From positions 1 through 40,399 of IMG/VR virus record IMGVR_UViG_3300032006_000028: DNA of 40,399 nucleotides. The stretch is one strand, 5' to 3'. Below the pieces are notes generated by a model that had not been told where the DNA came from, did no database searches, and saw nothing but the letters and a program-made list of their open reading frames with translations. Positions 1-40,399 of the stretch are shown here, in pieces. The DNA comes from a virus. Each line of letters opens with the position of its first letter. The stretch's first letter is position 1. The position numbers were made by a program, and so were the translations under genes.

Positions 1-2
1 AT

Positions 3-653
3 TATTCTCCCTCTTGGTTAACCTATAACGATAATTGGGTAAATCAGACTAACTTAAAAAGTCAGGGTGGAATAGTAAACGGATATTTCAATGCCTGTAG
101 ATTTAGATGCACGACCCATGATTGGACGTTGCAAGGAATTCAGCATGGAAATAAGACCAGTACTGGAAATCAGACTTTGTATTACAGAATCGGAGTTTGG
201 GAAGGGAATGATGTAAACATTCTTACTGGTGCAGGGTTGATGGAAGATACAGGAAGTGTCTCTCATGTGATGGCTGGGCAGAATTGGCCTTGGAATAATT
301 CGGACTTTCTTCTAACTGGTTCGGGTGGTGCTACAGATGGGACAGCAGTTCTCACACAGAATACTTGGTATACGGTAGCAATTGTGTATGAGTCAACTTG
401 GAGTGGTACATATTGTGCTTATTCTTACAGCGGAGATGGCGGGGGATATTACTATCCCGGAACTCAGACGTATGGAACTGGGACTTTAACTGCTACTAAC
501 GCAGGAGGAACCACGACTCTTTATCCGTATTTTGAAATGAACGGTATTAATACTTATGGACAAGGAAACGGTTGGCCTACTTTGAACGGTGGTTACAACG
601 CAAGCGGTACGTCAGGGCCAATTTCTTCAATCAAAATTAAAGTATGGCAATAA
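3..653 (+). CDS. C-terminal part of a fibre-like structural protein (5' end outside window)
   Basis: The frame is open from base 3, so this gene starts before the window; the ATG/TTG codons inside it are not needed as starts. About 216 residues are visible. They are rich in Gly, Thr, Tyr, Asn and Trp with alternating beta-strand-like patterns (for example near YYRIGVWEGND and TYCAYSYSGDGGG), as in jelly-roll or lectin-like tips of phage fibres. It is followed at 664 by a small gene with a good ribosome binding site and then by two further adhesin genes, so it is probably the first of three fibre-type proteins in tandem. No catalytic motif is visible. The assignment as an adhesin rests on composition and position only. 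Confidence 0.5.
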   Translation, partial: YSPSWLTYNDNWVNQTNLKSQGGIVNGYFNACRFRCTTHDWTLQGIQHGNKTSTGNQTLYYRIGVWEGNDVNILTGAGLMEDTGSVSHVMAGQNWPWNNSDFLLTGSGGATDGTAVLTQNTWYTVAIVYESTWSGTYCAYSYSGDGGGYYYPGTQTYGTGTLTATNAGGTTTLYPYFEMNGINTYGQGNGWPTLNGGYNASGTSGPISSIKIKVWQ

Positions 654-663
654 GGAGGAAATC

Positions 664-978
664 ATGTCAATAATTATTACTAAAATGTTAGATGTAATGA
701 ATAAGGATGGATATATGACTCAAGTGTATCCTGAGTTTTGCATTATTAAATCACACTTTTGTTACGACCAAGATGACAAGACATTTGCCACAATCGGGCT
801 TGGTGGGGGAACAGAGATTACCAAGGCTCAGTTGCATACAAGAGCATTGGAAATTCATGCAAAAGTACCATTTATGATTTCGGAAAACCCTAACACACCT
901 AATCCCTTGAGAAACAGGACAACCGCAGAAGTAGAGACAATGGTTGATGATTGGTGTACGGAAAAGAACGTCTCTTAG
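664..978 (+). CDS. Small protein of unknown function between fibre genes
   Basis: The product has 104 residues. I chose the ATG at 664 because AAGGAGGA lies 5 bases upstream (652-659); a longer reading from 589 would overlap the preceding gene without a ribosome binding site. The protein is soluble-looking, with a GLGGGTEITKAQLHTRA segment and a DDWCTEKN tail, and no motif I recognise. Its place just after a fibre gene resembles the small partner genes that follow the next two fibre genes, so a role in fibre assembly or attachment is possible. That is inference. Confidence 0.65.
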   Translation: MSIIITKMLDVMNKDGYMTQVYPEFCIIKSHFCYDQDDKTFATIGLGGGTEITKAQLHTRALEIHAKVPFMISENPNTPNPLRNRTTAEVETMVDDWCTEKNVS

Positions 979-990
979 AGTATAATTTAA
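976..990 (+). promoter_or_regulatory. Putative promoter -10 element (AGTATAAT)
   Basis: TATAAT at 981-986 within AGAGTATAATTT, in the 40-nt gap before the adhesin gene at 1019. A transcript starting about 7 nt downstream would have a leader of about 25 nt containing the AAGGAG ribosome binding site. No convincing -35 box is seen at the normal spacing. It is one of six such elements that occupy all the longer gaps. Confidence 0.5.
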
Positions 991-1018
991 GGAGATATAT
1001 TTTTTATAAGGAGATGGT

Positions 1019-3076
1019 ATGGCAATACAAAATATAGGAACTACACTATCTGGTATCGCATCAGATACGAAACCCACTCTTACAGCCAATGAAAAGGGTG
1101 TTATTTTTATTGAGACAGACACGAATAAAATATATCAATGGGATACAGATTCGTGGAATCAGATAGTTGGGGCGGGAGATGTAGGGTCTGAGGATATTAC
1201 AACCACAGGACTTGTAACTGGGGGTACATTAAAGATTACTGGAGGTAGTCCGTCAGATGGAAAACTATTAACCGCTACAGACAGTAATGGTAATGCCGCA
1301 TGGGAAGATGCTGCTGGTGGAGGCGGAGGGACAGTAGACTTAGTAGCTGATGGTGCTATCGCAGCTGGTGCGGCTGTACATCTTACTTCTGCGGGTAAAG
1401 CCAAGCAGATAAAGGGAGCATGGGATTATCCTAGATCAGCACCAATGGCGGCTAATAGATATATTTCATTTGGCATATCACAGGTGCTAAGATTTCATTG
1501 GGACGACGCTAATAATAAACTAGTAACTGGTATGCATTCTTCTAACTACTTATATTCTCCTGTGGCAATAGAAGTTGTTGATACTACTAACCACTATACT
1601 GGAGTAATAAATGCCCACGGTGCGCCAGCAGACGCAACATATGGATACACAGCTAGAACTCTTGGATATTACAACGCTAGTTGTTATGACGAAGATACTG
1701 ACAGACTACTAATAGGTAGTACGCTAGGGGATGGCACTTACGACCTTGGAGTATTTGTTTCCGGGCTTTCTGGAACTACTTGGACAATGGGGACTGTTGG
1801 TAAACTTGATGGTACTAATAATCACTCACATCTGGCAATGGCTTATGACAAGACTGCTGATAAGGTAGTTGCGGTGACACGGGCTGATTTTGATGCGGCT
1901 GACGGATATTGTACTATTGGCACAGTAACAGGAGGGGGTACTAATAGCGTTTCATGGGGTACTCCGGTTGAATTTATAAATAATGCTAATGTTTCTAAAT
2001 GTGGTATAGTTTACGTCACTAGTATTGGTAAGTGTGTTGCTGTATTCGATGATAGTGACGATAACGCTAATTTTAAATCTGTCAATATATCTGTAAGCGG
2101 TACAACACCTAGCTTTGGTTCTATTCAAACTATAAAAAGTAATCTATGTGAGGGGGTTGGTGCTGATAGTAATGGTATATGTTATGATGAAAATGCAGAC
2201 AGAATTGTTGTATTCTTTTCCTATAATAGTGCCACTTCTGGTACAGGTGGTGGAGGGCATAACTTTTCTGATTATGGACACAAGAAATATACAGCGGCGG
2301 TTGCTATAGGCGCACCAACCTCCACCCATTGCAATTGGGTTACCCATGACTTTTACACTCCGGGGTCTGATACTATGGGGCATTCTGCTGCTGGGGCGAG
2401 ACGTTCACCTATGTATTACAGCTTAGACCCAAGTTATAACGGTTCTGACGATGCTATGGGATGGGATTACATAAGTGGTTGGATATCTTGTTGTTATGTT
2501 CCTGATGCTCAGAAAATACTTGTAGTCTTTGTAGTTGAAGATGCTCATATGCCAACTGTGGAGTCTCACGGACATAATACATCTGGTACAACTATGTATA
2601 TGACATTGGGAACTATAAGTAATACCCAAATATCCTTTACATCTCCCGAAGTTATATTTAGTGGTATTACGGATGGTGGATTTACTGTGGGGTACGATCA
2701 GCAAAATGACCGTGCGATGATTGGTTTTGGCCCCGCTCAACAAGACCAGTTAAGTGTAATCCCCGGAGCGTGGGAATCAGGTTCGGTAGAAGACTTTAAT
2801 GTAGGCTACTTAGACCAGTACCTCGGTCTGGCTACAGCTGGTGTAAGTGATGGTGAGACTGTAACTGTTACTATACCGGGTGGGGTAAATGAAAATCAGA
2901 GTTCACTTGTTGTAGGTAGTACTTATTATCTAGCACCAACAGGCGAAATACACAACCAGCTAGCACGACATTGGAAAGGTCATCAAATAACTATTGGACA
3001 GGCTATATCTGCCACCAAAATACTAGTCGGTAGTGAAGGATACGGTAAAAATCTTCAGGGGGCAGGGAAATACTAA
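1019..3076 (+). CDS. Fibre/adhesin protein A, beta-propeller-like, paralogue of the gene at 3749
   Basis: The product has 685 residues. The first 50 or so residues (SGIASDTKP, ANEKG, IETDTNK, YQWDTDSWN) are nearly identical to those of the gene at 3749 and look like a virion-attachment domain. A short beta-rich stretch leads to a poly-Gly hinge around residues 98-103. The long middle has repeated blocks of the type YDxxxDRxLIG / YDKTADKVVAV / YDQQNDRAMIGF, which are typical of propeller-like repeats in phage adhesins. The C-terminus again matches its paralogue (SSLVVGSTYYL; QAISATKILVG). ATG at 1019 has AAGGAG 7 nt upstream. Its stop overlaps the start of the next gene. The predicted role is receptor binding; attachment to tail or head cannot be decided from sequence. 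Confidence 0.7.
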   Translation: MAIQNIGTTLSGIASDTKPTLTANEKGVIFIETDTNKIYQWDTDSWNQIVGAGDVGSEDITTTGLVTGGTLKITGGSPSDGKLLTATDSNGNAAWEDAAGGGGGTVDLVADGAIAAGAAVHLTSAGKAKQIKGAWDYPRSAPMAANRYISFGISQVLRFHWDDANNKLVTGMHSSNYLYSPVAIEVVDTTNHYTGVINAHGAPADATYGYTARTLGYYNASCYDEDTDRLLIGSTLGDGTYDLGVFVSGLSGTTWTMGTVGKLDGTNNHSHLAMAYDKTADKVVAVTRADFDAADGYCTIGTVTGGGTNSVSWGTPVEFINNANVSKCGIVYVTSIGKCVAVFDDSDDNANFKSVNISVSGTTPSFGSIQTIKSNLCEGVGADSNGICYDENADRIVVFFSYNSATSGTGGGGHNFSDYGHKKYTAAVAIGAPTSTHCNWVTHDFYTPGSDTMGHSAAGARRSPMYYSLDPSYNGSDDAMGWDYISGWISCCYVPDAQKILVVFVVEDAHMPTVESHGHNTSGTTMYMTLGTISNTQISFTSPEVIFSGITDGGFTVGYDQQNDRAMIGFGPAQQDQLSVIPGAWESGSVEDFNVGYLDQYLGLATAGVSDGETVTVTIPGGVNENQSSLVVGSTYYLAPTGEIHNQLARHWKGHQITIGQAISATKILVGSEGYGKNLQGAGKY

Positions 3077-3507
3077 TGAAAACAATAGTTTTAAATGAAA
3101 CCAAACAATCAAAATATGTTTTTAATGATGATAGAGTTGTCACTATAGGAAGTGACGATATACAGATAGAGGCTGATGCTTCATCACTATACCATAATAA
3201 AGCAGCCTTTGGTGTACAGGACTTAGATTCATCTAATTGTACTTTATACACAGGAGTAACTCCTCCTGATGATTGGAAACAAGATAAATATTTCTTTGAC
3301 GGAACTACTTGGACGTTAAATGAAATTGACGGGGTCGTGTGGGGAAGTTTAGGGAGGTGTAGTAGCGATACATGTAAGTTATATTTACGTGACGTTAATG
3401 AGTTCTCTCCGATTAATAGTAGAGGTAGACGAGTGGGATTCCCCGAAAAATGCCCTGTGTGCGGGTCTGATTTCAATCCCCCGGCTGGTTATAATGCCCC
3501 ATCTTAA
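3076..3507 (+). CDS. Small zinc-ribbon protein paired with adhesin A
   Basis: The product has 143 residues and its ATG overlaps the adhesin A stop (TAATG), which suggests translational coupling. It is paralogous to the gene at 6401: both share MKT, NDDR..TIG, LHTGVT/LYTGVT, PDDW and DKY.FDG.(S/T)WT. The C-terminal part carries CSSDTC (C95, C100) and CPVC (C126, C129), consistent with one zinc ribbon. The DGTTWT-like ending of the N-terminal domain resembles small phage fibre-associated modules. Function is unknown; a chaperone or tip cap for the adhesin encoded just upstream is a reasonable guess because the pair is duplicated as a unit. Confidence 0.65.
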   Translation: MKTIVLNETKQSKYVFNDDRVVTIGSDDIQIEADASSLYHNKAAFGVQDLDSSNCTLYTGVTPPDDWKQDKYFFDGTTWTLNEIDGVVWGSLGRCSSDTCKLYLRDVNEFSPINSRGRRVGFPEKCPVCGSDFNPPAGYNAPS

Positions 3508-3733
3508 AGATGAAGACATCAAAAAACTTACAGAACTACCTGAAGTGAATTTTGCAATGATGAACATTGTAGCCGACAGAGTTGTAAGAGAATTTACAAC
3601 AGATAAATATGATGAAGAATTTAAAAAACTTTATTTAAGTGATATAGAGGAGTTGTTTAAAAGGATGCCAGAAGCTGAAGAAAAAGCTTTTGAGATAGTG
3701 ACAGAACGTGTTCTTAAAGAAATACGTAAATAA
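3494..3733 (+). CDS. Small acidic/basic helical protein, unknown
   Basis: The product has 79 residues and is read from the ATG at 3494, which overlaps the preceding gene by 14 nt; the longer reading from 3389 would overlap far more. It is highly charged and helical (KDEDIKKLTELP, DEEFKKLYLSDIEELFKR, EAEEKAFEIVTERVLKEIRK), with no Cys and no hydrophobic segment. It has no counterpart in the second adhesin cassette, which has an unrelated small gene at the equivalent point (6790). No family recognised. Confidence 0.6.
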   Translation: MPHLKDEDIKKLTELPEVNFAMMNIVADRVVREFTTDKYDEEFKKLYLSDIEELFKRMPEAEEKAFEIVTERVLKEIRK

Positions 3734-3748
3734 TACGGGAGAAATTTT

Positions 3749-6397
3749 ATGGCAATACAATATATAGGATCAATAATATCAGGTATAGCATCTGATACTA
3801 AACCTACCCCGTCAGCAAATGAGAAGGGTGTTTTATTCATTGAGACAGATACTAATAAAGTCTATCAATGGGATACTGACTCATGGAATGAAGTCACGTC
3901 TAATGCTGCTAACTTATCTGGTACAACATTAAATTCAAATATTGTTACGTCGTCTCTTACAACTGTTGGAGCATTAAATGCTGGATCAATAACATCAGGC
4001 TTTACATCTATAGATGTTGGGTCTGGAGGAATTACAACAACAGGGACAGTTACTGCAGGTGATTTAAATGTAACTGGTACAACAACTACAATAGATTCAA
4101 CTAATACAACGATAGCTGATCGATTAATTGAATTGGCAAACGGAGCTAGCTCCTCTACAGCAGACGCAGGAATTATTGTGGAAAGAGGTTCTACAGGCGA
4201 TAATGCTGTTATAGCATGGGATGAGAGTGCCGATACATGGACATTAGGCACTACAACAGCTACAGGTTCTTCTACTGGTGATCTTACAATTACTGCTGGA
4301 ACTCTTGCTGCAAATCTTAGTGGCGATATAACAAGTACTGGAGCAGTTAATATTACTCCCGCAGCAGGATCAGCAATTGTTTTAGACGGTACGATTAACA
4401 TAGACGCTGGTGTAGTAACCGGGGCTACAAGTATCACATCCGGGGCGGTTGTTGTACCTGAAGGGCAATTAACCCTTGGTAGTACAGCAGTTACTTCTAC
4501 TGCCGCAGAGATAAATACTTTAGACGCTCTTTCTAGAGGTAGTATTCTATACGGTAATGCTAGTGCGGCTACTACCGTACTTACTAAAGGTACTGCTGGT
4601 ACGGTTCTAACATCTGACGGGACGGATATTTCATGGGCTGAGGCTTCTGGAGGTGGGGGTGGATCAGTAACCTTAGAAGTAGCTAGTGGACAAACAATTA
4701 CACCGGGAATGGCTGTGGGAGTTGATAGTACTGGAAAGGTAATTCCATTCACCCAAACAGGTGCTGATTATACAGCGATAACTGAGTATAGACCCGCTGC
4801 TGATATAGCTGCCGGTAAATATATAAAAAATATGCAGATTGCGTATGATACAGAGACAGATTTGCATGTAGCTATATATACTAAACATACATCAACGGCT
4901 ACAGGGTTTATTGCGGAAGGTGCTAATATATATGCTGTAGCGTTTTCCGTAGACGCTAACGATGTTATTACTTGGGGTACAGAACGGACAATAAGTACTA
5001 GTCAAGTATTGTACGATAGAATGTGTATAGGGTATTGTGCAACGAAAAATCAAGTTGTAGCAGCATGGCTTGGTGACAGTAGTAAATTAGAATTACGTTT
5101 ATTAAAGCCTGTGGCTGGCTCTCCTCCCACAATTAATGCAAGTACGGAATTAGAAGTTTCTAGTAATATGTATTCCGAACCGCCCCATATAGCTGATTGT
5201 AGTGATGGTTCAGACCATAGAATATTAATATCTTTTTGCTCAACTAACTATAGGGCAGCGGCTAGGATAATAACTTTTGGGACTTGGGATGAATCTCATG
5301 GAGGGGCGCATAATCTTACTTTAGGCACTCAATATGACCTGAACTCTACGGCTAACTATTATATGGGAACCGCTGCGTGGAGTCGAGGAACTAAATCCTC
5401 TAATAGCGGTAAACAATTAATAGCTTATTATTATAGCGGAATTTATGGTTATGATATCGGCACTAGTGGGGGTACAATAAATACTATAACTTTCCGAAAC
5501 CATAGTATTTCTAATAGAGGCCCCGGACGTATGATATGGGCAGGGACTAATGCGGAAACACACTTATATCAAGACCATTCTGGCTCAACGGATCATGTTA
5601 TACGTTATAATATAAGTGCTGCAGATAATACTGTTACAGAAGGAGCCTATGCTAATGGGAAATTGACTTTAGGGAGTTCGTCAAATGGGCAGCATGGTAC
5701 TGAACTAATTTATTACGGCACTCAAGATAAAATGGTAGCAATACACAAAAGAAATTATGGAAGTTTTAATTATGCGTATGGGCCTCCCGGAAGTGCATGG
5801 TATATTGTAAATTATACCGAGTTTTTCCATTTGTATATGTGGGATGGGGGTGATGGCGGTGATAGAATGTACGGCGGTGGTACGGGAGGAGCCTATGATA
5901 CTTACGATAGCTATTTAAAGGTTACTCCAATGCAAGGAAATTTTATACATTCAGCCCATACCTGTTCTACGTCGGGTGTTTATAACCCAGATAGAAATAG
6001 AATTCTTGTTGCACAAAACTATTCTGGATGGACTGCCGAAAAGACACTACCTTTAGACGGCGCATATCCAAGTCTAGCAGCGGGGATTTGGATGATAAAG
6101 ACAGATACTGGTATGGATGATCATGGTAGTGTACCTAAATTTCTTGGATTTAGTAATGCATCTAGTAACGTTACTGCGGGTAATGACGTAGAAGTTACTG
6201 TTACTAGCGGAACTAATTCACAACAATCTGGGTTGACTATAGGAGCGCAATATTTCTTAGATAGCTTTGGAATTTTAAGTCCTTATGGGCCACAACCAGT
6301 ATCTAGAGCCAATATACTTGCAGGAACCGCAATATCAGCTACTGAATTAGTAGTTACGGGGCAAGATGCTCCCGCAAGTTACTATGGAATGGAGTAA
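3749..6397 (+). CDS. Fibre/adhesin protein B, paralogue of adhesin A with an added shaft
   Basis: The product has 882 residues and a GGGAG ribosome binding site before ATG 3749. The N-terminal 50 residues match adhesin A. Residues of roughly 50-300 are a Thr/Gly/Ser/Ala-rich shaft with short repeats (TTGTVTAGDLNVTGT, GIIVERGSTGDNAVIAWDE), a pattern seen in phage fibre shafts; adhesin A has only a much shorter version. A poly-Gly hinge (GGGGG) then leads to a propeller-like domain (TETDLHVAIYTK, ATKNQVVAAW, SDHRILISF, QDKMVAIHK) and to a C-terminal domain matching adhesin A (SGLTIGAQYFLD; AGTAISATELVV). The same attachment domain with different distal parts suggests two receptor specificities, or two positions in one fibre. 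Confidence 0.7.
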   Translation: MAIQYIGSIISGIASDTKPTPSANEKGVLFIETDTNKVYQWDTDSWNEVTSNAANLSGTTLNSNIVTSSLTTVGALNAGSITSGFTSIDVGSGGITTTGTVTAGDLNVTGTTTTIDSTNTTIADRLIELANGASSSTADAGIIVERGSTGDNAVIAWDESADTWTLGTTTATGSSTGDLTITAGTLAANLSGDITSTGAVNITPAAGSAIVLDGTINIDAGVVTGATSITSGAVVVPEGQLTLGSTAVTSTAAEINTLDALSRGSILYGNASAATTVLTKGTAGTVLTSDGTDISWAEASGGGGGSVTLEVASGQTITPGMAVGVDSTGKVIPFTQTGADYTAITEYRPAADIAAGKYIKNMQIAYDTETDLHVAIYTKHTSTATGFIAEGANIYAVAFSVDANDVITWGTERTISTSQVLYDRMCIGYCATKNQVVAAWLGDSSKLELRLLKPVAGSPPTINASTELEVSSNMYSEPPHIADCSDGSDHRILISFCSTNYRAAARIITFGTWDESHGGAHNLTLGTQYDLNSTANYYMGTAAWSRGTKSSNSGKQLIAYYYSGIYGYDIGTSGGTINTITFRNHSISNRGPGRMIWAGTNAETHLYQDHSGSTDHVIRYNISAADNTVTEGAYANGKLTLGSSSNGQHGTELIYYGTQDKMVAIHKRNYGSFNYAYGPPGSAWYIVNYTEFFHLYMWDGGDGGDRMYGGGTGGAYDTYDSYLKVTPMQGNFIHSAHTCSTSGVYNPDRNRILVAQNYSGWTAEKTLPLDGAYPSLAAGIWMIKTDTGMDDHGSVPKFLGFSNASSNVTAGNDVEVTVTSGTNSQQSGLTIGAQYFLDSFGILSPYGPQPVSRANILAGTAISATELVVTGQDAPASYYGME

Positions 6398-6400
6398 ATT

Positions 6401-6751
6401 ATGAAAACAGTAACAGAAAAAAGTACAAATATTTCCTTAAATGTCTATAATGATGATAGAACGATAACTATAGGAACAGAATATACTGTAGCTAATGCTA
6501 CGTCATCTGATAAATATGAGCCTATAGAAGAACTGAGATATTTGGGTATAACATCAGCAACCCATACGTTACATACAGGGGTTACAGAACCTGATGATTG
6601 GTGTAGTGACAAATATAAATTTGATGGGTCATCATGGACAAAAAATACGGATTATAAAATACCCTGTAAAAAATGTAATATAAATAAAGGGCTTCTTACA
6701 CTTAATAATTATGATGCAACTAAATGTTCTGAGTGTGAAGAGACTTTATAA
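6401..6751 (+). CDS. Small zinc-ribbon protein paired with adhesin B
   Basis: The product has 116 residues and begins 4 nt after adhesin B. It is a clear paralogue of the 3076 gene (MKT.., YNDDRTITIG, LHTGVTEPDDW, DKYKFDGSSWT). The C-terminal Cys pairs are CKKC (C89, C92) and CSEC (C109, C112), an ordinary four-Cys zinc ribbon. The linker is shorter than in its paralogue. The conserved pairing with an adhesin gene argues that it works with it, for example in folding or capping. That is inferred from gene order. Confidence 0.65.
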   Translation: MKTVTEKSTNISLNVYNDDRTITIGTEYTVANATSSDKYEPIEELRYLGITSATHTLHTGVTEPDDWCSDKYKFDGSSWTKNTDYKIPCKKCNINKGLLTLNNYDATKCSECEETL

Positions 6752-6764
6752 TAGACCTAAGATA

Positions 6765-6778
6765 ATAAGTATAATATT
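6765..6778 (+). promoter_or_regulatory. Putative promoter -10 element (AAGTATAATA)
   Basis: TATAAT at 6770-6775 in the 38-nt gap before the GTG start at 6790. It matches the AAGTATAATA form seen before 9141 and 37340. It is close to the gene: the expected transcript start would fall at the ribosome binding site, which weakens the case for this copy. Confidence 0.4.
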
Positions 6779-6789
6779 AGGAGAAAAGA

Positions 6790-7128
6790 GTGGCATTACA
6801 AGTTAATTATACAGATATACGAGGAGTAGCTAGTTCAACTGCCTACGCATTAATTTCACAGATTAGGCTTATACCTGCAGCCGATATGCCGCAAGTAGAT
6901 TTTTTAGTAGATATCTACCATACAGCGGCGGCTAGAAGTAAGGGGGATGAAGCAGCAAGAAAAGATACATTACATACAGAACAGTATATTATAAAAGGAA
7001 GTGATTTCACAACTTACTTTGCAGATGGGGTTTTAGATGACGCTGATAAAAATATAATAAAACAGGGGTATGCGTATTTAAAAACATTAAATACCCCAAT
7101 TGATTTTACAGGAGCTTCGGACGTTTAG
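6790..7128 (+). CDS. Small protein of unknown function
   Basis: The product has 112 residues, from GTG 6790 with AGGAGA 7 nt upstream. It is predicted soluble and largely helical, with VDFLVDIYHTAAARSKGDEAARKD in the middle and a TGASDV tail. No motif recognised. It is the last gene before the connector/tail promoter and sits where small genes follow each adhesin, so a structural or assembly role is possible but unsupported. Confidence 0.6.
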   Translation: MALQVNYTDIRGVASSTAYALISQIRLIPAADMPQVDFLVDIYHTAAARSKGDEAARKDTLHTEQYIIKGSDFTTYFADGVLDDADKNIIKQGYAYLKTLNTPIDFTGASDV

Positions 7129-7156
7129 TTGACATCTCGGAGTCTGGTAGTATAAT
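7129..7156 (+). promoter_or_regulatory. Sigma70-type promoter, perfect TTGACA and TATAAT
   Basis: TTGACA (7129-7134) and TATAAT (7151-7156) are separated by 16 nt, both perfect consensus hexamers, directly after a stop codon. The -10 lies in TAGTATAATA, like the other five intergenic elements. The predicted transcript start near 7163 leaves a leader of about 40 nt before ATG 7202. It would drive the connector and tail module (7202 onward). This is the only one of the six copies with a good -35 box. Confidence 0.75.
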
Positions 7157-7201
7157 AGATTAGGTATCCAACCAATAGAAATGACAAGGAGGTTAGAAAA
7201 G

Positions 7202-7438
7202 ATGGATATTAATATTCAAGATGACTTGAATGCAATAAATGATCAGCTTACTACAATAGTAGAGGAGTTGAATAAGGTGAATCAAACACGAGAACAGTTG
7301 GTTCAACAAGTGCAGAATTTAAATGGAATTGCGATGTATTTACGGGGTAAACTCCCTCCTGAAGAGGAGGCAGAAAAGGTAGAGACTAGTGCTAATATTG
7401 TAGGAGAAGTAGAAAGGACAGACGAATACCCCTCATAG
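7202..7438 (+). CDS. Short coiled-coil protein upstream of head-tail connector
   Basis: The product has 78 residues from ATG 7202, chosen because AAGGAGG (7186-7192) lies 9 nt upstream; a start at 7181 would place that site inside the gene. The body is a heptad-like coiled coil (NDQLTTIVEELNKVNQTREQ and on to the LVQQVQNL segment) followed by an acidic tail. No family is certain. The position before the head-tail adaptor suggests a structural or assembly role. Confidence 0.6.
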   Translation: MDINIQDDLNAINDQLTTIVEELNKVNQTREQLVQQVQNLNGIAMYLRGKLPPEEEAEKVETSANIVGEVERTDEYPS

Positions 7439-7453
7439 TGCTTAGGAGGGAAT

Positions 7454-8584
7454 ATGCCATCATCAGCGGTGACGGTTTTTGAAAAAATATTTGTATATAC
7501 AGCATCTGGATCAACGTGGTCAACAGATACTGAAATAGAAGCACAATCTATCGGAGGTACTGCATTTGATTTAATGCAAGCCTCCGGTGATTTCTTATAT
7601 CTTGGATCAGACGAAAAGTTTGATGCTGCGTACTTTGATGTGGCAACTTCTGGCAGTTATACAAGTATTAAATGGGAGTACTGGAATGGGGGGTGGAAGC
7701 AAATAGTTCCTCTCTCAGCCGCCTATATACATGATGTAGATGTTACACCTACGTACTATACTTTTGCTGCTGATGGTTGGGAAGAATTTCCTATAAATAA
7801 TATGTCCGATTGGGTGCAAAATGCAATCGGCAGTCCTTCAACCACAAAATATTGGGTACGTGCCAGTTCAACAACAGCAAGTGCGACTACTAAAGCATCC
7901 ATAAATTCAATCGTTAAACGTCCTATAAATGCCTATTGTACAACTAAGGATGTATTTGAACTTATGCAAATGGCACAAATTACAGATACGACAGATTTTA
8001 CAGCCGCTACAAATCCAACTAAAGCAACGGTAGAAGATTATATTCAAACGGCTCAGTCTACTATCGAACATCGTAGTCGTAAAGTATGGCGACCCCAATA
8101 CGTAGCAGAGGAGTATCATCAGTTTAATTTGATGGGTATGAAACCTGCAAACCAAGATATTCGTAAATTAATAGATGTATCTATTTGGACAGGAAGTGGT
8201 TGGGAATCAAGAACGTTAGGCAGAGATAATGATGTATTCTTTGTTCCTGAAACAGGTATGATACATTTCTCTAGGTTTTTTATTCTACCAGCACGATTTA
8301 CAAATTATACGGGTAGTATGTGGCGATGGGGTGGGGGTGAATTTAATTCCCCTGTCAAAGTATCCTATATTTCAGGGAGAGATTTTAATCTAGACCCTCG
8401 TGAAGCAGGGATGGTATTTGATGCGGCTCGTAAGTTAGCTGCCGCTACTATAATACGTTCTGCTGATTTTGGAGGGATTGCTGTGGGTGGTATGGATAGA
8501 GTTATGATGGCACAAAGAGCCGATAGTTGGTCACTAGAAGCGGACGATTTAATGGATCATCTCCGTGCCTTTGAGGTGTTTTAA
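7454..8584 (+). CDS. Head-tail adaptor with an extra N-terminal beta-sandwich domain
   Basis: The product has 376 residues with AGGAGGG before ATG 7454. Residues of about 1-155 look like a separate beta-sandwich domain (WEYWNGG.W, then a DGWEEFP / YWVRASS pattern), a module I know from phage baseplate and decoration proteins. Residues of about 160-376 resemble the gp6-like adaptor fold: a helical start (TVEDYIQTAQSTIEHRSRKV), a beta insert with GSMWRWGGG, and a C-terminal helical bundle (DPREAGMVFDAARKLAAATI). It would sit under the portal and connect head to tail. The gene order adaptor, terminator, tail tube supports this. The fusion is unusual. Confidence 0.6.
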   Translation: MPSSAVTVFEKIFVYTASGSTWSTDTEIEAQSIGGTAFDLMQASGDFLYLGSDEKFDAAYFDVATSGSYTSIKWEYWNGGWKQIVPLSAAYIHDVDVTPTYYTFAADGWEEFPINNMSDWVQNAIGSPSTTKYWVRASSTTASATTKASINSIVKRPINAYCTTKDVFELMQMAQITDTTDFTAATNPTKATVEDYIQTAQSTIEHRSRKVWRPQYVAEEYHQFNLMGMKPANQDIRKLIDVSIWTGSGWESRTLGRDNDVFFVPETGMIHFSRFFILPARFTNYTGSMWRWGGGEFNSPVKVSYISGRDFNLDPREAGMVFDAARKLAAATIIRSADFGGIAVGGMDRVMMAQRADSWSLEADDLMDHLRAFEVF

Positions 8585-9105
8585 TGCCTACAGTAGCTTG
8601 GGGATTAGGAGAAGCAGTAGCACCTACTGAAATCATTAGGATACTTAATGGTACGGGTTCATATGCTGGGTATGGATGGGACACTTCAACAGCAGGAGTT
8701 CCAAGTAAACCCACACTTATTGAAGCTAATGGTATAGGTACAGATTCAAGTCGTGATCCTCTTAGATTTGACCTATCTCAGAGCGACAACGGGGTTATTG
8801 TAGCGAGAAGCGGTAATCCCGTATTAACAGAAGAACCAATTGGAAATTGGAACTATGTTAACAGAATGTATAATGTAGAGTTAGAAGTTTATACAAATGA
8901 GAATAAACAACATTTATTTAATCTAGTTAGAGAAGTTAGGCGTATATGTCATAAAAATAGGACAGCCCCTTCTGTATCAGGATTTCAACGAGTACAATTC
9001 GTAAATTTCATTCCTGAGACAGAAAATGCAGTAAACGTATGGTATGGGACTGTAAATATTCAATTAGTTAATTTATCAGTTTTGATGGAAGATACGTGGT
9101 CGTAA
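8584..9105 (+). CDS. Putative tail terminator / neck protein
   Basis: The product has 173 residues and its ATG shares one base with the preceding stop. Mixed alpha/beta composition: an N-terminal segment with PTEIIRILNGTG, a central strand-helix pattern (YNVELEVYTNENKQHLFNLVREVRRICHK), and closing strands (FQRVQFVNFIPETENAVNVWY). This fits the alpha/beta fold of tail terminators that cap the tube. The family is not confirmed; the call rests on lying between the adaptor and the tail tube gene. Confidence 0.5.
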   Translation: MPTVAWGLGEAVAPTEIIRILNGTGSYAGYGWDTSTAGVPSKPTLIEANGIGTDSSRDPLRFDLSQSDNGVIVARSGNPVLTEEPIGNWNYVNRMYNVELEVYTNENKQHLFNLVREVRRICHKNRTAPSVSGFQRVQFVNFIPETENAVNVWYGTVNIQLVNLSVLMEDTWS

Positions 9106-9116
9106 GTATAATATAT
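9103..9116 (+). promoter_or_regulatory. Putative promoter -10 element (TAAGTATAATATA)
   Basis: TATAAT at 9107-9112 in the 35-nt gap before the tail tube gene. A weak TTGATG lies 19 nt upstream. The predicted leader would be about 20 nt and includes the GGGGGAAT ribosome binding site. An additional promoter here would suit the high dose needed for tube subunits. Confidence 0.5.
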
Positions 9117-9140
9117 TAAAGAGTTTAATGGGGGAATAAT

Positions 9141-11063
9141 ATGGCAATTTACAGATCAGATCAAGCTCAATTTAGCTTCGCTCCTGAAGCTTATGATGGA
9201 GGTATGCCTGAAAAAGCGACACCTTTAGCCGCAGATATGACTAGTTCAAATAACACAGTTATTACTAGTATAGCGGCTAAAGCAGGAGATCGATCAATAT
9301 ATATAACACCCAGTAGGTCTACTTATTTTAATGCGGTTAGTGAATGCTATGCGGTTATTTCAGCGGATACTGATACAACTTCAACAAATATAGAAGATCA
9401 TGGAGCCGCAGAAATGGTTCGTGTTATTGGTGTAGAGACGGGAAATGCTAGCTATGACGTGCTACATATAGCTACTCCGCTAGCATTTGATCATGATATA
9501 GGAGCAACAATAGCAACAACTACATCTGGGGGTAGTACAACTCTTATCCCAGATGCTAAAATAGCCGATGCTAAATCTAATCCATATATTACATGGATTC
9601 CGGGAGTTTATGAAACAGTAGATGCCCCCGACTTAGAAGAATCTTTTGATGCTCGACACATGTTAGCAGACAATTCACGTAGAAATCCCTTCCTACTTGT
9701 AAAAGGAACTCAATCTTTTGAAGGGGCTGTTTCTGGAATTGTTCTGTTAAATGGTTGGCCTCTACGGTTTGCGTTGGGGGAAATAGACTCTATGTCTATA
9801 GCAGCTGGTGGGGCTGTGTCGGGTGCTGCTGGAGGAACGGCTGTGGCTAATACTAAAATTATAGGGGGTAAGGGAGATGTGTTTGTTAAAGTATATGTAA
9901 GTACAGGTAATGCTGACATTGCAAATGGAGACACACTTATTATAAATCCTCCAACAGCTTCAACATATTCTACATCAGCTACTCCACAACGATCTGAAAT
10001 AGTAAAAGTCGTAGCTGGAGGAGGCTCTGGTTTGACAAATAATACAATTATTGAAATAAGCCAGCCTTTAAGATATGCTCATGAAGGTGATGGCTCAACT
10101 CATGCTGATGAAAATGTTGTTAAGAAAATTGGAACGGCTTATCAAAAACATAATATTTATGCGACAACTAAATTACCATCAATGAGTTGGAATATAAATG
10201 TTAAAGATGAAAATGGAGAGAATGATTTTCAACGACGATATTATGGAGGCAAAGTTGGAGGATTGACTGTTACCGCTGAAGAAGGCGGTTTAGTTGTATG
10301 TGATTGGGATTCTGTGTCGTTTATGGGAATGGTACATAATCAATTTGAATCTCCAAGAGATACTGATACATCAGGAGTACCGAGCTTACCAGTTGGAAGG
10401 GGAATGAGAAGATACCATCCAATGTTGAAAATTGGTAAGGATGATTTGGGATCACCTAATACAGGAAATGGGTTACCATCCACTAGTCCGTATTACTTTT
10501 CTGAAGGAAATATTAAGTTTTTTGGTACGACTGTAGCTCGTTTACGAAGCTTTTCGTTAACTGTAAATAATGGGATAGAACCTCGTTATTATGTTAGAAA
10601 TACAAGAGATGACAATCGTGGGCCATTTGAGATTAAAGAAGGGGAACGTAGTTATTCAATGACCGCTACTATTGGGTTACCTGATGCTGCATCCAGTACG
10701 GGTACGTTTGACGAATCAGGGACACATAATATATTTAAAGAACTTATGCTATCTGGACATTATACAGACGGTAGTGCTGGAGGTCTTAATAATGAGGGCT
10801 TGGTAGGATTTAATATAGAGATAAAATTTACCCGTGGTAATGATGAAGATGATTATATTATGTTAAGAATTCCTGAAAAGTATGATGGTACAGAATCAGC
10901 AGATGCAACATCATCTCAAACAGGTGGCCCAAATAGGCAGGGAGCATTTATACAATCGGCTCCAATTAATATAGATGGAAGTAACCCAATGGAGCAAAGC
11001 GTAAATATAATGTTTAGCAGCCTTGCCGTTGAAATAAGTGATAAGGAGAGTTTTTATCCATAA
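9141..11063 (+). CDS. Major tail tube protein, enlarged
   Basis: The product has 640 residues. The core signature lies in residues of about 145-215 and 335-640: an ITWIPGVYETVD entry, a helix-poor beta region, PSMSWNINVKDENG, GGKVGGLTVTAEEGG, and a late ARLRSFSLTVNNGIEPRYYVR strand pair, which I associate with tail tube proteins. Two similar small beta modules are inserted, about 36-125 and 238-330; each has a YxTP/VSTGN start, a RV..V / IVKVV strand and a (A)TPLAFDH / QPLRYAHEG ending. Usual tube subunits are about 150-350 residues, so this one is large, perhaps giving a decorated tube. It is followed after 9 nt by the chaperone gene, the normal order. Confidence 0.65.
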   Translation: MAIYRSDQAQFSFAPEAYDGGMPEKATPLAADMTSSNNTVITSIAAKAGDRSIYITPSRSTYFNAVSECYAVISADTDTTSTNIEDHGAAEMVRVIGVETGNASYDVLHIATPLAFDHDIGATIATTTSGGSTTLIPDAKIADAKSNPYITWIPGVYETVDAPDLEESFDARHMLADNSRRNPFLLVKGTQSFEGAVSGIVLLNGWPLRFALGEIDSMSIAAGGAVSGAAGGTAVANTKIIGGKGDVFVKVYVSTGNADIANGDTLIINPPTASTYSTSATPQRSEIVKVVAGGGSGLTNNTIIEISQPLRYAHEGDGSTHADENVVKKIGTAYQKHNIYATTKLPSMSWNINVKDENGENDFQRRYYGGKVGGLTVTAEEGGLVVCDWDSVSFMGMVHNQFESPRDTDTSGVPSLPVGRGMRRYHPMLKIGKDDLGSPNTGNGLPSTSPYYFSEGNIKFFGTTVARLRSFSLTVNNGIEPRYYVRNTRDDNRGPFEIKEGERSYSMTATIGLPDAASSTGTFDESGTHNIFKELMLSGHYTDGSAGGLNNEGLVGFNIEIKFTRGNDEDDYIMLRIPEKYDGTESADATSSQTGGPNRQGAFIQSAPINIDGSNPMEQSVNIMFSSLAVEISDKESFYP

Positions 11064-11072
11064 GGAGGAAAG

Positions 11073-11489
11073 ATGACTACAGCACAAGATGCGTTTAATG
11101 ATGAAAGTAAAGCACAGGAGGTAACAGAAACAAAAGAATTTAATTTTCAGGACTATGTAATTTCACAAGAACCTACAAGAATTACTTTAACTGTTCCTGA
11201 AACAAATGAAACATTTGAAGTCGCATATAAAGACCTTTCATGGAGTCGTAGGAACCAGATTTTATCTCGAAGTATAACATGGGATACTAATGGAAGTACA
11301 GCTTTTGATGGCGATGTATATGTTCGATCATGTTTGAAAGAGATGATTATAGAGGCTCCGTGGGGTAGAACTACGGAGGCTTTTTTATTATCGATAGATA
11401 AGAGACTTGGAGCAGCTTTAGAAGATTTAGTTCCAAAAGCTTTTGAATCAAATCCATTAACAGAAGTAGAACAGATAAAAAAAGAATAA
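11073..11489 (+). CDS. Tail assembly chaperone, short form (G-like)
   Basis: The product has 138 residues and an excellent AAGGAGG site before ATG 11073. It lies between the tail tube and the tape measure, the standard place of the lambda G / G-T pair. Soluble and charged, with TRITLTVPETNETFEV strands followed by helices (LSWSRRNQILSRS; SCLKEMIIEAPWG; RLGAALEDLVPKAFES). It ends at a TAA just after a run of seven A residues, where a -1 shift opens a longer form (see the next entry). Such chaperones bind the tape measure during tail assembly and are absent from the virion. Confidence 0.7.
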   Translation: MTTAQDAFNDESKAQEVTETKEFNFQDYVISQEPTRITLTVPETNETFEVAYKDLSWSRRNQILSRSITWDTNGSTAFDGDVYVRSCLKEMIIEAPWGRTTEAFLLSIDKRLGAALEDLVPKAFESNPLTEVEQIKKE

Positions 11490-11701
11490 GTGCCTTCCTG
11501 CGGGGCATTGTTAAGGATATAAGTCCGCAGGAGATCATAGTGTTTAACTATTGGTCAACCATAATAAGTTTGGTAAAACAAGGAATTCCATACGATGTGA
11601 TCCAAACGCTTTCTGAAGGAGAACTAGCCGTTATTTTAGGAACATTAGGGGCTATAAATGAGAAAGAAGCACAGGATCAAGCTCGTATGATGCAGAGGTG
11701 A
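11073..11701 (+). CDS. Tail assembly chaperone, -1 frameshift fusion (G-T-like)
   Basis: Reading ATA AAA AAA GAA TAA in frame 0, slippage by -1 at A AAA AAA (11477-11483) continues as AGA ATA AGT GCC TTC and stays open to the TGA at 11699-11701. This adds 72 residues to 137, about 209 in all. The extension (AFLRGIVKDISPQEIIVFNY.. and ..ARMMQR) is helical and protein-like. It has no convincing start or ribosome binding site of its own. The tape measure start follows 4 nt later. Position, slippery site and downstream hairpin together are the textbook arrangement for siphovirus tail chaperones. Confidence 0.8.
11477..11533 (+). other. Programmed -1 ribosomal frameshift signal
   Basis: A heptamer of seven A residues (11477-11483) is aligned with frame 0 as A AAA AAA. 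Twelve nt after it begins a hairpin: TCCTGCGG (11496-11503) pairs perfectly with CCGCAGGA (11525-11532), with a flanking T-G pair (11495/11533) and an inner G-T pair, around a loop of about 20 nt. The stem is GC-rich in an AT-rich region. The spacing is slightly longer than typical. Confidence 0.75.
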
Positions 11702-11705
11702 AACA

Positions 11706-12710
11706 ATGGCAGAACGACATGAAATAGTATTTTCTGGAGCTTTCGCTGGGGGAGGTGGTGCGACAGGAGGAGGAGGGGGAGATACTCCCGGTGTTGAAAG
11801 TGATGATGTTAAACAATTTAATAAGCTAAAGGACGGAATAAAGGAAAACACTTCGGGCTTCTGGAAGAAGATCGGAATTGATGTATCCATACGTTCTTTA
11901 TTAAAACAGTCTCAGATTTTTACTTCTGTTGTTGGAGGATTTTTCCAAATTGTTGGTGGCTTTATTGATATAGTTCTAACACCCTTCATTCCTTTTATAA
12001 TTCCTATAATGAAAAAACTTAGTAGTATGATGCCTAAAATGATGGAATTTTCTAGCGTTGTAGGTGCTGTTCTTGGGGGGATATTTAAATTTCTTGGGAA
12101 AGCATTTATCTGGGCAGATAATGCAACGGGTAATATAATATCTACCATAACGAAACCTATGGAAGGTATGATAGGTTATCTTGTAACAATTGTTGGATTA
12201 TTAGCAATGATGAGTAAAAGTTTTCGGAGCATGTTAAAGGGTGGTTTTAATATGCTGCGGGGCGGTACTAGACAAGGACACTTTTCTGGGGGCAGTTATA
12301 TGGGTCGGGGTCAAGGTGCGCCTATTGGATTAATGCGAGGAGGATTAGGTATAGGTGGAGGATTAGCAGGTTTAGCTAGTATAGGTAGTGGGGTAGGAAT
12401 GATGCAAAGTGGTAATAAAACTGGAGGAGCTATGTCCGCATTAGGGGGTGGAATGATGGCGGCTGGAGGAGTTGCAGCTATGACAGGAGTTGGTATGCCC
12501 GTTGCCCTAGGATTAATGGGTGTGGGAGCTATTATATCAACTTTGGGTCAATCAATGAAAGAAAATACTGAGGCATTAAAGTCAAATACTAACGCAACTG
12601 TTGTTAAAGTTGAAACACATAATGCGACACTTGCCCTAGATTTACAGAGAGAGGGGCTGCAAAGTATAGATGATAGTGCATTAGATGTTACAGTTCAACG
12701 TGGAGAATAA
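11706..12710 (+). CDS. Short tape measure protein
   Basis: The product has 334 residues, with AGAGGTGAAA before ATG 11706. An N-terminal Gly-rich stretch is followed by hydrophobic, membrane-like helices (IFTSVVGGFFQIVGGFIDIV; GYLVTIVGLLAMM) and a long Gly/Met/Ala-rich region (GGLGIGGGLAGLASIGSG, GGGMMAAGGVAAMTGVG), then an amphipathic end (SMKENTEALKSNTN). Hydrophobic composition and the place right after the chaperones identify it as the tape measure. At the usual 0.15 nm per residue it would set a tail of only about 50 nm, which is short for a siphovirus. No lytic domain is visible. Confidence 0.65.
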   Translation: MAERHEIVFSGAFAGGGGATGGGGGDTPGVESDDVKQFNKLKDGIKENTSGFWKKIGIDVSIRSLLKQSQIFTSVVGGFFQIVGGFIDIVLTPFIPFIIPIMKKLSSMMPKMMEFSSVVGAVLGGIFKFLGKAFIWADNATGNIISTITKPMEGMIGYLVTIVGLLAMMSKSFRSMLKGGFNMLRGGTRQGHFSGGSYMGRGQGAPIGLMRGGLGIGGGLAGLASIGSGVGMMQSGNKTGGAMSALGGGMMAAGGVAAMTGVGMPVALGLMGVGAIISTLGQSMKENTEALKSNTNATVVKVETHNATLALDLQREGLQSIDDSALDVTVQRGE

Positions 12711-12719
12711 GGAGAATAT

Positions 12720-13322
12720 ATGGCAGGTGATATAGCAGTTTTATTACGAGATAATTATCATTCACATCCTAATGCAATTCGTTACGCCTTAAAATGTAAT
12801 GATTTTGTATCACAAGTTGCTAAAACTCCAATTCAAATTCCCATTGCTCAAACTCCTCCAACATTAATTGATATTGGATTCTTTCGTCCTGCCATTACAA
12901 TTACAGGATTGGTTGATGATATTGGGGGAACAACTAGTGAAACGCCGGGGTATCAGAGTATGACTGCAGTTTCCCATACTGGGTTTGATGATTGGGATAC
13001 AGCCACTAAACGTGGGTTTACCAATCCCGATTCGCCAGCATATGATACCACGACAGAAGTTTATTATATACCATATAAAAATGCATTGGAAGAAGCCTGT
13101 TATAAATGGATTTCTAATGATAATACACCATTAGAGATTGAAATTGCAAATTCAACTTATCCAAAGAGTTATACATATTCAGGTACTACGTATCATTCAA
13201 CGGGAGGTGGTATATGGGAAGTCGCAATTCAACAGGCTCGTTTTCAAAAACAGGCGGGAAGAGAAGATCGTTGGGAATTTACAATGCAATTTGTTGCTAA
13301 GTCAAGAAAGGATGTATTTTAA
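12720..13322 (+). CDS. Putative distal tail / tail-tip protein
   Basis: The product has 200 residues with AAGGAGA before ATG 12720. Largely beta (IDIGFFRPAITITGLVDD; LEEACYKWISNDNTPLEIEI; IWEVAIQQARFQKQAGREDR; EFTMQFVAKS), a layout like tube-fold proteins that form the distal tail ring. It lies between the tape measure and the hub/fibre gene and shares one base with it, the position of Dit-type proteins in siphoviruses. The exact family is not confirmed. Confidence 0.5.
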   Translation: MAGDIAVLLRDNYHSHPNAIRYALKCNDFVSQVAKTPIQIPIAQTPPTLIDIGFFRPAITITGLVDDIGGTTSETPGYQSMTAVSHTGFDDWDTATKRGFTNPDSPAYDTTTEVYYIPYKNALEEACYKWISNDNTPLEIEIANSTYPKSYTYSGTTYHSTGGGIWEVAIQQARFQKQAGREDRWEFTMQFVAKSRKDVF

Positions 13323-16300
13323 TGGCTTTTGAACCACCAAGATGTAGATTATATTTATGGGTAGCCCAAACAGCAACTACAGGATATTGGTATGATGTTG
13401 TAACATCAGGATCAAATGCTGTTATATATGTTCGTATGATAGATAAAATTGGATTGCCTCGTATGGCAGAAATTTTTGTCAATAATAGGCAAACTGATAT
13501 TTCATCATCAACGGCATCTGAACGTGCTGGGGTACATGACAACACCTTTAAACCATTCAATAAAATTATGCTTATTGATGAACAAACCCATATACCATTA
13601 TATGTAGGACATCTTTATGATATTCAACGTAAATATGATGTGTCTCGCTATGGGAATCATTTAGTTTTAAAGGCATATGACTTGTTAGAAGAGCTACGAA
13701 ATATTATGATGACAGATAAGAATATATGGTGGTATCCTAAAAAAGGAGCCGATGTTACTGGGGGCCTTCCTAATCCTGATGGTACTACGCCACATGCTGG
13801 TATTATCCGTACACATGGAAATGCGTCTGCTGGTAATGCCACAACACCCCACTATCTTAATACTCGAAGCGGTTTGATTCAAAAGTTTATTGAACTTGCA
13901 AATATGACCTCGAATAATCGAGAGAATGGGTTTAAAATTCTTCTTGATGATGATGATGAAACCGGGGGATTATATACAAGTAATCAATTAGAACGATCTG
14001 CTTATTTATATCCAAGTAATAGAACCGTTAGTTATAATACACAAAAGCAAGCTAGCTCCGTTTTACAGGCAATAAGAATTATATCTGAAGGAGATGGACA
14101 TTCGTCAACCTCAGAAGTTAGTGGTAATCGAGGCTATGATTATTATCTAGCTCCAAATTTAATGACTCCAAAACCTAATGGAGGGAATTGGACTGATCCC
14201 GGAGATGTCCACTTTAACTATTTTCAACGTGGTAGTAGACCGAATAATCTTCCTGCGGCATATGGATTAAATATTACGTATCCTCAAGGATCAGGAGTTA
14301 GTCGTGAGCAAGGAAATAAACCGGGACATTCATCTACACATAACGCTACCAAATTAATGTTACCAGATTTCGATTTTGGGGATGCTAATAGGGGTGTATA
14401 TACTCATATAGCCGCAACCTATAATGTTGGTTTAAATGCAATGGGGAATTCCACAACTGTAAATACACGGGCTGATGTAGAAACTAAAGAGTTTCAATTA
14501 TTATATGTTTATAACGTACAAGGTGGGGCTACAAATGGTAGAAGGGACTTCTTTTGGAAGGGTAGAATGTTTGATACTACACATGGCCCTAGTGCATACG
14601 ATCATCCCGTTCAACCGATGCAAGTAGACCTATCTCTTTCGCCTAACTGGAATCATACTGGTGTATATATGTTAGGTGGGACAGATGAAAAACATCCCGA
14701 TGAAGAAGTTGACTTTCATGGGAGTCAAGAAAATAATTTCAATGAACAGGATCGTAATAAAAGGCTATTTGGCGTTCCTCGAAAAGAAGAACTTTCAGGT
14801 GCTTACTCATTTGAAACAGATGCTGATAATTGGGGTGTTAATGGAGAAGCTGTTACACCACCTGACGAGATATTATTAATGAGAACAGAACAACTAGATG
14901 GTACGCCTACAGTTGCAGAACCAATAGATTTATACTATACCAATGAAGATAATAGTTCACAAATAGGTAATGATGTAACGGGATCAGGATCGAATCCAAC
15001 GTATTACCCAATGGGTGCATCGGATTCAGATGGAATAACGAAAGCTATTGGATGGATACAATGGCTAGGGGTATCCTCTACTAACGGTACTTTTGCTAAT
15101 AATTCATTTCAAGGTACTAATACAGAAACGGGAAGTATCCCAATGCTAATTTCGACATCAATTTCTGGCGAAAATTGGTGGCCCGCTATAAACGCAACAA
15201 CGGGTCGTACAGAGAAACAATTTTTTACCCCATCTGAAATTTTAAACGACAACCCCAATATTAGTAGCTTTGTTATTCTAGTAGGACGCTATAGTGGAGC
15301 AACAGCTAGACTAAATTTGGATAGAAATTCAGAAATATGGACAGGAAATCCTGTACATTATACGGGTACAAAGCGAGTAGCCCATGTGAATTTATCGAAT
15401 ATCGGTTTAGAGGGGGGGAGCGATACTCTTGTCAATGGTATAGCAGAAGTACAAGCCGCACGAGATCGCATGAGAACAGCTTGTGCTGCAACTTTGGTTC
15501 AAGGATTAAAAGAAGTTAGACAAGGTACATATAAGGTTATTAAGTATCCATATCATATGATTGATCTAAGTATTAATACAATTAGTTCAACAGGAACACT
15601 TCGGACTATTACGTTAGAGCAGCCCGATGGTACGGGGGCTGTTGATCCGACAGATTTTGGGATTAAACAGGGGGATGTGATTAGATTTTTTGGAACTGAT
15701 AGTACATATGTTACAGAAACAATATATGGATATATAACAACTATTTCAACTTCAGGTATAACTGTTCGTTTTCCACAATCTGATTCAAGTGTATCAGCAG
15801 CACATTATTGTAGAGTATATGTACCTTTACGAGCAGGACATTCAATAAGAGTAGAGAATGAACCTGCCTCTATTACAGGAAATCATATTGTTCAAGAGAT
15901 GGAATTTATTGAAGATTTAGGACAATCTGTAACATATATAACATCTGTTGGAGAAAATACAGATCAGTCTACCCGCACTATGCCAGCATATAAAGCAAGT
16001 TCTAGTTTAGAGGCTTATAGGCGTACAAATGCAGTTACTCGTCAAATGACGGTTCCCCCCGGCGCACAAACGGCGACTTTCACAGGGACATTTAATTGGG
16101 TAGCTGGTTACGAAAGTAGTAGATTATCGTGGTCAGGGGGGCTTCTACAATTAGGGGAAGGGCAATCTATTCAAATTATGGCTGGTAATACGTATAGTAA
16201 GTTAGGTAATAGGGAGTTACCTACATCCCCTACTGATACTTCGACAGGATTACCAATAGCTTTCTATATTTACTCTGATTTAGAAGATGATCCTCGCAAT

Positions 16301-19300
16301 TTAAAAGTAGAACCTATTTACCAAGATTATGTTGTAAGCGGTACAACAATTAAATCTAGATATATTGAAAGTGCTACTAAGGCAAAGTTAGCTTGGGTAC
16401 GTGCTGGGATACCATTAGCTGAATGGGGTACAATTGGTAGTTCATCTACACAAGCAGCCTTTGCAGTTAAACAACGTTCTGATGCCCTTATTGAATCTGG
16501 GACAGTTACAAACACTTTATTAAAACCGGGGGCGCAATCATTTAGATCAAGCCTTAAAATACGTCCCGGCGCAGTAGCAAACTTAGATACAGCAATAAGT
16601 AGTACGTCATCTACAGCTAATATAGGAGCAGTAGTTGGTACAACTTCAAATACTTCTGAACTTGCTGGATCAATACAACATTTTTTGACAACATCTACTG
16701 AGATACCTAAACGATATATTAGGATTGATGATGAAATTTTAGGTTATACGGGAAAATCTGGCAATGACTTTTCAGGGGTTACTCGTGGAGAATTAGGAAC
16801 TATAGCGACTACACATGATCTAAACGCTATTATTTTTCAACCACAATGGGATAGAATATCATGGTATCATGAACCTGAAGGAACGTCAGGAAGTCAACAA
16901 GCAAAAAATTATGCTATTGTTACGACAAAAGGTAATGTTTATATGTCGGATGCTAATGTGGCTGCTCTTGATGGGAATACCAGCGTACCAACGAATCCTT
17001 CTTTTTATATAACCGCAGGAACTACTAATAAAATAAATATTGGTACTAAGGTTGGGGGCGGTACTGTGACCCCATCTTCATATTCTACATGGGAAGGCCA
17101 TGTAGGTTATAATACATATTACTTATTTACTACATTACCAGCTACAAATATTGACGCTACTACGGGTCAAGTTTATTATGGGGGTTCGCTGAATAACCCA
17201 CCCGACGTTACATTAAATAGATCATTAGATTATTGGCGACCATATGGGGATAGAAACATGTCTCTAGGATTATATACGGTGGGACAAGATCAAAGCGATA
17301 CAACTAATGAAGATTTCTCGGATCAAACAGGCCCTTCCGTATTATCTGTAGGTGTAAAAGAACCTGTAATATCGGCTACAATGGTAGATGCTAACTTTAT
17401 TAAAGCTGATCATATACAAGCAAATGCTTTAACTGCAAAGCATACCATTACGGCTCCAACATTTAAAACTTCTGCCAATGTTGATGCAATTAATAGGACT
17501 TATAGTGATCCCGAAGGAAGCCCTGCGGGTGATGGTACGTGGAGTCCGAATACGGCATTTACTGGAAGTGGTATACAAATAGATGGTTCTGGTATATACG
17601 GAATACGAGGAGGTGTATTACAATGGCAAGCTATTACATCAGGTTCAGATAACTTACGAGGAAAAATAACTGCTGGGCCAAGTCAATCAGTAGTTATAGA
17701 TTCGGAAGGAGTATCTTTTTCAGAAACTGCGGGAAACTCAGTATTATCATTTCATGCAGATAATACTACATCAGGTTCTACAAATTATTTAGCACGAATA
17801 TATACTACTACTGTTAGTAGTACTAAAATATTTCATCTAGCAGATACAGATGATGGCTATATAATTAAGATCGGAACCGCCGACGGTCTGACAACAGATC
17901 ACAAGACAGAGGCTATTCAACTTGAAAGTCAGGTTGTAGGGTTTTTAAATGATCGAATGATAGGGGATTATGTATATTATAAGTTCCCATCTTCTAACGC
18001 AGCAACTACCTCAAATAAATACTTAAAAATATCTAGTGTAGATACCGCCGCAAATGTAGGTGGTGACCCTAATCAAATCGTTGCTACCCTTGCTTGGGAT
18101 TCTCCATCAGGTAATGGTACGGTAACTTCTATCACGGCTGGTAATGGATTATCAGGAGGGACAATAACAGCAAGTGGAACTATTGCCCTAGCAACTCCGG
18201 ATACTTTAACATCCAGTACTCTTAATGCTGTAACGGCTACTGGTCATACCCATGCTGTGACGGGCTTAGGCGGTGGTGGCGGTACTGGGGATATTGACGG
18301 TGTTAACGTTACTTCTCCCATTACTGGTGGTGGTAGTAGCGGTACTGTAACTATAGGGCATAGTACAGCTGCTGGGGATAAACACATTCCAGCTGGCGGA
18401 AGTTCCAACCAAGTTTTAACTTATTCTTCTAATGGTACGGCTGTTTGGGCAGATTCTCAGGGAGGGTTAAGCCATGAAAATCCGGGAACTGCGGGTAGAG
18501 TAGCATACTATGATTCTACTACTAGTATAGAAGGAAGTGATAAACTTCTTTTAAATATAGTAGGTACAGTACGATTTACAGAATCAATTACTTCAGCTAG
18601 TAGCGGCGATTATATAGGAACTCGTTCTAATAATTGGTCAAGAGCTTATGTAGATAATGTATATATAACAGACATTCTGCATAGTCAAAATGATGCTGGG
18701 GCAAATAGTTGGGGAGATTATATTCAACTATGGAATTCTATTGATGCTTTTCATGATATTAATGGGGATAGTGATTTAATTACTTCTAAACCTATATTAA
18801 ATATGGGTAGAAGTGCTGCAACGATTAGCGTAGACAGTAAAGAGAGTCATAGAATAAGATTTGGAGCAGCACAATATTCTAGTGGAACTACCTTCCAAGT
18901 ATATGATCTTGGTGTACTAAATACTAGTAACAGCGGTAATTTTGATGGTACACGAACTTCTTTTTCAATCATGTACGGATCAGCCACGACTGCGGGAGGA
19001 CTTGATGATCATTATACTACCAATGAAATTTGGAAAGTACGTAATGATGGGACTATGGAAATTAAAATTCAATCTTCTGATCCATCATGGACAGCTAGTA
19101 ATTTTGGTGTTTTATGGGCTAAAGGTACGGCTCTTTATTATAAGTCTGCAGCGGGTGGTACAACATATAATTTAACTGCTTCTGGTTCTTCTGGTACAAC
19201 AGTTAATAATGGAACAGCTAATTCTATAGCATATTATTCTGCTACAGATACGATAGATGGCCCTTCCAGCGGGATCGAATTTGATCCAACATACGCCTCA

Positions 19301-20536
19301 AATGACGGTATATTAAAACCTTCTGAAGGAACACTTTCAGATAATGCCTTTTTAGGAGGTATAATGTCTCAAGGGGATGCTTGGCAACAAGTAACTGCGG
19401 GGCAGATAAATCTAGGTTCTTATGTATCCAATACTAACTGGCGACTTATTTTTGTAAAACCTCCTTCTGATTTAACAGAAGCTTATAATTTTATTTTACC
19501 GAAAGGCTCTGCGTCCCAAGATGGAGCATTGCTTTATACAGATACTAGTAATTTAGAAGATCAACTTATGTGGTCAGATAATAGCATAACTTCAACAGAT
19601 AATCTAATGCTTTGGAAACCCGGTGCTTCGGATGGCCCAACATTACAGGGTATAGGACAAGGAGAACAGTTCCACCTTAATTTATATTCATATGATAGTA
19701 CGAATGGGTCTGGCGGAGAAAGTATTATAAACTTACATCGAGCTAAAAGTACAGATTTTACAGCAACTAAAACAGCTACTGCTGATGCTGATCAGATTTT
19801 TGAAGTTAAGGGATGGGGGGTTAATAGTAGCAACGATTGGACACAAATGTCGTCGGTGAAATTAGTTCAAAAATTTACACCGGGAACTACCTATAACGGC
19901 AGCCGTATGCATTTTTCAACAGGACGAAAGGATGTCCCAATAACATCAACGACTTATGATGGACATAACCAACTAGTATTAGATAATTATAATGGGGTAG
20001 GTGTGGGAGTTGTTCCTTATGACATAAATGTAAATTATAAATTTGTAGTTAAAGGACATTACGGGTACAATGGTAATTATGTGGGTTTGGGAGGGGCAAA
20101 TGGTTATTATGCCATATATACTGGAGGATACGGGCTAGCCGTAGCGTGGCACACGAGTTCAGATGCCCGATTAAAAGAAGATGTTGTAACGATAACTGGT
20201 TCACAAGCATTAACGGCTATCAACGCATTAAATCCTGTTACATATAAATGGATTGATTCTTACTATTCTACGGTTGATAGTAATACGGCATCTCAAACAG
20301 ATGCGGGATTTAAATCTACAGAATTCGCCACCGTTTTTCCTAACTCAGTACGAAAATCTAAATTAGATTTAATAAAAAATGATAGTACAAATGCGTATCG
20401 TATAGGTACAGAGGTTGATACGGGTGAAACTAAAGAAGTTGAAGATATAGAAGCTATTGATTCAGCCGTCGTAATACCGTACTTAGTTGCAGCAATAAAA
20501 GATTTAGAAGCAAGAATTAAAACATTAGAAGGCTAA
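13322..20536 (+). CDS. Giant tail-tip hub and fibre protein with C-terminal S74 chaperone domain
   Basis: The product has 2404 residues, the largest gene in the window. The N-terminal 130 residues look like a gp27-type baseplate hub (FNKIMLIDEQTHIPLYVG, then LVLKAYDLLEELRN). The middle contains a YIRIDDEILGYTG...VTRGELGT motif often seen in phage tip proteins, a FIKADHIQANALTA transition, then a Gly/Thr-rich fibre region including VTSITAGNGLSGGT. The last 125 residues are a peptidase S74 intramolecular chaperone: S2280-D2281 in SSDARLKEDV, then ALNPVTYKW, ending in a coiled coil (AIKDLEARIKTLEG). In this family the domain trimerises the fibre and cuts itself off at the Ser. The protein probably forms the tail tip and a central receptor-binding fibre. 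Confidence 0.75.
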   Translation: MAFEPPRCRLYLWVAQTATTGYWYDVVTSGSNAVIYVRMIDKIGLPRMAEIFVNNRQTDISSSTASERAGVHDNTFKPFNKIMLIDEQTHIPLYVGHLYDIQRKYDVSRYGNHLVLKAYDLLEELRNIMMTDKNIWWYPKKGADVTGGLPNPDGTTPHAGIIRTHGNASAGNATTPHYLNTRSGLIQKFIELANMTSNNRENGFKILLDDDDETGGLYTSNQLERSAYLYPSNRTVSYNTQKQASSVLQAIRIISEGDGHSSTSEVSGNRGYDYYLAPNLMTPKPNGGNWTDPGDVHFNYFQRGSRPNNLPAAYGLNITYPQGSGVSREQGNKPGHSSTHNATKLMLPDFDFGDANRGVYTHIAATYNVGLNAMGNSTTVNTRADVETKEFQLLYVYNVQGGATNGRRDFFWKGRMFDTTHGPSAYDHPVQPMQVDLSLSPNWNHTGVYMLGGTDEKHPDEEVDFHGSQENNFNEQDRNKRLFGVPRKEELSGAYSFETDADNWGVNGEAVTPPDEILLMRTEQLDGTPTVAEPIDLYYTNEDNSSQIGNDVTGSGSNPTYYPMGASDSDGITKAIGWIQWLGVSSTNGTFANNSFQGTNTETGSIPMLISTSISGENWWPAINATTGRTEKQFFTPSEILNDNPNISSFVILVGRYSGATARLNLDRNSEIWTGNPVHYTGTKRVAHVNLSNIGLEGGSDTLVNGIAEVQAARDRMRTACAATLVQGLKEVRQGTYKVIKYPYHMIDLSINTISSTGTLRTITLEQPDGTGAVDPTDFGIKQGDVIRFFGTDSTYVTETIYGYITTISTSGITVRFPQSDSSVSAAHYCRVYVPLRAGHSIRVENEPASITGNHIVQEMEFIEDLGQSVTYITSVGENTDQSTRTMPAYKASSSLEAYRRTNAVTRQMTVPPGAQTATFTGTFNWVAGYESSRLSWSGGLLQLGEGQSIQIMAGNTYSKLGNRELPTSPTDTSTGLPIAFYIYSDLEDDPRNLKVEPIYQDYVVSGTTIKSRYIESATKAKLAWVRAGIPLAEWGTIGSSSTQAAFAVKQRSDALIESGTVTNTLLKPGAQSFRSSLKIRPGAVANLDTAISSTSSTANIGAVVGTTSNTSELAGSIQHFLTTSTEIPKRYIRIDDEILGYTGKSGNDFSGVTRGELGTIATTHDLNAIIFQPQWDRISWYHEPEGTSGSQQAKNYAIVTTKGNVYMSDANVAALDGNTSVPTNPSFYITAGTTNKINIGTKVGGGTVTPSSYSTWEGHVGYNTYYLFTTLPATNIDATTGQVYYGGSLNNPPDVTLNRSLDYWRPYGDRNMSLGLYTVGQDQSDTTNEDFSDQTGPSVLSVGVKEPVISATMVDANFIKADHIQANALTAKHTITAPTFKTSANVDAINRTYSDPEGSPAGDGTWSPNTAFTGSGIQIDGSGIYGIRGGVLQWQAITSGSDNLRGKITAGPSQSVVIDSEGVSFSETAGNSVLSFHADNTTSGSTNYLARIYTTTVSSTKIFHLADTDDGYIIKIGTADGLTTDHKTEAIQLESQVVGFLNDRMIGDYVYYKFPSSNAATTSNKYLKISSVDTAANVGGDPNQIVATLAWDSPSGNGTVTSITAGNGLSGGTITASGTIALATPDTLTSSTLNAVTATGHTHAVTGLGGGGGTGDIDGVNVTSPITGGGSSGTVTIGHSTAAGDKHIPAGGSSNQVLTYSSNGTAVWADSQGGLSHENPGTAGRVAYYDSTTSIEGSDKLLLNIVGTVRFTESITSASSGDYIGTRSNNWSRAYVDNVYITDILHSQNDAGANSWGDYIQLWNSIDAFHDINGDSDLITSKPILNMGRSAATISVDSKESHRIRFGAAQYSSGTTFQVYDLGVLNTSNSGNFDGTRTSFSIMYGSATTAGGLDDHYTTNEIWKVRNDGTMEIKIQSSDPSWTASNFGVLWAKGTALYYKSAAGGTTYNLTASGSSGTTVNNGTANSIAYYSATDTIDGPSSGIEFDPTYASNDGILKPSEGTLSDNAFLGGIMSQGDAWQQVTAGQINLGSYVSNTNWRLIFVKPPSDLTEAYNFILPKGSASQDGALLYTDTSNLEDQLMWSDNSITSTDNLMLWKPGASDGPTLQGIGQGEQFHLNLYSYDSTNGSGGESIINLHRAKSTDFTATKTATADADQIFEVKGWGVNSSNDWTQMSSVKLVQKFTPGTTYNGSRMHFSTGRKDVPITSTTYDGHNQLVLDNYNGVGVGVVPYDINVNYKFVVKGHYGYNGNYVGLGGANGYYAIYTGGYGLAVAWHTSSDARLKEDVVTITGSQALTAINALNPVTYKWIDSYYSTVDSNTASQTDAGFKSTEFATVFPNSVRKSKLDLIKNDSTNAYRIGTEVDTGETKEVEDIEAIDSAVVIPYLVAAIKDLEARIKTLEG

Positions 20537-20952
20537 TGAAAGCGAAATTAAAAATTATTCGATATCGTAAGCGGTGGCCCTTAAAATCATCTTATGAAAT
20601 TTCAAAAATGGTGGGGGTTAGTAGACAATATGTGTCTAAAATTTTAAAGCAAGCTGAACTACCCACATCTGCTCCCAGAGAAAAAAAGATAATTTTCTTC
20701 TGTAAACAATGCGATGTGGGTTTATCTTATCAAGGTAAGCGGGGCCAATCCAAAAATTATTGTTCAGACACATGTAAGTATAATTATCGCTGGATAAAAG
20801 TCAAGTGTACTTTTTGTAGAGTCGTGTTTAGACGAAAACGTTCCCAATTGACGTGGGCAGCCAAAGCAGGGTATAATCGTATATATTGCGGGAAGCAATG
20901 TCAATATAAAGGATGGAGGTTAGATGATTTAAAACATGGCAATAACAATTAA
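20536..20952 (+). CDS. HTH and Cys-rich zinc-finger DNA-binding protein
   Basis: The product has 138 residues and its ATG shares a base with the preceding stop. Residues 16-42 read as a helix-turn-helix (SSYEISKMVGVSRQYVSKIL). Two Cys clusters follow, CKQCD...YCSDTCKY and CTFCR...YCGKQCQY, each with the CxxC...CxxxC spacing of a small zinc finger. The protein is strongly basic. It opens the regulatory/replication block just before the sigma-like gene, so a transcription regulator is likely; an HNH-related nuclease is an alternative but I see no HNH catalytic motif. Confidence 0.6.
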   Translation: MKAKLKIIRYRKRWPLKSSYEISKMVGVSRQYVSKILKQAELPTSAPREKKIIFFCKQCDVGLSYQGKRGQSKNYCSDTCKYNYRWIKVKCTFCRVVFRRKRSQLTWAAKAGYNRIYCGKQCQYKGWRLDDLKHGNNN

Positions 20953-21463
20953 CGATGATTTAATTAAACAATGGGAACCTAAAATACATAAGATACTTGC
21001 AGATACTCAAGTAAGAGGTTATTCTAAAGAAGACTTAGAACAAGAATTAAGAATAAGTATTATTAAAGCAGCTAAAGGATTTAATGAAGATAGAGGTGTT
21101 ATATTCCATACTTACTTACATACTGCTATGATAAATACTATAAGAACTTTAATATCTAAAGCTCAAAGACAATTAAATACACAAAGTATAGATATAATTG
21201 ATGATGATTCAGATACTAGAGGCCCTATTAATAAAATACTACAAGCTATACAAGACCCTACAGATAATACAGAACCTATAATTACTTTAGATATATTAAA
21301 GAATTATAATTTATCTGACTTAGAACATAGATTTTTAAAACTTCGGATGGAGGGGTTGACTATGGATGAGATTACCGCTATTCTTGGTGAGTCGGCTTAC
21401 AGAATCCGACATTCAATTAGGGGCAAAGTAGGAGATTTTAATGCCACGACAAGTTCGACATAG
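20936..21463 (+). CDS. Phage RNA polymerase sigma-like factor
   Basis: The product has 175 residues. Residues of about 29-80 resemble sigma region 2 (KEDLEQELRISIIKAAKGF...FHTYLHTAMINTIRTLISKAQRQ). Residues of about 126-163 resemble region 4 with a helix-turn-helix (LSDLEHRFLKLRMEGLTMDE, then AILGESAYRIRHSIR). The linker is acidic (DIIDDDSD). This is the two-domain layout of ECF-type sigma factors. The start overlaps the previous gene by 17 nt; GGAGG is 16 nt upstream, rather far. Bases 20941-21120 are only about 27% G+C by hand count and use AGA for Arg, while 21361-21420 is about 42%. It probably redirects host RNA polymerase to phage promoters, perhaps the AGTATAAT elements; that link is inference. 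Confidence 0.65.
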   Translation: MAITINDDLIKQWEPKIHKILADTQVRGYSKEDLEQELRISIIKAAKGFNEDRGVIFHTYLHTAMINTIRTLISKAQRQLNTQSIDIIDDDSDTRGPINKILQAIQDPTDNTEPIITLDILKNYNLSDLEHRFLKLRMEGLTMDEITAILGESAYRIRHSIRGKVGDFNATTSST

Positions 21464-21686
21464 AGATAAAAGCCAATTAGGACACTTAAAGATGCAACGT
21501 GTTTCATCTGCTAGACCTCCCGTGTATTCGGTAGTTGCAGTTAAGGCGGATCAAGAACCGATACAACTTGGGATGTTTGATGGAATTGATCATGCTAAAG
21601 CAGTTGCAGATGAGAACACAGTTGAAAATGTTTTTTGTATTGTGTATAGTGATCAAAATAGAATAGTTTATTCCACAGAGAGGTGA
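21441..21686 (+). CDS. Small basic protein of unknown function
   Basis: The product has 81 residues and overlaps the sigma-like gene by 23 nt. A basic N-terminus (MPRQVRHRDKSQ) precedes a beta-rich core (PVYSVVAVKADQEPIQLGMF, then AKAVADENTVENVFCIVYS). It ends at a TGA that is in frame with the helicase gene, one codon before the helicase GTG. The AGAGGTGA around the stop serves as the helicase ribosome binding site, so termination and re-initiation is the simplest reading. No family recognised. Confidence 0.55.
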   Translation: MPRQVRHRDKSQLGHLKMQRVSSARPPVYSVVAVKADQEPIQLGMFDGIDHAKAVADENTVENVFCIVYSDQNRIVYSTER

Positions 21687-21689
21687 TAC

Positions 21690-22928
21690 GTGGAGAGTTT
21701 TGATTTTATAGAGTCAGGTATAGTATTTGGGTTACAGAATGCTAAGACGTTAAAACAATTTAAATATTCGTCTAATGACTTTGCAACACATGGTGATGCA
21801 TATAAGTTTGTGATTGAGTATTTTGATAATTATGGGGATGTACCAACACCGGGAATATTAACTGAGAATTTCCCTACGCTAGACACATCTGCTCAAACGT
21901 TAGATTTAGAATATGCAGCCGATATATTTAAGAATCAGTTGTTATATAGACAGATTGTAGGAACGTTTCAACAGAATAAAACGTTATTACAAGAGAATCC
22001 TAAACGAGCCTATAGCTTAATTACATCTGGATTGAATGATATTGGAATTGTTTATGATGAGGATGTAATTTCCTATGATAAAACAGCTGAAGCTCGATTA
22101 CAGGAATGGCGAGAGAAACGCCTTGTTCGTACTACTGAGGGAGGCTTACTAGGTATTAAAACCTCATTAGATACAATTAATAATACGGGTGTAGGGTGGA
22201 TGCCGGGAGAATTAATATCTGTATTTGCTAGACCATCAGTTGGTAAGACATGGTTTTGTATTGAGTCCGCTGCTGAAGCGGCATTCAATGGGGTTAAAAC
22301 GTTATTGATTTCTACAGAAATGCCCGAAGCACAGATTAGTTTACGTACGGATGTGGTATTTGCAAATAAGATGGGGTATGAGTTTTCCCATAGGGCTTTA
22401 AGAAATGGTGGCGAAATTGATGAAGATTCTTATAGAGAGTTTCTACTAAAGTTAAATGGTAGACCATTATTAATTTGTGACCATATATCAGGTCAAACCA
22501 GTATGACAATTGAATCGGTTGCTACATTAGTTCGTAAACATTCTCCTGAGTTTGTTGTTATTGATGGGGCATATTTAATAAATAGCGGTTCAGGACGAAG
22601 CAAACAAGCGTGGGAAGAATCACATACATTGTTTTACGCATTAAAGAATTTAGCTACAGCAACTAATTTAAGTATAATGGTATCTACACAGGCTAATAGA
22701 GCCGCTGCAGATATCTTTACACCACCACAAGCAGATCAAGTAGCTTTTGGGGACGCTTTATTACGAGCGTCAGATGTGTTATTATCTTTATGTAGGGTGC
22801 AGGATGATCCTATGAGAAGACTTTTACAGTATCAAAAATATAGAGATGCCGAATCCTTTGCCGATCTCTCCACACTAGAGTGGAATCCTGATATCGGCAG
22901 GATCAAAGAAGTACACCAAGACTATTAA
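21690..22928 (+). CDS. dnaB: DnaB-type replicative DNA helicase
   Basis: The product has 412 residues from GTG 21690. Residues of about 1-120 match a DnaB-like N-terminal helical domain. The RecA-fold ATPase follows: Walker A at 180-187 (ARPSVGKT, with Ala in place of the usual first Gly), the glutamate after a strand at 210 (LLISTEMPEAQ), Walker B at 288-292 (FVVID), then STQANRAA and DVLLSLCRVQDD, LLQYQKYRDAE near the end, where DnaB proteins have the arginine finger. It would unwind DNA at the fork with the primase encoded at 23138. The length is a little shorter than cellular DnaB (about 470). Confidence 0.85.
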   Translation: MESFDFIESGIVFGLQNAKTLKQFKYSSNDFATHGDAYKFVIEYFDNYGDVPTPGILTENFPTLDTSAQTLDLEYAADIFKNQLLYRQIVGTFQQNKTLLQENPKRAYSLITSGLNDIGIVYDEDVISYDKTAEARLQEWREKRLVRTTEGGLLGIKTSLDTINNTGVGWMPGELISVFARPSVGKTWFCIESAAEAAFNGVKTLLISTEMPEAQISLRTDVVFANKMGYEFSHRALRNGGEIDEDSYREFLLKLNGRPLLICDHISGQTSMTIESVATLVRKHSPEFVVIDGAYLINSGSGRSKQAWEESHTLFYALKNLATATNLSIMVSTQANRAAADIFTPPQADQVAFGDALLRASDVLLSLCRVQDDPMRRLLQYQKYRDAESFADLSTLEWNPDIGRIKEVHQDY

Positions 22929-22940
22929 AAGGAGGTTAGT

Positions 22941-23138
22941 ATGAGTTTAGGCGATTGGCTAAGAGAACAGATAGTAGACGCAAGTACTACAATTGTTAAA
23001 ACAGCTAAGAGTAAAGGCCCTGCAGGGAAACCTGTAACCATTACTGTTGCTGATATACAACGTGGAACTGTTCAAGATGCAGATGGTTATGTTAATGAAA
23101 TCGTTTTATTTCTTAAAAAGAATAGAAAGGATAAATAA
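22941..23138 (+). CDS. Small protein of unknown function between helicase and primase
   Basis: The product has 65 residues with an AAAGGAGG site before ATG 22941. A short amphipathic start (LGDWLREQIVDAS) precedes a basic linker and a beta segment (KPVTITVADIQRGT). Its TAA shares a base with the primase ATG. Position suggests a replication accessory role, but no family is recognised. Confidence 0.6.
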   Translation: MSLGDWLREQIVDASTTIVKTAKSKGPAGKPVTITVADIQRGTVQDADGYVNEIVLFLKKNRKDK

Positions 23139-23992
23139 TGACGGATTGGGCTTCACTTTTAATGGACGCTGGGGTCAATGTTCCAAATGAGACAGATGAG
23201 TTTAATGTACCCTGCCCATTCCATGAAGACGTATCTCCATCCCTTTCTATTAATATAGAAAAGGGAGTATGGATTTGCCATGTTGGATGTGGGCAAGGGT
23301 CACTCAAATTCTTCCTTTCCAAGTATTTAAATATTCCGTGGGCATCTATGGATCAATACCTGTTAAATCAGGAGTTTGACTTTGATATTAATATGTTTGG
23401 AATTGATGAAGAAGAAGAGCCTCTAGAAGAGGTAGACTTCGCATTTCGTGAGGGCTTTGTACCTGAGTGGATATTTGAACGAGGCTTTAATAAGCAAACA
23501 CTATATAAATGGGGATGTGCTGTAGATGAAGAAAACAGTCTAATTATTCCAGTATACGAACAGAATAAATGTGTAGGTTGGATTAGTAGACGAAAATATT
23601 TAACCCCTAAATATTTATATTCAAAGGGATTAAAAAAATCTCGTATTTTATTTGGAGCCAATCATATAGAGCCGACAGATTTCGTCTGTGTTACAGAAGG
23701 AAGCTTGGACGCAATGTGGTTAGACCAATGTGGATACGCCTCAGTAGCTTTATTGGGGGCAAGTATGTCAAAATATCAGGAGGAGCTATTAGTAGATTTA
23801 CCAACAAAAGAAATAGTATTATGTTTAGACAATGATTCAGCGGGTCAAATCGCTACAGAAAAGAGCTTGACGAGGTTGTCGCAGAGGTGTATAGTTAGCA
23901 CCATAGAATTACCAAGGGAGCATAAAGATGTACAAGATATAAGAAATACAAAAATAATAGAAGCAACAATAAATAATAGATCACTTTGGTAG
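23138..23992 (+). CDS. DNA primase (CHC2 zinc finger and TOPRIM)
   Basis: The product has 284 residues. The zinc-binding domain is at residues 26-51 (CPFH...CHVGC; ligands C26, H29, C47, C51). After a linker, the catalytic core includes GWISRRKY and a TOPRIM domain with VTEGSLDAMWL (E187) and CLDNDSAG (D231, D233), the metal-binding acidic residues of DnaG-type primases. It is much shorter than bacterial DnaG (about 600) and lacks a helicase-interaction domain, as is common in phages that encode a separate helicase. It would synthesise RNA primers for the family A polymerase. Confidence 0.85.
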   Translation: MTDWASLLMDAGVNVPNETDEFNVPCPFHEDVSPSLSINIEKGVWICHVGCGQGSLKFFLSKYLNIPWASMDQYLLNQEFDFDINMFGIDEEEEPLEEVDFAFREGFVPEWIFERGFNKQTLYKWGCAVDEENSLIIPVYEQNKCVGWISRRKYLTPKYLYSKGLKKSRILFGANHIEPTDFVCVTEGSLDAMWLDQCGYASVALLGASMSKYQEELLVDLPTKEIVLCLDNDSAGQIATEKSLTRLSQRCIVSTIELPREHKDVQDIRNTKIIEATINNRSLW

Positions 23993-24008
23993 GAGGTTAA
24001 ATACTACA

Positions 24009-24698
24009 ATGGGTGGAATAAATAGAATACAGGCAAAGAGAGAAGAGATAAGACAGCCCCAACAATCAGACATGGCTCCAGCGAGGGAGATTTGGTTTAA
24101 GGATGGGGATCAAGCATTCGTAACTCCAATAGCATCGGGGGAAGACGGAGATAATTTACTAGATGAACTTTATCTATATACCTATAAATCAGGTAACAGA
24201 TGGATTAATCTACTTGTAGATGATGAGGTTGATACAAGTGTTGTTCCTGACACGTATAGACCAGCCCATAAATTTGCGTTTTGGGGATATGTACATGAAG
24301 TTATTCATCCTGATAAGAGGAATGACGATTGGATTGAAGTAAACGGCCCCGGTGGGAAGAAGATGTACAAAGAAGAAGTTAATGACTTTAGAGTAATTGC
24401 ATTATCATTTGGACGTAGCGATTACATTTGGAATCAGTTGGTAGACGTATACAACGATTGGGGTAAATTAAATGGTGGAGTAGTACGAGTTAAAAGAACA
24501 GGAGCAGGTATGTACGATACGTCATATCAAATTGCTCCAACGGCTCGTGATTCAGAGATGCCCGAAGATAGACAAGCAGACATTGAAGAACTACCACCTA
24601 TTAGAGAATACTATCTAGGACGTTATGGTGGAGGAAATACGCCTTCTTCAAACAACGTAGTTAGTACTACAGAAGAAACAGCCAAAAGTTTATTTTAG
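24009..24698 (+). CDS. Putative single-stranded DNA-binding protein
   Basis: The product has 229 residues with a TAGGAGG site before ATG 24009. A mixed beta core (FWGYVHEVIHPDKRNDDW, VNDFRVIALSFG, VVRVKRTGAGMYDTSYQI) is followed by a flexible low-complexity tail (GGGNTPSSNNVVSTTEETAK) that ends in Leu-Phe. A disordered tail ending in Phe is a known SSB trait for partner binding, although it is not strongly acidic here. Its place between primase and polymerase supports the call. I do not recognise the exact family. Confidence 0.5.
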   Translation: MGGINRIQAKREEIRQPQQSDMAPAREIWFKDGDQAFVTPIASGEDGDNLLDELYLYTYKSGNRWINLLVDDEVDTSVVPDTYRPAHKFAFWGYVHEVIHPDKRNDDWIEVNGPGGKKMYKEEVNDFRVIALSFGRSDYIWNQLVDVYNDWGKLNGGVVRVKRTGAGMYDTSYQIAPTARDSEMPEDRQADIEELPPIREYYLGRYGGGNTPSSNNVVSTTEETAKSLF

Positions 24699-24707
24699 AG
24701 GTTAATA

Positions 24708-26684
24708 GTGCTTGTTGATACCGTAGAAAACTATACGGAAATTTTAGAACAGTTACAGGATGAGAAGGCTTTAGTTGTAGATGTAGAAACAAACGGTCTG
24801 GATTCCTTTGGACATGCTCAAATTTGTGGGATTGGGATAGGTAAAATCTCAAATGACGAGACTTACTATTTTCCTATGCGACATCAGCAAGGCACTAATT
24901 TACCACACATACAAACTCAACAATTGATTGCTGTGTTGAATACTTGCCCCGTACTCATCGGATATAACATTAAATTTGATTTACATTTTTTAGAGAAGGA
25001 GGGGTTAGGGGTACAGAAGAAACGATTAGAGGACGTGATCGTAATGGTCAGATTGACCGAACCTACACAAGTAAGAGATTTAGACCTTACAAGTACCCTA
25101 AAACGGTCTTATGGAGAAAGTGCGGCACAGTACGATATCGAAACCAAAAAGTATTTGCGAAGTAATAAATGGAATAAAGACTTCTCCCTAGCCCCTCCCG
25201 ATGTGTTAGGCGAATACTGTGAGAAAGATGTCCATTGGACAAGGAGGTTATATAGAGATAGATTAGGATTAATACATAAATCTCAGCAAGAAGCAGTTTG
25301 GGAGTTAGAGGTGAGTTTAACTCCTGTTTTATATGCAATGGAAAATAGAGGTATTTCAGTAGATACTGAATACGCCCAGACTGCTATAGAGAAAATCTTA
25401 TCTCGTAAAGAGGAATTAAAAGAGAAAATCTATGCTATTGTTGGAGAATTTAATATAAATAGTACCCAGCAATTAGGGGCAGCATTGAATGAGCAAGGGA
25501 TTTTCTCTCCTGAGAGTACTCCCAAGGGGGCGCAATCGTGGGGAGAAGCAGCGTTAGTTAAGATAGACCATCCTGTTGCTGGGTATATACGACAATATAG
25601 AACGTTAGAAAAATTAAGATCAACTTATTTAGAACCTCATTTGGAAGAGTCTGTAATCCATACAGGTTTTTGTAATTGGGGAACAGTAACGGGGAGGTTA
25701 TCATCACGAGAACCTAACTTACAGAATATACCTAGGAATCACTTTAAATTAACTGATATTAAATTAACAGAGGAGGAGCGATTAGAAGTACTTCAACGAG
25801 TAAATGCAATACTAGCGGCAAAGGGAGACGCTGGCGTGGAGGAACTCAAGCCCGAAGTATTGGATACTTGGAGTTTTATTGGAGATGAGTCATACGACGA
25901 ATCAGTCGGTAATCAGATCGCTATACGGCGACTGTTTAAACCACGAGAAAATTATTATCTGGTGGGATTTGACTACTCTCAGATGGAGGTGCGAGTCTTT
26001 TTAAGTTATTTACAGAATGAAGAAATTCAAAATCTTCTACGTAAGACTGATGTAGACTTTCATGGAGAGGCGGCAAAGCTAGCGTTTGGAGTTGAGGAGG
26101 ATAGTTCAGAGTTTAAGTTCTATAGACAAATGGCTAAGGCTATAACCTTTGGAACTATTTACGGAATAGGTAATAAGAAACTAGCCATTCAATTAGGAAC
26201 CACCCCTCGTGAGGCGGGACAGTATAAACGACGCTATTTCGAGGGGCTAAAGGGGTCTAAAGGCTTTTTTGATTCCGTAGTAAAAACAGTAGAGACACGA
26301 GGATGGATAAAGAATAGATATGGGCGAGTATATAGAATTCCTGCAGATATGGGCTATAAGGGTATTAACTACCTAGTCCAAGGGACGAGTGCAGATATAC
26401 TAAATGAACGCCTAATAGAGGTGTCTAGGGCCTTAGAAGAGACACAGAGTAAAGTTTTATTGCAGGTACATGATGAAATAATATGTGAAATTCATGAGGA
26501 TGAGATTACAACATTACCCACACAAATTACTGAGTTATTAAAAGAGAATAGTTTAAATATACCGTTACAAGTTGATATGGAATTGTGTGATCCTACATGG
26601 GCGACTAAGATAGATATGAATAAAGCTGTATTTAGTAGTCCTGCAGCCACACAAACCGTAGAAGACTATATAGATTGGGAGTAG
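24708..26684 (+). CDS. polA: DNA polymerase I family (family A) with 3'-5' exonuclease
   Basis: The product has 658 residues from GTG 24708. Exonuclease (DEDDy) motifs: D25 and E27 in DVETN, N87 and D91 in NIKFD, Y170 and D174 in YCEKD. Polymerase: GTVTGRLSSREPNLQNIP, motif A with D422 (DYSQMEVRV), motif B with R473, K477, F481, Y485 and G486 (RQMAKAITFGTIYG), motif C with H588-D589-E590 (QVHDE). F481 is the position of E. coli F762. There is no 5'-3' exonuclease domain. About 60 residues (roughly 344-407) are inserted between NLQNIP and motif A. It replicates the phage DNA with the helicase and primase upstream. Confidence 0.92.
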   Translation: MLVDTVENYTEILEQLQDEKALVVDVETNGLDSFGHAQICGIGIGKISNDETYYFPMRHQQGTNLPHIQTQQLIAVLNTCPVLIGYNIKFDLHFLEKEGLGVQKKRLEDVIVMVRLTEPTQVRDLDLTSTLKRSYGESAAQYDIETKKYLRSNKWNKDFSLAPPDVLGEYCEKDVHWTRRLYRDRLGLIHKSQQEAVWELEVSLTPVLYAMENRGISVDTEYAQTAIEKILSRKEELKEKIYAIVGEFNINSTQQLGAALNEQGIFSPESTPKGAQSWGEAALVKIDHPVAGYIRQYRTLEKLRSTYLEPHLEESVIHTGFCNWGTVTGRLSSREPNLQNIPRNHFKLTDIKLTEEERLEVLQRVNAILAAKGDAGVEELKPEVLDTWSFIGDESYDESVGNQIAIRRLFKPRENYYLVGFDYSQMEVRVFLSYLQNEEIQNLLRKTDVDFHGEAAKLAFGVEEDSSEFKFYRQMAKAITFGTIYGIGNKKLAIQLGTTPREAGQYKRRYFEGLKGSKGFFDSVVKTVETRGWIKNRYGRVYRIPADMGYKGINYLVQGTSADILNERLIEVSRALEETQSKVLLQVHDEIICEIHEDEITTLPTQITELLKENSLNIPLQVDMELCDPTWATKIDMNKAVFSSPAATQTVEDYIDWE

Positions 26685-26687
26685 TAT

Positions 26688-26957
26688 ATGCCAGCATTAC
26701 CAGAGAATAATCCTCAATGGGGGGATAAATTAGAAATAGCTACAAGAATACAGGATTTAGAGGTTAGGATAAAAGAGATTCAAAATTTATGGTATAGAGC
26801 AGATGAAACTAGTAAATCACATAAGGAATTATATTCAGAAACATTGGATAATGTAATACGTTTAGCTGCTTTTGCCTCTGGAATAGGAGCAGATTTACAT
26901 ATTTATGTTTTGGAAAAAATTAGAAAATGGGAAAAGGAGACAGAAAATGACGTTTGA
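26688..26957 (+). CDS. Small helical protein of unknown function
   Basis: The product has 89 residues, 3 nt after polymerase. Helical, with a likely coiled coil (LEIATRIQDLEVRIKEIQNL) and a C-terminal helix (DLHIYVLEKIRKWEKE). Its end overlaps the next gene by 11 nt. No motif found. The gene lies in a run of small nucleotide-metabolism genes. Confidence 0.6.
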   Translation: MPALPENNPQWGDKLEIATRIQDLEVRIKEIQNLWYRADETSKSHKELYSETLDNVIRLAAFASGIGADLHIYVLEKIRKWEKETENDV

Positions 26958-27234
26958 AGAATCATGTAGAGAGACGGCACAGGAAGTAGCAGAATTGATA
27001 ATACAAAAACATAGAGATTATGGCCCCGATAATATACTAGTGTTTAAAGAACAGGGATTAATAGTTAGACTATGGGATAAGATAGGGAGATTAAAACATC
27101 TTCTTTGGACAAATTCTAATCCTAACTATGATTCTGTTGTTGATTCATTTACAGATATTGCGGGATATGGTATAATCGGGTTGATGTTACAGAAAGAAAC
27201 ATTTACTAATGAAATGACTCAAGATGGAATGTAG
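26947..27234 (+). CDS. Nmad1/DUF1599-like nucleotide-associated protein
   Basis: The product has 95 residues from ATG 26947 (AAAAGGAGA 6 nt upstream). The pattern HRDYGPDNI, FKEQGLIVRLWDKIGRLKHLL and DSVVDSFTDIAGYGIIGLML is the signature I associate with DUF1599, named nucleotide modification associated domain 1 and related to all-alpha NTP pyrophosphatases. Conserved acidic residues in the last motif fit a metal site. It may act on modified or unwanted nucleotides during replication. No base-modifying enzyme is visible in this window, so the substrate is open. Confidence 0.65.
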   Translation: MTFEESCRETAQEVAELIIQKHRDYGPDNILVFKEQGLIVRLWDKIGRLKHLLWTNSNPNYDSVVDSFTDIAGYGIIGLMLQKETFTNEMTQDGM

Positions 27235-27242
27235 GAGGTAAG

Positions 27243-27461
27243 ATGGCAAAGGTTAGTGTAAAATTAGGATTTACTTTTAGAGTGGGAGATTTAGCAACCA
27301 ATCAATACGGACGTGTGGATTTATCTGTGGATCAGATAGACACAGAGTTACCGTTAGATGAGCAGTTAGAAGATTCTAAACGAACAGCTGAAGGAATTTG
27401 GACATTTGTTAAAAGCCAAATTGATTCACAAATTGATGAGGTGTTAGATGAAAATGGATAA
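27243..27461 (+). CDS. Small protein of unknown function
   Basis: The product has 72 residues with a GTAGGAGG site before ATG 27243. A beta start (KVSVKLGFTFRVGD) is followed by an acidic helical end (EQLEDSKRTAEGIWTFVKSQ). The 3' end overlaps the next gene by 14 nt. No family recognised. Confidence 0.6.
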   Translation: MAKVSVKLGFTFRVGDLATNQYGRVDLSVDQIDTELPLDEQLEDSKRTAEGIWTFVKSQIDSQIDEVLDENG

Positions 27462-27651
27462 AAAAAGCCTCGCATGGATTGGTATTGGAGGCATAGTAAC
27501 AAGTATAATAGGATATGTAGCCGTTAGACAACAATTAAAATGGATGAAAGAACAGGCAGAAATTAATACGATTCCCTATCCTATTTATAATAAACGAGAT
27601 AGGAGGGCATCACCCATATGGACAACGAAATATCGAGGGCCGTGGTCTTAG
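27448..27651 (+). CDS. Small single-pass membrane protein
   Basis: The product has 67 residues. Starts at 27448 or 27454 are both possible, with GAGGTG just upstream. One hydrophobic segment (SLAWIGIGGIVTSIIGYVAV) follows a basic N-terminus, and a soluble basic tail follows it. It could insert in the host inner membrane. AAGTATAATA occurs inside it near 27510. Function unknown; a holin role cannot be argued from one segment. Confidence 0.55.
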   Translation: MKMDKKSLAWIGIGGIVTSIIGYVAVRQQLKWMKEQAEINTIPYPIYNKRDRRASPIWTTKYRGPWS

Positions 27652-27881
27652 AAGCAGTTCTTAAAGAGCGAGAAAGACAAGACCTTTTATACGGCGATCA
27701 AAAAGGACACTCAGATGAATGGTGGAATGTAATTGCCACCGAAGAAAATGGAGAAGTAGCGAGAGCAATTTGGGAACAAGATAATCATCAGATGTATGCA
27801 GAGATTATTCAATGTTGTGCTGTCTATTTTGCATGGGCAGAAGCTATTCATAGGAGGGGGAGAAATGAAACAAACGGCTGA
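27618..27881 (+). CDS. MazG-like nucleotide pyrophosphohydrolase
   Basis: The product has 87 residues from ATG 27618, AGGAGGG 10 nt upstream. The all-alpha NTP-PPase pattern is clear: KERERQDLLYGD, then EWWNVIATEENGEVARAIWE with the E-x-x-E motif, then MYAEIIQCCAVYFAW. Such enzymes hydrolyse nucleoside triphosphates to monophosphates and clean or tune the nucleotide pool. It overlaps the recA start by 17 nt. Confidence 0.7.
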   Translation: MDNEISRAVVLEAVLKERERQDLLYGDQKGHSDEWWNVIATEENGEVARAIWEQDNHQMYAEIIQCCAVYFAWAEAIHRRGRNETNG

Positions 27882-28806
27882 TGAAGCTATTGAGCAACTA
27901 TTAAAATCAAAGACAGTAAATTTAATGAGAGGTAATAGTGACGAATTTTCTTATGGAAGAATTGCTTTCAATATCCCTTCTTTGGATAATCTTACTGGCG
28001 GCGGTATTCCCAAAAAAAGAATGACCCTATTATATGGGCCAACTAACGTAGGAAAATCTTACTTAGCATCTCAGGTAGTGGCTAATATTCAAAAAGAGGG
28101 GGGTACAGCAGCTTGGATTGATACAGAATTATCGTGGGATGCTGCATGGGTAGAGCGTTGTGGAATTGATCCTTATAACGTATTGGTAGCACAGCCCACC
28201 AACGGAGAAGAGGCTATGGATACAGCCCGTGAATTAATGAAAGCGGGAGTAGACGTAATAGTATTGGACAGTATAGCGGGATTAGTTCCAACAACAGTTA
28301 ATGAAAATGATTTTTCATATAGTCCAATCGCATGGCAAGCTAGATTTGTTAATAGTTCGTTACCAAAGCTATTACCTAACTTAAAACATGGTTCGGCGTT
28401 TATAGCGATCAATCAGGTACGATCTAGTATGGGGCCAGTAGCTCTTGACAATATGCCGGGAGGATTAGCTCAAGCGTTTTTTGCCCATTTCTTATTACAA
28501 GTACGGCGGAATGGGTGGATTAAAGAGGGTAACGATAATGTCGGCTTTGATATGGAAGTACGACTTAGAAAAAGTAAGGTAGGTGGAGAGAATTGGAGAT
28601 CAGCAACCGTCCCATTTAGAGTAGAGGGGGGCATAGATATCATTGAAAGCTTTATTAGAGAAGGCTTAGAACAGAAGTTAATCAAACAGGCTGGCCCTTG
28701 GTACGAATATGAAGGGAATAAAGTAATGGGAATGAATGGAATTAAAAAGTTTTTTATTGATAATACAGAGGCGTTTGCTACATTAAAAAATGAACTTGCC
28801 GCCTAA
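27865..28806 (+). CDS. recA: RecA-family recombinase
   Basis: The product has 313 residues from ATG 27865 (AGGAGGGGG 5 nt upstream); the longer reading from 27796 is unneeded. Walker A at 58-65 (GPTNVGKS), the conserved acidic residue E88 after a strand (WIDTE), Walker B at 131-135 (VIVLD), then AINQVRSSMG and a loop with PGGLAQAFFAHF, the DNA-binding L2 region. It is slightly shorter than bacterial RecA (about 350) and lacks its C-terminal acidic tail. It would carry out strand exchange with the Cas4-like and RuvC-like nucleases encoded next. Confidence 0.85.
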   Translation: MKQTADEAIEQLLKSKTVNLMRGNSDEFSYGRIAFNIPSLDNLTGGGIPKKRMTLLYGPTNVGKSYLASQVVANIQKEGGTAAWIDTELSWDAAWVERCGIDPYNVLVAQPTNGEEAMDTARELMKAGVDVIVLDSIAGLVPTTVNENDFSYSPIAWQARFVNSSLPKLLPNLKHGSAFIAINQVRSSMGPVALDNMPGGLAQAFFAHFLLQVRRNGWIKEGNDNVGFDMEVRLRKSKVGGENWRSATVPFRVEGGIDIIESFIREGLEQKLIKQAGPWYEYEGNKVMGMNGIKKFFIDNTEAFATLKNELAA

Positions 28807-29101
28807 AGACTTCACACCTCAAGAACAACAAATAGCCAAATGTTTAGAGGAGTTTGGTTTACGTTATAATCCTCAACACTACTTTCTTAACTACACAGTA
28901 GATTTTTGGATTCCTGAACTTAATATGATTATTGAAGCTGATGGAGTATACGGACATTATAAATCACGAGATATAAAAAGAGATATGGACTTAATGCAAC
29001 TTTCCGCAGTAGAGTATATAGTTCATATTGAAGAGACTACATATGCGGAAGTAAAGGAGAGACTATGGCAGGTATTGCTCAAATTAGAGGAGGGGGAATA
29101 A
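28790..29101 (+). CDS. DUF559/Vsr-like small endonuclease
   Basis: The product has 103 residues and overlaps the recA end by 17 nt. It has the short PD-(D/E)XK core of DUF559 proteins: PQEQQIAKCLEEFG helix, NYTVDFWIPELNMIIEADG with D38, E49 and D51, GHY, and a closing helix. It probably nicks or cuts DNA in recombination or repair. Position beside recA and the Cas4-like gene supports that. Confidence 0.7.
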   Translation: MNLPPKDFTPQEQQIAKCLEEFGLRYNPQHYFLNYTVDFWIPELNMIIEADGVYGHYKSRDIKRDMDLMQLSAVEYIVHIEETTYAEVKERLWQVLLKLEEGE

Positions 29102-29742
29102 ACCCCTTCCCTCAAGATAAATGGTTACTAAAAGAATTAGATACATATTTAACGGGTGAGTTTAGCCCAATGGAGGCGGGGAAGTTCTACCCGTCAGCAT
29201 TAGGAAACACTTGTGATAGGTATTTGTACTTAGCATATAATGGGTTTATTAAAGAACGACCCTTAGATGCAAAATTGCAACGTATTTTTGATAATGGATC
29301 GTATTTAGAAGAACGAATGGAAGATTACTTTGCAAATTTGGATATATTAATTTCTCGTGAATTGCGTGTTAAATTAGATTATCCCGTAATTTCAGGGCGG
29401 GTAGACTTCATATTAGCCCACGACATTTATACTGAAATTGCATTAGAGTTAAAGTCTATAAATACTCGTGGTTTTAATGCATTACAAAAATCACCAAAAC
29501 CAGAACATATAGTACAATTGCAAATATATTTGAATTTGCTACCGATGGATCATGGTGTTATACTGTACGAGAACAAAAATGATCAGCAATTAAAAGCTTT
29601 TGAATTAGAGAGAAATGAAGCTGATTGGAAAGCAATTAAAGATAGATGTTTTAGAATTATGGAAATGATTGAAGTACCAAATATATGTGGAGGTAATAGA
29701 TGGTGTCAATGCAAAGACGTGAAACTAACTGGACTCCAATAA
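29065..29742 (+). CDS. Cas4/RecB-like PD-(D/E)XK exonuclease
   Basis: The product has 225 residues from ATG 29065 (AAAGGAGA upstream), overlapping the previous gene by 37 nt. Catalytic residues: D114 in GRVDFIL, E128 and K130 in ALELKS, then Q151 and Y155 in VQLQIYLN. Cys at 50, 208, 214 and 216 form the one-plus-three layout that binds an iron-sulfur cluster in Cas4 and AddB relatives, although the C-x5-C-x-C spacing differs from classical Cas4. No CRISPR locus is near. The likely role is DNA end processing for recombination. Confidence 0.75.
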   Translation: MAGIAQIRGGGINPFPQDKWLLKELDTYLTGEFSPMEAGKFYPSALGNTCDRYLYLAYNGFIKERPLDAKLQRIFDNGSYLEERMEDYFANLDILISRELRVKLDYPVISGRVDFILAHDIYTEIALELKSINTRGFNALQKSPKPEHIVQLQIYLNLLPMDHGVILYENKNDQQLKAFELERNEADWKAIKDRCFRIMEMIEVPNICGGNRWCQCKDVKLTGLQ

Positions 29743-30218
29743 AGGCTTTAGGGACGGCTTCCCGTCATGTAGAGTCTTTAATGATTCCAGAGTTAAATGT
29801 TAATTTAGATGAGCGAGAACATCTAGAATTTTCAGATTTAATGAACTCTTCTAATAAAGAGTTATCTGAATTTTTAGTAGTGTATGGAGGATATAAAGCT
29901 TATTTAGAGAGTCAAGTCGCAGATGCTCAAGCAAAGAAAAATGCTTTAAATGCAGCTTTTGATGAGGGATTTGCTACGGCTGTGTTTAGAATCGCAGATG
30001 AACGGGAAAAGGAGGGTTTAAAAAAGCTAACTCGTGATGAAGTACGAGGGGCAGTAATGGATACATATGATTCTTTAAAAGAATTAAAACGTGATATTAT
30101 TGAACAAGAAGCAATTGAGACACGAATCATAGGTATTTTAAACACCTATACAACAGCATATAATACAGTTTCCAGAGTTGTTACTCTACGAATGGAAAAT
30201 ATATCTGGGAGGGCGTAA
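29700..30218 (+). CDS. Coiled-coil protein, possible recombination accessory
   Basis: The product has 172 residues with GGAGG 7 nt before ATG 29700. Almost entirely helical: SQVADAQAKKNALNAAF, RIADEREKEGLKKLTRDEVR, DTYDSLKELKRDIIEQEAIE, with a heptad pattern. No catalytic motif. The gene lies between the Cas4-like and RuvC-like genes, so a recombination mediator is a fair guess, but the family is not recognised. Confidence 0.55.
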   Translation: MVSMQRRETNWTPIKALGTASRHVESLMIPELNVNLDEREHLEFSDLMNSSNKELSEFLVVYGGYKAYLESQVADAQAKKNALNAAFDEGFATAVFRIADEREKEGLKKLTRDEVRGAVMDTYDSLKELKRDIIEQEAIETRIIGILNTYTTAYNTVSRVVTLRMENISGRA

Positions 30219-30406
30219 TGAAAGGATTAATCCCCTTTACTGTGATCGTATCAATACTTCATTTTTTTGAAGACGCTCTTTTAATTATGTTGGGGCGATA
30301 CACAGAAATTAACATATTAATTTTATTTATAGCTACTATAGCGTTTGGTTTTGTAGTAGCGGCAGTTGCGAAACATCCAAAGGTACATAAGGTGTTTCAT
30401 GACTGA
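30218..30406 (+). CDS. Small two-pass membrane protein
   Basis: The product has 62 residues; its ATG shares a base with the previous stop. Two hydrophobic stretches (IPFTVIVSILHFFEDALLIM and NILILFIATIAFGFVVAAV) are separated by a short polar turn (GRYTE), with a basic tail KHPKVHK. Size and topology fit a class II holin, but the gene is inside the recombination block with no endolysin nearby, so it is left unnamed. Confidence 0.55.
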   Translation: MKGLIPFTVIVSILHFFEDALLIMLGRYTEINILILFIATIAFGFVVAAVAKHPKVHKVFHD

Positions 30407-30902
30407 TATAGCATACGTAGGATTTGATTGCTCTAGTAAAGCGATACATTGTGTTGTCTTAGATTCAGAGTATAATCTAATTACAAAGAAGAAATGGGCT
30501 AGTAAAGAGAAGACATTTGAAGAAAGATTCAAGGAATTTTCCATGAGTTTTTGGGCTGATTTGAGTAAAATATATATAACGGACACAGGAAAAGAGCAAG
30601 TAAAAGTTGCTATTGAGCAAGCTATTTTAATTCAAAATCCTAAGACAACTATCGAGATTGCTAATGTTATCGGTTGTGTTAGGGCAGGGTGTCATCGTAA
30701 TAATTATGACGTTGTTGTTGTAGATAACAGACGATGGAAAAAGTCTGTTATTGGTAATGGCAATGCTAGTAAAGCGGACATTTTATCCCATGCAAAGGAG
30801 ATATGGGGAGATGTTTTTGAAGAACAAGATTTTGCAGATGCTGCATGTATTGCGGCATGGAGATTAAAGGAGGATTTAAGTGAAAGCACAGAAAATGAAT
30901 GA
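30399..30902 (+). CDS. RuvC-like Holliday junction resolvase
   Basis: The product has 167 residues from ATG 30399; this start gives an 8-nt overlap and removes a non-conserved extension. RNase H fold motifs of RuvC: D10 in VGFDCSSKA, E73 in VAIEQAI, D144 and D147 in EEQDFADAACIAAW. Length matches RuvC (about 170). It would cut branched DNA from replication and recombination before packaging. Confidence 0.75.
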   Translation: MTDIAYVGFDCSSKAIHCVVLDSEYNLITKKKWASKEKTFEERFKEFSMSFWADLSKIYITDTGKEQVKVAIEQAILIQNPKTTIEIANVIGCVRAGCHRNNYDVVVVDNRRWKKSVIGNGNASKADILSHAKEIWGDVFEEQDFADAACIAAWRLKEDLSESTENE

Positions 30903-31404
30903 TGATATTAGGATTCAATTTAACGAGAGTTACGACCCCCGTTTAACATATGAAGATAAGTTACCTGAAGGTGTAACAGAAGAAGATATCCAAGAGCAAT
31001 TTGGTAAAGTTGTATGGTGTGAGTTTTATGATTGCTTTTGGAATCGACGAGTTAAAGATTTACAAAAGACATGGGGGAGTATTATAGGGAATAAGAATTA
31101 TGAACCTATTGGATCAAACCCAACAGAAGCCGTATTTCAAGGAATATGCACTAGACCTGATGAAATTGTTTTGCGGTATAGACCCGTACGAGATACGTCG
31201 GGCGGTAAGGTAGATGTTCCATATTGTTATACTGCTGCAAAGAATGGTAAGACAGGGCATATAAGCTTTGCTAATTTATTACAATCAGACGGTACGCCAA
31301 TGGGAGGAAATATATCTTCTCAGAATGTATCAATCGATGAAAACCATCCGGGACGTGGATATTACAATCTACCGTCAGGAAGACCAAGGATTACTAAGTA
31401 CTAA
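30880..31404 (+). CDS. Conserved-looking protein of unknown function upstream of terminase
   Basis: The product has 174 residues from GTG 30880, preferred over ATG 30895 because AAAGGAGG lies 6 nt upstream. N-terminal acidic part (EDKLPEGVTEEDIQEQFG), central KVVWCEFYDCFWNRRVKDL, then a Gly-rich end (HPGRGYYNLPSGRPR). Several Trp, Tyr and Cys residues but no metal-binding spacing. It shares the stop/start overlap with the small terminase gene, so it may be packaging-related. No family recognised. Confidence 0.6.
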   Translation: MKAQKMNDDIRIQFNESYDPRLTYEDKLPEGVTEEDIQEQFGKVVWCEFYDCFWNRRVKDLQKTWGSIIGNKNYEPIGSNPTEAVFQGICTRPDEIVLRYRPVRDTSGGKVDVPYCYTAAKNGKTGHISFANLLQSDGTPMGGNISSQNVSIDENHPGRGYYNLPSGRPRITKY

Positions 31405-31901
31405 TGCCAAAGAAGATACCACAAAATATAAAAGATAAAGCATTTGAATTATATCTTCCGGGAGATAAAACTGCGGAAGATATAGTTTATTATTTAAATA
31501 AAGAATTTAAGATGAGTATAAAGCCTGTGACTATATATTCGTGGGCAAAACAAAATGATTGGAAAGCTTTACGAACTCAAGCAAGATCAACAGCGATTGA
31601 ACAAGTACAGGAAACTGAGAGCCAACGATTTGCTAGATTACAGAGCGAACATCTAGATACTTATGAACAGATGCGACATAAATCTAAACATGAGTTAGAC
31701 GGTCTTCTTTTTGATAGGGCAATAGATGCAGCAAGGATAGCGGATATGAGTATCCAAGGAGAGCGTAAGGTTATGGAAGGGTTGTTAGAGATGCAATTTA
31801 TTCAAGACGTAATAAATGTTTTGATAGAAGAGGTATCAGACCCAGCGGTGTTGGATAAAGTGGCGATACGATTACGAACGTTAGTGACTCAGGAGAATTA
31901 A
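31404..31901 (+). CDS. terS: Terminase small subunit
   Basis: The product has 165 residues. Residues of about 8-50 form a helix-turn-helix of the terminase/transposase type (AFELYLPGDKTAEDIVYYLN, then KPVTIYSWAKQNDWKALR). The rest is helical (MRHKSKHELDGLLFDRAID; GERKVMEGLLEMQ), as for the oligomerisation domain. Directly upstream of the large subunit (1-nt gap). It recognises the phage DNA to start packaging. Confidence 0.75.
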   Translation: MPKKIPQNIKDKAFELYLPGDKTAEDIVYYLNKEFKMSIKPVTIYSWAKQNDWKALRTQARSTAIEQVQETESQRFARLQSEHLDTYEQMRHKSKHELDGLLFDRAIDAARIADMSIQGERKVMEGLLEMQFIQDVINVLIEEVSDPAVLDKVAIRLRTLVTQEN

Positions 31902-31902
31902 T

Positions 31903-33558
31903 GTGGTTTTACAGCAGGAAGCAACTACTTATAATGATGCTTTTAATCAACTTGCAGAAGGAATTGCGTCGGCACAACAACAACGAGTAAAGGTTGGTAG
32001 CTTTTATGAGTTCCTTAGAGATATTTGGAGTCAAAGTTTTGAACATCCAGAGTACTTTAAGGCGTGGCATGTTGGGGTAGTAGCTGAAGATATAGAATAC
32101 TGCCTTGAAAATGATTTAAATTACTGTGCTGTATTACCTAGGTTCCACTTTAAATCTACACTTTTAGGTCATGCTTTTAGTATATGGAGATTATTACAAG
32201 CAACTCGTGATATGTCAGTATTATATCTATCGTATAGTGATGGAATGGCTCAATACCATATTAATGAGATTAACAAAACAGTAAAGCGTAATCCTCAATT
32301 AATGGAGTGGATGAAGAATAGAAATCCAAAAGCGGACTATTCGTTCAGATATCATGTTAATAAACATCCAGTTGATATTATGCATGGAGGATTGTTTTCA
32401 TTTAAACGAGGTATGCATGTTAATGGAGCTTTAATTGCAGATGACGTGTTACGTGACCCTGAGAACCCATTGAATAATACACAAATAAATAAGGTTGAAG
32501 ATCACTTTTTAACAGAAAGTTTATTCATTCCGTTAAAAGGTGTACCAGTAATAGTGTTAGGAACTCCCATGATGCCGGGGGATTTGCTGTCTAAGTTACA
32601 GAACGATGATCGATTTTTAGCTAGGAACTTACCAGCTTTAGACCCAGCACCAGATCGTAGAGTTTTAATGCCTGAGTTATATAGTGAAGAATGGTTACTA
32701 CAACAACAACGAGCTAGACCAAAATCATTTGCATCGGAGTTTTTATTAATTCCACATTGGTCAAGTGAAGCATATTTTGAGGAAGAAGATATTGACAAGC
32801 TACAGAATGAGGAGTTAGAATTATATCCTGCCTCAAAAAAGTATGTAAAGAAGGATGAGACGGAAGAATTATTTGCGGGGTTTGATGTAGGTAAAAAGAG
32901 GCATCCATCACACCTAGTAATTTTTAGACGAATAGGAAATACTATAGAACAGATACATCAATCATGGTTAGATGGTTGGAATTATTCTGATCAAATAGAA
33001 TTTTTAAATGATATAGCGGAGAATTTTGATTTGACGAAAGGTTATATAGATAATACTCGTGGAGAGTTAGAAGATAGGGGGTTACACCATTCGTGGTGGC
33101 CTATGAATTTTACGAGAAAGAATAAAAATACAATGGCACAAGTTTTTGAACAATATGTCCACGGTGGACATTTACAGATATTGAAAGACGAGAGACAGAA
33201 ACAACAGATTTTATCAGTTAATAATGAGCTAAAAGCACCCGAAACACCTATGGGTCATGGAGATGCATTCTTTTCCATTTCAATGGCATTGATGGCAGCC
33301 CATGAATCTACGGCGTACAGTATGAATGTACTTGGTAATGTCCAAGATTGGGCATCCGATATATTGGGGGAGACTAGTCAAAGTCCTAGTTTAGATCAAC
33401 AGCAAAATAGCAGTCTTGTGGATTTCCAAAATTCTGTTATTAACTCAGATTTAGATATGTCAGATTGCCCGAAACCTAATTGTACGGATGAATTTTGTCG
33501 TCCATCTTTTTGGGTTCCAGCTAATAAACTTTGTTTAAAATGTAATTATAGAGGATAG
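31903..33558 (+). CDS. terL: Terminase large subunit with C-terminal zinc-ribbon-like tail
   Basis: The product has 551 residues from GTG 31903. ATPase: Walker A variant at 80-86 (RFHFKST), Walker B at 177-181 (ALIADD), coupling motif VLGTPM near 220. RNase H-like nuclease: D328 (AGFDVGKKRH), D383 (YIDNTRGE), D454 (HGDAFFSIS). It packages and cuts the DNA at the portal. The last 30 residues carry C522, C527, C532, C544 and C547 (CPKPNC, FC, CLKC), a zinc-ribbon-like addition not usual in this family. Confidence 0.88.
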   Translation: MVLQQEATTYNDAFNQLAEGIASAQQQRVKVGSFYEFLRDIWSQSFEHPEYFKAWHVGVVAEDIEYCLENDLNYCAVLPRFHFKSTLLGHAFSIWRLLQATRDMSVLYLSYSDGMAQYHINEINKTVKRNPQLMEWMKNRNPKADYSFRYHVNKHPVDIMHGGLFSFKRGMHVNGALIADDVLRDPENPLNNTQINKVEDHFLTESLFIPLKGVPVIVLGTPMMPGDLLSKLQNDDRFLARNLPALDPAPDRRVLMPELYSEEWLLQQQRARPKSFASEFLLIPHWSSEAYFEEEDIDKLQNEELELYPASKKYVKKDETEELFAGFDVGKKRHPSHLVIFRRIGNTIEQIHQSWLDGWNYSDQIEFLNDIAENFDLTKGYIDNTRGELEDRGLHHSWWPMNFTRKNKNTMAQVFEQYVHGGHLQILKDERQKQQILSVNNELKAPETPMGHGDAFFSISMALMAAHESTAYSMNVLGNVQDWASDILGETSQSPSLDQQQNSSLVDFQNSVINSDLDMSDCPKPNCTDEFCRPSFWVPANKLCLKCNYRG

Positions 33559-33571
33559 GAGGTTTCCATAA

Positions 33572-35386
33572 ATGACGACAACAATTTCCCCCCAAGCTGA
33601 GACGGTATTAGCACATCGCTATTATTTAAAAGATGATACTAGTGAGCCACTTGAAGATTCGGATGGATTATTTCGACGGGTTGCTAAAGCTATAGCTAGT
33701 ATTGAAGATCAATATCTCACACTTAAAGTTGAGAAGGATTTATTAGAAATTGATTTTTATAATATGATGGCGGATTTAGAATTTATACCTAACTCTCCCA
33801 CATTAATGAATGCTGGGACAGAACAAGGTACGCTTTCTGCATGTTTTGTTTTACCGTTAGAGGATAGTATGGAGGGTATTATGAAAGCAGCTACTGATGC
33901 TGCAATGGTACAAAAGTTTGGTGGGGGTACGGGGTTTTCGTTGTCTAAATTGCGTCCAAAAGGAGCAGCCATTAAATCCACACATGGTATTGCTTGTGGG
34001 CCAATTGAAGTTTTAAAAACCTTATCACGAGTTTCTTCTATGATCACTCAAGGAGGTAAACGTGATGGAGCAAATATGGCGGTCATGTCTGTGTATCATC
34101 CAGACATACTTGAGTTCATCGATTGTAAATCAACTGAAGGTGATATACACAATTTTAATATTAGTGTTGGTGTGGATCAACATTTTATGAAAATGGTTGA
34201 GTGGGATATGTCTTATGCATTAATTGATCCTAAGACAAAACGAGGAACAATTACAATACCAGCACGGACAGTATTTAAAAAAATATGTGAGGGGGCGTGG
34301 AAAAACGGAGAGCCGGGAGTTATCTTTTTAGATAATGTTAATGAGGATAATAAAGTACAGAATAAATTTGGCCCCATGATTGCAACTAATCCTTGTGGGG
34401 AACAACCTTTACTGCCTAATGAATCCTGTAATTTAGGGTCTATAAACCTTTCTAAATTTGTTATAGATAAACAAATTGATTGGAATCATTTGGAGAAGAC
34501 TACACGATTAGCAGTTAATTTCTTGGATAATGTAATTGATGCAAATTATTACGCTACTCCTGAGATTGAAGAAATGACTAAAGCTACTCGTAAGATTGGG
34601 GTAGGTGTAATGGGGTTTGCTGATTTATTAATACAATTAGAGATTCCTTACAATTCTCCAAAAGCTCGAAGTCTCGGACGAGATATAATGAATTTTGTTC
34701 GGAAGGCAGCTGACGAGGCTTCTATAAATTTGGCAGCAAAACGTAGTCCCTTTCCAGCATTTGAAGATAGTACCTTTAATAAAATTACAGAAACATATCG
34801 GAATGCTTGTAGAATGACAGTAGCTCCAACAGGTACAATATCTATGATTGCTGATTGTTCATCGGGGATCGAACCAAATTTCGCTTTAGCGTGGGAAAAG
34901 CAGAATATTTTAGAGGGTAAGACATTAGTTTATATAAATAGTTATTTTGAACAAGCAGCTAAAGACGGTGGGTTTTATTCAGAAGGGTTAATGCAATACT
35001 TAGCTAATGGAGGTTCCTTACAAGATCGGGCAGAAGTTCCTCAAAATATTAAGGAACTATATATAACTGCCCCAGAATTAACTCCTGAAGAACATGTGTT
35101 AATGCAAGCAGCATTTCAACCTGCAGTAGATTCAGGAATATCAAAAACTATTAATATGCCTAATTATGCTACCGTACAAGATGTATGGGATACATATATG
35201 TTGGCATGGAAAGAAGATTGTAAAGGAATAACAGTTTATAGAGAAGGGAGTAGGGATAAAGAAGTTTTAGTAAAGGGTACACAAAGTGTTGACGGGTTTC
35301 AATGTTGTGAAAATCCTAGCATAATTTATCAAGACGGTTGCCATAAATGTCAACGTTGTGATTGGAGTGCTTGTGAAATAGCATAA
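33572..35386 (+). CDS. nrdJ: Class II (adenosylcobalamin-dependent) ribonucleotide reductase
   Basis: The product has 604 residues with a TAGGAGG site 9 nt before ATG 33572. Core motifs: FGGGTGFSLSKLRPKG, ITQGGKRDGANM, NPCGEQ with radical Cys C275 and E277, redox pair C91 (SACFV) and C286 (ESCNLGS), APTGTISMIA. No separate beta subunit gene is nearby, in keeping with class II. The tail has C578, C579, C590, C593, C596 and C601 (CHKCQRC), which would relay electrons from a thioredoxin or glutaredoxin; one is encoded at 37082. It makes deoxynucleotides for replication and needs vitamin B12 from the host. Confidence 0.88.
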   Translation: MTTTISPQAETVLAHRYYLKDDTSEPLEDSDGLFRRVAKAIASIEDQYLTLKVEKDLLEIDFYNMMADLEFIPNSPTLMNAGTEQGTLSACFVLPLEDSMEGIMKAATDAAMVQKFGGGTGFSLSKLRPKGAAIKSTHGIACGPIEVLKTLSRVSSMITQGGKRDGANMAVMSVYHPDILEFIDCKSTEGDIHNFNISVGVDQHFMKMVEWDMSYALIDPKTKRGTITIPARTVFKKICEGAWKNGEPGVIFLDNVNEDNKVQNKFGPMIATNPCGEQPLLPNESCNLGSINLSKFVIDKQIDWNHLEKTTRLAVNFLDNVIDANYYATPEIEEMTKATRKIGVGVMGFADLLIQLEIPYNSPKARSLGRDIMNFVRKAADEASINLAAKRSPFPAFEDSTFNKITETYRNACRMTVAPTGTISMIADCSSGIEPNFALAWEKQNILEGKTLVYINSYFEQAAKDGGFYSEGLMQYLANGGSLQDRAEVPQNIKELYITAPELTPEEHVLMQAAFQPAVDSGISKTINMPNYATVQDVWDTYMLAWKEDCKGITVYREGSRDKEVLVKGTQSVDGFQCCENPSIIYQDGCHKCQRCDWSACEIA

Positions 35387-35395
35387 TGGGATTTC

Positions 35396-35409
35396 GTAGT
35401 ATAATATAT
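35396..35409 (+). promoter_or_regulatory. Putative promoter -10 element (TAGTATAATATA)
   Basis: TATAAT at 35400-35405 in the 64-nt gap after nrdJ. Leader of about 40 nt to ATG 35451 with a GGGAGG ribosome binding site. No -35 box at 16-18 nt spacing. It would start transcription of the membrane protein, the tiny genes with the glutaredoxin, and probably the head genes. Confidence 0.5.
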
Positions 35410-35450
35410 CAGGGTACATATCGGCTAAAACTGACTGTAGGGAGGTATAT

Positions 35451-36854
35451 ATGTTTAAACGACTTTTAAAGCGGGTGTTATGGATTCCTGACATTCATAT
35501 GCCTGTAATTACGTTTCCAAAAATTGGCTTACCAAAAGTTAGAATACCGACGATTAAAATACCGTTAAAGAGAGTAAGTACAGTTTTAGGGGCTATCAAT
35601 ACATCATTATTAGTAGCTCTTGGAGTTATAGGATTATTTATATCGTATATTAATCCGATTCCTTCAATTACACCATATATCTCATTAGCTTTAGCTAATA
35701 ATTTATTTGATGCTGTGATATATTTACAAGCGAATTTACTTCCGACTATTGGCGTATCTTCAACTTTAATTGTTTTTGGGTTACTTATCCATGTAGCCAA
35801 CTTTAGGACGGCTCCAAAAGCTGTTTTACGATCTCCGATTGCTCTATATAAAAAGATTGTGGTGTGGAGAAATTGGGTGCTGGCTAAGATAACTTACTTA
35901 AACGAAGAGTCCGCAAAATGGAAGACGACGTTTAAAATTATGATGTCTCCATATACATTACTGAGAGCATTAGGATTTTCACCTCAGATGGCTATAGGTT
36001 TGTTAGCAGTTGGAGGTACAGCAGGAAGTGGAGTTGTAATTAATGAGACGGTCTTAGCCGATAGAAGCTTCACAAATGGAGACTCAGGCATATATGCTGC
36101 CCCTGCCCAGAACCCTTCTCCGACACTAGAACAAACAATGGCGTGGAGAAAAGAAAATAAAGAGGACAATACGTTACGAATTGTTTTATCTGATACACCA
36201 GTAAGAGAAATTAAAATAGAGAATGTATCTGTGGGAACTGTATATAATGGTTCAGCGATACCTTCATCAGCACATACTTCTGCTGGTGGTACTGCGGCTG
36301 CGGCTACAGCAGTATTGATTGGTGGTACAGTAGTAGCTGGAGAGAATGCTGTCCCTACCTTCCTAGAGGTGGGCGAATTACTGATCGAGAAATCGAGGTG
36401 TACGTTTATGTATTTTGATAACATTACGGCGCATACGATTAACGTAATTGGAAACGCTTCAGATGGACAGTCGATAAATACCACACCGGGAACCTCAAGA
36501 ATGAGGGCAATCGGTGGTGGACATCATCAGGCTGAAGCGATGGTGACTTCAGGTGGATCGTACGATAGGATACATATTGATAGTCCAACCAGCGCAAAAA
36601 ATGGGAAAATTGATAAACTAACTCTTTCAAATTTATATACTGAAGGGGGTGCTTGTGTATTTGATCGAATGAAGGTCGGTACACTAACTATTAGACTTAA
36701 CGAAATAGGTGGTGGTGGTAACGCTGGTGTCTCAGACGGATTTGCTACTAAGGAATTTAAGATACACCAGAGCGTGACTGCAGCCAACTGGAACGTCTCC
36801 GATAACGTTGAGGTCGTTACTGGCGCACCTACGGCAACATTAACTAACGAATAA
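35451..36854 (+). CDS. Membrane-anchored beta-rich protein of unknown function
   Basis: The product has 467 residues. A basic start with a Pro/Ile repeat (FPKIGLPKVRIPTIKIPLKR) precedes hydrophobic segments of about 48-70 (TSLLVALGVIGLFISYI), 75-95, 100-120 (TLIVFGLLIHV) and about 180-205 (MAIGLLAVGGTAGSGVVI). The C-terminal 250 residues are a polar beta-rich domain (REIKIENVSVG, HTINVIGNASDG, KIDKLTLSNLYTEGG), like right-handed beta-helix rungs. It lies between nrdJ and the portal. It might be a virion protein that meets the host membrane or a surface-exposed exclusion factor; neither is shown. No family recognised. Confidence 0.6.
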   Translation: MFKRLLKRVLWIPDIHMPVITFPKIGLPKVRIPTIKIPLKRVSTVLGAINTSLLVALGVIGLFISYINPIPSITPYISLALANNLFDAVIYLQANLLPTIGVSSTLIVFGLLIHVANFRTAPKAVLRSPIALYKKIVVWRNWVLAKITYLNEESAKWKTTFKIMMSPYTLLRALGFSPQMAIGLLAVGGTAGSGVVINETVLADRSFTNGDSGIYAAPAQNPSPTLEQTMAWRKENKEDNTLRIVLSDTPVREIKIENVSVGTVYNGSAIPSSAHTSAGGTAAAATAVLIGGTVVAGENAVPTFLEVGELLIEKSRCTFMYFDNITAHTINVIGNASDGQSINTTPGTSRMRAIGGGHHQAEAMVTSGGSYDRIHIDSPTSAKNGKIDKLTLSNLYTEGGACVFDRMKVGTLTIRLNEIGGGGNAGVSDGFATKEFKIHQSVTAANWNVSDNVEVVTGAPTATLTNE

Positions 36855-36863
36855 GGTGAAACG

Positions 36864-36974
36864 ATGGGGTGGAAAAATTCAGACTTATGGGGACTGTTAA
36901 TACAGCTAGCAGTCCTCTGTGGTATATCTGGATTAATAACAGTATTAATAAGTATTTTAGTATTAGGAGATTAA
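36864..36974 (+). CDS. Tiny single-pass membrane protein
   Basis: The product has 36 residues, with AAGGTGAAA just before ATG 36864. After MGWKNSDLW the remainder is one hydrophobic helix (LAVLCGISGLITVLISILVL) ending in GD. Its stop is immediately followed by the next ATG. Coding status is supported by the ribosome binding site and the tight packing of this gene string. Function unknown. Confidence 0.5.
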   Translation: MGWKNSDLWGLLIQLAVLCGISGLITVLISILVLGD

Positions 36975-37082
36975 ATGGCAAGAAGGACATGGACAAGGTG
37001 TAAATGTGGTGTTAAACTACATGTAAAGAAAGAACGACGATTATGTATTTTATGTGAACGTAAACAGAGGAAGGAGGGTTAA
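36975..37082 (+). CDS. Tiny basic CxC/CxxC zinc-knuckle protein
   Basis: The product has 35 residues, starting directly after the previous stop and sharing one base with the glutaredoxin ATG. C9 and C11 (CKC) and C24 and C27 (CILC) in a very basic background (RRTWTR, KKERR, ERKQRKE) form a minimal zinc knuckle. Translational coupling with the glutaredoxin is likely. It might bind nucleic acid. Function unknown. Confidence 0.5.
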   Translation: MARRTWTRCKCGVKLHVKKERRLCILCERKQRKEG

Positions 37083-37309
37083 TGTCTGATATAACGGTAT
37101 TTACATCTGATGGTTGAGGCCCCTGTGCTATGACCAAGTCTTGGTTAACGAAACAAGGGCATGAATATACTGAATATAATATTTCAACAAACAATGAATA
37201 TGCGAAAGATTTAGTACGCATGGGGTTTAGAGTCACTCCTGTAACAGTTATAGGGGATGAGATGATAGTGGGGTTTAGCCCACAAAAATTAGAGAAAGCT
37301 TTAAGTTAA
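37082..37309 (+). CDS. Glutaredoxin/NrdH-like protein with in-frame UGA at the active site (probable selenoprotein)
   Basis: The product has 75 residues if UGA (37115-37117) is read as residue 12. The start is firm: AAGGAGGG then ATG 37082. The N-terminal strand ITVFTSDG leads to UGA-Gly-Pro-Cys, where glutaredoxins and thioredoxins have Cys-x-x-Cys (C15 is kept). The rest is a full glutaredoxin fold: helix AMTKSWLTKQG, strand EYTEYNI, the cis-Pro motif RVTPVTV, then IGDEMIVGFSPQKLEKAL. Codons after UGA are intact with no other defect, so the gene is not decaying. UGA acts as a normal stop elsewhere in the window. A SECIS-like hairpin lies just downstream. A sequencing error or inactivating mutation of TGT to TGA is the alternative. 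A role as RNR reductant is inferred. Confidence 0.75.
37121..37159 (+). promoter_or_regulatory. SECIS-like hairpin downstream of the in-frame UGA
   Basis: Bases 37131-37137 (TGACCAA) pair with 37141-37147 (TTGGTTA), seven pairs including one G-U, closing a GTC loop. The loop starts with G and lies 20 nt after the UGA. This fits what I know of the bacterial SECIS consensus: upper stem of at least 4 pairs, G in the first two loop bases, loop 16-37 nt from UGA. A lower stem CCCT/AGGG (37121-37124 with 37156-37159) can extend it. Confidence 0.6.
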
Positions 37310-37320
37310 GTATAATAAAG
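37306..37320 (+). promoter_or_regulatory. Putative promoter -10 element (TAAGTATAATAAA)
   Basis: TATAAT at 37311-37316 in the 30-nt gap between the glutaredoxin stop and ATG 37340. The predicted leader is under 20 nt and includes the AGGAGAG ribosome binding site. No -35 box. It would raise expression of the coiled-coil protein, portal and downstream head genes. Confidence 0.45.
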
Positions 37321-37339
37321 AATAGAATAGGAGAGTGTT

Positions 37340-37783
37340 ATGGTATTAGGTAATATCTTACGAGAACGAGATCAGCAGTATGTGGCAAATAGGGATGACG
37401 CAACGCAGACATGGAGAGTATTAGATACATGGCATGATGCGTTAACCCAGATTGGGCCAGAAGATGAAATTCCTGATGACAGCCCAGCGGTAACATTGAT
37501 CTCAGAAGGGGCTTTTATTGCAGTAGTAAGGGAAGCATCTCGTTTAGGAGTTCTTCAAAACGCTACATATGGTACAGGAGAAGCAGAATACGAAGCAATA
37601 ATTCTAGAGAAGGAGCAGGAAATTCAAAATTTGAATGAACAACTCCTAGCTTTAGAAGAGGATAAATCTCAAGTAATTAGGAATGTTTCTCATTCAGAAG
37701 AATATGAATTAAAAGAGAAAGCGATGGCATCGATTCTAAAATTAGTATCAATGCAAGACATGACTAATTTAGGTAGGGAGTAA
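37340..37783 (+). CDS. Coiled-coil protein of unknown function before portal
   Basis: The product has 147 residues with TAGGAGAG before ATG 37340. The N-terminal half is globular (TWRVLDTWHDALTQIG, EGAFIAVVREASRLGVLQN); residues of about 83-115 form a coiled coil (AIILEKEQEIQNLNEQLLAL and on). The end is amphipathic (KAMASILKLVSMQDM). Immediately upstream of the portal gene, so possibly a head assembly factor. No family recognised. Confidence 0.6.
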   Translation: MVLGNILRERDQQYVANRDDATQTWRVLDTWHDALTQIGPEDEIPDDSPAVTLISEGAFIAVVREASRLGVLQNATYGTGEAEYEAIILEKEQEIQNLNEQLLALEEDKSQVIRNVSHSEEYELKEKAMASILKLVSMQDMTNLGRE

Positions 37784-37786
37784 TAA

Positions 37787-39793
37787 ATGAAACTAGGACA
37801 ATACATGCCCCATGTGCCTCAGATGGCACAGCAAATATCTAATCTAAATTCTGAAATGGAGATGTTGCAACTAATGAAATCTGGGGGAGATGTTGGGCAA
37901 GCCCCCACCATTGGATTAGACCATGTAGTTAATACGTGGGTACGTCATCAAATGGCGTATCGGCAACAACTTATCCAAGATTTACAAATGGTTGCATTTA
38001 CAGTAGAAGAAATACGAGGCCCATTAAATCACATATCTAATGAAGTTTTTAGACGGGGGATTGATTTAGTACCGAAAGTAGAGAATCCCGATCATGAACA
38101 ATTAAAGATTGTAGAATCTTATATGCAAGATTGTAATGTGTTTGATCAATCATTAGAAGAAGTATTACGACAATTTCACTTTGATGTTAATTCTATTGAC
38201 GATGGTTTTTTATATTTAGCTAAGGAATATAGGACTACGGATGAAGGAAAACTCGTCTCCAAAATACAAGAAATACGACGGCTTAATCCAGCCCTCGTCG
38301 AGTTCGATCTTGACGCAGCTGGCTTACCGAAAAATGCACATTTTATGTGTCCAATCCACAGAGACGAAATCTATGACGAACCCACAACGTGTAGTGAAGA
38401 AGACTGTGGGCATGAATGTAAAGCTGTTATGTATAAGTATTATCATAGGAATAAGCATATTTACTTATTTGATTCTGAAGTAATACACGTTTCTAAATTT
38501 AATCCATCGGAAACATATGGATGGAGTCCAATCCTAACCATCTTTGAAAAAGCTTTAACGCTAATTGGAATGGATAAAAACCTATTTAGATATTTCTTTG
38601 AGAGGAGAATGCCCGCTTCAATGATGATGGTCTTTACAGATGACCCAGAAAGTTTGAAACGGGAACGAGAAAACATAGCATCTCAAACACGACAAGACCC
38701 GAACTATGTTCCTATGGTCGCAGTTTCTTCTCGTAATCAACGAGGGCGGGTAGAGATGTTACGACTATTCCACACCTTACAGGAGATGGATTACTTACCT
38801 GTTAGAAATGAAATACGGGAACGAATCGCAGCTATGTGGGGCGTAACTCCAGCATGGCAAGGCGCACCTGAAGCTTTTGGTGGATTATCCACACAGACTC
38901 AACAGTTAGTTGTTATGAGTCGAGTTGTTGAAGGTGATCAAAGAATCTTCCATGAGAAGGTATTCCCATTGTTATTAGAGAATATGGGAGTAACCGATTG
39001 GGAAATAGCATTACCAAATCCTGAAGAGAAGGCTGAAGCTACTCGAATTAGTTTCGCTCAGCAAAGGGCGCAAGTTGTAATGATGTATCAGCAATTAGGA
39101 TTTGATGTACGTCTTAAAGATGATGAGGTTGGTTTGGACGAAGCCGAATTCGTTATCTCAGGTATGGCAGTTCCATTAGCTCAAATGCAAGGGGAACAAA
39201 TGGCTATAGCTGTTAAACAGATGGAAGAACAAGCAGCTATGCAAGAAGAACAAATGAATGAAATGGCAGCACAACAACCGGGAATGGCTGGAGTTAATCC
39301 TGCCCCCGGAAATACAGGGGCTGCCCCAGCAGGAGGAGAAGGGCCGGGGGCAACTCCGCTTCAATTGATGTGGCAAAATCTTACTAAGGGTATGAATCCT
39401 GAAAGTACGCTTGCAGATATAACGGGGCGTAAAGAAAAGGATGTTGACCATGATGCTGATGAACGAGCTAGAAAGGGGGAGAACAATTCCTTTGGCTTAC
39501 AAGATACTGGCACACCTCCGGGGAAACAATTATATACACAAAAACCAAAAATGTGGATGGAAGCATTGATGGAAAAAGGATATACAACTCCAGTAGTTAA
39601 AGAAGTTAGTCCTGATAATAAACAATTATGGTTTGTAAATGACGGGATTGATTATGTAGCTAACTTAAATGGTAGTGGTATAACCCATGTTCAGAAAGCT
39701 AAAATGGTTGATCAATCTCCACCACCTAAAATTAGTTATAACCCATCGCAAGTGGGGAATACTAGAGACGAGGATGAAGATGCCGATAACTAA
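37787..39793 (+). CDS. Portal protein
   Basis: The product has 668 residues, 3 nt after the previous gene. Portal-like features: an N-terminal helix region (NTWVRHQMAYRQQLIQDLQM), a DDGFLYLAKEYR strand, HVSKFNPSETYGWSPI, FEKALTLIGMDKNLFRYFFERR, then SSRNQRGRVEMLRLFHTLQEM and ERIAAMWGVTPAWQG near the stem/clip. A Cys/His group (CPIHRDE..CSEEDCGHEC around residues 188-207) looks like an inserted zinc site. The C-terminal 200 residues are Gln/Met/Glu and Pro/Gly rich. It forms the ring at the head vertex through which terminase pumps DNA. Confidence 0.75.
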   Translation: MKLGQYMPHVPQMAQQISNLNSEMEMLQLMKSGGDVGQAPTIGLDHVVNTWVRHQMAYRQQLIQDLQMVAFTVEEIRGPLNHISNEVFRRGIDLVPKVENPDHEQLKIVESYMQDCNVFDQSLEEVLRQFHFDVNSIDDGFLYLAKEYRTTDEGKLVSKIQEIRRLNPALVEFDLDAAGLPKNAHFMCPIHRDEIYDEPTTCSEEDCGHECKAVMYKYYHRNKHIYLFDSEVIHVSKFNPSETYGWSPILTIFEKALTLIGMDKNLFRYFFERRMPASMMMVFTDDPESLKRERENIASQTRQDPNYVPMVAVSSRNQRGRVEMLRLFHTLQEMDYLPVRNEIRERIAAMWGVTPAWQGAPEAFGGLSTQTQQLVVMSRVVEGDQRIFHEKVFPLLLENMGVTDWEIALPNPEEKAEATRISFAQQRAQVVMMYQQLGFDVRLKDDEVGLDEAEFVISGMAVPLAQMQGEQMAIAVKQMEEQAAMQEEQMNEMAAQQPGMAGVNPAPGNTGAAPAGGEGPGATPLQLMWQNLTKGMNPESTLADITGRKEKDVDHDADERARKGENNSFGLQDTGTPPGKQLYTQKPKMWMEALMEKGYTTPVVKEVSPDNKQLWFVNDGIDYVANLNGSGITHVQKAKMVDQSPPPKISYNPSQVGNTRDEDEDADN

Positions 39794-40399
39794 GAAGTCA
39801 GATGGATGGTATTGGGGTGGGCAAGGCCCATTCGATTCCCGTTCTAAAGCAGAAGAGGTTGCTCAAGCAGCCCACGCATCAGGATATAATAAAATGAATA
39901 AAGCTTATGGGGAACCTTATAAGACCGAAAAATTTGATCGGAAACAAAATAAGCGAACTATGCAAGCAATGGAGAAAGAAGGCTTTGGAGGTGCTGTAGC
40001 TACTACAGGTATGACAGGAGACGGGGGTACAGGTAATAGTATCTTTACAGAAACTTATGGTGGCGATAGTGGTAAACGACGAAAGAAGAAAAAGAATACT
40101 TCTACGGATTTACAAGCACTATTAAATTTTGTTAAAGAAGATTTAGATGGAGATGATCTAACTACTTTTACAACAGCTTATGCAGATGATGGATATCCTG
40201 AACAAACTGAAAATAAAAAGAAAACTAAGAAACGTAGTGGTATTGAAAGAGCCGGGACATTCTTAGATGACTTCTCTCCAAAGATGGAGAAAGATGAAGA
40301 ATCAACGGAACGATACAAACGAAATCGTAGACGACATACACAGGAGTTAATGGGAACAGCTTCTCCAACTCCTAATACCGATACTATTCCAACCCACTC
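39780..40399 (+). CDS. Lysine-rich protein of unknown function (3' end outside window)
   Basis: Open from ATG 39780, overlapping the portal end by 14 nt, to the last base; 206 residues are visible. The N-terminus has DGWYWGGQGPFDSRSKAEEV and AAHASGYNKM, a small module I have the impression occurs in other phage proteins, function not known. Then come basic patches (GKRRKKKKNTS; KKKTKKRSG; RYKRNRRRHTQE) separated by acidic segments. Low complexity and position after the portal suit a scaffold, prohead-core or internal head protein. It is not a protease as far as it can be seen. Confidence 0.6.
   Translation, partial: MPITKKSDGWYWGGQGPFDSRSKAEEVAQAAHASGYNKMNKAYGEPYKTEKFDRKQNKRTMQAMEKEGFGGAVATTGMTGDGGTGNSIFTETYGGDSGKRRKKKKNTSTDLQALLNFVKEDLDGDDLTTFTTAYADDGYPEQTENKKKTKKRSGIERAGTFLDDFSPKMEKDEESTERYKRNRRRHTQELMGTASPTPNTDTIPTH

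Follow-up and report, generated by a model that had tools for sequence, protein, structure and literature searches.

Does an in-frame UGA at the catalytic position of a viral glutaredoxin gene end the protein, or is it read as selenocysteine (Sec)? The question is raised by the viral contig IMGVR_UViG_3300032006_000028, the whole 40,399-base stretch of which is called the window here. At positions 37082–37309 of its plus strand lies the frame of a 75-residue glutaredoxin or NrdH-like redoxin, of which the ATG at 37082 overlaps the stop codon of the preceding gene (TAATG), following a Shine-Dalgarno-like AAGGAGGG at 37071–37078; AGGAGG-type sites likewise stand ahead of the glutaredoxin starts of its relatives. 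The frame runs to a TAA terminator at 37307–37309, and its sole interruption is a TGA at 37115–37117, a candidate Sec codon that is codon 12 and the first position of the UxxC motif (here UGPC). The resolving cysteine of this motif, Cys15, is encoded by TGT at 37124–37126. Read through, the product is MSDITVFTSDGUGPCAMTKSWLTKQGHEYTEYNISTNNEYAKDLVRMGFRVTPVTVIGDEMIVGFSPQKLEKALS, which matches the Pfam Glutaredoxin family PF00462 with an E-value of 8e-13 (48.8 bits, with a cut-off of 22.9) and the PHROG_22 thioredoxin domain with an E-value of 7e-18. Its AlphaFold2 model (pLDDT 95.8) has an NrdH/Grx fold, and NrdH redoxins and cGrx1 are the closest solved folds according to Foldseek, with a TM-score of 0.94 to cGrx1 (7c10, which we take to be the oremlandii glutaredoxin) and of 0.86–0.87 to the NrdH structures 4hs1, 4fiw and 1h75. 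Both Cys15 and the cis-proline Pro53 (codon CCT at 37238) are invariant in the redoxin alignment, with Sec standing in for the first Cys of CxxC. This confirms that the gene is an NrdH-like glutaredoxin with UGA in place of the first catalytic Cys codon, as the initial annotation had read it from the intact frame.

A lone stop in an otherwise intact frame resembles a sequencing error, or a fresh nonsense mutation in a decaying pseudogene. Either is refuted, however, by the presence of UGA at the same glutaredoxin codon in 53 further IMG/VR viral contigs from about 30 datasets, and by the protein conservation on both flanks of the UGA, which extends down to 48% identity with no second stop or frameshift in the relatives’ glutaredoxins. 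With the window counted in, these UGA glutaredoxins comprise 38 distinct core sequences. Of the seven viral contigs returned by a protein search with the window redoxin, each of the six close relatives has TGA at codon 12, and the seventh (L007, 36% identical) is a Cys glutaredoxin. A search with an alignment of the Sec type, which initially had the Cys form GCGPC as its pattern, added more close relatives, every one with TGA. The set of 53 was completed with a DNA pattern for UGPC, which itself contains TGA and is therefore biased; in an unbiased repeat with the pattern G-x-G-P-C-x-x-T-K-x-W, in which codon x is free, 44 of the 46 matches had TGA, one had TGC and one CTG. The latter two turned out to be chance frames and not family members, as did the pattern matches L160, L163, L179, L181–L184, L187 and L188. 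Furthermore, a group-wide scan of in-frame TGAs found the glutaredoxin TGA kept in all 22 relatives that have coding sequence on both sides of it. As such, the conserved UGA that the initial annotation had looked for in relatives is present, and the signs of decay that it had held against its own reading, i.e. stops at random positions or frameshifts, are absent from the relatives searched, as is a Cys codon from the close ones.

Phages with reassigned stop codons are known, yet there is next to no chance that UGA is generally a sense codon here. It is the ordinary stop of several window genes, including the six at 11699, 21684, 26955, 27879, 30404 and 30900 to which the initial annotation had pointed (all indeed TGA), and most larger relatives likewise have ORFs that end with it. 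In addition, the group-wide scan for further selenoproteins yielded no other UGA conserved as coding among the matches listed, most other in-frame TGA matches being antisense shadows of genes. Equally negligible is an internal start at the ATG at 37130, where a 59-residue frame opens: in many relatives the corresponding codon is GCA, GTA or ACA, the 5’ codons and the ribosome site are conserved, and the product would miss the catalytic motif together with the first strand.

If the UGA encodes the attacking residue, Cys would be expected in its place elsewhere, and this is what the initial annotation had anticipated. We sampled the virus group independently of the redoxin, via its portal protein (80 loci), and found a glutaredoxin within about 4 kb in 18 of these loci, 12 with UGA and six with Cys. 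The Cys forms come in three distinct versions, with TSNGCAPCMATKSWL in L289, L290 and L292, and SASWCVPC in L260/L261 and in L264. They occupy the same slot as the Sec form, in the order terminase, ribonucleotide reductase (RNR), glutaredoxin, p147, portal. In the window, all on the plus strand, these markers are the terminase large subunit at 31903–33558 (PHROG_38, E-value 9e-25), the RNR at 33572–35386 (PF02867, E-value 3e-129), the 147-residue protein p147 immediately 3’ of the glutaredoxin at 37340–37783, and the portal protein at 37787–39793 (PHROG_18178, E-value 2e-46). The slot lacks a glutaredoxin in many further members of the group, and some fragments stop short of it. Cys is also aligned with U in bacterial relatives of the redoxin. 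Judged from gene order and alignment, we thus show that the predicted Sec form and the Cys form exchange at one syntenic site.

Directly downstream of the UGA, the mRNA can form a hairpin similar to a bacterial SECIS element (37131–37147, plus strand). Numbering the UGA as 1–3, positions 17–22 (UGACCA) pair with positions 28–33 (UGGUUA) to form a 6-bp stem, closed by the five-base loop AGUCU, which starts after 19 nt from the UGA and of which G24 (position 37138) is invariant in 31 distinct sequences. Across these sequences 98.4% of the hairpin cells are paired, and sliding the partner strand leaves no more than 48% of them so. As their outer pair, 14 sequences have C-G and 14 have U-A, and three have a mismatch, the covarying pair being broken in L141, L148 and L155. 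This pair joins the second base of codon +5 (ATG, GCA, GTA, ACA or TTA) to the choice between TTA and TTG at Leu +10, and since these two codons are synonymous, constraint on the protein does not explain the association (Fisher p 3e-6, uncorrected for kinship). On the tree there are four parsimony changes on the 5’ side, and in independent pairs the 3’ side changes along, the sign test comprising three pairs, too few for significance. At codons +5 to +8 synonymous diversity drops to 0.13, 0.13, 0.00 and 0.01, compared to about 0.5–1.5 at most others, and ACC and AAG, which make up 10% of Thr and 32% of Lys codons, respectively, are almost fixed at hairpin codons.

The hairpins are also more stable than those of synonymous resamples, with a mean z of -2.4 over 38 sequences; the core hairpin of the window alone folds at -5.2 kcal/mol, with a z of -0.7 that is not significant. 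A longer stem in the window folds at -11.4 kcal/mol (45 nt from the UGA) to -16.0 kcal/mol (60 nt), and it is with this extended stem that the window reaches the SECIS energy criterion of -7.5 kcal/mol or lower, some relatives staying at about -6.5. Bacterial SECIS elements have a loop of 3–9 nt, a stem of 4–16 bp, a G in loop position 1 or 2 and a distance of 16–37 nt from the UGA (PMC13188914). The window hairpin lies within these limits of loop, stem and spacing, in support of the initial annotation as far as geometry is concerned; an Rfam search of the hairpin region gave no SECIS match. Another subgroup of seven sequences has a different hairpin, in which positions 20–26 pair with 30–36 to form a 7-bp stem with the loop GUG, and which has its own U-A/C-G covarying pair. 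This GUG-loop hairpin is common to the virus type of L137, L156, L158, L166 and L180 and to the type of L019 and L139. Conversely, the Cys ortholog L290 keeps the residues MATKSWL, encoded by ATG GCT ACG AAA TCT TGG TTA, and with three of the six pairs broken it has lost the hairpin. The Sec form with its hairpin and the Cys form without it, at the same site, make a clean natural experiment on the use of Sec.

Readthrough of UGA by near-cognate tRNA-Trp occurs in general. The UGA might accordingly be read as an ordinary residue such as Trp, through leakiness or a suppressor tRNA, with both the truncated and the full-length product being used, and a hairpin could stimulate such readthrough. We nevertheless regard this as very improbable, since the orthologs have Cys at the aligned residue, and not Trp or Arg, and a Trp at position 12 would delete the nucleophile of UxxC, whereas the resolving Cys and the cis-Pro stay invariant. 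Moreover, the loop G, the spacing and the stem fit the bacterial SECIS model, and no phage suppressor tRNA was present in the loci scanned. Decoding of the glutaredoxin UGA as Sec, by comparison, appears close to certain from the conserved codon, the Cys orthologs and the hairpin together, which lends support to the phage selenoprotein that the initial annotation had proposed.

What, then, would decode it? We found neither tRNA-Sec nor SelB in the virus records tested, which may be incomplete; two tRNA-Sec candidates, in G004 and G014, are actually tRNA-Tyr. With UGA serving as a stop elsewhere, this leads us to infer that the Sec machinery of the host is the decoder. The SECIS elements of Archaea and eukaryotes are located in the 3’ UTR (PMC1088965), and the position of the present hairpin within the gene therefore indicates decoding in a bacterial host. 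The bacterial Sec-glutaredoxin carriers L098 and L100, of Bacillota, have both tRNA-Sec and SelB in their genomes. Chloroflexota, the phylum of an Anaerolinea MAG, were sampled with 301 genomes, and many of the glutaredoxin matches there had one TGA; the two that were read, L196 and L200, are of the UPHC type, and the sequence that follows their UGA can form a hairpin. Cellular Sec-glutaredoxins may thus be far commoner in Chloroflexota than published lists suggest; the UGPC pattern was absent from 299 Pseudomonadota. Within the three phyla sampled, and with query types that differed between them, the viral RNR is at most 60% identical to Chloroflexota MAGs and at most 53%, over the full length, to the best of 300 Bacillota, with no match at 1e-100 in 299 Pseudomonadota; phage isolates reach about 40%. 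In the two genomes with the best Chloroflexota RNRs, the tRNA-Sec-like matches examined were tRNA-Ser only, and the Chloroflexota genome G702 (RNR 58.5% identical) has a real tRNA-Sec. Chloroflexota are as such a weak lead to the host.

The viruses themselves are far from all cultured phages, as follows from the only, distant matches of the portal and from the terminase, which has no match among 50,697 phage records. Within the same records the portal (37787–39793) matches only the haloarchaeal tailed viruses HVTV-1 and HCTV-1/5, at 27–30% identity over half of its length. Elsewhere in the window, two large proteins (1019–3076 and 3749–6397) have near-identical N-terminal segments (MAIQ-IG---SGIASDTKPT---NEKGV-FIETDTNK-YQWDTDSWN), which suggests duplicated modules of a putative tail or fibre. 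The ORF just 5’ of the glutaredoxin (36975–37079) encodes some 35 residues with a CxC and a CxxC pair (TRCKCGVKLHV...LCILCERK), possibly a small zinc-binding protein.

NrdH redoxins donate electrons to RNR and are themselves reduced by thioredoxin reductase, glutaredoxins by glutathione. The RNR of the window is of class II (adenosylcobalamin-type), with a Cys-rich C-terminal tail, its best phage matches being annotated as B12-dependent or class II, and between it and the glutaredoxin many contigs have a 467-residue protein with a hydrophobic N-terminal part (35451–36854, plus strand, no match in Pfam and PHROG). Of 22 further records with the Sec-glutaredoxin, 16 also have an RNR. Given this linkage and the donor role of NrdH redoxins, the phage RNR is taken as the most likely client, and the likely job of the Sec-redoxin would be to reduce it. 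Could it instead serve as a general thiol reductase, as a reductant of peroxide or host proteins, or for another phage partner? In six of the 22 further records there is no RNR on the fragment, some of these having the gene beside a PolA-like one: the contigs of the L019, L020 and L139 type, as well as L140, have none on their fragments. Most contigs, however, have the Sec-glutaredoxin beside a class II RNR, including those of a second virus type (L137, L156) of which the RNR is 50% identical to that of the window; furthermore, the fold is NrdH-like and the Cys forms share the slot next to RNR. A client other than RNR is thus unlikely, though the records with no RNR give it appreciable weight. 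The second virus type, only distantly related, comprises L137, L156, L158, L166 and L180, with contigs of up to 105 kb. L019, L020, L139, L162 and L171 represent a third context, in which the Sec-glutaredoxin is near the PolA-like gene and the fragments tested have no RNR.

With RNR as the favoured client, the following mechanism can be proposed. The phage mRNA would carry a bacterial-type SECIS hairpin within the coding sequence, just 3’ of the UGA, to which the SelB-Sec-tRNASec complex of the host would bind, so that the ribosome inserts Sec rather than stopping; the phage would contribute the mRNA element, and the host SelA, SelB, SelC and SelD. The Sec-redoxin would then hand electrons to the phage class II RNR, supplying dNTPs during infection. 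The gene, its conserved UGA and the conserved hairpin are shown here at the level of sequence comparison, and from these we infer Sec insertion in vivo, use of the host machinery, RNR as client and any kinetic advantage. As a whole, the explanation of a phage selenoprotein made through hairpin and host Sec decoding, with RNR as the most likely client, has a high probability in our view, and the full mechanism up to RNR is likely. The ‘faster reductant during infection’ of the initial annotation would be a step beyond this, and becomes plausible in one specific version given that the gene is linked to the phage class II RNR. More tentatively, it is possible that this tailed-phage lineage needs host selenium for its DNA precursors, the Sec-redoxin feeding a class II (B12) RNR, and that its efficient replication is confined to hosts that decode Sec, possibly Chloroflexota, with the switch between Sec and Cys tracking the decoding ability of the host. 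Borrowing an optional decoding system of the host could limit the host range of phages and make their DNA synthesis dependent on selenium. If this family does encode a selenoprotein, the natural selenoproteome extends to bacterial viruses. Since standard gene callers end a gene of this kind at its UGA, such genes are missed in viral databases.

How does the viral redoxin compare to known systems? It has the size and fold of NrdH redoxins (1h75, 4hs1, 4fiw), and NrdH-like genes are common in phages. The solved NrdH redoxins are Cys proteins, however, and the viral redoxin differs from them by a predicted Sec in place of the first Cys. Bacteria are well known to have Sec-glutaredoxins (PMC13188914, PMC1088965, PMC1794560), and that of Clostridium/Alkaliphilus oremlandii (PMC13188914) is alike in its Grx fold, in the Sec at the attacking position of UxxC and in the SECIS inside the gene. 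Unlike the bacterial ones (L098, L100, L196, L200), those described here are encoded by viruses, have UGPC and not UPHC, and stand beside a class II RNR. In a tree that is weakly resolved owing to its few columns, the viral UGPC rows fall on one side of a branch with support 79/93, and L098 and L100 have a branch of their own. A Sec-glutaredoxin family of ten sequences was described from the Sargasso Sea metagenome and treated as bacterial, in a text with no phage or virus in it (PMC1088965); it consists of marine Sec-glutaredoxins with a bacterial SECIS, in which it resembles the viral family, and may include members of it. Genes for tRNA-Sec have been reported in Basilisk-like phages (PMC6145125) and in huge phages (PMC10747093), where no phage selenoprotein is named in the passages considered; here, conversely, there is a putative selenoprotein and tRNA-Sec was not found. 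A 2026 review of the prokaryotic selenoproteome makes no mention of phages or viruses (PMC13188914), nor did we find a published phage selenoprotein in the openly licensed literature. Sec-glutaredoxins of bacteria are thus already known, and what is new is a virus-encoded, RNR-linked family of putative Sec-NrdH redoxins.
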